From NCBI GenBank assembly GCA_961205875.1, contig OY540815.1, positions 6,324,001 to 6,388,000 on the forward strand: 64,000 nt of DNA, written 5' to 3'. A program made the translations under genes and the position numbers. This document shows positions 1 through 64,000 of the stretch, one piece after another; within the stretch, counting starts at the first letter, position 1; every line of letters begins with the position of its first letter. The DNA is from Sialis fuliginosa (Eukaryota > Arthropoda > Insecta > Megaloptera > Sialidae). The notes beneath the pieces are model-generated. The model was not told the origin of the DNA, did no database searches, and saw only the letters and a list, made by a program, of their open reading frames with translations.

Positions 1-660
1 TTATAGTGGTGTAGGTGCACTATAATTATTGTTTTTGCTCCTACACCATATGGTGTAGGCGCAAACACAATAATTATTTTTAAATTAGTATTTGGGTGAA
101 ATAATCTTAATCTTGTAGTTCTGAAATGTGTAATTTACCTGCAATTTGTTTTATGAAGAAAATCTGTAATGGTGTAACTTAAAAATTAAATTAAATAAGA
201 AATGAATCGATTTTGAAATGTATTTTATTAAAAAAGGTAAAGAACAATACATTATATTTAAAAAATATTGTCTGGTCTGGAAACATCAATTGCTTTTTAA
301 ATTTCAACTATCACTAAGTGTTTAAGTACTCATATTTACAGTTAAAAAACTTAATACTACTGTTACGTAAGTAAAATAAATGATACTAATCATAATTATA
401 ATAATAAAATATATAGTTTATTTCAATTTGTGAAAGACACTCAAAAAATCTATACATATATATTTATTATTTATACACAAAAAAATATTGATTAAATATA
501 TATATTCAAGCAATACATATGTCTTGAGATAAAATTATTATTGTTATTAATATAAGTTGTAATATATACATGAATGTTTCTCGTTGAAATAAACTATATG
601 AAATACAAAATGAATGAATGAACTGAAATTGAACTAATAGAGTAGAAAAAGCTAAACCAC
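1..660. other. AT-rich sequence downstream of Sema2a
   Basis: No coding potential is recognised. The first 60 bases carry inverted and direct copies of a tggtgtagg/cctacacca motif, possibly the end of a transposon cut by the window edge. The rest is low-complexity A/T sequence. Part of it may be distal 3' UTR of the minus-strand gene. Confidence 0.5.
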
Positions 661-666
661 TTTATT
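661..666 (-). promoter_or_regulatory. Candidate polyadenylation signal of Sema2a
   Basis: The plus strand reads TTTATT, which is AATAAA on the gene strand, about 107 nt past the TGA stop. It is the first such hexamer after the stop. In AT-rich DNA this motif is common by chance, so its use is inferred. Confidence 0.4.
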
Positions 667-772
667 TACAATAGTGTACTATCACAATGTTCAACATGTC
701 TCTCACAAAGTTAACGGGTTCTAGGTTGTTCGGATGGTGAGAGGTTATTTAACGTTTGTTCACAAGAAAAAA

Positions 773-844
773 TCACGTCAAAGGCCGAAATATTTCATTC
801 GAGTGATTGTTCTGGTAGCTGCTGTTGCGTTGCGATGAACATTG
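773..844 (-). CDS. Sema2a: Semaphorin-2A, last coding exon (C-terminal tail)
   Basis: Terminal exon of the semaphorin gene, 23 codons plus TGA at 773-775. The acceptor reads ttgtag immediately above 844. The upstream exon ends on a codon boundary, so the join is phase 0. The peptide begins QCSSQRNSS and ends NEIFRPLT. This resembles the tail of insect class-2 semaphorins, which ends in a short NEIFR-like stretch. There is no hydrophobic segment, consistent with a secreted rather than membrane-bound semaphorin. It is too short for a usual ORF cut-off and was found by splice-site reading. Confidence 0.85.
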   Translation of the reverse strand, partial: QCSSQRNSSYQNNHSNEIFRPLT

Positions 845-917
845 CTACAAAATAAAAATAAATACATTTATTGTTGATAAATTTTTTTTTTGAGTTAGTT
901 TCAATTCAGTTACTTAC

Positions 918-1161
918 GGCTTGCTTTTTCTCCCAAGTCCTTACAGCTGATTTATATTTCTCATATTCATGACACCAATCTGAATATATCTTATGATAGT
1001 CTATAGTTTTCGTAGGAGGCGTACAACGGTGAGTATCTACAGTGACGTTGAACGAACATAACAAAGCTCCATCCATCAGACAATCATAGCGACCTGCATC
1101 AGCTTCAGTCACAGAAATTATAACTAAACCATGCTGAGAAGTTTCAACGTATTTATCAGAT
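918..1161 (-). CDS. Sema2a: Semaphorin-2A exon: second half of Ig domain and basic tail
   Basis: Codes visible residues 521-602, counting from the first residue in this window. The acceptor is ttttcag above 1161 and the donor GTAAGT is just below 918. It holds the Ig signature D-A-G-R-Y-D-C with C548, the partner of C491 in the preceding exon. A region rich in Lys, Glu and Trp follows (SDWCHEYEKYK, then TWEKKQA), characteristic of insect Sema-2 proteins. The first base completes an Arg codon split across the intron. Class-2 semaphorins are secreted axon-guidance cues that act through plexin B in insects. Confidence 0.95.
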
Positions 1162-1264
1162 CTGAAAATAAAAAATACAGCATTAGTAACATCATATATT
1201 AATCTACTAGATAGATTAATATAGGGTTACATGATCTTTGCTACACAATATTTTAGATACAAAC

Positions 1265-1456
1265 CGGTAAATAATCTTGTAACGCCCTTTTTCCTTAGAA
1301 TGGTGATACCACGTAACAGAATTCGTAGTATACGCATCTGGTATTTTCAAGAAGCATGCTAAATGCAAGCTCTGGCCCCATGTCACAACCATTTTCTTTT
1401 TTACAATACTGCTATCGCAAATGTCCGAAGTAGAATTAGAAACGTCTTGAAGTAAT
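1265..1456 (-). CDS. Sema2a: Semaphorin-2A exon: first half of Ig domain
   Basis: Codes visible residues 457-521. The acceptor is ttctag above 1456. The donor starts GTTTGT below 1265, which is weaker than its neighbours but keeps the frame. The peptide starts LLQDVSNSTSDICDSS and contains the first Ig cysteine (C491, in HLACF) and the WYHHSKEKGRY motif typical of Sema-2. One base on the 5' side and two on the 3' side belong to split codons. Confidence 0.95.
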
Positions 1457-1480
1457 CTAGAAAAAAAAAATATATACTAG

Positions 1481-1750
1481 CTGTTACCCATGAGGAAAGT
1501 TAGGTTAAGTAAGAACTGTCAGATATAAAACCCATGAAGAAGAAGGTTAGGTAATATAGATTTCAGTGCATACAAATATCACACCCACTTTTTTATCTAA
1601 TGAATTTTTTGGATATAAAGTAGTCTATATCCATCCTCAGGATGCAAGCTAGCTCCCTGCTAAATTTCATCAAGATGGGATGAATGGTTTAGCCGTAAAA
1701 AGGTAACAAACAGACAGACACAGTTTCGTATTTATAATATTAGTACAGAT
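1481..1750 (+). mobile_element. RTE-like retroposon fragment inside a Sema2a intron
   Basis: The segment begins ctagctgttaccc and ends tttataatattagtaca. In between lies a conserved block, aaatttcatcaagatg then tttagccgtaaaaagg, followed by a cagacagaca run. Six related pieces occur elsewhere in the window (9470, 13432, 22560, 29193, 31270, 45600). The layout, with a truncated body and a shared 3' tail, suggests a short non-LTR retroposon or a SINE using its machinery. No reverse transcriptase is present. It fills most of the 331-bp intron between the PSI and Ig exons. Confidence 0.65.
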
Positions 1751-1787
1751 AAAAACTAAAACTTATTAATCGTTGTTTAATACTGAC

Positions 1788-2064
1788 CCTAAAGAATACG
1801 GTTTGCATGATCCGGTATCTTTATCCCAACCACAGTATGGGTCATGGACGCATCTCAAGCAGCTGTCGTAGCGTCGATTGCACATAACTAACTCAACTTG
1901 TTTAACACGGTGGTCTGACGCTACATACAGAGCCTTGTGACGCTGGGAGATCTCCATAGCTTGAATCGGTTCACCAGGTGTCACTTCAAATGTGTCCAAA
2001 CGAGAAGATTGGGATTGTCCATTATGATCGTACCACTGTACTATTTTGTGTACTTGTCCGTTAT
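1788..2064 (-). CDS. Sema2a: Semaphorin-2A exon: end of sema domain and PSI domain
   Basis: Codes visible residues 365-457. The acceptor is ttatag above 2064 and the donor GTCAGT below 1788. The last blade of the sema beta-propeller (NGQVHKIVQWY, then AMEISQRHKALYVASDHRV) leads into the PSI cysteine module. PSI cysteines are C426, C433, C436, C442 and C451, with the diagnostic D-P-Y-C-G-W-D at 439-445. The ORF begins earlier, inside the intron, but the splice acceptor and family alignment place the exon start at 2064. PSI orients the propeller for plexin binding. Confidence 0.96.
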
Positions 2065-2470
2065 CTATAAAAGTAATTTTCAATGTAATTTGACACTATT
2101 GATAATGAAGTCTAAAATGTTGTAAAATGTATAGTTTATGTTACTATAATATACAATCAAGTGTTTTTTTAACGTGAAATAAGTCAGTATTTTAATAATA
2201 AACCAAATTTAAAATTCACGTGATTATAAACGCATCTGGCATATCTGTCAGTGATATGATGTCAGAAAATATGTTACATCTCTATTGGTTTGTTCCAAAA
2301 TGCGTGTTTTGGCAAGAAATTTTTTATTTGAATAGAAAAATATTATTTTCAACGTTTTTTCTGCATTATTTTGTAAGCATCTATTACCTACTATACATCT
2401 GAACATTTTACAATATATTTTAAATTTAGTCATTTGACTTTTACCCTATTTAAAAATATTCCATACTTAC

Positions 2471-2890
2471 TTGTCCCTACATAAAACACAGTATATTCGT
2501 TCTTATCACCTCTCAAGTCTTTCAAAACGTTCAATTTATCAACGACTATCTTGGTGAAGAGCACATCACGTTTATAAAATACAGGTTTCTCGTTTTCATG
2601 AGTAACGGCTGCGTCCATGAGTGGGTGAGATCGTATGAAGTTCAGTACAGAATCTGGCAATGTCTCAGTGTCATTAACACAAGTCCCTGGCCTAGGTTCT
2701 GGGACCTTATTACTGAGTACAGGTAACCAGGCAGAGCTAGAAGAAGCCTGTTCTTTGAATTTTCCTTCAAAAGCACGTTGAATATCAGTTAAAGTGAACG
2801 TGCAGATCGCTGAGCCCTTAAGTCCGTTACTTGATGTTGTAAAAGTTCCATAGAATCGGTCAGTCTCACCTTTCATCTTGTAAATGCTCT
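2471..2890 (-). CDS. Sema2a: Semaphorin-2A exon: central sema domain
   Basis: Largest exon, covering visible residues 225-365. The acceptor is ttatag above 2890 and the donor GTAAGT below 2471. Recognisable Sema-2 stretches are FNEIQSIYKM across the upstream junction, GKFKEQ, SAWLPVLSNKVPEPRPGTC and LNFIRSHPLMD. These are the conserved propeller blades of class-2 semaphorins. The first 240 nt (2651-2890) are duplicated, inverted and without indels, at 60099-60338 inside a transposon. Confidence 0.96.
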
Positions 2891-2952
2891 CTATAAAATA
2901 ACAAACGGAATTAAGTACAACTACAGTAACAATGCACTAATGTTAGACTTAC

Positions 2953-3183
2953 GTATTTCATTGAAATAGAATGGAAACTCTCCAGGAATGGAACAGTTGA
3001 GCCTAGCCTTGAGATAAGTGGCCCAGTTCTGGCTGAGGATGTTTTTGCCGCCCGTGTCTTTCTTGCAGACGCGAGCTACTCGCGAGTATACGCTCTTGCC
3101 ACAGTTTATATACTCCACGGCTGTCTCGCGGAAGAAGAAGAATACGTATTGTCCGATATCAAAAGATCCAACGAAATTCGGTT
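2953..3183 (-). CDS. Sema2a: Semaphorin-2A exon: sema domain
   Basis: Codes visible residues 148-225 (231 nt). The acceptor is ttttag above 3183 and the donor GTAAGT below 2953. It contains [36 protein letters not shown] and [20 protein letters not shown], the most strongly conserved part of the sema propeller with its cysteines. The following intron is only 62 bp. The whole exon, that intron and 240 nt of the next exon reappear at 59806-60338 on the opposite strand. Confidence 0.97.
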
Positions 3184-3232
3184 CTAAAATGTATGATAAA
3201 ATCGTTATAGCATATTTACTTGCTAGGTAAAA

Positions 3233-3487
3233 CCTAGAGTCACTCCAGTAAGAGTCTTTACAGCGTTGTCTTTTTTAGCCAAAATCGACGTTTTAATAAG
3301 ATCATTTGTATGTTATTTTAAGCAAGTATAAAAAAAAAACCATTAAAATTGCACATAATGTAATAATATAAAGTATATTTAATGATATTGACTAATAATA
3401 TCAGAAAATACGACTGTGAGCGAGACTTGGCTAAATTACAATCAACCAAAAATCAATCCGAACTGTTCAGACTCTTATTGGAAACCG
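3233..3487. mobile_element. CCTAGAG-family MITE in Sema2a intron
   Basis: It begins CCTAGAGTCACTCCAGTAAG and ends with the related inverted end gactcttattggaaa. It lies about 50 bp above the acceptor of the exon at 2953-3183. A homologous copy forms the left part of the element at 59511-60385, in the same position relative to the captured exon. The MITE was therefore in this intron before the capture. A third member is at 26669-27219. Confidence 0.75.
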
Positions 3488-3631
3488 GGCATTAATCACA
3501 AATTAAATAATAGGTTAAATCCCAACTTATATAAGACCAGTTCTAGTGGGAAGCTATTGAGTAAGTATATACAAAATCTTATTATTGAGAGAAATAAAAT
3601 AAATTTACAATATGGTGGCAGCATATACCTC

Positions 3632-3949
3632 TAGGGTTGCCAGGTCTGTTTCCAAAAAATAGTGGACAAACGGGGTGGGGGTTAAGTAGTAAAAGAAGTA
3701 AAATAAATTTTTTTTGATTTAATTAGAATACAGTAAAATAGTATTTACAAAATTAGGAATTGAAATTGAAAACTAAAAAAAAAAATAGGTCTTCAGGTTT
3801 TATTTTTTCATATTCTGGCCCGCGGCCTTTAGTATATGCTTTAGTTACGTACCGCTTCATTATAAAGCTTCTTTTTGTGAAAAGAAAATAGTGAACATAA
3901 TGTGAAAAAGCGGACTGTCCGCTCAAATAGTGAACATCTGGCAACCCTA
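3632..3949. mobile_element. hAT-like MITE with TAGGGTTGCC ends
   Basis: Terminal inverted repeats are TAGGGTTGCCAG and CTGGCAACCCTA. The flanks are TATACCTC on the left (3624-3631) and CATACCTC on the right (3950-3957), an 8-bp target duplication with one difference. Eight-base duplications are typical of hAT elements. No transposase is present. A second inverted motif pair, gtggacaa and gcggactgtccgc, lies inside. Confidence 0.75.
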
Positions 3950-4261
3950 CATACCTCAGACATTATAAAAATGGTTTAATATCTAAACTAGCGGTTGCCA
4001 AACTGTCATTTTCGGCATCCGGGCAACGTTGGGTACGTGGTGAAGTAATATTTAAAATTCCAGCAAAAAGTTTTTTGGACATGACAATTAATACGTGCAC
4101 TCCTCAAAAAAAGCAAAAAATATATCAAATTTTCAAACAGTTAAAACTTCGCGAAAAATGATTAGATTTGCATGATCCAAAGCTCATTTGAAAGCTTGCA
4201 CTTTCTATTCGTATTCAAGCGTTTTAAAAAAGACACTTTCGGTTTTACAATGATATCAAGC

Positions 4262-4650
4262 CGATTATTTTGTGATCATTGGTCACATTCACGACTGACC
4301 AAAAACAGTGAACAACGAGCGTTGATTGGTTGATTCATGGAATTTCTAGTGGAATGTACCAGAAATTAAAAGAATGTCATTTTTTAAGCGTGTAAGGAAG
4401 TGAGAAAGAAGTAACCAGAAAGAGATAGAAACTAGTGTTCTGGCAGAAACGCTCAACATGAAGTGAACATAAAAGTTCCTGGACACTAGTTTCTATCTCT
4501 TTCTAGTTACTTCTTTCTCACTTCCTTACACGCTTAAAAAATGACATTCTTTTAATTTCTGGTACATTCCACCAGAAATTCCATGAATCAACTAATCAAA
4601 GATCGTTGTTCCGTTTTTTGGTCAGACGTGAACGCTCCCATTATTCACGA
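4262..4650. repeat. Fold-back element (large hairpin)
   Basis: Two arms of roughly 180 bp are inverted copies of each other around position 4455. For example, aagcgtgtaaggaagtgaga at about 4388 is matched by its complement near 4520. The similarity continues more weakly beyond both arms. A degraded second copy is at 50872-51150. No ORF of note is present. Confidence 0.75.
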
Positions 4651-4984
4651 TATACAGGTGTTTAAAGTCAATAGTGTTAATTTTATTTTGACAGTGAATA
4701 ATGCGGTCAAAAAATCGTACGTGGGTGAAAAAAAGCGTTTTCAAGAGAAAAGAACAAGCTTTTGAACGCTTACATTGAATTTCTTGTTAAAAAATGTTTG
4801 CACCCTATAAATGAAAAAATTATGGAATAATTTTTCACTCTTTTAACCCTTGGCAAAGAGCGGCAGGGGATGATAAAATTTTTCTAATAAAATAATAATA
4901 ATAATTTTTCGCAGAGATATAACTGTGAAAAATTGATTTTTTTTAGGAGTGTAGTTTAGAACCCACAAAAATATCAGTTCTATC

Positions 4985-5745
4985 CATAGACATAGAGAAT
5001 GTACAGTGCATTCTGTATTAACACAATGGTGTAACATCTGTTCAAAAAGTGAGAGAAAGATGCAGTGTAGTTTGGAATATATCTATCTCTTTTTCTAATA
5101 ATCTGATTGGTAGCTTACTATAGTTCAGGGTAGTATTTCTGTCCGATATATTTCTGTATATCTATCTTGTAATTTTTGTGCAATATATAATATAGGTACT
5201 ATAATGGTTCATAATTCATATTTCATCGAGGAAATTAAAAAAAAAACATTAATTGATCTAATAGAAATTTGCAAAATTATGAACGGATATTCCGGGAAAA
5301 TAACATTTTTGCTACCAAAAATATTAAATATATATGTATTAATAAAAAATAGTTTTAAATCAATTTCCATGTGGTTGCTACAAAATGATGAGGTGGATTG
5401 CACTTACAAATTTACTTAAACAAAATTTTAAATATTTTTTTTGATATTAGGATACATTACGAAGCTACGAAAAAGGAAGAACAAGATATTAAAACTGGGT
5501 AAAAAAATTCGAAACTTATATTATTTAGAAATCAATAATTGTTTTTATTTTTTATTTTTTTTATAACGTTAATTATTTTTATAAAAAAAATAATTTATGA
5601 ATATTTTTAATGTTCGGGACCAAGAATGAAATAGTTACACTCCTGTTTAAAATAGGACAAGTATATTCCAAACCTGTTTCTATCTCTTTCTTTTGACACG
5701 ACTCTGTTTTCGAGTCAGATGCGTGGTCCATTCTTTATGTCTATG
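4985..5745. mobile_element. hAT-like element, CATAGACATAG family, copy 1
   Basis: Terminal inverted repeats are CATAGACATAGAGAATG and CATTCTTTATGTCTATG. The 8-bp direct repeat GTTCTATC lies on both sides (4977-4984 and 5746-5753), a clean target duplication. Copy 2 is at 42632-43820 in the opposite orientation. It contains no recognisable transposase. Its right end is 56 bp from the splice donor below exon 5802-6072. Confidence 0.85.
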
Positions 5746-5801
5746 GTTCTATCTGATTTTTTCAGCAACCACCCCTATACAAACAAATGCATAATACTTA
5801 C

Positions 5802-6072
5802 TGTCTAGCCATTTAGAGTCGTATTTAAGAGTACGTTTGAAACTGAACTCTCTGCGACCGGTGGTGAGGTTGTGCAAGTCTGTCCGGAAGATGACGGTGT
5901 CCGCTTTGGTGAACTCAGCATTTGTGCCGGAGTATAACCCCGGCAAGTCACCGGGGTTGCCTTTCTCTACCCATACGGCTGTAGAATTATCTGCAGGGTC
6001 ATACGGACACTTGGCAATACCCAGACCTATACCAGGCACGTACTCATGGCGGGGCAAATGCGTCAAGTTAGA
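5802..6072 (-). CDS. Sema2a: Semaphorin-2A exon: sema domain
   Basis: Codes visible residues 58-148. The acceptor is ttacag above 6072 and the donor GTAAGT at 5796-5801. It contains SNLTHLP with a likely N-glycosylation sequon, IGLGIAKCPYDPADNST, GDLPGLYSGTNAEFTKADTV and LKYDSKWLD, all typical of class-2 semaphorins. It ends one base into a Lys codon completed in the exon at 2953-3183. Confidence 0.97.
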
Positions 6073-6134
6073 CTGTAATATTCAAAATATAGATTTAATT
6101 GGTTGTTTATATTTTGTAGTATATTTATACTTAC

Positions 6135-6242
6135 GTATACTACCCAATCTTTAGGGTTGTGAGCATTCGTTCCACATAGATAGAGTCTATTTCCATCTCC
6201 CATTTGCTGGATTACTCGAATGTGGTTACGACAATCGAAGTG
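6135..6242 (-). CDS. Sema2a: Semaphorin-2A exon: sema domain
   Basis: Exactly 36 codons, phase 0 at both ends, visible residues 22-57. The acceptor is ttttcag above 6242 and the donor GTAAGT below 6135. It encodes HFDCRNHIRVIQQMGDGNR, then LYLCGTNAHNPKDWVVY. The L-Y-x-C-G-T-N-A core is a hallmark of the semaphorin propeller. The next upstream exon is about 43 kb away. Confidence 0.96.
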
Positions 6243-7193
6243 CTGAAAATAGAAAAGAAAAATGTTTATAATAAAGTAACATAAATGTTGTAGGGTCAAA
6301 ATTAGTAAAAAACAAACATTTTCGGTATCGTATTAATACGTAGTTTATTTACTGTTAAAGAAAGTAGAAAATTGATTAAGTTATTTTGAAATATTAACTT
6401 ATTAAAATTCGTGATAAATTATATATTTCACGGGCATTTATTAACTAATAAAACATACTTTTCTATAAAATCCGTCAGCTTGTATAGAAATAAAATGCAC
6501 TGAACAAAAGCATTTTTCCAAACAATAAACTTTACGAGTCTTGCAAAATAAAAATCACAAAAATACATAATATACATTTTTCTGTAAATTTTTTCCATTG
6601 ATTTATTTCTTATTCGAAAATTTCATAATACTAAAGATTAAATGGGTAGAAAATGCGATAGATTTCGACCGTATCTCTAAACTTAACGCCGTAATATAAT
6701 AATGCTATGAATTTTATGGCTTTTTCCATACAGTAAATTTCGGAAGCGAGCTAGAAAGTATTTTTTTATAGTACGTTGTGAAAGAAGAAAAAATGCTTCT
6801 CGCGTTAAGTTCGTTATTAAACCGCCTATGGTAATAGGGGGTTCTTGAGCACCCATATTTGCCGCTTTTTATTTTAATGCCAATACTTATTTATGGTAGG
6901 TACTAGGTACATCGACTCTTCACATCAAGGTCAGTTTATGAGAGTATGGGCTTTTTTGTATGTATATATACCACTAATGCACTTGATATCAGAGACGGCG
7001 GGTGTTTTTTTTTTATTAGGGGTCGATAATTTTTTATTATTTTTTTTATTTTTTAAAATAACTTTTACATGTGTTTAGTTAAAAAAATATTATAAAATGA
7101 AAGAATATTTGAATGTATAAAATTGAATTTTAGTTTTATCTCGGTTACGTATGCGAGATATAATTGTGACGAGATAGAGGAAGTTATTTACTA
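6243..7193. other. Intron sequence, nothing recognised
   Basis: AT-rich DNA without clear terminal repeats, ORFs of interest or similarity to other parts of the window. Confidence 0.5.
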
Positions 7194-7679
7194 TACTCTA
7201 TTTCATTTAAGAATGCAGTGGTTGCCAGGGTTTTGATGGTACGAATCTTAGATTAGGAAAGACTATGGATACATAACAACCAATGTTAATCCGTATATGA
7301 AAGTGTTACCAAAATTTGTCGGCGGCCATCTTTTTTTAATTGTAAAAACCGCATATTATCCCATAGGCGTCAGTTGAAAATTTATAATATGCAAATATGC
7401 TTTAAATTACAATTGAATATAATATACTTTTAAAGACAATACATATAAAACATTTATTATTAATTAATTTTATAATTCAAAACAATTGATATTTATTTTA
7501 AAATCTGAATGATACGCCAATGACTCGTGGCGCGATTTTTCGTGGTGCGATATGGTAACAACGCTAGGTAATGTGTTATTTGTTATTTGTCCTTTATCTT
7601 TCCTTGTCTAAAGTACGAATCGTGCATTTTACCATCAAAAACCACGGTAACCACTTGCATTCTTAAATGAAATAGAGTA
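7194..7679. mobile_element. MITE with CTCTATTTCATTTAAG ends
   Basis: Inverted ends TACTCTATTTCATTTAAGAA and its complement at 7660-7679 continue with mismatches for about 75 bp. The TA at each edge suggests a mariner-like TA target. The interior from about 7245 to 7560 matches 62592-62985, although the outer ends there differ. This suggests one element nested in, or recombined with, another. Confidence 0.7.
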
Positions 7680-9469
7680 TAAATGATTCTGAAACGAGAT
7701 TTTCAGTTTCAAAATTCAAAACTAGACTCGGCTAAACCTAATCTTATCTCGTGTGTATTCTTATATCCTTTAAATTCTCGACACTTTCTTTAACACTCTA
7801 TATTTATCACTATCAGTCTTATCAGTGTATTGTTAGGCCAAAAAGCAAATGAAAATAAAATGTAAATTCAAAAATACTATAAAAAATCAACCCAACTCAA
7901 ATAAAAAGCATATAAATCAAGATATCTTTAAGATATGTACCCTCGAACATAATAAAAATATGTTATTTCGGATATACACGAATATTATATGGTCTTTAAA
8001 AACAAAAAGCAAAGACACGAGGCCGCGGGGTAAATTGGCGTGAGCGTTTTTGGGGGCAGAAACGAAAAGATCGCTTTCAATCGATTTATATACATACATG
8101 TATAAAAACACTGTATATATATTAAGTGCATAAATAAACTGAACACTTTATATGTCAGATATACTCTGTTATATGACTATTTATATATTTTTGGTTGTCA
8201 GCAGTGATCAAAATGTTATTTTATTTTATAAATATATAATATATATACATTTTAAATTATAAAAAATGAATTAAAAGCATAAATGAATTAAAAGCATAAA
8301 TGAAAAATGGTATAAACACTTTTACATAAAATTCATATTTTAAGCTGTAGAATCTCAATGTTTTTTTAAATTTTCAATCACCCCGTATATTTGTTTAACA
8401 ATAAGAAGAGAATTTAATGAAGTTGTAATTAATTATTAATGTAAATAAATAAATAATATTATTCATTGCCCATAGAAAATTCAGTATATCGCAGAGAGTT
8501 GATTATTAATTTTATTTGTAACTAATTTCTTTGTTCATGTCCATTAGGGTGGTCCTTATATGGGGTTAAGATGAATATTGACCGGGCCGCCCCCCAAATC
8601 AGCTTCAAATAATTTAAAAAAAATGTAGAAAAAGTTTCAGCCCTCTATCTTATAAAATCGCCATTACCAGAGGGGAGTGATTTTCCCATTTAAAATAGGT
8701 GTTTTTTCGATTTTTCAAAGACCTGTGTACTAGAGTGTCTTAAACTCTTTCTAAAAATCTAGAATACTCATAAAAGTATTCCTGGTACTCATATTCCATA
8801 TCTAGATGGATAAAATAAACTTCTGATTCAACGTTGACAGCTAAATGTCATCAAGAGAAAATAAAAAAACAATTTTTTTGTATAATTTCTGGATAATTTT
8901 GTCAGAAAAACGTTTGACAATGAAAATATTATATAATATATACGTATAGAAAAATTCACCCAAATACCAAACCTAAATGACAAAAAAAATTATACATACA
9001 TAAAAAAAAATTATGACCTAAACCCATTTTCGAGATCTCCTATTTTATATTTTCCGAACAAACACGTACCACTGATTAAATACCACAGAACGGCACCATT
9101 TAGTCTGTGTGTATGTGTGTGTGTGTGTGTTTTTGATACGCGTGATGCTATTCATAGTTCAATTTTCTTATGCAAATTGAATTCCAATAAATGGCGTGTT
9201 TTTCCGAGATTGTTGAATATATCGGGTGATGTGTGGCGATGAGAATAAATAACATGATTTCGAATTCGCGACTGCGACGCTCGAACGCGTGCTGCAACTA
9301 CACCACCCCCTACATACCACCCAATCTTCCGACACAATTGCTGCTTCCACTGACATATATTTTGTTAGGGTACTTTTACATTAAAACAAATTTATTTTTT
9401 GTTTCTGGATCTGCCGTACTTAATTCTGGAGGTGTCTATTTTTAATACTAAATCTAATTTTTGTAATCT
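7680..9469. other. Intron sequence with one possible element end
   Basis: Mostly unremarkable. At about 8546 a TAGGGTGGTCC motif followed by G/C-richer sequence looks like a single transposon end, but no partner was found. A (GT)n run lies at 9107-9130. Confidence 0.4.
9107..9130. repeat. (GT)n microsatellite
   Basis: Nearly perfect GT dinucleotide repeat, interrupted once by an A. Confidence 0.9.
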
Positions 9470-9722
9470 AGCTATCATTCGCGCGACTTCGATATACAGA
9501 TTTTTTCATTTACACGCTAGATGTCTACGCTTAAAGAGTATAACCTATCGCGCATACAAATGTCACACACTCAATTTTTTTATCTAATAATATATTCAGA
9601 ATACAAAGTAGCCTTCCTCAGGATACAAGCTATCTCCCTGCCAAATTTCATCAAGATCGGTTCAGCGGTTTAGCCGTAAAAAGATAACAAATAGATAGAC
9701 AGATAGTATAGATAGATAGATT
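9470..9722 (+). mobile_element. RTE-like retroposon fragment
   Basis: Contains the tail ccctgccaaatttcatcaag then cggtttagccgtaaaaag, ending in a gatagata tetranucleotide run. The upstream part (cgctagatgtctacgc and aacctatcgcgc) is shared with the other family members. Confidence 0.65.
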
Positions 9723-9952
9723 GTATATGTTCTGTGGTATAGTCAAATAAAAACAAACTTGTTTGTCTAAACGTCAAAATTTATTCAAGAAAAGGTAATC
9801 GCAAGCTTTCGATTCACAGAATCATCGTCAGGATATTAATAAAGATTTAAATTTGAGAACGATGTCGTTATCTCAATAATATTCATGTAACTGATAGTAT
9901 AGTCTATATATAGAAAGTATTTATAAAGAAAGGCAGTTAGGATTTTGTTTAA

Positions 9953-10686
9953 CCTTTAACTGGGGAGGTGGGGTGTAACACACCCCAGGCGCCATTGAAA
10001 CGTTTATACCGTCGGACTTTGAAGTCTTACTGCCCCCTCCTCTCTTGACTTTTCATACTTGTTTTCTTCAGGATCACAAGTTAGTTGATCTTGAACACTT
10101 GCCCGGTAATCACTATTTTTAATCATTGGGGTTCGAGAAACCTTGAAGTATTTTTTTTAATCCCAATTTCGTTCATTTCTACTCATTTTCAACTAGTCAG
10201 GAGGCTCCAGAAGAAGGTGCAAACTGTCCAAAAAAAGCAAAGAAGATGTCAATCATGTTCCCGAGCAAGTGATAGGAAAATCAAGTATAGCTGTGCAAAA
10301 AGCAAAAAGGCGGTGTGTTTACCTCACGCTGAAATGGTCAGTTTGAGTTGACAGCTCGTTGTTTCCAATTTTGAAGATTCAATAATTTAATGAATAGTCC
10401 AATGCCTTGGCTCAAAAACAGTAGCCTAAATTTTAATTTTTGTAAACTTCAAACATTGGAATTTCAAATTTTTCTAAATTTTGAACTTTTTTTGTACTTT
10501 CATAAATTTTTTGTTACTATCATAAACCCCTTTTACATCCATATGCTTATACTCCGAAGCTTTTAAAAATGTAATTAAAATTATAAAATTTTTGTTTAAA
10601 TAATTTGAAAAAATTAAAAACAAATGGGGTTCATGAAACCCCACATCCCTACGAACGTTCGAAATTCCCACCTCCCCAGTTAAAGG
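9953..10686 (+). mobile_element. piggyBac-like element, deletion derivative
   Basis: It starts CCTTTAACTGGGGAGGTGGG and ends with a near-exact inverted copy, CCCACCTCCCCAGTTAAAGG. It is flanked on both sides by TTAA (9949-9952 and 10687-10690), the target of piggyBac transposases. At 734 bp it is much shorter than an autonomous element (about 2-3 kb). It retains a coding remnant resembling the transposase C-terminus (next entry), so superfamily assignment rests on three agreeing signs. Confidence 0.85.
10232..10348 (+). pseudogene. Remnant of piggyBac transposase C-terminal Cys-rich domain
   Basis: The frame reads RCQSC, then KIKYSCAKSKKAVCLPH. This Cys-x2-Cys, Cys and Cys-x2-His pattern is what piggyBac transposases carry at their C-terminus, where it binds subterminal DNA. 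The catalytic DDD core is absent. The ORF (10085-10351) starts in unrelated sequence. It sits inside the TTAA-flanked element and reads toward its right end, as expected. Non-functional as a transposase. Confidence 0.65.
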
Positions 10687-11487
10687 TTAAAAATACAATT
10701 CCAACAATTAATTTTTGGTAATTTTAAACAAAGAAGCAACTCACATTTTCTACAATACAAATAAATGAACAAATTGAGAATACTATTCAAGATTGTCTCG
10801 TCAATTCTTATTTCCGGGTATGAAGACGCGGCGCTGTTTACAATATAAAGTTCTCTGAAAAAATCCTAACATGTAAACAAGATAATTCCAAATAACACTA
10901 GTGTAAATCTGACTTTGTAGACGCGCTCCGTATAACGCGTGCACTTGTGACATTTATGCGATTGTAATGTAAATTCAAAGTTACGGCTCTGTTATACATT
11001 CAGAGCCGGGTTAAGTGCCACAAGAGCCAATAAAACTTATATACCTGCAATAAATATTGTATATAAATACACATAGGGTTGTATTTCTGTATATATTTTT
11101 TTATCACATTCGCGAGTCACGACTTCCGTTATTATTACGAATAGGTCGCCATGTTGGACGGTAATAAAATTATAATTTCGGTAAGATTTTATTGCCACTT
11201 GTATGTAATATAGTTTTTTTTCGTAATTAGCTTGATTTTTTATAACTGCGGTGAACTATAAACTTTTCAGTATATATTGAATTTTTTATTTTGATTTTTA
11301 TAACCTTCTTTAGTACTAAATATTAATAAAACTATCTACATGTCCATATTTAATAGGCGTTTCAAGAAATATGATATAACCACATGCAAATAAATATTAA
11401 ATGACCTATAATCAGAAATCGATATGAAATTAACATGTCATGTTCATTTGATAGGTATATACTATAAATATATAGGTCATTTTAGGG

Positions 11488-11675
11488 TAGGGTGACCAGG
11501 TCTCAGGTTTTGACCCGGAATCTCAGGGTTTCGCAAAAAATGACGACGACTAAAAAAAAGGTCGTCAAAAATAGAACAGAGGGCGCAAAAGTGTAAATTA
11601 CGGTAGTAAATTTTTAATATATTTTTTGAAAATAAAAAAAATAAAATAAAATCAAACTAAAATTTAGTCACCCTA
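11488..11675. mobile_element. Short MITE with TAGGGTGACC ends
   Basis: Inverted ends TAGGGTGACCAGG and TAGTCACCCTA enclose about 190 bp. No convincing target duplication is visible. Confidence 0.5.
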
Positions 11676-12293
11676 TTTCAGGGCTTAAAAACCCACAACA
11701 GTAAGTTTGATTGTTTGTTTTTGATTCTCTCAAAAACTACTGGACCGATTTTGACAAATCTTTCACTAAAGTATTCCTTGAGATCCTAGAAGTATCATAA
11801 CCCATGTATAATCACGCTATCTCATCAGAGAGCTGAGCACCGTTTAGTAATGTTAAAAAGGACCACTCGGATATATCACAAAAATGTATAATATAGAACT
11901 TAATAAAATTATGTATGTATAACACAAAAAAGTTAATAAAAATAAGTCGGTTTAATTACGAAACGTTGACCATGAAATAAATTCAACCCAGATAAACAGA
12001 TCGACAAATAAAAATCCGAATCAAATAAGGACATAAATTATTTGGAAACATTTTAAGAAAAACATCGACGTCGTCATTTTTATTTTTCCCTTCACCACAC
12101 ACCATGAATAGCTAGAAGGAAGACGTATAAATAACCACAAAAACATTATCTTTTATTATACGCGGTTTAACCTCTTCACGTTGCATAATATATAAACGAA
12201 AACGGCATCGGTCGAAGCAATTGAGCGGAACGAGGATTTTTTTTCTCTCAACGCGCGGCGGCAATACTACACCACGACCACTTCGCTACGTGA

Positions 12294-12297
<4 letters not shown>

Positions 12298-12353
<56 letters not shown>

Positions 12354-12370
12354 GGGAGTGAGTGTGTGTC
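12298..12370. repeat. (GT)n microsatellite
   Basis: Longest GT run of the window, about 48 bp perfect followed by a degenerate part with GGG interruptions. Likely polymorphic in length. Confidence 0.95.
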
Positions 12371-12849
12371 TGTTCACAGATAAACGAGTTACACCTCCAA
12401 GAATCGATAATACCGTGAAGTTACTCTACCGTTTGTACTATAGAGATATAAAATAGAACGCTTGTAAGGTACACAATGAAAAAGTCGCGTGCCGATTTTT
12501 TTTTGCTTCGATTTATAAACAATACGAGAAATACATCCGTGTAAATTGTTAGCAGTATCTATGGTATATAGAGACGTAATTTTAAATTTCACATAGACGA
12601 CATGTTTAAATGATACTAAATTTTTAAATTAAATTTTAATTGAATGAATAAATTTTGATCAGTCATTACTTAAACGATTAACGGCTATTTAAACATTAAT
12701 TTGATGTAAAAAATCTATTGTAAAATATTGCTCTTCTAATTTATTTACCATATTGCCCTTACACTGCTTGGATAAGATGGATACTTATGCTAATAGAATA
12801 GTTTGGGATTTTTAAAATAAGATAAAAAGTACATTAGTACATATTCAGG

Positions 12850-13185
12850 GATGATAGTCCCTTATGTTTCCAAAAAAGAGGAAAAGAGGAATTTTTTCTT
12901 GAAAAAAGAGACCAAAAAGAGGAATTTTCTAACTCTTAAATAGGTTATCTATAGATATATTTTACGTTTTTGCGATATTATTTCTTAATATATTATATAT
13001 AAAATTTGAAGAGCTTTTTTTTTTTTTGGTCATTTTCACCATTTCATCTATACATTTCTAATTTTAAAGTCATTCACGGCCAAATCAGTCAAAAAAAGAG
13101 GAAAAAGAGAACATTTTTTGAAAAAAGGATACTTTAGGGCCGACTTCCCAAAAAAGAGGAAAAAAGGGGAGCGCTAGCTTCCCTG
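12850..13185. repeat. Purine-rich repeated motif (aaaaaagaggaa)
   Basis: The motif ccaaaaaagaggaaaa or a variant occurs at least four times within 300 bp, with small inverted copies. It may be the body of a degenerate element. No clear ends were found. Confidence 0.4.
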
Positions 13186-13431
13186 CATATTAAATATAGA
13201 ATATTAATAAATATAAAAAAATTGATGACACGACGATATAACAGAGTTAGTCTATACTAATTGTAAGTATTAATTTACATTTAACCCCCCCCCCCCTCCA
13301 CCTGACAAAAATCTATTAAGTTGAAACAAATAATAAATATTATCGAGCTATATTAGAAAGCCACAAATATGTTCTTATAGTAGAAACATTAATCGAAGTC
13401 AAAAATGTAATTTTAAAATAAAAATTATGGC

Positions 13432-13658
13432 ACAACTAGCTACTACCCGCAACTTCGTCCGCGTGGAATTTAGGTTTACCTAATCTAAACATATTTTTGC
13501 TAAAACCTTGAATTTGCACGCTAGATGTCACTAAACTAATCTAATATATCGCGCGTACAAATGTACACACACCCATTTTTCGGGACACAAAATTTACAAA
13601 TTTCATCAAGATCGGTTCAGCGATTTATAATATTTGCATTTATAATATTAGTACTTAT
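13432..13658 (+). mobile_element. RTE-like retroposon fragment
   Basis: Begins ctagctactacccgcaactt, with the cgtccgcgtggaattt block typical of this family. Internally deleted, it ends tttataatattagtac. Confidence 0.65.
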
Positions 13659-14130
13659 GGATTACCTTTAAAATGTAATATATCTACCTATACACATCTA
13701 ATATCACGTAAATATCTAGGCTTCTAGGTACAATTCAAATCTAACCGATCTGTCTGCAATTCGGCGTCCCTTTGAAATCACCCATTAATCAGTACGTTCG
13801 GAAACCGTAGCGCACACAGTAACTCCATCTATCTTTTACACAGTGTACTATCGAGTGTGTGTTGCCCTGATTACTCTAAAGATATCGGTTTTCTATATAT
13901 CAGAGACGGTACCTGCCCACAAGACGTTCCTTTTGTGACTCTCTTAATGGTTCTGCTGCCAGGTAATGTCGCTCGCGGCGCCCAACATATTGATGGCACT
14001 AATGAAGATTATAACAAAAAAAACCGTTAAGTCGATTACTGCGTTACACCATACGAATGTTACTACTTAGTATCATCGATGTGGATTAATCAGAGGAAAT
14101 ATGGCACATTAAAATACCTTTTCAATGGAA

Positions 14131-15013
14131 GCATAGGTTCCCAAACTTATTTGACCCACTACCCCCTTTTCAGCTATAAAAAATCAAAAGGCTCCCCTGA
14201 TAATTGACTTTTTTAGTAGTGAACATTTTTTCATATATGTACATTGTACATATTATCTAGTGTTATATAATAGTAATATAAAATTGTCGTTTTTTTTAGT
14301 ATTTATTATAAAAGGTGGCGAATGAAACTTATGTTATTCAAATGATACTGTGCCATAGATGTGCAAAAAATATAATGTTTATATGTTGCCGTTAAGACAG
14401 GTAAAATAAAGTTAACATACACACATGATTTCCCCTCTCGCGTGTGTATGTTGCCGTTAAGGCAGGTAAAATATTGGTCAAATTTCGACCTCGACCATAG
14501 GCGATACTAGTAATATATAAAACCATAATTAAAATAAAAAATCGCGTTTTTTAATGAATTGTTGTTAAAAAAATTAACATTTTGGATTGGTAAAAATGAA
14601 GAATGGAAATCTACTGTTGAAATGCCGGGTGTGATAATTCAATACATGTTATTAAAGTTTGCCAGACAAAGCGAAACTGACTTTGTGGTACACCTAATAT
14701 TTATTTTCAAAACGATAATTAAAAACGGCAAAAAACACCAAAAACTACAAATAACAGGTAGTGTGGATATTCAAATGTCAGTTTCACCCGGTATATTTTT
14801 TTTGGTGGTCAGTTTAGCAGTACGAAGTGTCACTTTCATGAATGAAATTAGAAACGTACATTGTGTAATAAAGGATTTTATAACTTTTATAATATTAAAA
14901 AGGCCCCCTTTCGTCTTTTTTGGGCTCCCCAACTGCACCCAGAGCCACCTGGGTTCTCTTTGATCTTCCCAATACCGCCAAGGGAGCCGAGGACCGCAGT
15001 TTGGGAACCAGTG
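14131..15013. mobile_element. hAT-like element with GGTTCCCAAACT ends
   Basis: Left end GGTTCCCAAACTT and right end AGTTTGGGAACCAGTG are inverted. CA-G-x-GGTTCCCAAACT termini are typical of hAT transposons. No 8-bp duplication could be recognised. A 134-codon ORF (14559-14963) lies inside but has no recognisable domain and runs into the terminal repeat, so I do not call it a gene. An internal motif, atgttgccgttaaggcaggt, occurs twice (14383 and 14446). Confidence 0.6.
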
Positions 15014-15116
15014 TTTTACAGTTTTGCATGATTGCTTTTGATCACTCTATTTCAGATCAGTAGTTGATTCTTTCGTTTTTTTTTATTAATTAAAACCATG
15101 ACTTTTATATCGCATT

Positions 15117-15430
15117 TCTGCACGGAGAAAAAATGGTGTCGATATGTTATTAAAAATTATAGTTGCCGATTAAAAATTACAATTTTGTATAAAAAAATAA
15201 CATGTACTGTCAATTGAGTAACTTTTACAATCTCCATTGTAATTTTTATAATATGCGATTTTTACTATATTTGTAAATATCATTTACATGATTTATTTAA
15301 CTAATTATTTTTAAGTAGAATTATTTGTTAAGTGCTATACAAATTATTTCTTTTCAATTATTAGTAAATTTTTGTATCCAATACTCAAATTTTTATTAAA
15401 AGAAAATACAATAAATACTATGATTGTGTA
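15117..15430 (+). repeat. Dispersed repeat, copy 1 (gtactgtcaattgagtaac family)
   Basis: About 310 bp closely match 32092-32410 in the same orientation, starting at cggagaaaa and ending near gattgtgtaa. No ORF. Probably a non-autonomous element; ends not defined. Confidence 0.6.
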
Positions 15431-15659
15431 ATTACTTATCTTAATAAAATCCTAAAAAATACTATTTGACTTAGGAAACTCTTCTCTTTTAAAAGATTTA
15501 GAATCGCTGTTGTAGTCTTGAAGATATCTGATGAGATGTTAAATAAAAACAAGAACAAGGTCCAAAATATATCCAAAAAAAATCTCTATAAAAGGAGTGA
15601 TGAGAAGGGGCTAAATCGCCCCCTCGTGTGCAATGAAATATCTCAATTATTTTTAGGTA

Positions 15660-16239
15660 AGGTAAAGGCACCAGTTATGACCCGCTATAAGAGCAAGTTT
15701 TCGATTTTTTTTGGATTATGGCTTGTTTTTTGTAATTCTCGTGAACTCATGTTACTAATAAAACATGTAATTTAATTACCAAAGTCCGCAAATATAGTTT
15801 TTTTTTTAAATTATAGCTTTTTATTTTGTTCATGTTTTTTTCTCCAGTAATGGCAAAGGTAAAAGCAGTAATGAGTATGCAGTGATGGACACTTGCTTAT
15901 GATTACAAACTGATAAGTACTACGACACAAAAGATATAAAAGACAGAATCGTCTAATTTGAAACAATGTAAAGCAGTTGTTATGATAATATATAATTAAT
16001 ATATTAATTCATATATAATATAATTAATTAATAAATTATACTAATAATTAGTTTAAGTGTCCACCATGTTGACACCTATTGGCGGATTATCATCAAATCA
16101 CGCTGTAAGACAGTTAAATGTATATAGATTAATATTCAGAAATGGTAGTAATTAAATATCAACACATATTTCTAAATCTGTACATTTAATTAAAAATTTG
16201 CCATTACTGGGACCCTTGCCATGACTAGTGCCACTACCT
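15660..16239 (-). mobile_element. AGGTACTGG-family MITE, copy 1
   Basis: Flanked by TA. The ends AGGTAAAGGCACCAG and its complement at 16225-16239 are inverted repeats. It matches the elements at 27743-28269 and 54148-54605 but lies in the opposite orientation. Shared interior motifs include the block complementary to gtccaccatgttgacaccta. Confidence 0.7.
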
Positions 16240-18574
16240 TATGTTGCAACTTATGTAGTCATATGAAAAATGTTTAAGATAGTCTATGAAATATGATTAA
16301 ATATTTTTCTACCTAGCATTTTCTATAAAAATTTCAATATCCTTTTTGTGAATTGATTTTTACTTGTAATATGAGATCCAACGTATAAAAACTAACTTTA
16401 AAAAGGATTATCTCATGTTCTAATAAGGCAATATCTTTTAAATTTTGCGTTAATTAATCTTCAGTGAAAATTCCAAGAATTTCTAATGAAAAAAGATAAG
16501 GTACATAAGTACAAAGCAGTGTCGTATTATAAACTTCAGAGTTAGTCACCTTAATGTAGAAAATAAGGGTACTTTTGCATGCCCCCCTTCCCCTTTCCAT
16601 ACTGCGTCACTGTATAATGCAATCTGTACTTTCCAAAGACGCTTTTGTGCGTCTCTACTAGTGTACATAATACGAATTATTTCCTTATGGTGTATTTGAT
16701 GTTTACATATGTAATATACCTACACGCAATGTATCACATAACAGATTTAACTTGGCGTAATTATATATTTAATGAGAGAATTACATTTACTTGCTCGTCT
16801 TATTTTAGGTAAAGCTCAACGCAAATATTGTTAATTATTTAATTGTAAATTATATGTCTTAACCGCAAAGAAAATATACCTACTTAAATTATAAATTTAT
16901 ATTATATATTTTAAAATGATGACGAAATATCTTCAATTGATGAATTTTAAAATAAAAATATTTTATTTTTGACGTAGTCTTTCCTAGCGGTACTAAGAGG
17001 CATGGACAGGGGGGTGACGCTTACCCTCCCACCTAGCTTGTGGACAAAGAGTAACAAATGAATCAGTCCATTGGTTAAATATTGATATTCCTAGGCAAAA
17101 TCTATATTTTAGATTCGGAAATTTAAATATCATTGTTTTTTTTATTGCAATCTCTAAAACTGTTAATGTCATTGTCGTTTATCCTTTTTATACAAAAGAA
17201 AAAAATTAAATGTTTCTTTTTACAAGTATGTACATTTTTTAGAGGATTTTGTCTTCAAAAAGATATCCACATATAAATTTAATTGATTGAAAAAAATGTG
17301 TCTAATATAAAAGAAGAAACGAAAAAAACATATTTTCTTTGTTAGTTTTTACGCACATAGGTGCGATATAAAAAATTATGAAAAAGTTTTTATAGCCCTT
17401 TTACAATTCCTCGATAAGTCTAGAAAACATATTTAATATTGCAATGCGATAATTTAATAATGAAGAAAACACACCAGCTTTAAAAAAATGATGCCTGCTT
17501 TTACAATATAAATATTTGCAAAAACAAAATACACCGACTTTCTTTCTTTTATAAGCCCTTCTCAATCAGTTCCTGAATATGTAATTTTTACCATTTATTA
17601 AAAACTAATAAATTTTAAAAATTCAATGTAACATAATTCAATAAAAAGTACAGATAATAATTAACAAAATTAAAAATTCCAAAGCCGAAGATAAAATTAA
17701 AGGAGAAGTTAATAAAGCATGTAAATTAGGATTACTTAAAAAACAATTCCCCCAGTTTTTTAAGCAAAAAAAGCACGAATCATTTACAATTATGATAATT
17801 ACTTCAGCACACGCACGTATTTTTAAAGATGCATTAACAGGAAAAAAAACTTTCGGACGAAGCGGGAGCAATTATTTTCTAATTAGTAACAACATTGACG
17901 TGCCGCCAAGCAAAAAGGGGTTTGTATGAAGTAAAAAATATATATTTCAACACCTTTAAATATGAAAAAAAGAAAGGGGAAGTTTATATATATTGTTTAA
18001 TTTTTCATACTTTTTTTTATTGTTTATTTATAATTATATTTTTTGTGATAATTTGAGAGTGTATATAAAGAAGGATCAGGAAGTTCATTAGTCTGTATTA
18101 AAAATTCAGTTTAAGATGAGTTTATTTGAACTTGAATTTTAGTTTGAAAATTTATTAGAGTTATGTAGGTATTTATATTGATTTACTGTATTAATGCATA
18201 CATATTTAATTTTTGTAAACTTCTAAAAATAAATAATTACTAGTTAATGATAAACATAAAATAAAAATTTAATTTTTATGATGTTCAAGTTTTTTTTTGT
18301 ATATAGCTAATTTAAATGTTTTAACTTAAATAAGCTAGCTCTTGCTATTAGCTATTACTTCCACAAATAAAAATCAAAAACACCTAGGTTGTTTGAAGCA
18401 AAAAAGGGTAATGTGAAACGAACTGCGAAGGACATATTTTCCACCACCTTACAAATATGAAAAGGAATTTACAGTGTTTCTCAACAAGTTTTAAAGAAAC
18501 ATCTCTTAAATTCCATTCGTTTTTATTTTTGTACTCAATTATTTAGATATCCCAAAACCAAAAATTTAACCTAT
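16240..18574. other. Intron sequence, nothing recognised
   Basis: AT-rich. Neither strand shows recognised coding sequence or an element with readable ends. Confidence 0.5.
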
Positions 18575-19726
18575 TCTGTCCGTCCGTGTGTCCGTCGGTT
18601 CCCTGAATCCTTGTCACACGCATAACTCATGAACCACTGAACAACTGAACCGGGGCTGGATTGAGGACGGTCCCATTTCAAAATCATCAAAATCGTGTGT
18701 AAGAGGGAGGAGTGACATCCCAAAATATTTATTTTTTCAATATATCTCAAGAACGTTACATATTACGTAAAAATTTTATAGGATCTTTTTTGAAGAGCAT
18801 TAAAATTCCTATAATATAGGTCTACAACGTTTGTTGTAAAATATTCCCTTACAAAGATTTACCTGAATTTGCTGGTAAAAATCGTGTTTTATTTTTTTAA
18901 ATTGATATTTACTTTGATATATTAAGGTAAAAAAAAAAATTCAGGGCATAAAAAGAATAATGATATCTATCCAAACGTGAAATTTTAAAGAGATCGACCG
19001 TTTTAAACTCGAGATAATTATCATCAAAGTTTGCCACTTTTGTACGTATCCACTTTATCAAGTTCGTATTATGTCCATTCTTATGACTAAAAACTTCGAC
19101 AGATTTTGATAAAAAAACTATCAAACAGTAAAGGCTTATTATTCTGATATGTCATAAAAAATTCCAAATGATTGACCGTTTTGATTTTGAAATAAACCTT
19201 GTATTTCAAAAACAAAACAGTCAATCATTTTGAATTTTTTATCACATATCAGAATAATAACCCTTTACTGTTTGGTGGTTTTTATCAAAATCTGTTGAAA
19301 CGTTCAGTCATAAAATAAAGAAAACTGCCCTTATACGTACTAATACAACAATAAACGGCTTTGGGTATAGACTTGATCAAAAATTCTCTGATAGCAACAC
19401 AATTATTTTCGATATTTTATCATGATATTATGAGCGTAACTTTTTGATAGTACTGTAGCACGAGAACTACCTTAATGTCATTTTGACGTTTGCATAAATT
19501 TAGATTTAGATTGAAATTGTCAAAAAATTAAAAATATACGAAAAAATAATCAGGTGCGTCTTAAAATTTCGAACTAATATTTTTTAGTAAAATTGTATAA
19601 AAATTAAATAGTTAACCAATGCTAGGCAATTTATTTGCGTACTATCGGTTTTTATTTAAATTGTTGAATAATTAACTACCTTTGGTGAATTTGGCACGAG
19701 GAAGCACTGTGCATTTACTTATAGCA
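18575..19726 (+). repeat. Dispersed repeat family A, copy 1, interrupted
   Basis: Begins in a gtccgtccgtgtgtccgtcg run, passes through cataactcatgaaccactga and ends gaggaagcactgtgcattta. The same order is seen at 21215-21800 (uninterrupted) and 36340-39945. A 546-bp insertion at 18926-19471 splits it. No coding sequence. Type of element unknown. Confidence 0.7.
18926..19471. mobile_element. Insertion with TTAA duplication inside family A
   Basis: TTAA at 18922-18925 and 19472-19475 flanks the insert, while the homologous site at 21569-21572 has a single TTAA. The ends match only over GGTA/TACC. The core (about 19095-19315) is a hairpin with arms of about 110 bp, containing aacagtaaaggcttattatt and its complement. 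The TTAA target suggests mobilisation by a piggyBac-type transposase. Confidence 0.7.
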
Positions 19727-19986
19727 CATTGTTTTTTATACGAAAACGTTAATTTTCTTTATGACAGAAATTGAGAATCACTGGTACACATAGCAATAGC
19801 ACATTGTTCACAAATTATAACACGCGCGCATTTTCCCCTTTTTTCGCCCTTGCTGTTTATCAATATTAGTGCTTGAAGGGCCCCGATATATCTATTTAGT
19901 TTTCACAATTGCACAGCGTAAATTGTAAATAATGTTCAAATTGTTCCACGTAATCCGTGAATAAATCAGGAGAATTTTATATCGGC

Positions 19987-19988
<2 letters not shown>

Positions 19989-20018
<30 letters not shown>
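19989..20018. repeat. (GT)n microsatellite
   Basis: Perfect GT run of about 30 bp. Confidence 0.95.
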
Positions 20019-20022
<4 letters not shown>

Positions 20023-20447
20023 ATATTTGAAATATTTCAATGGTAAGAACAAAGAATGAAAATTACTGCCGGGAATTTTCATTTACCCTATTCGTGTGGT
20101 GGAAGGTTTTGTATTATTTTTGATTTATATTTCATGTAGAATTGGTTCTTTTTACTCTTAATGTGTATGTATTTAATTTTTTTAACTGTTATTTATACTT
20201 TGTTATTTAATACTGTTTATATATCTTTTTTTAATAATCCTTCAAAGAGTAGTGTTTTCAGGGTTCCGAAGAAACCTTATTAATCTCACTTTGTCGTCCG
20301 TCCGTCGTTGGTAACGAGGCTTTGGTGGGATTACCGACGACAAATACTAAAGTCAACAATATAATTTCTAACCCTATACTGCACAATTTTTTATTTTTTA
20401 TTAGAAATGATGTAAATCTATGTAAGTTTTAACTTTAAGTTTATATA

Positions 20448-20819
20448 CAGCGTATTCCAAGTTGATTAAGACATGGGGGCAATTAGAAGTGTTGTAGTAA
20501 TCCTTTGGTCAAATTGAACGATGGTACATTTTGAAATGCCGCTACAAAATTTAATAAAATAGTAATTAGTATTTTGTTTTCTTTATATCTGCCAAAAAAT
20601 ATTATTTTACTTTTATCTAGGATGCTTACTTTAATTTCATTAGTATATTTTATTCTTTCTTAAAGTTAAAAATAAAATACTGTTGATTAATTTAAAATTT
20701 ATCAGTTAGTTTTGAGGCGGCATTTCAAAATGCACCAATCACACATTGTTAAATTTGACCAAATTTCTAATTGTCTCTATGTTAAATTTCCTATGTCTTA
20801 ATCATCTTCGGATACACTG
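20448..20819. mobile_element. TA-flanked MITE with CAGCGTATTCCAAG ends
   Basis: Left end CAGCGTATTCCAAGTTGATT and right end (complement) CAGTGTATCCGAAGATGATT are inverted repeats, flanked by TA. A partial copy in the opposite orientation is at 50520-50735. The TA target and CAG-type ends suggest the Tc1/mariner group. Confidence 0.75.
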
Positions 20820-21214
20820 TATATATATTTTTTTAAAATATTGAAAAATATGTTATGATTCATATATGCACCAGTGTATACATTTTAGTAAATCTAATTA
20901 TGAATATATTTATATTTCATGGAATGATTTGAAATAATTTATGTCTTTGTTAAAACATAAAGCAATTGGACATTTTTCACGAAGATATATGTTTGTACTT
21001 TGCATGTGGGATTTTTACATCCCAGTCTTGTAGCATTCCAAATTGGAAAATGCGTACGTCTTGTGGAGGAAGTGGAGCTGCATTAGGTTTATTTCTCTTA
21101 CATTCAATTGTTTTTTTTTTTTTTTGTAAATTCTTTGTAAATTTTAAATTATAGGCGGAAAACATGTGTGATGCAAATATGCATCACTGCAGTGTAGGGT
21201 TAAATAGATTAAAA

Positions 21215-21800
21215 GTCCGTCTGTCCCCTGGATCCTTGTCACACGCATAACTCATGAACCACTGAACCGATATTATTGAAACTTGGTCAGATGGTTGGGT
21301 TTGGCTTGCGGACGTTCCCATTTTAAAATCATCAATATCGTGAGTAAGGGGGAGGGGTAACACTCCAAAATATTTATTTTTTCAAGATATTTTAAGAATG
21401 ACACATGTTACGTGAAAATTTTATAGAATATTTTTATTGTAGAGCATTAAATTTCGTATAATATGGGTCTACAACGTTTGTTGTAAAATATTCACTTATA
21501 AAGATTTATTTCAATTTATTTTAAAAATTCGTGTTTTGTTTTTCTAAACTGATATTTGATTGGATATATTAAATGTTATTTTAGATTTAGATTGAAAGTG
21601 TCAAAAATATATGAAAAAATATTCAAGTGCGTTTTAAGAAAAATTTCGAACTAATATTTTTTAGTAAAATTGTATAAAAATTAAATGGTTAACCAATTCC
21701 AGACAATTTATATAAACAATATCGGTTTTTATTTAAATTGTTGAATAATTAACTACCTTTGGTGAATTTAGCACGAGGAAGCACTGTGCATTTACTTGGC
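21215..21800 (+). repeat. Dispersed repeat family A, copy 2, uninterrupted
   Basis: Serves as the empty-site reference. Here the sequence gatatattaaatgt runs through the point where copies 1 and 3 carry insertions. Confidence 0.75.
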
Positions 21801-24800
21801 AATGTTTTTCTATTGATGATGTTTAAAAAATAGTGAATAAATCTTGGGCTGGTTCCACTATATTATAGTCCTTTATTATTAACATTGGTATTGTAAATTT
21901 TTGATAATACATAAAAATAAATTATTATCATGATGAATTACGTATTAAAAATTTTAATTAATGTATTAAAATTGCTGTCAATGTGCACATTATATTTTTA
22001 TATTTTAATTAATTATATTATATAACACTAATTAATTAGTATCTATCGAATAAAAAATTCGAAATATTGGTAATACAAATTAATTGAAATGTATACTTCA
22101 AACTAATAATAAAAATAAACACATTAGCTTGATGATAGAATCAGGTACGGTTTTTTTTAATCCAGGCCATTGGATATATTGTATAGTTTTTGTTTTTTGA
22201 GTATACAAAAAGGTTAATTAAAATTTTTATAAAAATGACATATCATTAAATTACAATTCGAGTTTTCAAAAAAGTAAATTTAATTTTCAGTAAATTGTAC
22301 GTAAAAACATATTTTTAAGGACATAGCAGACTAGAGTTGTTAAGGTCGTTCTGGAATATTCTCGATCTCAAATTTGCATTTGTTAATTTGATTTCACAAG
22401 TAATCTTACTATAAATTAACTCCATGGTGTAAAAAAACTGGAAATTGGAATTTGAAAGAAAATTTTTCATTAGTTTTTTTCTGAACCATTGTTACATCGA
22501 GCAGAATACTAATAACAAAAGCCTTTTTCTGTCTATAATATTTTAATATATATAATAACTTAATACTACCCGCGAAAACGTTCGCATGGAATTTAGGTTA
22601 GGTAATACAGACTTATTTTATGATAGTCAATAAAACCTAATCTATCGCGCATATAAATGTCTAATAAATTTTTGGGACAAAAAGTAACCTATGTCCTTCT
22701 TCAGGATGCAAGCTACCTCCCTGCCAAATTTCATCAAGATCGGTTTAGCGGGAAAAGGTAACAGACAGACAGACAAACTTTCGCATTTATTATATAATTA
22801 AGGATTTTCAATAAATATCCATGTATTTGACGTTCATGCAACCAACTTATATGCAGTTTTAATAATAATATATAAAATAAAATAAAATATAATATATCTA
22901 TCAAATTTTATTGTTCAATTTCATATAATATATACTTTATATTCATACAAAAATCATATTTCATCAAAATTTACGACCCCTTTTTATATAAATTTTTGAT
23001 AACTTCATAAATTAACTAACGTCAAAAAAGCGAGCCATTTATTTCAAAAAATCATCCATATATTTATATTTATGGACATCATATTTCAATTATATTTGTA
23101 CATCAATCCATTCCCATTGTAAATATATAAATATATTAAATATCTTGCGCGCATTAAACGTCAAAAAAACGCGCATTTGACGGACAAAATAAATTCACAA
23201 ATAATCATTAGGGTGAGAGAAAAAAAAAACAGTGCAGTAAGTATTATTTAATTCAATAGAACGTGTGGCATGATAAAAATGATAAATGTGATTTTAAAAG
23301 GCAATGCACGCGTCCTCTCTGTGATTCTTTTCAACAAGTCCATTATACATCACACCGTGTCACGCGGGATTTCTAGCACCCCCCACCCCCCCTCTTTTAC
23401 CCACCAAAAACTCTGCCACATCGCCATCACGGTAACGGGTTTCAGTCATTGTTAGGGAGGGAGTTAAAAATTACCTCCTTGCCACATATATACAGATCCC
23501 CGGTCACGGGGTTTGAACATTTTCCAGGAGGGGGCTGGAATTTACCAGTGTGATTTCTAGTTTGCCGCCATGTCGTTTCCCATCTCCACGGAATTTGCAT
23601 TCTTACTTCCTTACACCCAAAATACCGATATGGATTCTCAACATTACGTTTATCCCATTGTTAGAAAGGTTAGAAAATTATAATTTATGCCATAGCTCAC
23701 TTTACTAGATAAAAATATAAGGTATCTGTGGTAAATAAGGCCCATGTGAAAAAAACACATTTATATACACATAGAAGGTACTTATACAAAGCTAACTAAC
23801 TAACTACACACCGACTAGTCTCTCACCGCGCTAACTTTTCGGTACCTCTGAGTTTGTTGCGAGAGATGGTGACGAATGCTCAATTTTATAAAATCAATCA
23901 ACAAATAATCAAATTTTGTTAAATTTGTTTATGTATTTCTTGTTTCTTATTTGTTCAGGTAATAGTTCGATCCTGAAAGTTTATGGTGCAAGTTGATTTG
24001 TATTATTTTTTAAGTTTTTGTTTTATAAAATAAAAAAATATTGCCGTAGTACCTTAGGGATATTAAGGCCCACTAAATTTAAGATTGAGCTTTTTATTAT
24101 TTATTACAATTTATGATCACATATTTTGTTCTAGATTGGTATGTCATTTTTATTTACTAATAGTTCTATAAAAAACCAGCCACAACGAAGAAATAACATG
24201 ATCTGGCGAGAGTTTAGCAGCTGCTATGGATGCACGTTATGGATAAAATAGTTTAATAAGGCCCAACGTTATTTTTTTAAGATGTCTTAAAAATGAAAAA
24301 AATCATTTAAGAAAAGTTGGTTTTCATACTTCTTTAGATTAATAATAAACCAAAGTTTACCATTAACATAGCCTTTTAATTTTAATGACTTATTACCCGA
24401 AATATAACATTTTAAATTAAGGTGGACCTTATTTGCCTCCATGACCTTATATATAATATATATATTAGATATCTTTGTAGATCGTTGTAGAATTGTGCAG
24501 GTCTCCACAGATCAAAAACCAGTGAAAAAATAAGATGTATCAAAATGCAGATTTATCAAGATCTGATTTGATCACTTGAGATCTAAAATTTTTTCCCGAG
24601 ATCGTTTTCTAAAGTGTTTTTTCCTGGTAAAATGTTAAGAGCTAAATTTAAATCTTATTTGAAAATAAACCGACATCTCAAGTCATTGTCAGTTCTGCTA
24701 CCTCAAACCATTAACTAAAATATAGATTATCTTCTACAACGTCTAAAGCACTTAAATTAAACACTAAATCAAAAATGAACATGTGCAAATGAATGATGAA

Positions 24801-24849
24801 AATTAAATTTGTTATTATACATTATACATATGCTATAATTTGTGTTATA
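21801..24849. other. Intron sequence with one retroposon fragment
   Basis: AT-rich, with a G/C-richer patch at about 23270-23560. No gene was recognised. It contains the RTE-like fragment listed next. Confidence 0.45.
22560..22805 (+). mobile_element. RTE-like retroposon fragment
   Basis: Carries ctacccgcgaaaacgttcgc at the left and atcaagatcggtttagcggg, then cagacagacagacaaacttt, at the right. Confidence 0.65.
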
Positions 24850-25962
24850 CAGTAGAATCCAGATATAACGACCCTCAAGGGACCGGCGACACTTTGTCGT
24901 ACTAACCGGACGACGCACTAAACGACCGGATAATTTTTTTTTTTAATGTCCAAGTTATTTTCAATCTGTATTTTTTTAAAGACATTAAGCAATTTACCGG
25001 ATAATTTAAGCTTATTTTTAACTATGTACATATTAATATTACTGTAATTCTTATTATGAAATAATAATATACAGGGTGGGGCATTTAAAGTGTTACAGAT
25101 TATTATCTCAGAACCATCACATATTTGAAAAAAATGTTTTAACCAAAAAATGTTTGGTTGAGAGGGGGTAATCAAATAGTAATATTTATTTGTTATTTTA
25201 ACGTGGCCTTCAAGGATATTTGAAAGTCAACATAATTATTTTTTATATGTAGTTAGATTAATTTCTATTTAAATAAAACAAATATTAAAATTAACAAAAA
25301 GTAACTTTAATGGTATTTACTTAAACATTGCACATTACATACATATACATAATGTATTACAGTTTTGTCAGAGATACAATGTACAGTCGCCTGCAGAACT
25401 CGTCTGGCACCCTAAAGGCTAGAATCGCTTACAACAGATTCCAAATTTAAAGACAAACATCATCGGTTATCTTTTTCTATCAAGTTTAATATATTTAAAT
25501 ACTAAAATTCGGAATATCAAATATTTATTGCAACAAAATTTACGTATACAATTTTCAATAGATTACATAATAATTTAATTGCACAAATATATATGAGTAC
25601 TATAAACGAAGAGTAGTTCTTTATCTAGCAAATTAATTTCAAAATATCTGTCTTTGTTTGATACATGGAGAAATGATTTAAATATTATAATAATCAAATG
25701 GGAGGAGCCTACTATGTTTGTGATAAACGAAAATGAATACAAACTGCAAGACCATTAATGCAGGTGACTGTATCTACATTCTATGCATGTAAACACTGCA
25801 CGTCGTTCTAATCGGAACAAGCAGTTGGTCGCTTAAACCGGAGTCGTGCTATACAGATATGTTTTCATAGGACGTCTATATGAAACCAAATTTGAGTTTG
25901 CATTTTCGTCGCTAAAAACGGTTAGCCGTTATAAACGGAGTCGTTATATCCGGATTCTACTG
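24850..25962. mobile_element. pogo/Tigger-like element with a nested MITE
   Basis: TA (24848-24849) is followed by CAGTAGAATCCAGATATAAC. The right end is the complement, GTTATATCCGGATTCTACTG, followed by TA (25963-25964). CAGTAGAA-type ends that continue into GATATAACGAC resemble pogo/Tigger elements. Further inverted motifs (aaccggacg, cggagtcg) lie inside each end. No transposase remains, and the centre is interrupted by the element at 25384-25770. Confidence 0.75.
25384..25770. mobile_element. TA-flanked MITE with CAGTCGCCTGCA ends, nested
   Basis: Ends CAGTCGCCTGCA and TGCAGGTGACTG are flanked by TA on both sides. It lies inside the pogo-like element, so it inserted later. A homologous inverted copy is at 26275-26655. 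Confidence 0.8.
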
Positions 25963-26274
25963 TATATAGACGAAAAATAGCTGAACTATTCAATTTATGA
26001 AATGGTGTTTATATAATTTTAAAATTCGATACTCGTGTTGTTCAGAAACCAAAGCGATGAACTCGATAAAAGATTTGAATTAAAATTAGATTATTAAAAA
26101 TATCATTCTAGGTCAACTGGTCCAGTATAAGTTAGAAGTTTGTGACAGACAGACATACACACAGTTCCTTTTTTCCGATTTATGTACGGAAAACAAAAAA
26201 ATTAAAAAAAATGATTTTTAGATATTTTGGTTGTTATAAATCACCTTAAAAATACTTTCATGCTTGTTTTTCAT

Positions 26275-26655
26275 TCATTTGTATATTATAATATTTAAAT
26301 CATTTCTCCATTTACCAAACAAAGACAGATATTTTGAAACTCATTTGCTAAATAAAGAAGTACTCTTCGTTTATAGTACTCATATATATTTGTGCGATTA
26401 AATTATTACATAATCTATTGAAAATTGTATAAGTAAATTTTGTGGCAATAAATATTTGATATTCCGAATTTTAGTACTTAAATGCGTTAAACTTGATATA
26501 AAATTAATTAATGAAATGGACGTACATTTGTGTTTTTATTTAAAATGATGTAACTATAGAAGCTCCCCCCTAGAAAAAGATAACCGATGATGTTAGTCTT
26601 AATATTTTTGAATCTGCTGTAAGCGATTCTGATCTTAAGGGTGGCAGACGACTTC
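26275..26655 (-). mobile_element. Second copy of the CAGTCGCCTGCA MITE, truncated
   Basis: Matches 25384-25770 on the opposite strand, for example through agtactcatatatatttgtg and agataaccgatgatgtt. About 65 bp of extra sequence is inserted near 26500-26565. The outermost CAGTC ends are lost. Confidence 0.7.
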
Positions 26656-26668
26656 TGAGCCCATAGTA

Positions 26669-27219
26669 CCTAGAGATACTCCAGTAAGAGTTATGACAGC
26701 GTCGCCATTTTTAGCCAAACCGGTGGTGACGTGATTTATTCAAAAATTAATTTTTAGCAAGCATAAATTAAATTAACTTATGTCCGGTATTATAAAGGAG
26801 CTAGCAAAATTTGCTAGCTAGCAAACACTTTCAAATGAGGTTTCTAACCTATCTGACAGTTCTCCCTTAGTTTCATGAAATGTTTGACAAGTTTCGCGCA
26901 CGCGTGGTATGTAAACACCAACGGTATTAAAACAGTGGCGATATTATGAAAATTATTTTGTACGGTCAGAGTCGCCAACAATACGTTGAAGAATCACTGC
27001 TCTAAATTTCATAGATAATCCATAGATATTATCACAGAATTAATAGCCCATTTGAAATTTGCTAGCTCATTTATAATACCGGACATTAATGAACATAATG
27101 AAGTATATTTATTACCTGATTATAAAATCAGAAAATACAGTTATGGGTAAGACTTAGTTAATACAATCAACTAGAAATCGATTCGGGCTGTCAGAACTCT
27201 TACTACGATTATCTCTAAA
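26669..27219. mobile_element. CCTAGAG-family MITE with a nested element
   Basis: Ends CCTAGAGATACTCCAGTAAG and the inverted cttactacgattatctcta. It is related to the intronic copy at 3233 and the copy at 59511. Its centre is split by the element at 26781-27086. Confidence 0.7.
26781..27086. mobile_element. MITE with TGTCCGGTATTATAAA ends, nested
   Basis: Left end TGTCCGGTATTATAAAGGAG and right end ttataataccggaca are inverted. The adjoining gctagcaaa and tttgctagc extend the pairing. An internal block around ttgacaagtttcgcgcacgc has an inverted relative at about 61395-61530. Confidence 0.7.
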
Positions 27220-27742
27220 TGTACTTGGAAATCAAATCATAAAAATATAAATGAATACTGGAATTTTATAATAATGATATAAATAACATTCGCACAACAT
27301 TTTAACAATAGATATTCCATGTAATGTATAGAAGTTATTTTATAAAAATGTAAGATATACGTCAAAAATGACGAATATCTAACACTCCTCTAGATATTTC
27401 ATGTCAAAATTCACTGAAATCATATCGAAGGGGAATAATCCATTCCATCTTTTATCTAAAATGAGTCAAATGTATAATAAAAAAAATCAGTAAATGTTTT
27501 ATACGAAAATATTACTCATTTTTCATTTTGTTCGTGTCAATTTTATATTATACATTGATTTATATTAAAAACAAAATACGTTATTCTACATTTACTATAT
27601 GTACACATATGTACACGTTTAATTAAAATTTAAATAAGATCGAATGGTTTGTTAAGTTTTAAAAGTACAAATTTCAGTAATCAAACAGAATAATTTATAA
27701 TATTAATTTTTTTTAATTCTTAACTCATCACATTTTACAATA

Positions 27743-28269
27743 AGGTACTGGTACCAGTCTTGGATATGACCCCAGTAATGATTATTTTTTAATTTAATGT
27801 ACTGAGTTAGAAATATTTGTTGATATTTGATTACTATTATTACTGAATATTAATCTATATACAACTGTCTTACAGCGTGATTTGATGATAATCCGCCAAT
27901 AGGTGTCAAAATGGTGGACATTTAAACTAATTATTAGTATAGTTTATTTATTAATTATTACATTGTTTCAAATTTGACGATTCTTTCTTTTATATCGTAG
28001 TATTTATCATTTTGTAATCATTAGCAAGTGTCCATCACTGCGTGCTCCTTACTGGTTTTACTTTATTCATTACTGGAGAAAAAACATAAACAAAATAAAA
28101 GGCTATAATTTAAAAAGTAAACTATATTTGCCGACTTTGGTAATTAAATTAATTAAATAAAGAGTTACTTGTTTTATTAGTAACATGAGTTCATGAGAAT
28201 TACAAAAAAGAAACCCGCCAATCACAAAAACAGTAAACCTTATAGCAGCCATAACTGGTGCCAGTACCT
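27743..28269 (+). mobile_element. AGGTACTGG-family MITE, copy 2
   Basis: Flanked by TA. Ends AGGTACTGGTACCAG and CTGGTGCCAGTACCT. The GGTACC core makes each end partly palindromic. About 530 bp, no coding sequence. Confidence 0.75.
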
Positions 28270-29192
28270 TATTTCGAGTTGAAAAAATAAAATAAAATAT
28301 AAAATGTTTTTTAAATAAAACTCAATTTCAAAAATTTTATTTTGATCTATTTTTTTACATGTCACCTTAACCTCGTTTATATATTTATCAAAAAATCTTG
28401 AAACATCAATTTTCTTGACATTATGGATTTATTTGTCTTGACATCTGAACGAGTGATATTATTTTATTGTCATGTTTCATAAATAACCCCCCCCCCCTTC
28501 CAGCGCACAGGAAAGTATCAGGTGTTTGTGGAATTCTTTTCAGACCATCTTAGTCCGTACGTGCATCATCTCTTGGAACCCAAGAATAAGATTACTCTCC
28601 CTGAGGGGGAATTATTATAATTTCTGTTTTATGTACGTTTCTTCCGTAGCATTGAAAGAGGGTAACTCTATCCACCGCGGTGCATTATGGGCGCTTTCTC
28701 ACTGACTTAGACGCACCGCATTTGAATTTGATACGTCTCGTACGCCTTTGTATGAAGTGCTGCATATATGTATAGCAAATATGTATCTAATAAAGGAATA
28801 TAAAATTTGTATAATTTTTTAAGGTTAGAAAGCAGTTTTCATGTTAGATGTAATATGTTATACAGGATGGTTATAATGTCTTTACTTTTCATCAAGTTTG
28901 TGATAAAAAAGTATTCGTTTTGTTCAATTTTAAAGAGCCCTAATCAGGAAAATAATTTTTAGAAAAAAAATTTGAAAACTGCTATATGAAATTTTGTATT
29001 TTCTAATATTAGCAAATAAGGAAAAAATAGCTATGTGTAATTTTCATATGATTTCTGTTTTTCCGGAAATATATTAATGTATTTTTTTGACAATATTGCT
29101 GCTTTTTTGTCATCTTGATTACAGATCTGTGTGTCTGTATTACTGTAAAACTAGTTAAATGATTGCAAATGACTAAATACTAATACTAACAA
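28270..29192. other. Intron sequence, nothing recognised
   Basis: No gene. A run of C residues lies at about 28488-28498. tatacaggatggttataat at 28858 resembles a mariner-group end without a partner. Confidence 0.4.
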
Positions 29193-29480
29193 TCTTTACT
29201 ATTATTATAAATGCGAAAGTGTCTCTATCTGTCTATCTGTCCGTCTGTTTGTTACCTTTTCACGGCTAAACCGTTGAACTGCATCTTGATTAAATTTGAT
29301 AGAGAGATAGCTTGCATTCTGAGGAAGGACATAGGTAACTTTGTATCTCAAAATTGATTATATTAAAAAAATTTGTGTAACATCTAGCGTGCAAATGCAA
29401 AACAAAAAATATGTTTAATCGGCTATCATAACAGAAATCTGTATTACCACGCAGGCAAAGTCGCGGATAACAGCTAGTAT
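29193..29480 (-). mobile_element. RTE-like retroposon fragment
   Basis: Read on the minus strand it starts with ctagctgttatccgcgactt and ends tttataatagtaaagat. It contains the gaaaaggtaacaaacagacg region. Confidence 0.65.
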
Positions 29481-30389
29481 GTAACAAATAAAAAAGTGCA
29501 ATTAAAAAATATATATTAACCTTGCTGTCGAGCCTATTAACCCATAAGTGCATAATGTGTCTTATAATGTACCTCTAAATTTATTTATTTTAAATTAATA
29601 TTATAAAAACTTATACTAAATATGTGTTATCAAAAATAGTGTAAAAAATGCATTTTGTTGCAACTCTCAATTTAGTTATTTTGGTCTATTGAAGTTGGGA
29701 TTATACATATTATACTGATCATCAATGTTTTAGAAAAATCTCCACAAAATTCTTACAAAGAGTAAAAACCAATTAAGAGCAAATTACTACAATCCTCAAA
29801 TGATTATTTTCTACTTTCAGTAATCCACATTTAATCCCACTCCAAAACAAAAAAAAAACCTACCCCTCTCCAATTCGTACAAAACGTTCATTAAATCTGT
29901 ACACTGTGTTACTCCACACGTTCACATTACCCCCCCCCCCCCTCTAACCTCCCCCCACAACGTCAACGTTACGTAATGTTGTATCGACGCAAATTCGCGA
30001 GTAGGAGAAACACGAATAGTTAAAAATGCCACAATTCCAGCCTCCCCCGCAGTAAATACACACGCAGGCATTACGACAAAATTAATTTTCCGCGCGAGAG
30101 CGTCGCGGTTACGCGAGTATTAACATTGTCATAATGTTCAACGTGATAACGATTGCCCGGAGCGGTTCTAGCGCGTTCTCAGACCGTGTGACAGGGCATT
30201 CCTTGTCGTTGGGGTATCAATGTTTAGATAAGACGCTTTTGCAAGCTAAGTGCTTTCAATAAGAAACTAAGTACTTGTAGTAGCACTCTATATTGACGCT
30301 TCATAATAAATAAAACAATAATTATCACGCACAGGTATAGAAGTTAACTACGAAACATAGAGAAATAAATAAATACATTTTTCTTGTTA

Positions 30390-31110
30390 ACTTCCCAAAT
30401 GGAAGTTATTGTAATCGGTCCAAAATCAAAATCAATAATTTCAATATAATTGTATGTTTTAACGTCACTATAATATATTTACACTATTTTCAGAAAGATG
30501 TGTGTGTGTGTGTGTGTGTGTATGTACGTAAATAAAAAATGCTATTGACTTCGTTGTGGTGCCAATCGAAGCGTCTTGACGTGATTATGATCTGAAAGAA
30601 AGGATTTTTCGAAATTCAACCCCTAAGGGGGTAAAAAGAGGTGTAAAGTTTTTTTTGTCTGATTTACTTAAAACTTAGCATAAATATTCTACAATACAAA
30701 TAATGAAAAATGTATTTCAGTATTTTTTTGTTATACGTGCCTTAACAGCCATAGAAGGAGTGAAAGGCGAAAACCACCCTCAAAATTTGAATTTTAAAAT
30801 AAATAAGTCTACAATTCATGTTGCCTTGGAAACAAATGCAATTGAATTTAAATTGTCGGATTAGTTATTATAAAAACAAATGAAATTTAATTCAAATTGT
30901 CAAATTAGTTATTCTAAAAATGTGTGTTATATTTATTGACATTAGGATATTAGAAAACTACTATTCATAATACAAAGGTGAGTTTTTTTTCTGACCAATT
31001 CCATTAAAATTTTTTGTATACATATTAAAAAAATATTCACATAAACTATACGGGAACAATAAATAATCAGTATTCAAGTATTTATAATCATACCGTGTTG
31101 GGAAGTTGAT
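30390..31110 (+). repeat. Dispersed repeat with aacttcccaaatggaagtt start
   Basis: This block includes a (GT)n run at 30499-30521 and an interior that recurs inverted at 39955-40130, for example gtctgacc/aattccattaaaatt against its complement. It appears to be a non-coding transposon of unknown type. Confidence 0.5.
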
Positions 31111-31269
31111 TGTGTGGACCTAAAGGGTTTCACCCCATCCCAAGCTTGTTTTAAATAGTGATTGTAGCTGTCATTTAATACCCTACTCGCTAAGATTGAA
31201 TAATTTTTTTTGGTATCCTACCCTCTTCTTTTTAAAAAGCGTCAAAAACTTAAAAACATCCATATTTAA

Positions 31270-31480
31270 TATTATAAAAGAGCAAGTGTCTCTGCGTCTG
31301 TTTATTTGTTATCTTTTCTCGGCTAAAGCACTGAACCGATCTTGATAAAATTTGATAGGAAGATAGTTTGCATCCTGAGGAAGGACATAGGCAACTTTGT
31401 ATCCCGAAAAATTGATTAGAAAATTGGCGTAGACATCTAGCATGTAAATGAAAAACTAAAAACCTGTTTTATCGACTTAA
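31270..31480 (-). mobile_element. RTE-like retroposon fragment, truncated
   Basis: Contains the complement of the conserved tail (ttttctcggctaaagcactg, then cctgaggaaggacatagg) but lacks the ctagctg end. Confidence 0.6.
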
Positions 31481-32091
31481 ATAGACAAAAAAATCCTTGA
31501 AGATTCATAAATTTCTGAGATATTTGACTATCTGTTCAGTATATCCTTCTATAACCTTTTTGTCATAATATAAGAATTTGCATCGAATACAAAATTCTTC
31601 CAACTCATCGAATACTTTGATAGAATTCATCACAATACATGCACAATTCTGCATCGCTTTCGCGTCTATCTACATACTCCATGCACATGCATGTTAACTC
31701 AGATTAATATTTTCAACGCCCTAAAACAATTTCCTGGTTATCTCAGGAACCACCAACACCTCTTCCAGCGTTCGAGGGTGTGTGTTTATAAAATGGAGAG
31801 CTTACAGTTTTACGACACCAAGAGACACGTCTGTGAAGAGATCTGCATTATCGATAAAGTCGTGCTGTACGTACAGGACTAGCAGGTGTGAGGAAAGGGT
31901 GGGTGGGTGCGGGAATGTAAGCCAACGCTGTCTTTGTAACTAGTTGTAAATGAAAAAGATGTGTGCTGAAGATACAGAGGTGCTATGTTTGTTTATATAA
32001 ATTAAGGTGTAATCTGTGGATTCTGGACGTTGGTACATTTACTTTTTACGAAGAGTGACTAAGTGACTATACGTAATTTTGATGAATGTAT

Positions 32092-32410
32092 ACCCGGAGA
32101 AAAATGGAGTCGATATTTTTATAAAAATTACAGTTGCCAATTAAAAATTTCAATTTGGTGTCAAAACAATAAAACCAGTTTTAACATGTACTGTCAATTG
32201 AGTAACTTTTACAATCTCCATTGTAATTTTTATAATATGCAATTTTTTACTTATTCGTAAATATCATTTACATGATTTATTCAACTAATTATTTTTAAGT
32301 TGACTTATTTGTTAAGTGCTATACAAATTATTTCATTTCAATTGTCAGTACATTTTTCTATTTGATACATACATTTTTATTAAAACACAATACAATAAAT
32401 ACTACGATTG
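32092..32410 (+). repeat. Dispersed repeat, copy 2 (gtactgtcaattgagtaac family)
   Basis: Same orientation as 15117-15430 with small indels. The ORFs over this stretch reflect AT-rich repeat sequence, not a gene. Confidence 0.6.
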
Positions 32411-32739
32411 TGTAAAATTAATTGTATTAATAGTATATTTTTATTGGTATAACAAATCAAACGCTACCAATAATATAGATTTCGATTCTGCACGCAAAAT
32501 TTACTATTCATATTGTAATTTTAATAACACGTGACCTAGCAATGTATAGAAATAAACGGAAGTTAATTCTCGTCAGTACTGTGTTTTCAGTTTCTGTCTA
32601 TAAGTAAAAGATCTTAGAAAAAGCAAGTAAATGGTAAGTTAAAATACATTTAAAATTTATGAAAGTATACATATTACATACATACATATATGTATTTAGT
32701 TACAGGTTCACACCTCAGTGCAACTAGAAGCAGTGAGGA

Positions 32740-32740
<1 letters not shown>

Positions 32741-32773
<33 letters not shown>
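32741..32773. repeat. Compound (GT)n(GA)n microsatellite
   Basis: About nine GT units are followed directly by about eight GA units. Confidence 0.95.
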
Positions 32774-33044
32774 AGTGTCCATAGTGTCCATTGCTGGATA
32801 AAGATGGGTAGACCTGTCTCAAGAAATGTTTTATATACAATACAACGTTTTACGATGCAGCATAGTAAAATTTCACGAGATCCTTTACAATCTATATTAT
32901 CATTAATATGGAAGAATTGTCTTCCGCTTTAAGAATACTGAATCAAATAGTAATTTTCGTTAAAAATTGAATATATTTTTCTCTGTGTAGGTAGGTACGT
33001 TTCGACTTGGGCCAAGAAAACCTTCCTTTATATTTAACAAAAAC

Positions 33045-33187
33045 AATATTTTCTTATAATAATATAAGAAATATACTCTTAATCCAACTGTAATATTGTT
33101 TTTTTTTTAAAAACATTCTTGTCGGACGAAAACAATAATATTTGGATTAAAAGTATATTCCTATTTTAAGAAAATATTGTTTTCGTT
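33045..33187. repeat. Imperfect hairpin repeat
   Basis: aaaacaatattttcttataa and attaagagtatatt-like sequence on the left are matched by their complements on the right. Arms are about 60 bp with some mismatches around a T-rich centre. Confidence 0.55.
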
Positions 33188-33189
33188 AT

Positions 33190-34844
33190 ACAGGATGATT
33201 TACAACTAGCGTAATAAAAATTAACAGGAGATCGAGGTTGTTATTTTAAGCAATATAAACTTATTTTGTGTAATTTGAAACATTCGTATCAAATTCTGCA
33301 GTACCTACTTTCTTTTATGCGATATTTTTCGAAAACGGTTGATCTTATGACAAATAAGTAAAGTATATTTTTGTGTATTTTGTATCATATAATCTTCTAC
33401 AAGAACCCAACTCAGGAAAAAATTCAAGAACAAATAATACTTGATAAAAATCGGCGGGCTCATTGTCCCCACACACCCCTGGTCTAAATTATTATTATTT
33501 TATACTGAAAATCGATAACGCTTATTAATACCAATCCCTGTATCAAATTTCATAATTGTAGCACAATGGGTTCTCTAGATATTAAATAAATACTAATATT
33601 GGGCAAAAGACTGTAGCTCCCTCACGAAGAATTTCCGGACATAAGTTGTAAATCATTTTGTATGTATATAAAACAAGAATTTCTTGGCCCACGTCAACGT
33701 TTCTACCTGTGTGGAAGAATTTGAAATATACGATACATGTTTTTTTGTGTTTTATTATTTTAACTCAGTTGGATAATTCTTTAACTGGAAATTAAATGGA
33801 TAAATTAATAATGAATAAAATAAACAATGAAAATATTTTTTTTGAGTCTTATTTAAAAAAAGATGTCTCTATCTTAAGTTCAAATTAAAACGAAAACTAC
33901 TGAGCTGATTTTGATGAAATTTTCACTGTGAGAAAATCTAAGAAGCTATAGTTAGTTTTATTTAGGCTAAATGATAATTTATTTACGTCAAGCCCGTATT
34001 AAGGAAAATTTATATGAAAATGAAAAATATAACCAATGGCAGTATTGATATTGATGTAATTAAACCCCCATTGTGAAGATGTGGTGTCTATTGATCGATT
34101 TTGAAATAAAGTAGTGAAAAGTTTAGAGTCAACGTATTTGCCGCTTGTGAATTTTGTTCACACATTGCGTTGCAAATAAATGTTTTCAACTTTTTACAAT
34201 AATCAAGTGAAATCTGTCAAAGTTGAGCTTTCTTTTATACATTTATTTGAATTTTCTTACGGTATTATTATTTCTTAGAAATATTCAGTTGTCTTTTTTA
34301 AGTTAATACTTGTATGAACGTACTGTCAAAAACGACATTTTCATGAAAATGTGTGAGTATTTACGTATAAATAACTTTTATTGATTTGTTTAAAGTTTCT
34401 GGAAGAAATCATAAAAAAAAATTCACATTCCAGGGCCTCAAGGAATGGTTTGGGAAGGGTATACAAGGTTGTTTTAACCAAACATAACAACCACGTCGAC
34501 GTAACTAGTCGTAAATGAGCAGAGATCTACATTACCGATAGTGTGTTTGTGTCAAGGATATTGCAGAAGCTTCAAAATGGAAAATCAGAGATTTGTATTA
34601 TCGATAAAGCAGTTTTATAGTGTTGTTTTATTTATGCACATAATATTATGGATGTAGTAAAAAAAAGACGAGCGAGAATTCTATATGCACGTCATATATT
34701 TTCGTGAAATATAAAAGGATATTGTAGAGTTTATCTGCGACGAATTCTATAACCGTTTTCTTGATTTATTTTCTTATGCATTCTTGTTACAGCTACATGA
34801 AAAATATTAACTCTATATATATCAAAATAAAAAAAAGGGTAAAG
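33190..34844. other. Intron sequence, nothing recognised
   Basis: tatacaggatgatttacaac at 33190 looks like a single transposon end. The rest is AT-rich with no recognised feature. Confidence 0.4.
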
Positions 34845-35314
34845 CCACTATGACGGTTCAAAAAATTCGATTTTTTTTAATTTTTGCATTTTTAAACATA
34901 TTATACATATTCAAAAATAATAATATGTAAAAAAAATCAGTTAAAATTCCGAAAATTGACTGATTGTGAGTTACGCGTTTTTCTCGAAACGACTTTTTTT
35001 GACTTTGTCAAATCATCGCGACAACGATAACTACATTCATAGATATTGATAATAATTATATAGATATATTTTTTAATTTCGATAATATTTCACCAAAATT
35101 TCGATGGGACAAGGGAGAGGAATTTATTTTTTTGGTCACCACATCGAGGCTCATAACTTTGTAAATTTTTAATATTTTTCAATAAAAATTGGTATTGTAT
35201 AAGTTAAATATACACTTAACAAAATATCTTCTACCCGATCCCAAAATAATTAAGTACATATATCTGTGAATAAAATTCCCAATCATTGACAAATTTTTTG
35301 AACCGTCACAGTGG
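34845..35314. mobile_element. MITE with CCACTATGACGGTTCAAAAA ends
   Basis: Left end CCACTATGACGGTTCAAAAA and right end tttttgaaccgtcacagtgg are inverted with one mismatch. About 470 bp. No clear target duplication and no transposase; superfamily left open. Confidence 0.75.
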
Positions 35315-36114
35315 ACAATTCCAAATATCTCTGTTAAATATCCGAATAATAAATTTGAGCCTGTTCCTATGTTCATTTAAGTGTTACTAACTGTTTGATA
35401 ATGTGGGACCAAAGATAAAATAAAGATAATATTTCACAAAAAAATAATTTTCATTTTATCAAAAATCATAATTTAAAACTCTCCACATACATAAGTTTAA
35501 TGATTTTTGACTCAACTTACTTGTTATATATAACTTATAAATATCAAATACTTATCGTTCGTGAAGCCGGCCATTAGTTATACGTTCTTTATAATACCTA
35601 AACGATTTACCCTGGAAAAGTAAACTTACGATTGAAGAGAAGGAAGTCAGAACTAACTACATGTACTTTCCTCATTTCTTTGTGGGGTACTAGCATTATA
35701 AAAGCACCAGTATAATGAGATATATCCACAGGCTGGATCTTCTCCAAGCACACTACACATACGTCCACTTATGACACCTCGTATGAGACGCAGTACAATC
35801 CTAGAGAACCACTTCTTTACACTATTTTATTCTAACGTGACATTATTCTTCAGGTTTTCATAACATACGTCTTTTGATCTTCTTTTGTAACATAGTTTCT
35901 TATATTTATGAAGGATTTCTTACAGCAAATGATGCTGTATTCTTTTCCCGGACTTAGGATTAGATACATGTGATTTACAATCGTGGTTGCCAACTTTCTT
36001 ATAATATATATTAGTTTGAGAACTTCTGCTTTAGATTATAACTCAATAAATAACGGTATGGAGAACCATACATGACTTCCATGTTCTATAATATCTTTTT
36101 ATTTTATTGATTAT

Positions 36115-36210
36115 AAAATTATTTTAAAAAGATACCCAACCGACATAGATGTTAAATAATAATTATTATTTAACATCTATGTCGGTTGGGTATCTTTTTA
36201 AAATAATTTT
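36115..36210. repeat. Perfect 96-bp palindrome
   Basis: Two 48-base arms are exact complements with no spacer. The centre is aataattatt and the arms carry gatacccaaccgacatagat and its complement. The match stops at 36114/36211. It lies just before copy 3 of repeat family A. Confidence 0.9.
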
Positions 36211-37196
36211 GCTTCCTCGCATATCGAAGATACGAGAAGCTTTGTGATCGTTTCAGATTGAGACAAAAAATGTTCTCCGATTTCAAAATTTTAAATTGAA
36301 CTTTCCGTTTCACTTCAAGACAAACACTTCTCGTTCCGTGTCTGTCTGCCTGCCCGTCTGTCCGTCCGTGTGTCTGTCCGTCTATCCCACGCATAACTCA
36401 TGAACCACTGAACCGATATTGTTGAAACTTGGTCGGATGGTTGGGTCTAGCTTGAGGACGGTCCCGTTTCAAAATTATCAAAATCGTGTGTAAGGGGGAG
36501 GGGTGACATCCCATAATATTTATTTTTCAAGATATCTCAAGAACGACACATTTTACGTGAAAATTTTATAGATAATTTTTTGTAGAGCATTAAATTTCAT
36601 ATAATATGGGTCTACAACATGTGTTGTAAAATATTCCCTTACAAAGATTTATCTTAATTTATTTTAAAAATTCGAGTTTTGTTTTTTTAAATTGATATTT
36701 TCTTGGAAATATTAATAGTACGTCTGGTTCGTGGCAAATAAAGCCAAAACGCTGCACTTTTTGATTGGGGTATGCCACTTTCTGTGGTCATATATAAGGT
36801 CAAATGAAAGATTTTCAGATAGGGAGCCACTTTAAAATCCGTGTAGAACATTGTTATATCGGCTATTAAAGATGGCCCCCACGGTTTTTATTAAATTGGC
36901 TGTATCTCAGCTCCTAATCATCCGATTTCAATTTTATTTTGTTTATTTTAAAGTTCTTATTAAAAAAAATCTTTTTTATCATTATTCATTTTTCTCTAAA
37001 TTTTAAGGGTTCCCCACAATTTTTCGAAATTTGAAGATTTCACTTTTCTTACAAACTTAATTGTTATATAACTTTTTTATTGTGCCCAATATCATTTTTT
37101 ACCTCATATAAAAAAGAAAGACATATTTGTCTGCATTCCATTGATAACAAGATAATACTGTTTTAATTAACAACTTCTTTGGAAATAGCGTGTTAA

Positions 37197-38003
37197 CCCA
37201 TTAACGCCGAGGTGATCAGAATTTTTACTAACTTTTCAACGTGTTTATTTATTATGTTATCGGACCAAAAAAATAATGCATTTTTGTTCTTAAAAATTTT
37301 TTCGTAAAGTCTATAGGCTTAAATAAATAAAATAAATAAATCGAGATCTGAACGCCACACATTTATTTTATTTATTTAAACCTATAGACTTTACGAAAAA
37401 ATTTTTAAGAACAAAAAAGTCTTAAAATTAGTCAAGGAACACTCTCAAATTTTTTCAAAAATTTTTCAGGTATTTTTGAAAAATTGGATTTTTTGAATTT
37501 TTCAAAAATCAAAAATTGTATCCAAAAATTCTGAAAAAATTTGAGAGTGTTCTTTGATTAATTTTAAGACATTTTTGTTCTTAGAAATTTTTTTTAAAAG
37601 TTTATAGTTTTTAAGAAAACGATAGATTAAGATTTTTATAAAAAATTTTAATTCTCGCCGCCATTTTGAAAAAACGCGTCGATGAAATTTTCTGAAAAAA
37701 TTCCTCTTAATGTTCGAGTTCCATGATCACCTCTGATCATAGTAAAAAGTTGATATCTTTGCGGTATCATTGTGAAAAAAATGCGAACAAAAATTTTTTT
37801 CCCAAAATTTTCACGTTTTTCACGTTTCAATCGACCATATTTTTTTTTCTCGGTGTCTAATCCAAATTTTGAGCTCAGATTCTGAAAGAGCATCAAATTT
37901 CGCGTAGGAATAGAGGTATTGTATTATTTTTTTGGTCCGATAACATAATAAATAAACACGTTGAAAAGTTAGTAAGAATTCTGATCACCTCGGCGTTAAT
38001 GGG
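37197..38003. mobile_element. piggyBac-like MITE nested in the long inverted-repeat element
   Basis: Ends CCCATTAACGCCGAGGTGAT and the exact complement ATCACCTCGGCGTTAATGGG, flanked by TTAA (37193-37196, 38004-38007). The opposite arm of the host element, near 39200-39220, shows the uninterrupted site with a single TTAA. The interior holds further small hairpins, such as cctatagactttacgaaaaa and its complement. 807 bp, non-coding. Confidence 0.88.
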
Positions 38004-38489
38004 TTAAACTAAGAAAAATAGATTATTTTTGGATCATTCCAAGTCAAGTTTACCTGTATTGGTTTCTCGGATTCGAGATTTTGATGGAAATGTCCATTTA
38101 TACCTTCCCTGAATCAATTCTGACTATTTTTATCATCATGTCTGTCTGTCTGTCTGTGTGTGTATCTGTTTGTCTGTAAACGCTGGAACTCAAAAATGGC
38201 AGTACATAGAGGGGTAAAATTTTATATTAAGGATTAATTTGTTTTAAAAAAGAAAACCAGATGTTTTTAAAACCGGAAACGGATATTTACTCTTGTAATT
38301 TTTATAATTATTCGAATTATTTCTGAAACGGTACGTGTTGGAAGAAAATGTTTAAGTAATAATTTACTTATAATATTATTATTTATAATTTATGTTATGT
38401 TCAATTCCTCTCAAAAAAAGTTTTTGAGGTTATAATCGTTTTTTTCAATTATATTCGAAATGGTTTAAAGCAGAAATAAATTATTGAAA

Positions 38490-39000
38490 TAAAAGTTGTA
38501 GAGTACGTTATTTTCTATAGTTTATGTTCCATTAATTTTTTTGTATCTCCTACCAATTAAAAAAAAATCTTTTTTATTTAATTTTTTATTTTTTTCCATT
38601 TTTTTTTTAACAAGTTCATGACAGAATGAAATGTTTAAAACAAAAAATGTAGAGAACGTTATTATCTATAGTTTATGTTTTATTAATTTTTTGTATCTCT
38701 TACCAATTAAAAAAAAATCTTTTTTATTTAATTTTTTTTTTTTTTACATTTTTTTTTAACAAGTTCATGACAGAATGAAATGTTTATAACAAAAAATGTA
38801 GAGAACGTTATTTTCTATAGTTCATGTTCCATTAATTTTTTTGTATCTCTTACCAATTAAAAAGAAATCTTTTTTATTTTATTTTTTATTTTTTTCCATT
38901 TTTTTTGAACAAGTTCATGACAGAATGAAATGTTCATAACAAAAAATGTAGAGAACGTTATTATCTATAGTTTATGTTCTATTAATTTTTTTGTATCTGT
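38490..39000. repeat. Tandem array, unit about 150 bp, about 3.3 copies
   Basis: The motif agaacgttattatctatag recurs with spacing of about 150 bp (ending near 38520, 38670, 38820 and 38970). Each is followed by a T-rich tract and aacaagttcatgacagaatg. It lies in the centre of the TAGTACGTCTGG element. Confidence 0.85.
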
Positions 39001-39954
39001 CATCAGTAAGTCAAAATTATTTGTTTTATATTAGTAGATACACGTACATTTTTTTATTGTATAAGAAAGTTCAGTGACATCCATGATAGATTTTTCAATT
39101 TTTTAGCTATACCATATGAGAAAATTGATCCCAACATAAAATTTCATATGATAAAAGGTAAACTTAACATGGAATGATCCAAAAATAGTCCATTTTTCTT
39201 AGTTTAACACACTTTTTCCAAAGAAGTTGTTAATTAAAACAATATTATCTTGTTATCAATGGAACGCAGAAAAAAATGTCTTTCTTTTTTGTATGATGTA
39301 AAAAAATGATATTGGGCACAATAAAAAAGTTATATAAAAATTAAGTTCGTAAAAAAAGTAATATTTTTAGATTTTCGAAAATTGTGGGGAACCCTTAAGA
39401 TTTAGAGAAAAATGAATAATGACAAAAAATAATCTACTCAATAAGAACTTTAAAAGAAAGAAAAGAAAATTGAAATCAGATGACTAGGAGCTGAGATACA
39501 GCCAATTTAATAAAAACGGTGGGGGCCATCTTTAATAGCCGATATAATGGTGTTCTACACGGATTTTAAAGTGGCTCCCTATCTGAAAATTATTCTTTTA
39601 TCTATGAGCACAGAAAGTGGCATACCCCAATCAAAAAGTGCAGGTTTTTTTTACGTACCAGACGTACTATAAATGTCATTTTGACGTTTTAAATGTCATA
39701 TTGGCGTTAAATGTCATTTTGACGTTTTAAATGTCATTGTTACGTTTGTATAATTTTAGATTTAGATTGAAATTGTCAAAAAATTAAAAATATACGAATA
39801 CATAATCAGGTACGTTTTAAGAAAAATATCAAACTAATATTTTTTTGTAAAATTGTATAAAAATTAAATGGCCAATTCCGGGCAATTTATCTAAACACTA
39901 CTGTGGTGAATTTAGCACGAGGAAGCACTGTGCATTTACTTGGTAGATGATTTT

Positions 39955-40130
39955 AATATGTACTCGTATATCAAAAATTTCAATGGGATTTGTCAGAAAT
40001 AAAACTCACCTTCGTATTTTAAATATTAGTTTTAATAATATGTATAATACACATTTTTATAATAACTAATCTGACAATTTGAATTTAATTGCATATGTTT
40101 CTAATACAACCCAGAAGCCAAGATAGTATA
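39955..40130 (-). repeat. Inverted partial copy of the 30390-31110 repeat
   Basis: Contains ttgtcagaaataaaactcac and caatttgaatttaattgca, complementary to the 30840-31010 region. Confidence 0.55.
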
Positions 40131-40517
40131 TAAATCAGTATATTATTTAAAAAAACATTCACACAAATATATATGTTTCTAAAAACAACAGCGATTAACT
40201 CGGTACCGGTTCTGACAAAGTTGAAGAAAGAGACGTTGAGACACAACCAAACATTGTCTCACTGTTTGTTCTTCCAGAGTGCTGTTTGTTTACATTGGCC
40301 GAACGTCAGGGATGTGTGAATATGTGTACAGGTAGATCAAGAAGTAACTGTACAATTTATACTATGATGTACTAACAACGCGATTGCGGTGCGACGATTA
40401 AATTTTTTTTTCATATTTTAAAAGTAAAATATATTGAGAATATACTGTGAAAATTATAAAATATTTACGAAGTTATATATAGCACATAGAAGAGCAATAT
40501 CTGTTATTATATCTTTA

Positions 40518-41208
40518 AACGTGTTTTTCTCAAAACTACTTTTTTTCGATTGGTGGGAAGCAGAAACGAAATTCTATTCAACCTATCGGGCTATAATTAT
40601 AACACATTGTTTTAGGCGGCTATTACACTATCAAATAAATATGTCAAACATCTTTGACAAAGATTTGATCATATTTCTTTGATAAAATACGAGATTTTGT
40701 TCTATTACACTACATAAAATATTTGATAATATTTTCTTAGTATTATCTAGGGATATTTTCTTCTTTTTTGGTGCATTTTGATAATCAATGTGTGGATGTT
40801 CGTCAGTTGACACGATCAAGGTTTGAATTTACAACTATGTATTGCAGTTTTTATAATCAATAAGAAGATTATCATATAATAGCTGGATTATGTTGATATT
40901 AATATATTAACTGTAACTGTCAGTGATAACTTGGTAGTCGCCATTTTGATTTATCTGTCAAAAAATATTTGATCAAATATAAGAGACTGTCATTAACTAT
41001 GATCATAGAAATATTATGAAGGTAAATATTATAAAAGTTGACTTATTACACTGTCATATTTCTTTGATCAAAGAAATTTTATCACATTTCTTTGATAGTG
41101 TAATAGCGTAAAAACGTGTTTTTCTCAAAATTACTTTTTTTTCGATTGGTGGGAAGCAGAAACGAAATTCTATTCAACCTATCGGGCTATAATTATAACA
41201 CATTGTTC
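40518..41208. repeat. MITE between two 95-bp direct repeats
   Basis: 40518-40611 and 41114-41208 are nearly identical (cgtgtttttctcaaaa through tataattataacacattgtt). Between them lies a MITE of about 495 bp with ends cggctattacactatcaaa and tttgatagtgtaatagcg. This could be a segmental tandem duplication with the MITE in the middle. Confidence 0.75.
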
Positions 41209-42623
41209 TACACACTTATAGTTGTCGCATTATCTAAAATAATTTATTTTTATTAATAATTTCTTTATTTTCTCGATTTTCAACGAAAAAAAAAACGATT
41301 TTAAAAACTTTTATTTACAAGTTCGCCATTTTGTTTTTTATTAATATAATTGTGTGATTCTAGATAATACGATAGACATTACAAATCTAGAAAATGAAAA
41401 TGTATTTGATTTTTTTGTTTCAAATCACTAAAAGTGGAGATGTGTTTCCCAACATCCACTCACATTTTTTTCGAGTTCGCCTCAAAAAACTCAAAGTATA
41501 TAAAATTTTTTGTATAATTTAAGATGCAAATAAAAACATATAAAAAGAATGAAAAGATTATGTTTTTTTGTTACGAAAAAAAAATAATAAGTTTAAAATT
41601 TTAGGCGTCACACCGCAATTAAAAAATCATTCAGCTGTGAATCGACTCAGTTTATACCTAGTAGTCAAGATATTGTCTTATCTTAACTTTGAATTTTAAA
41701 GGAACTGTCTATCAAATAAACGAAAAAGGCAAACATTAAGAAAATCAATAATACAAAAATAGTATTTTTCTCAATTCATGATTAAAAATAAAAATATCAA
41801 ATTATTAAGTATTAATTAAGTATTTTTATCTAGAAATTTTATATTTGTGTAAAATTTTACATTAAATTACGACCATGGGAATGTATTATTATATTATTTA
41901 ATAATTAAAAAAAATAATACTGCACGCCACTGCCTAGTATAATTAATTAAAAGTTAATCCCACTATCAGTTGTTAATTAAATTAAATGTTCTCAGTAGTG
42001 ACAATTGTTTATTTCTCCTGCAATGTCTGATGTATTCTACAATTCTACATAATACAATTTAATACATCCTAAACACGTTGAACTAATTTAATGTATATAT
42101 ACATACATATAAATATCTACTGTATTTTTAGTTTATTTATAAAACATATCAATTTAATCATTCTTTTGAGTTAGTCATAATGGCTTCTGGGGAACTAAAT
42201 GTACGTGTTGTAAAGCTTGCGAATTTTTTTATATTCTAGAGTCTAGAGGATTACATAAAAAATAAATCTGAGTATTTGAGTATTTCTTTTCAAACAAACG
42301 TCCGTTAAGTCGTACAATAAAATAAAATATTGTGAAGAAGACCACCTCTTACAGAGATTTATATATCAGCTGGTCTAAATTTTCCTTGCATAGAGACATT
42401 TCAAAATATCAACTTCTTAAAGATATAATTTTTGTTTAAATATAATTCTTTTTCCTTTAAATACGTAAGGCTTTGGAAGGATGGAGGGCGTAAAATTTTA
42501 CGAATACTAACGGGGAGAGGGGGGTGTCAGAAGTGTTGCTCAGGTAATTTTTTCTAATTAATTAATTTTAATATAATATAAAATAACTATTAAAATTACC
42601 TAATATTTACGAATCCTTACAAG
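41209..42623. other. Intron sequence, nothing recognised
   Basis: AT-rich. Neither genes nor defined repeats are apparent. Confidence 0.45.
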
Positions 42624-42631
42624 GTCGAAAT

Positions 42632-43820
42632 CATAGATATAGAGAATGGACCACGTATCTGACTCGAAAACAGAGTCGTGTCAAAAGAAAGAAATAGAAA
42701 CAGGTTTGGAATATACTTGTCCTTTTTTTAAACAGGAGTGTAACTATTTCATTCTTGGCCCCGAACATTAAAAATATTCATAGATATATGTATATAAAGA
42801 GGTTAAAAAACAAAAAATAATTAACGTTATAAAAAAATTTTATTTAAAAAAAAAACAATTATTGATTTATAAATAATATAAGTTTCGAATTTTTTGACCC
42901 AATTTTAATATCTTGTTCTTTTTTCGTAGCTTCGTAATGTAACCTAATATAAAAAAAATATTTAAAATTTTGTTGAGTAAATCTTGTATGTGCTATTTGT
43001 AAGTGCAATCCATCAATCCACCTCATCATTTTGTACCAACCACATGGGAATTGATTTTAAACTATTTTTTATTAATATATATTTATTATTTTTGGTAGCA
43101 AAAATGTACACTGCATCTCTCTCTCACTTTTTGGACAGATGTTACACCATTGTGTTAATACAGAATGCACTGTCCATTCTCTATGTTCCTGGAATATCCG
43201 TTCATAATTTTGCAAATTTCTATCAGATCAATTGATGTTTTTTTTAAAATTTCCTCGATGAAATACGAACCATCATAGTATGTTTATTGTTTATATTATT
43301 TACTTTTCTAATAAAAAACTTATTGCACAAAAATCACAAGATAGATATACAAAAATATATCGGACAGAAATACTACCCTACCAATCATATTCTTAGAAAA
43401 AGAGATAGGTATATTCCAAACTACACTGCATCTCTCTCTCACTTTTTGGACAGATGTTACACCATTGTGTTAATACAGAATGCACTGTCCATTCTCTATG
43501 TTCCTGGAATATCCGTTCATAATTTTGCAAATTTCTATCAGATCAATTGATGTTTTTTTAAAATTTCCTCAATGAATTACGAACCATCATAGTATGTTTA
43601 TTGTTTATATTATTTACTTTTCTAATAAAAAACTTAATGCACAAAAATCACAAGATAGATATACAAAAATATATCGGACAGAAATACTACCCTACCAATC
43701 AGATTCTTAGAAAAAGAGATAGGTATATTCCAAACTACACTGCATCTCTTTCTCACTTTTTGAACAGATGTTACACCATTGTGTTAATAGAGAATGCACT
43801 GTCCATTCTCTATGTCTATG
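42632..43820. mobile_element. hAT-like element, CATAGACATAG family, copy 2
   Basis: Ends CATAGATATAGAGAATGG and CCATTCTCTATGTCTATG are flanked by the 8-bp direct repeat GTCGAAAT (42624-42631 and 43821-43828). It is the inverted relative of 4985-5745, but about 430 bp longer, mostly because of an internal duplication (next entry). ORFs of 83-119 codons in it repeat each other because of that duplication and show no known domain. Confidence 0.88.
43111..43740. repeat. Internal tandem duplication, unit 314-315 bp
   Basis: ctgcatctctctctcacttt occurs at 43111 and 43426, with a variant at 43740, giving two full units and the start of a third. The two units are nearly identical. Copy 1 of the element carries a single unit. 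Confidence 0.9.
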
Positions 43821-43828
43821 GTCGAAAT

Positions 43829-45599
43829 GTATTTACCCTTATACAATTTCGTATAATATTTATGTTTCCTATATCAATTAATAAAGTTACGATAAAAAAC
43901 TATCGATTGCATTATAGAGGCTTCACAAAACAAAAAAAATACCCCGAACTTCCCAGTTAACCTTAGCCTATACCAACAAAGGTGAGCCAAAAAAGAGGGA
44001 ATGGGGTAAAAATAAGGAAAGAGAAGGGGTAGCTTATCGCGTCGACACATGATATTCACTTCACGCCTTTACTCCATACTTGTGTTGTTAGCTCACTGTC
44101 TATGTATACTGGGTTGAGAGGGGGTGAGTAATGTAGAGGTGACAGGGGAGGTTTGTAAATGTTTCTTCACTTCCGTTGGGGTGCCACTGATGCGGATGAT
44201 TCCTCATCTTAAATGTGATCTTAAAATAGTCCTCGATCCAAACGACTCACTCGCACTCGTATTTTTTATGTGTTTCTTTTAAATCGTGCCCATTTTAAAA
44301 AAGAGCGTTGTATTAAAACGTGCTATAAGACCTAAATGATACCGTAAATTTTTATTTTGAAGAAAACTGCAACAGATTGTAAAATGATATCGGTAATGGA
44401 GCTCATAAACTAACAATATATCAGAAACGTCGTGTATATTACATTAATTCAATTTAAGCAGTTAAGAAGACAGCAATGGGATTAACTTCAATTTATTACT
44501 GAATAAGACAGTAAAACTGTGTTTTATTTAATACCTATCTCATTATTTTCTAATATATAAAAATGCATAGAATTATTTAAAGCAGTTGTTCTGAATTTTT
44601 TAAGTTTTTTTATTTATAAAAAAAAAATAGAAAAAATTTATATCAATTATAAAAGCCTCCATTATTTTTTTAAACAAATCTAATGAATTAAGACATGTTT
44701 AAAAAATGCCGTCCGAAAATAGTAATTCATTTTTTTTAACCTAAAAATCGACCCTGATTGTAAGCAAATCTTTTTATAATAAAGTAATTACTATAATAGT
44801 GTAAATGTACTATATGTAGATTGTAGATATATACAGTAACCTATTTCATAATTGTGTAGTATGTAATGTTTTTACGTACTGCATGGAGCGCCGTCGTCCT
44901 TTGAAAGGAGTAGAAAATTAAAGCGCTGACGGTTTTATTTGCACTACAAACAATATATTTTTTAATAAAACAAGACATGTAATTGTGTGTCTGGTAGCAG
45001 TATACTTTACAAATTAAATAACTGGGATACGACATGTTTACGATATTTTTTGTACTATCTCTTTTCTAGTAATTAAATGTATTTTACTTACTTGATAAAA
45101 ACACTACTGATATTTGACCTAATTGAAAATAAAATTCCCTGACCACAGATTCTAAATTCTCTGACCACTAGAGGATCGGGGGCCCCGGGACAAGAAGTGA
45201 TCGAGGGGCAAAAATAAAATTTGAAGACTTTTTTTTGCTCGTCAATTTATATTTATACACTTTTTTCTTTTTTAATTGAATAAGTGTAGAATTTAAGTTG
45301 AGAAGTAAAAAAATTAGTAATAAGTATAAAGGCACTGCCCCGACTGCCTTGGAAAAATACCTGACTTCCCAGAATTTATAATAAATTCCCTGACTTTTCA
45401 GAATTTTAAATAAATTCCCTAACTTTCCCTCACCACTTTAGGCTTCCCTGACTTTCCAGAAAGTGGACACCCTTAAAATGAATAACACTCGTAAAAATTA
45501 ATTATTTTATATGTAATTTATATTTTTTATGTATCACAATTGTTACGTTCAATAATTTATACCCTCCCCTGGATGCGCCACTGATTTTATTTTTACTGT
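43829..45599. other. Intron sequence, nothing recognised
   Basis: No gene recognised. The sequence at about 45100-45480 repeats ccctgactttccagaa-like phrases, perhaps a degenerate element. Confidence 0.4.
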
Positions 45600-45895
45600 C
45601 AATGAAAGTGTATCGTTCTGTTTGTTACCTTTTCACAACTAAACCGCTGAACCGATCTTGATGAAATTTGGCAGGAAGATAGCTTCTATACTAAGGAAGG
45701 ACCTAAGCTCTTTGTATCCAGAAAAAATGTTTAGAAAAAAGGTGTGTGTACTTTTATACGCGCGATAGGTTATACTTTTTTGGCGTAAACATCTAGCGTG
45801 CAAATGCGAAACTAAAAACCTGTTTTAACAACTATCATCATAACGAAAATTTGTATTAACACGCGGAAGAAGCCGCGGGTAATAGCTAGTTGTAT
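45600..45895 (-). mobile_element. RTE-like retroposon fragment
   Basis: The minus strand begins ctagctattacccgcggctt and contains the full set of family blocks up to ggttcagcggtttagttgtg, making it one of the more complete copies. Confidence 0.65.
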
Positions 45896-45986
45896 TTAAA
45901 GTAACAAAACCTTAAATTAACTCTTTAAAATTTTAGAATAGAAAATTTTCGTCAAAAAATCAAGCTTAAAATTGATAAGTGTAATA

Positions 45987-46279
45987 CCCCATGTAGGAAA
46001 TTACAAAGGGGTCAAGATTGGCCCAGGCTTGTGCTAATGCTAGCTAACACCGGGCCAACATACAAATGATAACTTTGTTCAAGAGTCAGCCAAGGCTTGT
46101 CGACCAAGACTTATCAAGACTGACCCAGAGTTGGCCCAATCTTGGGTAAAGAATAGATGACTGAAGCTCGGTATTTGAAGGTTGGCTTAGACTGGGACCA
46201 ATTTCGAAAAAGCAACACTGGCAATCCAATATTGGGCCAAACTTGGGCCCATCGTCAAGGCTGGCATTTCCTACAATGG
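45987..46279. mobile_element. MITE with TGTAGGAAAT ends and GGCCCA-rich body
   Basis: Ends ccccatgtaggaaattac and gcatttcctacaatgg are inverted with mismatches. The body carries many degenerate ttggcccaa/ttgggccaa copies in both directions, giving it a much higher G/C content than its surroundings. Confidence 0.6.
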
Positions 46280-46979
46280 ACAATCTTAATTTGAAATTAA
46301 ACTTTAACTTTAAAGAATTAAAATATAAGAAATATAATAAAGCTAATATAATATAAAAAGTAATTAAAATTTAAATAAAAAACTATAATAAATTTAGTTG
46401 GTATTAACCTACGATCTATTCAATAATTTAGAATTAATTTGGAATTATGTCAGCATAGTTATGGTCATCCATATTTACATAAAGTTGGAAAGCTTAACAA
46501 CAATAAATTGCTTGATCTTTGCGATAGTGTATGTGTGTGTATGTGTATGTGTATTTATATTTCGATTTCGTGCCATCAAATAATCCGATTACAAAATCAA
46601 TAGACCATTTCGGACTATAATTGTTTGTAAATGATACAAAATTTTGTTCAAATATTGACCTCGGGCCTTATCGGCTCTGTGCCACTGCACGCTGATACAA
46701 AAATCTATAAAAATTAAAAACTGTACGACAATATAGTCGAACTTCTACAAACCGAACTTACCTCGAAGCGAAACAAATCACAAAATAGTTACATCGAATT
46801 CTAGTAGTTCAACTATAGTACAGTAGGTGTCAGCTATTGTAAATACATTTGTCCAGAGTTTTAGAATCCAATAAGCGTTGATTCCATTAACCGAATGTAT
46901 TTATTTCAAAATTTCCACGAAAGAAGTGATTATAATTATATATGTAAGTCATATCCTTATTCTACATGCACCATCCTTA

Positions 46980-47340
46980 TATATTATAAAACATAACGTC
47001 TCTCTGTCTATTAGTCTGTCCGTTAGTGCGCTTATCACTCGAGAACTACTTATCCGATACACGTGTTTTTTTTTAATTCATAGATATGTTCTTTGCCCAG
47101 GTTTTAGTATATATTTTGTTATTTTAGGTAACATAAGGAATAAGCAGTGACTATAATAGTAAATCAATAAGTTGGAAAAAAGTTTGCCGCCCGGGGCTCT
47201 TTTTCAATACGCTGCCTAAACCGTATATATGTACGAGATATGTAAATAATTATCGAATAAAAAGATCTAAAATAAACTTCGTGAGAACATATATCTAAAT
47301 TTTATATATAAGCGAGCGAAGCCGCGGGCACAGCTAATGT
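46980..47340 (+). mobile_element. Retroposon-like repeat, cgaagccgcgggcacagcta tail, copy 1
   Basis: Runs from tctctctgtctattagtctg to gcgagcgaagccgcgggcac. The same order of blocks is at 58215-59000. No coding sequence. Confidence 0.6.
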
Positions 47341-47922
47341 GTTATAATAATAAAATTAATGCTACCAGAAACTTAGATTACAAATGTATTTTATTTTCCT
47401 TCTAAATTCATTGTTATGTCTGTGAAAATAGGTACTAAAAGTTGAATAAGAATAATGTAGTAGGTATGTTTTGGAAGGAGAATTGCCAAACATATTTGAT
47501 GCAATAAATATTCGCATCTATCGCTGCATTAAGTCTAAGGGATGTTATTATAGATACTTTTTGTAACTTTGAGCAAACGCTAGCAAAAAACTTTTTAGTG
47601 TTGTAACTTTTTGTATCCATTTTGCTTTTGTTGTCCCCTTGGAATGGAGCTGGCAGTTCGGACAAAATAATTATGACCGGCCCACATATTCTATTCGATA
47701 TAAAAGGGGCGGATGTAAAATAATTCGGTGTAATAAATACTAGACGGTCTAAAAAATTATGAACATATTTGTTTGAATAACTAATTAGCGTTTTGATCTG
47801 GCATTTTGTTTTTAATATTTAAATTTTTTTATTTATGCTTCAACGTCTTAAATTATCCCAGCGGTTCACAAACTTTTGATATACAGAAATACAATCCAAA
47901 TATAATAAACATGATAATAATA

Positions 47923-48648
47923 TGGTTGTTGCAAAAATAATGCACGTTTTTTATTATGAACTTTAAACTAATATATTTCAAAATATAATTAAGTTACTTA
48001 ACCGAATTTTTTTATGCATTAAGTCAATTTGTTGACAATATCTTTCTGATGTAATTGTTTCACCAGGATTTAAACTTGGCTTTGGACAGTGTTTAGGAGC
48101 TTTAGGTTTATTTAACCACTGCCCTGTACGTCTCCTATTGTTATATAAAACCAATATTTCATCGCACGTTGCAGTACGTTCCAAAAATGGATCGTTTTTG
48201 TTGCGTACAAGAAGCATAGAATAAATTTCGTACCGACGATTTATTTTTATTTTCGCTTAATTCATGTGGCATCCATTTATCAAGCTTTTTTGTTTTGCCA
48301 ATTGTAGTTAAATGCCGTGAAATGGTTCCTGGGTCTACTTGTAGCTCTTCTGCAAGTTCTCGAACAGTTGTGGGTTAGCTTCTACTATAACTTTCAACAT
48401 GTCGTCATCAACAGTAGCCCCCAAACTTTGAACTCATAAAAATAAATTTTTCTAAAATCCTTTTTCGACATCTTTTTTAATCACCTTAAAATAGGTGAAA
48501 ATGAAATTTTATGAAAAATTTTCAAAGAAATAAAGGAAAAAAATCTTTAAAATGATATAAAACACTTAGTACTTTGGGCGACAACTTTAAAAGAAAATAG
48601 AATCTAAATCTAGGCATAGGAAAAACGTGCATTATTTTTGCAACGACC
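47923..48648 (-). mobile_element. mariner-like element, internally deleted
   Basis: Ends GGTTGTTGCAAAAATAATGC and, as complement, GGTCGTTGCAAAAATAATGC, with TA at the right edge. At about 730 bp it is well short of the usual 1.3 kb. It encodes fragments of a mariner transposase (next entry). Confidence 0.82.
47978..48440 (-). pseudogene. mariner transposase remnant (cecropia/Hsmar1-like)
   Basis: Read from 48440 downward with frameshifts. The second helix-turn-helix block (VRELAEELQVDPGTISRHL) and the linker KKLDKWMPHEL come first. The catalytic-domain start follows in one frame at 48217-47978: NDPFLERTATCDEILVLYNN, then PKHCPKPSLNPGETITSERY. The first catalytic Asp (in TCDE) is kept. A deletion of about 15 codons joins KPSL to NPGETIT. 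The second Asp, the third acidic residue and the N-terminus are missing. Family assignment is from recognised motifs; non-functional. Confidence 0.8.
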
Positions 48649-49293
48649 TAATACTATCATATTTATATTTGAATTGTATTTCTGTATTCCAAAAGTTTGT
48701 GAACCGCTGGGGTAATTTAAGACGTTAAAGCATAAATAAAAAATTTAAATATCAAAAACAAAATGCTCGATCAAAACGCTAAAACCCTTCTGCATATTAT
48801 AACGAGATTTATTCTTTCACCTGTTTTCCTTTATACGTAGAAACTTTCTTTAATCTTTATTTAGAATTTTAATTTGAAATATAATTTAATACTTTTTAAG
48901 TGAAAATATCGTCTTAGAGGGGCACCAGACCCTTTATAATACATTATTTGGTTTCATTAATAATTCAGGATATTCTAGGATTAAAAAGTTTTATCAACTT
49001 ACAAATTATTCATCCATTTTTAAAAGAAATACGTACTAAAATGGAAATATAAATTATACCAGAAAGATGTGAGAATTAATTGGATCCCTATATAAATAAA
49101 CAATATATTGTAGGACTTCTTTCTATATTTTAAAGAGGTTCAACTATAAGTGCCTATATTTAGATACAATTCTTGAGAGAAATGTATGTATACTTATTTT
49201 ATAAAATTTTAAGAAGGTATATTTTTATTTACGAAGAAAAATTTATGCTCTTATAAAAATATAAATTCAACAAAAAATATCTTTTAAACTTAC

Positions 49294-49356
49294 CTCTGAT
49301 TTTCCTTTGGACACACAGTTGGCAACGTTGCTTGGTTCTAGATTCAGCGAGTCTCT
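49294..49356 (-). CDS. Sema2a: Semaphorin-2A exon: sema domain, 63-nt microexon
   Basis: Encodes exactly 21 codons, RDSLNLEPSNVAN then CVSKGKSE, phase 0 at both ends. The acceptor is ttgttgcag above 49356 and the donor GTAAGT below 49294. The peptide ends in KGKSE and joins in frame to HFDCRNH of the exon at 6135-6242, as in insect Sema-2 proteins. It is too short for an ORF search and was found by splice-site and motif reading. It is the most 5' exon seen here; the remaining roughly 100 N-terminal residues were not found up to base 64000. Confidence 0.92.
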
Positions 49357-49558
49357 CTGCAACAAAAGTAATAATAACATATGAAAACCAGTAGCGTATA
49401 AAATTTTTTTACATTCAAATATTGTACTGTATGACAAATTTTAGTAAATAAAAATAAATAAATACGTGGTTATAACAGTATTAGGTCTATATGTCGACAT
49501 TTTGATGTAGAGAACGTATTAGATCGTAATTAAATTATAAAAAAATGGCTGATTAGAT

Positions 49559-49935
49559 CAGTGTTTCTCAAACTAATAACACGCGCGTGCCCCTTATAAT
49601 TTGGCAAAAATAAAAATACGAGACTTTCAGGGGTGCGGTGGGTGATACGTGGGGCGGACTTCAAGTGCCCCCCCCCCAAAGAAAAAAGTTAGTAAGTTTA
49701 TTTTTTGCACATTAAGCGGGTGACGTCTTCTGTGAACTTTTAATGACAAAAAAAATATTACTGATTTCTATTTTTTTAATATATTGAACGGTTATCACCC
49801 CTTATGAACTTTTAATGAAAAAAAAGTCAATTAGCTCTTTTTTTACAACTTTTAATCTCCTGGAAGATTCAAATAACCGAAAAAAGAGGTAAATAGTGGA
49901 CCGCAGCCCCCCACCCGCACCTAGCGACGCCACTG
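49559..49935 (-). mobile_element. hAT-like CAGTGGCGTCGC element, degraded
   Basis: The right edge, read on the minus strand, is CAGTGGCGTCGCTAGG. The interior matches the left part of 59196-59510 in the same order, for example ttttcggttattt then cttccagga then ttcataaggggtg. A different hAT-type end (CAGTGTTTCTCAAACT) is at 49559, so the piece may be a chimera. It lies about 200 bp upstream of the microexon. Confidence 0.65.
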
Positions 49936-50519
49936 GAGACGAAACTTATTTAAACCTAGTCTCGTCTCATCTCGTATGAAGCTTTAAGTTAAGTATAATC
50001 TAAGGCTTTCGCTTTTATCTGTGTGTTTATAATTTCAACGTCAGTTACGAATTTTATACCTTACAATGTTTCTTCTAAAAATACGTTTATGAAAAGTAGG
50101 TACTATATCTCTCCATCCAGTAACATAGAGGCGCACATTTTTACTTCTCCATCTTCATTTTTTAAACTTTGTTTTGTCTAGTGGTGTAAACTTTACGATT
50201 CTTACAAACAAAAGTGAACAGAGCATTGTATGTTTTTTTCTTTGCGTGAGAAAACAACAAAAACAAAAAGGATTTGTATGAAACGTACATAGGTAAACTA
50301 TGAAAAGGATATACATAGAAGCATATATGTATAGAAATAAACAATAAAAACAGTCCTTTTGAATATAAAATACACTAGGATGCATCTGGATATTATATAC
50401 TGCGATGAATTTAGTTAATGTACACATACATGCAAATCTAGGTTAATGATTGTTCCGATTTCTATAAATTAGTTAATATAATTTTTACTTTCTTATACCA
50501 AGCATATGAAATATACATA
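49936..50519. other. Upstream intron sequence, nothing recognised
   Basis: AT-rich, no feature recognised. The short ORFs here are chance. Confidence 0.4.
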
Positions 50520-50735
50520 CAGTGTATTCCAAGATGGTTAAGCCATAGGAAATTTAACATAGGGACAATTAGAAGTGTTGTAGTAACCTTTGATCAAATT
50601 TAACGATATGTGATTGGTGCATTTTAAATTGCCGCCTCGAAACTAACTGATAAATTTTAAATTAATCAACAGTATTTTGTTCTCAACTTTAATTTCATTA
50701 ATTTAAGCATCCTAGATAAAATTATAATATGTATA
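50520..50735 (-). mobile_element. Partial copy of the CAGTGTATTCCAAG MITE
   Basis: Begins CAGTGTATTCCAAGATGG and follows the complement of 20819-20600. The other end is missing. Confidence 0.65.
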
Positions 50736-50871
50736 GTATAAGTATAGTGAAGCCGATTTTTTTCGAAATCCGGATTTTGATGGAATTATCCATTTTGACC
50801 TTCCCTTAATCCATTCTGACTATTTTCGCCATGATGTTTGTGTGTCTGTCTGTCTGTCGGTCTTAAAGTCA

Positions 50872-51150
50872 TTTTTTAAGCGTGTAAGGAAGTGAGAAAG
50901 AAGTAACTAGAAAGAGATAGAAACTAGTGACCAGGCTAACCAAAGAAGTTTTTTGTTCACTTCATGTTGAGCGTTTCTGTCAGAACACTAGTTTCTATAT
51001 CTTTATGGTTTACTTGTGTCTCATTTCCTTACACGCTTAAAAAATGACATTCTTTAAATTTCTGGTACAATCCACCAGAACTTCCATAAATCAACCAATC
51101 AAAGCTCGTTGTTCACTGTTTTTGGTCAGTCGTGAACGTGACCAATATTT
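50872..51150. repeat. Fold-back element, degraded second copy
   Basis: Shares aagcgtgtaaggaagtgaga, agagatagaaactagtg and caatcaaagctcgttgttca with the hairpin at 4262-4650. The arms still pair but the left outer part is lost. Confidence 0.7.
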
Positions 51151-52015
51151 ATTTACTTTTGGACCAAATAATAATAGATGTGGGACACAGATACAATTTT
51201 TTTAAATTATGTGAGATGATCCAACTGATTACAATTTTTTGTAGTTTTTTTAATTTTGATAAGTAACTGTTGTGTAAACAATTATACCTGTTTTATTTAT
51301 TTCTCATAAAATAAAACTTTTCTTGAAATTGTGATTGTTTGCAAAAATACCAATTTTCTCTAATTACTAATTGCTTTTTGTAATTAGTATATTATTTTAT
51401 AAATTTACACTTTACTAACACATACATTAGGAAATGCTTTTAAAATTTTTAATATTTAATACTAATTAAAAATTAATTACATAACATATTATAACTATTA
51501 AAAGAGAAAAAATAATCTCCATAAAAATACAGAACACATATTATAACATACTTACGTAATATGAGTGTACGGCTTTTAAATTAAAAATTTATTAAAAGTG
51601 TAATATTTTTCACAAACGCTAATGATATGTGCGGTAGAATTTAATGAAAGTAAATGCCCCACAGAGGGCGGTAAATTCGTGAGGGCGATAAATTTCACTG
51701 AAATTATAGCATGATAATATATGTGGGAGAGATTGCTTCATTTGCAATAAATTCATGTGATAACGACATTTAAAAAAATAACAAAGATCATACTTTAATT
51801 AAAATCCGTCTGAAATTATGTTTTATGGCAGTCAATGTCAAGTGTCATATAAATTATTTCAAGTATTTTTAAATTAATTTTTTGCTGGAAATTTTTTAAT
51901 GGTTGAAATTTTATGTAGAATTAATGAATTTCATTTTACGAGTATATGTTCGAAATGTACATACAAGTTACGATTCATTCACTTATGTAATAGTATGCTT
52001 TGTTTTAAAATTCTA
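51151..52015. other. Sequence without recognised features
   Basis: AT-rich, no gene or clear element. Confidence 0.4.
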
Positions 52016-52019
52016 CATG

Positions 52020-53155
52020 GACTGAAAAACCTAACAATAAAAAAACTATTTTTTAATGAAAAAACTCTTTTGTTCTTCGACATAATCTCCATCGAGTAAT
52101 GCACTTGTTCCTACGGCTCTCATTTCAATACCGGTCTTACAGTGGTTCGCGTCAAGTCTCTTAAAATAAGCGTTTGTTACCAACTCGACCTTTTCATTAG
52201 AGTAAAATATTTTTCCAGTGAGTCACATTTTCAGTTTCGGAAAAAGGTAGTAGTCGCTGAAGGCCAGGTCAATTAGCGCAATTCCTTCAATTTATCGGTC
52301 GTAACGTGAGCCTTGTGAGATGGTGCATTGTCTTAGAGAAACAGCATTTTTTCTTCGTCATTTGCCGTCATTTTGATTTGAAATAGTCGTTCAATCGATC
52401 CAGTAATGCACAGTAATATTATTTGTTGATTGTTCTACCATTTTAAAAGTAGTCAATAAATATTATACCATGTGCATCCCAAAAAATATTAGTAAGAACT
52501 TTACCGGTCGACTGTTGTGTTTTTGGGCGTTTCGGACAGCTTTCATCAGGCAATAACCATTCTGTTGACCGCCGATTGGACTCCAGTGTGTAGTAATGGA
52601 TCCATGTTTAATCTATTGTCACAAATCGCATGAAAAAAATCCAAATTTTGGTTTGAAAGTTGAACACGTCCATCTTTTTGGCCAATTGTTAAAAAACGTG
52701 GTACCCATCGTGCGCAAAGCTTTTTCATATGTAAACATTTATGAAGAATATGACCAGCACGTTCCTTTGAGAAGCCTATGGTGTTAGCTAGTTCACTCAC
52801 TTTTACTTTGCGGTCATTCAACACAATTTTACGAATTTTTCGAATGTTTCTTGGAATAACTGCCTTATTTGGCATTCCTCAAAGTGGTGCATCATTTGTG
52901 CTCGTATGGTCCGACGAAACTCAGCATACCAATATTTTATGGTTGAATTAGCTGGTGCAGATGTGCCGTAACACTCATCAAGTTATTTCTTTGTTTGGAC
53001 GGTATTTTTCCCCACAATGTTTAATCAAAACACGAAATTAACTTTTTTCCATGATTAAAAAAATAACAAAAGTAGCGTCACTTCGAAGGCTTTAACTTGA
53101 ACAAGAGTACCTACATGAAATGTCATGCAATTTTTTGACAGTATTCTAGTTGGTA
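52020..53155 (-). pseudogene. mariner-like element with decayed transposase (irritans-like)
   Basis: The minus strand from about 53060 down to 52050 can be read as a mariner transposase in several frames. The N-terminal part has APANSTIKYWYAEF. The longest intact stretch (52875-52546) has VLNDRKVKVSELANTIGFSK and MKKLCARWVPRFLT. The C-terminal part has VLTNIFWDAHGIIFIDYF and QDNAPSHKAHVTTDKL. The order matches irritans-type mariners. The first catalytic Asp region is degenerate (NMDPLLH), and frameshifts and stops are frequent. Exact terminal repeats were not resolved. Confidence 0.8.
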
Positions 53156-53172
53156 CTGTATGGGAAGCATAA

Positions 53173-53311
53173 TGCCGTGTTCAGACCGAAAAAACAAAAC
53201 AGCAACATCGTGTCTTTTTGACAAAAGTGCAATAAAGCCTATGCATTTTTAAATACGACGTGTTTTCAAACACCGTGTTGCTGTTTTGTTTTCTTTGGTG
53301 TGAACACCGCA
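53173..53311. mobile_element. Harbinger-like MITE, copy 1
   Basis: Ends TGCCGTGTTCAGACCG and the inverted GGTGTGAACACCGCA. Flanked by TAA (53170-53172, 53312-53314). The AACAAAACAGCAACA block and its complement extend the hairpin. Length 139 bp. Confidence 0.85.
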
Positions 53312-53563
53312 TAAAGATTTTTTATTTATGTCAGGCAAAATACTTTTCAGCCCATGTAGTATATTTGAGAAATGTACAACAAACAAAATATCAGTTTTTT
53401 AAATATTTTAATTACCCACATCTATTTCCAGGTGCTGCCTCTTTTACACTAACTAAAATCTCGACATGGGCCATATGTTCAATTCAATAACAAATTTACA
53501 TAACACACTACACGCTGTTGTGTGAAGAGGTTATTACTTGGGGGTTGGGAGAGATCGTTGAGG

Positions 53564-53584
53564 AGGGGAGGGGAGGGGAGGGGA
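53564..53584. repeat. (GGGGA)n short tandem repeat
   Basis: About four units. Confidence 0.85.
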
Positions 53585-54147
53585 TGTGTGGCAATGCCGC
53601 ATAGCTAAGTATTGTTACGATTAGGGGTAGTTGTTAATGCCTCTCACTAACACTCCCGCATTTCGGCTGCTAATAGTACTACTTAGAACTTAGCGAATAA
53701 TGTTCTTAATGTAAATAGTTTCGCCGCTTCATTATGCAATCATTTATTCAACAGTATATATTGAATTCTAAATAGTTACTTGGCTTTGGGAATTCACTAT
53801 TTAGTATTAATGTTTTTAATGTAGTCAATCTACCCAAATACTTGACAACAAAGTTTTTCCCTTCGAGATTCTGGAAAAGATAGGCAGTTTTGCTGCGACT
53901 AAAATACACCATCAATCTTATTTGAAAAATATAAAATAATTATGAAACTCGGCATTGTATCAAAGTTTTTATTCTAACAAAAATATATTGTTTCCTATAA
54001 TAATTTTGTTTTCTAAAGACACCAACCAAAATTTTTATTAATAATGAATGACAGCTGTTTTCAATTTATTATTAATCATTAAGGTGTGGGTAAATCTATC
54101 GGAAAAACAATTATCAACTTTTTTTTAACGATTTACATTAGTACATA
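53585..54147. other. Sequence without recognised features
   Basis: Neither coding sequence nor element ends are apparent. Confidence 0.4.
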
Positions 54148-54605
54148 AGGTACTGGTACCAGTCTTGAACATTTGTACTGAATTATAAATATTTGTTGAT
54201 ATTTGATTACTGTCATTACTGAATCATAATCTATAGACACTTAACTATAAAACAATTTAATTTGATGACAATCGGCCAATGGGTGTCAAAATGGTGGATA
54301 TTTAATGTAATCTATTTATTAATTATCATGTTAACATATCTGTTTTACGTTATTTCAAATTTTACTATACTTTATTTTATTAATTTTGTGTCGTAGTACT
54401 GATTAGCAATTGTCCATTACTAGGTGCTCATTACTGGTTTTACTTTGTCCATTACTGAAGAAAAATAAAAAAAAAAGTAATAATTAATCTATATTTGCCA
54501 ATTTTGGCAATTAAATTGATTTAATAAAGAGGTACTTGTTTGATATCTGTTCATGAGAATTAGAAAACAAAGCTCTTAAAGCGTCCAAGACTGGAGCCAG
54601 TACCT
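54148..54605 (+). mobile_element. AGGTACTGG-family MITE, copy 3
   Basis: TA-flanked, with ends AGGTACTGGTACCAG and CTGGAGCCAGTACCT. Same orientation as copy 2, about 460 bp. Confidence 0.75.
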
Positions 54606-56370
54606 TACATTCATATAACCAATTTCACTTTAACTCATCAAAAAATTCAAATAGCAAGATCAGTCTTAAAAAAACCGTAGCAAACATATGGAAGATATGT
54701 TTATTGCTACAGTAAGTTATTTCTCAGACACCTACGATCAAAGATGGTATAATATATTCCGTGTTGTTGAACTGAACATTTCCATAAATAACAGATAACA
54801 ATAGAAATACATATACATAGATAACATACATCTTCAGTGTAAACACCATTACAGTATGTGACTATACGTAGATGATACATCGCATATGTTCAATGGTACC
54901 AACATTACAATTGATCCACATTCCAAATATTAGAAGAGCAATATCGATTATATTTAGTCATAAACAAGCAGATAGAGAAAATGGTTGAGCGAGAAAGATG
55001 AAGATACATTATAATTTAATGTTTCTTAATCGGGATGTTACGTCAAACCAGTAGGAATAAGTTGAAATTTTTTATAATTGTTTAAATACTCAAAATAAAT
55101 GAAATACTGAAATTTCAGACTTTTTGACCAACTCGTTTTTAAAAAAATAAATTTTAAAGTTCAGTTTAAAAAACAGTAAGATTGATTTGAAAATTAAGGA
55201 TATTGTAAAGTATACATTTATGTTATTATTTAAACAAGAATTAGACGTTTCGACCATACAATATAAGAAACTCGAAAAATATGTGAAATGATGTATAAAT
55301 ATTTGAAACTAATGCGTAACATAACAGCGCTGGCATCGTAAAATGACAAGTAATGACAAATACATGTGTGCAAGAGAGAAAGACAGGTCGTAGATTTGGC
55401 AACAACGAACACTGAGTCCTTCCTCACTACCTGCCCCTCAAAAGTAACTTCCCAAATGATATTAAAAAAACTTTAAGATTCAACTATTATAATTTCTACG
55501 GCTTTTAGTGTTAAGTTAACACGGTATTTTTTGAAAAAAAAAAAAAATAGCACTCAGAGTTCTAGATTTTTATTATATTTTGAAGAAAAAAAAGCCCCCC
55601 CCCCAAAAAAAACACTTAGGGGGGAGTAAATTGATAACTTCTTAAAACGACTGCTCTCATCATGACCAACGAAAACAAAATTCGGATTATTTTTTTATTA
55701 GTATTATTATTAATATTCATAAATAATTTTTTTTTTAAATTAGTTACAACCTTCGAACAAAATTAATAGCAAATATATCCCAAGACGTAATTGAAGAAAT
55801 ATGTACACTGATAAATAAAGAAATTAATATTTCCCGTACAAATAAATCCGAAGAGGGTTTGTAAATATCATATTAAAAAGCAAATTAATTAAAAGAAGCG
55901 CAATAATGTCACAGAGACTCTGGCATTTAAATGAAAATACAACTTCATTTAAATGAAACGATGTCTACAAGAAATTCATACCGCTATTAAAATCTCAAAG
56001 TAAGAAACGCGCGCGGAACCCCTTTTATAAATATTAGAATTACAATTAGCGTTCAGGATATCTAACCTGGGCTCTTGTATACAATGGCGGCGTGTGTGCG
56101 GGGTACTTCAGGGAAAGGGGAATTCAATTAATAGGTCAATACAAATAACTACACGAAATTCGGAATATTTTTTTGTTTCTGATCAGTTTCAGTTATTGAA
56201 TTACATTTTTTAAAGAAAAAATTGAGTAAGAGCTTAACAATTTCGATTCCATATATTATGTATATAATTTATCCTTTATTAGAATAATCTGAATAGTGTG
56301 TAATACTTTCTATTTGTTTTTTAACGTGAAAAATATACTTAATTATCAAAATTTATTATCTTATCTTATA
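54606..56370. other. Sequence without recognised features
   Basis: AT-rich. Contains a C-run next to an A-run at about 55595-55612. No gene recognised. Confidence 0.4.
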
Positions 56371-56610
56371 CAGGATGTTCGCCAGAATCGAGTGGTCATT
56401 GTTAACTTTGTTATTATTGGAGTTAGAAGATCGGTTAAATGGCAAAGTATCAGTATTTTTTCCGTGATGACGAATGGCGGTCTTAAAAAAACAATTGAAT
56501 ATCGAATTTTAGAGATATATTGAAAATTAACGATTTTTTAAATTGAATATTATTAATTTATTATTATTGGATTTTATAGTTAAGATCACTCGATTCTGGC
56601 GAACACCCTG
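56371..56610. mobile_element. 240-bp TA-flanked MITE with CAGGATGTTCGCC ends
   Basis: Left end CAGGATGTTCGCCAGAATCG and right end CGATTCTGGCGAACACCCTG are inverted with one mismatch, flanked by TA on both sides. Probably mariner-group. Confidence 0.85.
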
Positions 56611-56845
56611 TATATAACTTTGTAGGTTCAGGCATATTTTTAAAATTTAGTCTCTGTTTATTCCAACTGAATACGAAAACTATTGAACCGATTTTGATGA
56701 GAGGGGTATTTAGCAATATTTAATCCGTGATCTTTGGTCAGTGATGGTTGAAAAAGCCGAATCGAAAAAAAAGTCACCTTGGTTGGATTTATCAAGTTTT
56801 GTTCTGCAGCTCCTCATATAAGAACATATTATTATTACTTTGTTA

Positions 56846-56960
56846 TGCCGCGTTTACACCGAAAAAAACAAAACAGCAACATCGTGTCTTTTTGACAAAA
56901 GTGCAATAAGCCCTATACATTTTTTGTTACTGTTTTGTTTTCTTTGGTCTAAACAGGGCA
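56846..56960. mobile_element. Harbinger-like MITE, copy 2, shortened
   Basis: Flanked by TTA (56843-56845, 56961-56963). Starts TGCCGCGTTTACACCG. The stretch ttaaatacgacgtgttttc present in the other copies is deleted. Confidence 0.8.
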
Positions 56961-57515
56961 TTAGACATACATATTTCCAAGTCTTACTACAGTTAACAAA
57001 ATTGAAAGAACAATTTTCTTATCTAACAACATGAAGATTCAGAATAGTACGTATTACGAATGTGTAATCTGTACACAATATATTCTTCTAATAAATATTT
57101 TACATTATTGTTAATAACCCCCCCCCCCACCCCCTCCTCTGACCTACTAACTCCACCACTGGTTGTTTCGTGCGCGATTCCAAACTGCAAGTACCGACAA
57201 ATCATTCTTTATTTATTCAGAGAGTCGCTCGTTCGACTACCGCTACCCTCGGCGTTTAACCTGCGCGGAATACGTAAGTAGGGAAGGGGGAGAGGGCGCC
57301 GCTTTTAATTAGACGTCCCCGGACACCCGTGTCTCATCCTTCTAACTCGTCATGCTTGGTTGTATCTACTACCATTTTATCTAACCCCTACCCCTCGGTA
57401 TTCTGCACGTAGTGGAGGGGTATGGTGGAATTGTGGCAGATTTGATTTTTGAAGTGAAACTTCTTTAGCTAGTGAGTTGATACGTTTTAAAATACGACAG
57501 ATATTCAAGATGTGT

Positions 57516-58028
57516 GTACATTAGGGTGTTTTTTTAATTTTTATTTTTTCGGTCCCGCAGGCCTATGTTTTAGCTTTGGATCAAAAGTTAATTGTTCCAA
57601 AATTTCAGACTCATAGATCAAACCTGTGGACGGCGCAAATCGAGTCTTTTTCCCATTTGATTAACATGGGAAAAATAACTTTTTTACTTACGCGTGAATA
57701 TCTCGTTATTTTTTTTTTTTTGAAAATTTTTCAGGGGAATATTTTGTAGAGAATTAAGGGCTCAATTCATAAATCCAATAAATTTTAAGAAATATTTGTT
57801 TAAAAATTATTATAAAAATTGGATTTTACTTTTTATGATAATGTTTAAACGAACATATCTTTAAAAATATTCGATCTATGAATTGGGCACTTGGGATCTT
57901 TTTTGTAAAAAAATTAATTTAATTAATTTAATTAAATATATTTTTCAACGAGATATTCACGCATAAGTAAAACATGATCCAAAGCTAAAACATAGGCCTG
58001 CGGGACCGAAAATTAAAAAAAAATGTAC
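57516..58028. mobile_element. MITE with TCGGTCCCGCAGGCCTATG ends
   Basis: ggtcccgcaggcctatgttt continues to agctttggatca and is matched exactly by its complement at about 57976-58010, a subterminal inverted repeat of about 37 bp. tattcacgcgtaag-type motifs pair further inside. Outer ends are T/A-rich and not sharply defined. Confidence 0.75.
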
Positions 58029-58214
58029 ATATGCGTGAGAGAAAGTATAAGAGAGAGATGGATGAATGGGTACAAGTCAGTTTATTCGTTAAAATATACG
58101 TTTGATTATAAATTTAATACGTTTAAGGTTATAAATTTCGTCAAATCTCTATTTAAAGAGATTGTCAATAATTATTATTTCAAGATAATTCTACAGCTTC
58201 GTTAATGAATCCTT

Positions 58215-59000
58215 AATATACATAAAGCTCAACGTATCATTTGTCTGTCCATTAGTGCGCTTAATAACATACTTATCCGATTTACGTGTGTTTTTTTTAA
58301 TTCATAGATATGTTCTTATAGGCAATGTTTTGTTACGTTAGGTAACATAAGGAATAAGCAGTTACGATAATAGTAAATCAAGTCGGAAAAAGTTTAACGC
58401 CAGCGCGCTCTTTTGCAATACGTTGCGTAAACCGTTCAATATTGAACAAAATAAGTAATGTAGTAAATAACTGTATAGAATCAAAAGATCTAAAAAAAAG
58501 TCCACGACACCATAAAATATGTCTAACTTTGCTTTTATGTTACAAAGAAAATTTAAAATGTTTGGGTTCTGTTTATGTGGACTTATGACATGCACAATAT
58601 TAACCCATATCGAAATAAGTACTTAATGTAGATATTATTTTCACTTTACAGCATCAAATTTGGTCTTTTAGTTTAGGAAATAACTTAAATAAGTTATATA
58701 CGGTAAAATATTATTAATAACACGTGAACTAAAGAAGTCTCTTAGCGGGGCAAAGGGAACGATTTCTATGCATTCGGCCGGCATTCGGACTCCCTCGGAT
58801 CGGCCGTTGTCTTTTGATCGTCAATTGTTTATTTTGTTTTTCACTTTTAAATATAAACAGAACAAAAATTATTTGTACTTTTTGTTCTGATTTGTTTTTG
58901 TTAGGTAATTTAAGTCTTGATTAATTATTATTACAATATTTTTTTTAAATCCTAAACAATAATTTCGTAGTCTGTGCGAGCGAAACCGCGGGCACAGTTA
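58215..59000 (+). mobile_element. Retroposon-like repeat, cgaagccgcgggcacagcta tail, copy 2
   Basis: Follows the order of 46980-47340 and ends gcgagcgaaaccgcgggcac. It is longer because of about 400 bp of unrelated sequence before the tail. Confidence 0.55.
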
Positions 59001-59510
59001 GTGTAAAATAAATGTAAGAAAAAAATCAGAATTCGCACAAGACTAAGACGAAACCTAAGCTAAGTATCATCTCAAGTATCGTGAAATCGGAATTTTGGTA
59101 TCTACAAGACAAATGTACAAACTAATATACTATTAACATTAATACAATATACTTGCTTTGTGATTTTCATGACAATTCACACTGACACTCACTCACAGTG
59201 GCGTCGCTAAGGAGGAAGCGGTCCGGCCCGGGTGTCACCCTCAATGGGGTGTAATATGTTAATAAATAAAACCTATTTACCTTATTTTTTGGTTATTTTA
59301 AGCTTCCAGGAAGTAAAATGTGTAAACAAATTTTTTTTGGTTATTGAAAGTCTATAAGGGGTGTAATAACCATCCAATTTATTTAAAAAAAATTTTTTTT
59401 TTCTGTCGTTAAAAAAATCACAGGGGTCACACACCTAATGTGAATTTTTTGGCAGGAGGGTGAGTGGGTTGGCGATACTCTCGATTTACCTCCCGGATGT
59501 CACCCCTCTC

Positions 59511-60385
59511 CCTAGAGTCACTCCAGTAAGAGACTGGACAACGCGGATCGATTTTTGGTTGATTGTAGTAGCCAAGTCTCGCTCACAACCGTATTTTCTG
59601 GTATTATAAGTCAATATCATTAAATATACTTTATATTATTACATTATGTTCAATTTTAATGGTAATTTTTTATACTTGTTAAAATAACACACAAATGATC
59701 TTATTAAAACTCCGATTTGGTTAAGAATGGCGACGCTGTAAAAACTCTTACTGGAGTTTTACCTAGTAAGTAAATATGCTATAACGATTTTATCATACAT
59801 TATAGAACCGAATTTCGTTGGCTCTTTTGATATCGGACAATACGTATTCTTCTTCTTCCGCGAGACAGCCGTGGAGTATATAAACTGTGGCAAGAGCGTA
59901 TACTCGCGAGTAGCTCGTGTCTGCAAGAAAGACACAGGCAGCAAGAACATTATCAGCCAGAACTGGGCCACTTATCTCAAGGCTAGGCTCAATTGTTCCA
60001 TTCCTGGAGAGTTTCCATTCTATTTCAATGAAATACGTAAGTCTAACATTAGTGCATTGTTACTGTAGTTGTACTTAATTCCGTTTGTTATTTTATAGAG
60101 AGCATTTACAAGATGAAAGGTGAGACTGACCGATTCTATGGAACTTTTACAACATCAAGTAACGGACTTATGGACTCAGCGATCTGCACGTTTACTTTAA
60201 CTGATATTCAGCGTGCTTTTGAAGGAAAATTCAAAGAACAGGCTTCTTCTAGCTCTGCCTGGTTACCTGTACTCAGTAATAAGGTTCCAGAACCTAGGCC
60301 AGGGACTTGTGTTAAATACACTGAGACATTGCCAGATTGGTTAAAAATGGCTACGCTGTCGGGACTCTTATTGGAATGATTCTAA
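59511..60385. mobile_element. CCTAGAG-family element with captured gene fragment (Pack-MITE-like)
   Basis: Left end CCTAGAGTCACTCCAGTAAG. The right end, as complement, is TTAGAATCATTCCAATAAGA, clearly the same terminal repeat. From the left there is a complete MITE body (59511-59756), homologous to 3233-3487. Next comes 49 bp of Sema2a intron, then exon, intron and partial exon, then a second MITE end starting at 60339. A gene piece between two ends of one MITE family is the layout of transduplicating Pack-type elements. Confidence 0.8.
59806..60338 (+). pseudogene. Captured Sema2a exon pair with intron
   Basis: 59806-60036 corresponds to the 231-nt exon at 2953-3183, 60037-60098 to its 62-bp intron, and 60099-60338 to the first 240 nt of the exon at 2471-2890. 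All three lengths equal the originals, so there are no indels, and splice signals (tatag, GTAAGT, ttatag) are retained. A handful of replacements are seen, such as GGKNILS to GSKNIIS and LKGSAIC to LMDSAIC. The homology stops after LPD, where the frame runs into transposon sequence and a stop at 60377-60379. Inverted relative to the gene; no evidence that it is expressed. Confidence 0.93.
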
Positions 60386-60937
60386 CCCCCATTAACGACG
60401 CCATTGCTCACTCACTCACACTCACTCACGAAACAACAACAACTCGTTTAACTCGTCTTTATTTATCATCATTATTGATTTCTTTATTACCCTCAGTTTC
60501 TTCTCTTTGATAATAAGACAGTGCTGTATTATTTTCGCAGCACTGGGAGAGATGAAACAAGCGAAAGTCGTTAACGAAACTGCGTGAGCCTAAGGGGGGA
60601 GGGGTAAAGCTTAATTTACTAGTTAAATTTTGCTTTGTTTTGTTCCCGACGTGTCTATTTGTATGTGTTTTAATGGGGGAGATATGTGTGTATGAGAAAG
60701 AGAGGGTATGTTAAATCTGTAAGGGGGTTTTGTAAATTAAGTAGGTCTCTAATGAATGAGGTAAGTTTTTAGTAGAGGAAAAAATATCCATGTTTAATTA
60801 TGATGACACATACATGCACTTATGGGGGTCTGTTAGCTAATTTAGACTTTGTTTGTGATTTAGATCCCCGTTTTAGTATAAATAAAAATGTATAAAATAT
60901 GATAACTTGAGAAATTATGTCAGTCTTTTGAATATGC

Positions 60938-61812
60938 AGGGTTACACATTAAGATTGGTTATCGACTTTATTTTGGAAACTATAAGAATTAGAGCAATAT
61001 TTCAAATTGTAACTACCCTTCAATTTTCATTTGGAAGAATAATAAAACATCATGTAACCCCCACCCATACTCGCATCGCCCACACGCCTCTCAACTTTGA
61101 AATTTCAAATGGAACCCCTCATATTTTATTTCAGAATATTAAAGCTAGATTTATTTAATGAAGTTTTTACTTCAACACAATTTTTCTATAATGGAGTGTT
61201 TGAGAAATATTGGGCAAGATGTGTATTTTTTAGGGTATAGTATTTTTGTCACATTAAGAGTGGATATCGACTTGTTTTGAGTTATAGCAACATTTAAAAT
61301 TTTAACTGCCTTAGAATTTTTACATTTTTACATACACTGTGATATTATCTATGGGTTCGTTTTGGAATTTAGAGCAATTATACTTCAACTTTTATAACAT
61401 AAGCGGCTCTGACCGTACAAGATAATTTTCATAACATCATTACTATTTTAATACCGTTGATGTTTTCTGATCGCGCGTGCGCGAAACTTGTCAACCATTT
61501 CACGAAATTTCAAGAGAACTGTCATATAAATTTTTAGTTTTTATTTTATATTTAAATATTGATTTAATAATAATTTTGCTTGAACTAAAAAGATTATTAA
61601 ATAAACATAGCTTTAATATTCTGAAATAAAATATGGGGGGTTCCATTTGAAATTTTAAAGTTGAGAGTCGTATGGGCGATGCGAGTATGGGTGGGGCTTA
61701 CATGATATTTTATTATTCTTCCAAATGAAAATTAAAGGGTAGTTACAATTTGAAATATTGCTCTAATTCTTATAGTTTTCAAAATAAAGTCGATATCCAC
61801 TCTTTATATATA
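60938..61812. mobile_element. Inverted-repeat element with arms of about 210 bp
   Basis: 60945-61158 and 61608-61805 are inverted copies, for example tataagaattagagcaatat and atattgctctaattcttata. A third, partial copy of the arm start (cacattaagagtggatatcg) lies at about 61251. The centre contains the ttgacaa/gcgcgtgcgcgaaact block related to 26870-26990. The 83-codon ORF in the left arm has no recognised domain. Confidence 0.7.
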
Positions 61813-62591
61813 ATAATAATTTAATTTCTCGGAACAGTGGTGATAAGTTCCCGGAAACCGGTTAAGGACCACTGGCCTATGCAGTGTCATAATCGATGCA
61901 GTCATTTTTAATTTATTATTTGAATATCAGAGAACTGGTTCTATTTAATAAATATTAATGTAGTGAATTTAATATCTACGACGCTCATAAAATTTTTTTT
62001 CGATTATTTTCAAGTTGGCTGCGTGAATTATATAAGGATGTGTATTCAATTCATTTTCTGTCATCAAATAAAATATTTTCTTGTAGAATTTTCAACGCCA
62101 CTTTGCAATAATAAAATTCAGTTCATCACCGACAAGTTGCTCGTTTTTACTTCTCTCTTTTTTTGTCGGAGAGATAAAAATGAATATTTAATAACATTTC
62201 TTTTGATGTGCCAATTCTTATTAGAGTTTTCCCTTCGTTGCAATTATCCTTACCCCATAAGTCATCATAAATTCGGTGCCCCTCAAGCAAATAAAGTATG
62301 AGGTCTAATCTGAAACATCTATTAAATATTAACACTTTTGTTCTTGAAAGGATTTTTTTTTGCTTTTGTTTCCGTTCATTGTAAATTTAAATTTTTTCGT
62401 ACGCTTTGTATCTTTTTGTAAATTTATTTTTATTTTTATTTTTAGGGCTGTTTAAAAATTGAGACACGATGTTTATTTTTAGATGTATGTCGTGTACCTT
62501 TATTTTAAAAATTATAAATTTATTTTCATCTGTGAAGAAATTAAAGAGAAATAAATTCCACAACAACGTTTTTCTCAAAACAATGTTTTAA

Positions 62592-62995
62592 TCTTAGATT
62601 AGGAAATACTATAGATACATAACAACCAATGCTAGTCCGTATATGAAACTGTTACCAAAATTTGACGGTGGCCATCTTTTCTTAAATGTCATTTTCGTCA
62701 TTTCCTGATTTCCATGCAAATTATCCCAGAGGCGTCAGTTGAAAATTTATAATATGTAAATATGCTTTAAATTACAATTGAATTTGGTATGTATGAGAGA
62801 TGATAGTTCCAAATAGATTTCTCTGTTAATCAATTATCGTTAAAATATTTTTAAAGACATAATAAAACATTTATTAATAATTAATTTTATAATTCAAAAC
62901 AATTGATATTTATTTTAAAATCCGAATAATACGTCAATGACTCGTAGAGCGATTTTTTGTGGAACGATATGGTAACAACCATTGTCTAAGGTTTA
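62592..62995 (+). mobile_element. Second copy of the 7245-7560 MITE interior
   Basis: Starts atcttagattaggaaatact and ends gatatggtaacaaccattg, with about 65 bp inserted near 62785-62850. Lacks the CTCTATTTC outer ends found at 7194. Confidence 0.65.
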
Positions 62996-63079
62996 ACTCT
63001 GAAATCACCAAATTAAACTAGATTTTAATTTTGGAATTAGGAATTTTGGTTGATAAATTTTAGCTGTAAAGCGTTCTTA

Positions 63080-63218
63080 TGCCGTGTTCAGACCGAAAAA
63101 ACAAAACAGCAACATCGTGTCTTTTTGACAAAAGTGCAATAAAGCCTATGCATTTTTAAATACGACGTGTTTTCAAACACCGTGTTGCTGTTTTGTTTTC
63201 TTTGGTGTGAACACCGCA
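63080..63218. mobile_element. Harbinger-like MITE, copy 3
   Basis: Flanked by TTA (63077-63079, 63219-63221). Nearly identical to copy 1 over 139 bp. Confidence 0.85.
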
Positions 63219-63345
63219 TTAGACAGACACATAGACGTTATTGAGATTGTGGTACTTCAGGAGCACTCAAAACGTGTAGTTATATATGGGTCATTTCAAA
63301 ATTTGTTGCAGATAAACTTGTCCCAGAAGAAAAAACATTGATTAT

Positions 63346-63557
63346 TGTTAGTTACATTCAAACTTAGATAATATTTTGGAATCAATAAACAAAGCACCGT
63401 ATTTTTAAACATCTTTTATAAAAAGAAATAAACCCCATTTGTTACTTTAAAAAAGTAATTTTAAGTGGGATTTATTTCATTTTATAAAAGATGTTTAATA
63501 ATACGGTGCTTTGTTTATTGATTCCAAAATATTATCTAAGTTTGAATGTAACTAACA
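63346..63557. repeat. Fold-back element, arms about 95 bp
   Basis: Left arm tgttagttacattcaaac through gtgctttgtt-type sequence is matched by its complement on the right. The loop is only about 20 bp. A few mismatches near the centre (ccccatttgttac against its counterpart). No target duplication recognised. Confidence 0.8.
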
Positions 63558-64000
63558 AAAATCTTCTGACACCCATATAATAATAAAAAAGTAAAAAAAT
63601 AAAAATAATTATAATCCTTTAAACAATTTCATTAACAGTTTGAGAAGCACTGTACACATACATACAGATCTCATTGGCAGAGACAAATAACATAACTACT
63701 TTCGACACGGTGCGCAGAGCAATAACATTCATTCATAATATTTTGTATTTATATGATATCATTTTTTCAATATGATGTAGTGCTCTATTATAAATATGAC
63801 AAGGGGTAGATGCGCGCTCTCAGACATATGAAATGATCAACACTACTCTATGTTCCTTTATTTAGATATTGCAGAACATGACATCATGTATGAAGTCTAA
63901 AATATGATGTATTTTTTATCTGTTGAATAAATAAAACTAAAAAAAAATATACGTGTTAGTTTGTTGAGAAAGAATAAATTTTATAATGACTTAAAATAAT
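63558..64000. other. Sequence without recognised features
   Basis: No gene or clear element. No Sema2a 5' exon is recognised here. Confidence 0.4.

Follow-up and report, generated by a model that had tools for sequence, protein, structure and literature searches.

A fragment of a Sema2a-type gene, intron included, was found between two ends of one MITE family at 59.2-60.4 kb of the window (the whole 64,000-nucleotide stretch analysed, C7:6324001-6388000), nested in an outer hAT MITE and lying antisense within a ~64-kb intron of the very gene that donated it. The left MITE of this unit is a mosaic that passes from the sequence of another MITE into that of the donor within the ACGCTGT at 59733-59739, and the donor MITE accounts for the side, the orientation and the start of the copied DNA. 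The unit, a single-copy Pack-TIR (Pack-MITE), was most probably formed in place by template switching between MITEs, i.e. by gap filling, and the locus suggests that the copying was guided by an element next to the exons and that no transposase carried the exons away.

The copied gene stretch and its position

The donor gene lies on the minus strand, partly within the window, and its best PDB match is Drosophila Semaphorin-2A (6qp7_A, E 2.7e-109). Its donor stretch (2651-3231, minus strand) comprises part of exon B, a 62-bp intron, exon A and an intron tail, and the donor MITE lies beside it in the Sema2a intron (3235-3482, minus strand), truncated at its distal end; by eye, remains of its TSD were seen at 3227-3234 and 3482-3486 (GTAAAACC and AAACC). 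The copy holds 581 bp on the plus strand, namely 48 bp of intron tail (59758-59805, 2/48 differences from the donor), the 231-nt exon A with its frame open (59806-60036, 8/231), the 62-bp intron (60037-60098, 0/62) and the first 240 nt of exon B (60099-60338, 7/240). When 59758-60338 was aligned with donor 3231-2651, this gene part proved ungapped with 17/581 differences (97.1% identity, where at least 90% is asked of the parental copy of a Pack-TIR), and splice signals and reading frame were preserved. The earlier note had described a Sema2a exon, the 62-bp intron and 240 nt of the next exon without indels, which holds for the ungapped 581 bp; exon B is thus copied only in part, although the note's title speaks of two exons; the alignment to the donor that it proposed gave 93.3% identity over 832 aligned bases (59522-60338, plus strand, versus 3482-2651, inverted). 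Whereas a retrocopy has its introns removed, here the 62-bp intron is present and identical to that of the donor, which rules out an mRNA-derived copy and bears out the capture at the DNA level claimed earlier.

A search of the 392-Mb genome (20 contigs) with the 533-bp copy as the query returned six matches, of which three were close, i.e. the copy itself, the donor (97%) and a second Sema2 gene (89%), while the remaining three reached 71-79% over 60-145 bp on other contigs; a second copy of the composite was not found by this search. The composite is single-copy, on the same chromosome as its donor; a mobile Pack-MITE would be expected at two or more sites, and a single copy besides donor and paralog was present in the 392 Mb. 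The paralog (L003, C7:6888447-6891977, also L023) is a compact plus-strand gene at ~6.889 Mb, ~0.45 Mb away, with 89-90% identity to the window gene in the two longest stretches that they share; it is without the MITE, and at the place of the window gene's ~64-kb repeat-filled intron it has one of about 60 bp. With the paralog as outgroup, five synonymous and four nonsynonymous changes among the 471 exon bases were assigned to the copy branch and two and one to the donor branch, two and one being unassigned, which is not enough for a verdict on selection. The copy's four own amino-acid changes affect residues common to donor and paralog and, few as they are, look like those of an unused copy; no sign of later mobility or function of the copy was found.

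The ~64-kb intron is bounded by a Sema2a exon at 49275-49371 (minus strand; approximate, given by the alignment limits), and the next 5′ exon (DRVYRLNLSNISQSHCE) falls past the edge of the window, ~53 kb further on than the copy, at minus-strand positions that would be 113592-113645 in window numbering. This exon was found with a partly guessed query and is supported by the paralog exon and by both splice sites (TTACAG before, GTAAGT after); in the paralog, the counterpart of the 49275-49371 exon is preceded by an exon ending HCE. Since the two exons flank the copy, it sits inside the intron of its donor gene, in antisense, and not next to the gene as had been noted earlier. In this orientation sense splicing of the copy into Sema2a is impossible, and an unspliced Sema2a transcript would contain two complementary stretches ~56 kb apart.

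The nested MITEs and the two joins

A hAT MITE forms the outer shell, of which the left part with the TIR CAGTGGCGTCGCTAA spans 59196-59512 and the right end TTAACGACGCCATTG spans 60385-60406 (both plus strand), flanked on both sides by the identical 8-bp TSD CTCACTCA (59188-59195 and 60407-60414). Its TIRs agree at 13/15 positions, as good as in 6 of 200,000 random pairs, and the nesting in a hAT-like element with an 8-bp duplication was thereby confirmed; the flank is a CACTCA-rich repeat with 8 identical among 1053 local 8-mer pairs, so the 8-mer alone is weak. The family is large (995 first-look candidates, 40 scored), and most aligned relatives finish with a C-rich run and then CTAGCGACGCCACTG-like sequence, except for L057 and the one at 49628-49935 of the window. 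The latter (minus strand) is a diverged relative with the TIR CAGTGGCGTCGCTAG, its other end set by eye, ~260 bp upstream of a Sema2a exon. The C-rich run near the right end of the outer MITE is the insertion point of the inner unit.

The inner unit has the ends TAGAGTCACTCC...GGAATGATTCTA, and the 22-bp end motif matched the genome 171 times at two mismatches or fewer with none in the backwards control; 100 of the 171 matches were listed and 30 fetched. In 33 elements with two recognisable ends (46 loci examined), the flanking 8-mers agreed at no less than 6/8 positions in 21, eight of them at 8/8, and fell below 6/8 in 12. Because 21/33 elements have such 8-bp flanks, and the TIRs are short, the inner family is a hAT-type MITE. 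Helitron and piggyBac, considered because of the end motifs, were dropped in view of the 8-bp TSDs, as was a TA-type target site. The Buster group of hAT, for which PMC3517528 gives the TSD consensus nnnTAnnn in the part used here, was rejected as well, with TA at positions 4-5 of one or both copies in just 6 of the 21 good TSDs. An exact scan of viral contigs for the inner MITE end gave zero matches.

Five inner-family elements longer than 500 bp were present among the fetched loci (L024, L031, L039, L063 and L072). L031, L039 and L072 were rejected as further gene captures by the inverted repeats of their inserts, and L063 (about 55-558) by a hAT-like insert with CAGTGACGGAT.. ends and GTAAGAGT on both sides, as judged by eye. 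In L024 (1124-1386), the ~264-bp insert is without terminal inverted repeats and may be a second capture. A further member at 26669-27217 of the window carries a nested insert, seemingly bounded by TGTCCGGTATTATAAA-like inverted repeats by eye.

As the earlier note had it, the gene copy is bounded by two MITE ends, i.e. non-TE sequence lies between ends, each of at least 10 bp, of one TIR family: 59513-59739 and 60339-60384 (both plus strand) match the TAGAGTCACTCC family and are here called MITE'. No 8-bp TSD was found around MITE' or the composite unit (CCTCTCCC versus ACCCCCAT, 3/8, in a C-rich tract). The body at 59513-59739 does not derive from the donor MITE. The two MITEs are 88% identical, and the donor ranks only 31st by score among 40 scored matches, itself counted, the best other relatives among these reaching 92% at full length and 95% over 199 bp. 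Substitutions specific to the donor, counted against the consensus of 26 other inner-family members with gaps left out, were shared by the copy at 0/15 sites in 59522-59739 and at 2/2 in 59740-59756, a split with a chance of 1/136 if sites are treated as independent. The shared pair is an AA doublet directly after CGCTGT; the CGCTGTNNRRACTCTTACTGG end motif had 72 genome matches, among which AA occurs in two, the donor and the copy, and CTGTAA was absent from all 44 other family loci (42 elements). The doublet comprises two adjacent sites only, and each A occurs singly in 1/26 other members. The last donor MITE bases with the doublet occupy 59740-59757 (plus strand), after which ten donor bases, TGACTCTAGG, are missing.

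Divergence from the donor changes along the copy as well. The MITE body differs at 23/217 sites (10.6%, gaps left out) versus 17/581 (2.9%) for the gene part (Fisher p 3.5e-5) and 2/110 (1.8%) for the two intron pieces (Fisher p 0.0036), sites again being taken as independent; purifying selection on the donor exons can partly explain the first contrast but not that with the introns. The MITE body and the gene part therefore do not have one common history. Together with the 0/15 and 2/2 counts, this places the switch within the ACGCTGT common to both MITEs (59733-59739, plus strand), and the locus is clean enough to define one switch point within 7 bp. Co-capture of the donor MITE with the exons, as the continuous alignment might imply, is ruled out by the 0/15 shared substitutions and by the donor MITE's rank. 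The copied DNA begins at the edge of the donor MITE, and its direction and orientation are those predicted by MITE-to-MITE copying.

At the second join, the exon B copy ends in ..GCCAGATT and is followed by the 46-bp MITE end GGTTAAAAATGG..TCTA (60339-60384), which repeats ~23 bp of 59717-59739 with two substitutions. This end has CG, not AA, after CGCTGT, and is therefore not the donor's. GGTTAA is common to both MITE' parts and was seen by eye at that position in 4/44 family loci, while an automatic count of GGTTA anywhere in the same stretches, flanks included, gave 7/44; the two parts differ at other sites. Microhomology, a mark of Pack-TIR breakpoints, was found at both joins, with the 7-bp ACGCTGT at the first and 2-4 bp at the second (TT, or GATT if one T slipped).

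Probable template switching and its alternatives

In the course that we propose, MITE', a hAT-type element, would already have been present in the long Sema2a intron, inside the outer hAT MITE and close to the right end of the latter, when a break within MITE' was repaired, or when replication through it stalled at a fork; excision of MITE' might also have been the start. The growing strand would have left MITE' within ACGCTGT for the related, oppositely oriented MITE ~56 kb off in another Sema2a intron, copied the last part of that donor MITE and the whole 581-bp gene stretch from the intron tail to the 240th nucleotide of exon B, and then rejoined MITE' at TT (or GATT) ~23 bp upstream of its exit, which would leave ~23 bp present twice. 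The two switches may well have occurred in this order, both MITE' parts presumably belonged to a single element, and a separate, extra event would account for the loss of 10 bp at 59757/59758. Of the two routes offered in the earlier note, gap repair fits the switch within ACGCTGT and the rejoining at 2-4 bp; the other route, by way of a new MITE end and an old one, is unlikely because the copy's MITE body is not from the donor MITE (0/15), and a second genuine 46-bp end closes the unit. Against template switching, the two MITE' parts are not provably one element, the 10-bp loss is needed, MITE' is without a TSD (a lack that 12/33 family elements share, at below 6/8), the AA doublet is just two neighbouring sites and the second join may be of 2 bp.

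Transposition would instead have a transposase use an outer MITE end together with a second MITE end near exon B, through end bypass or in an older allele with MITEs on both sides of the exons, and move the whole unit into the hAT MITE. Like a mobile unit, the composite does have two opposed MITE ends, but then its MITE body should descend from the donor's, with which it shares none of the 15 donor-specific substitutions; moreover, exon B of a conserved gene would have had to harbour a MITE, and the unit has no TSD (3/8) and is single-copy, which makes this origin improbable. Filler DNA is the other alternative: end joining or microhomology would by itself have brought the gene piece into a MITE' break, with the donor MITE adjacent by coincidence. 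Short microhomology can describe both joins, and Tan et al. 2021 (PMC8277862) report, in the sections used here, cases without a TE near the parent; nevertheless, the copied stretch opens with the donor MITE's own end, AA doublet included, and this end stands at the matching place and in the matching orientation of MITE', so we regard a coincidence as quite unlikely. An assembly artefact, or a larger segmental duplication trimmed later, is highly improbable given the nine exon changes of the copy's own versus the paralog, its location inside a hAT MITE with TSDs and the sharp homology edges, as the matches fall to 28/100 bases past 60338 and 26/100 left of 59511, both flanks being unrelated to the donor, so that the duplication beyond both MITE ends considered in the earlier note is absent.

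Beyond this locus, template switching leads to the tentative idea that dispersed MITE families might serve as homology landing pads, by which an exon beside an intronic MITE is copied, intron included, into a MITE of the same family. If this holds, such copying would repeatedly give rise to intragenic and antisense exon copies in insects, a source that filtering has so far hidden, and its product here, a 533-nt antisense copy in the gene's own primary transcript, could pair with the gene's own exons. Genome-wide, exon copies in MITEs would then be predicted to begin, always in one orientation, at the edge of a MITE that belongs to the same family and adjoins the parental exon.

Comparison with known gene-capturing elements

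Pack-MULE and Pack-TYPE elements are plant families, often multicopy and mobile. They resemble the present unit in carrying gene fragments in non-autonomous TIR elements (PMC13317346; see also PMC8903248). Turmoil-1 of C. elegans (Sela et al. 2008, PMC2572040) is likewise a DNA transposon with parts of two host exons and an intron; unlike our unit, it is a Harbinger element with the capture inside its inverted repeats and with several copies. Of its two donor genes, cpg-3 was seen by the authors to lack flanking Turmoil-1 sequence.

In insects, gene-fragment capture by Helitrons is mentioned in the abstract of PMC6544945, and no insect MITE case like the present one was found in the literature searched, mostly at title and abstract level, which is no proof of absence. 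The earlier note's remark that such capture is little described in insects stands in so far as Tan et al. 2021 (PMC8277862), in the sections considered, list no Pack-TIR in insect reference genomes, and needs qualifying for one polymorphic fly family, Ssk-FB4, and for older P-element work. Like our case, Ssk-FB4 of Drosophila melanogaster is insect gene sequence in a TIR element attributed to template switching (PMC8277862, same sections); it is multicopy and mobile with protein evidence, whereas the Sema2a unit is single-copy. The present locus adds an insect example of a Pack-TIR.

The closest likeness is to the animal Pack-TIRs of the gap-filling type. As far as the consulted parts of that survey go (Tan et al. 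2021, PMC8277862), 100 animal genomes yielded 370 Pack-TIRs, among which 208 were hAT, and most single-copy cases were attributed to transposition-independent gap filling, with a cis bias, breakpoints inside the element and short microhomology (at the breakpoint in 67.6% of cases). Like them, our unit encloses non-TE DNA between the two ends of a single TIR element, is of hAT affiliation and single-copy on the same chromosome as its parent, and has microhomology at the joins and a switch inside the element. It differs in that the two breakpoints lie at a median of 4.6% of the element apart in the survey, whereas ~23 bp of the element are present twice here, and in that most nearby cases in the survey are <15 kb from the parent, versus ~56 kb here. 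What is known of animal genes captured by cut-and-paste elements comes mostly from this one survey, which left out any parental copy that had a TE within 100 bp and whose Methods, in the part used, state that linked cases may be missed (PMC8277862). The donor MITE abuts the copied stretch, so this locus is such a TE-flanked case; the exclusion is a filter of the survey and does not belong to the mechanism. Gap filling itself is known in animals, and what is new here is an insect Pack-TIR seeded by a same-family MITE that directly flanks the parental exons, with one switch inside that very MITE.
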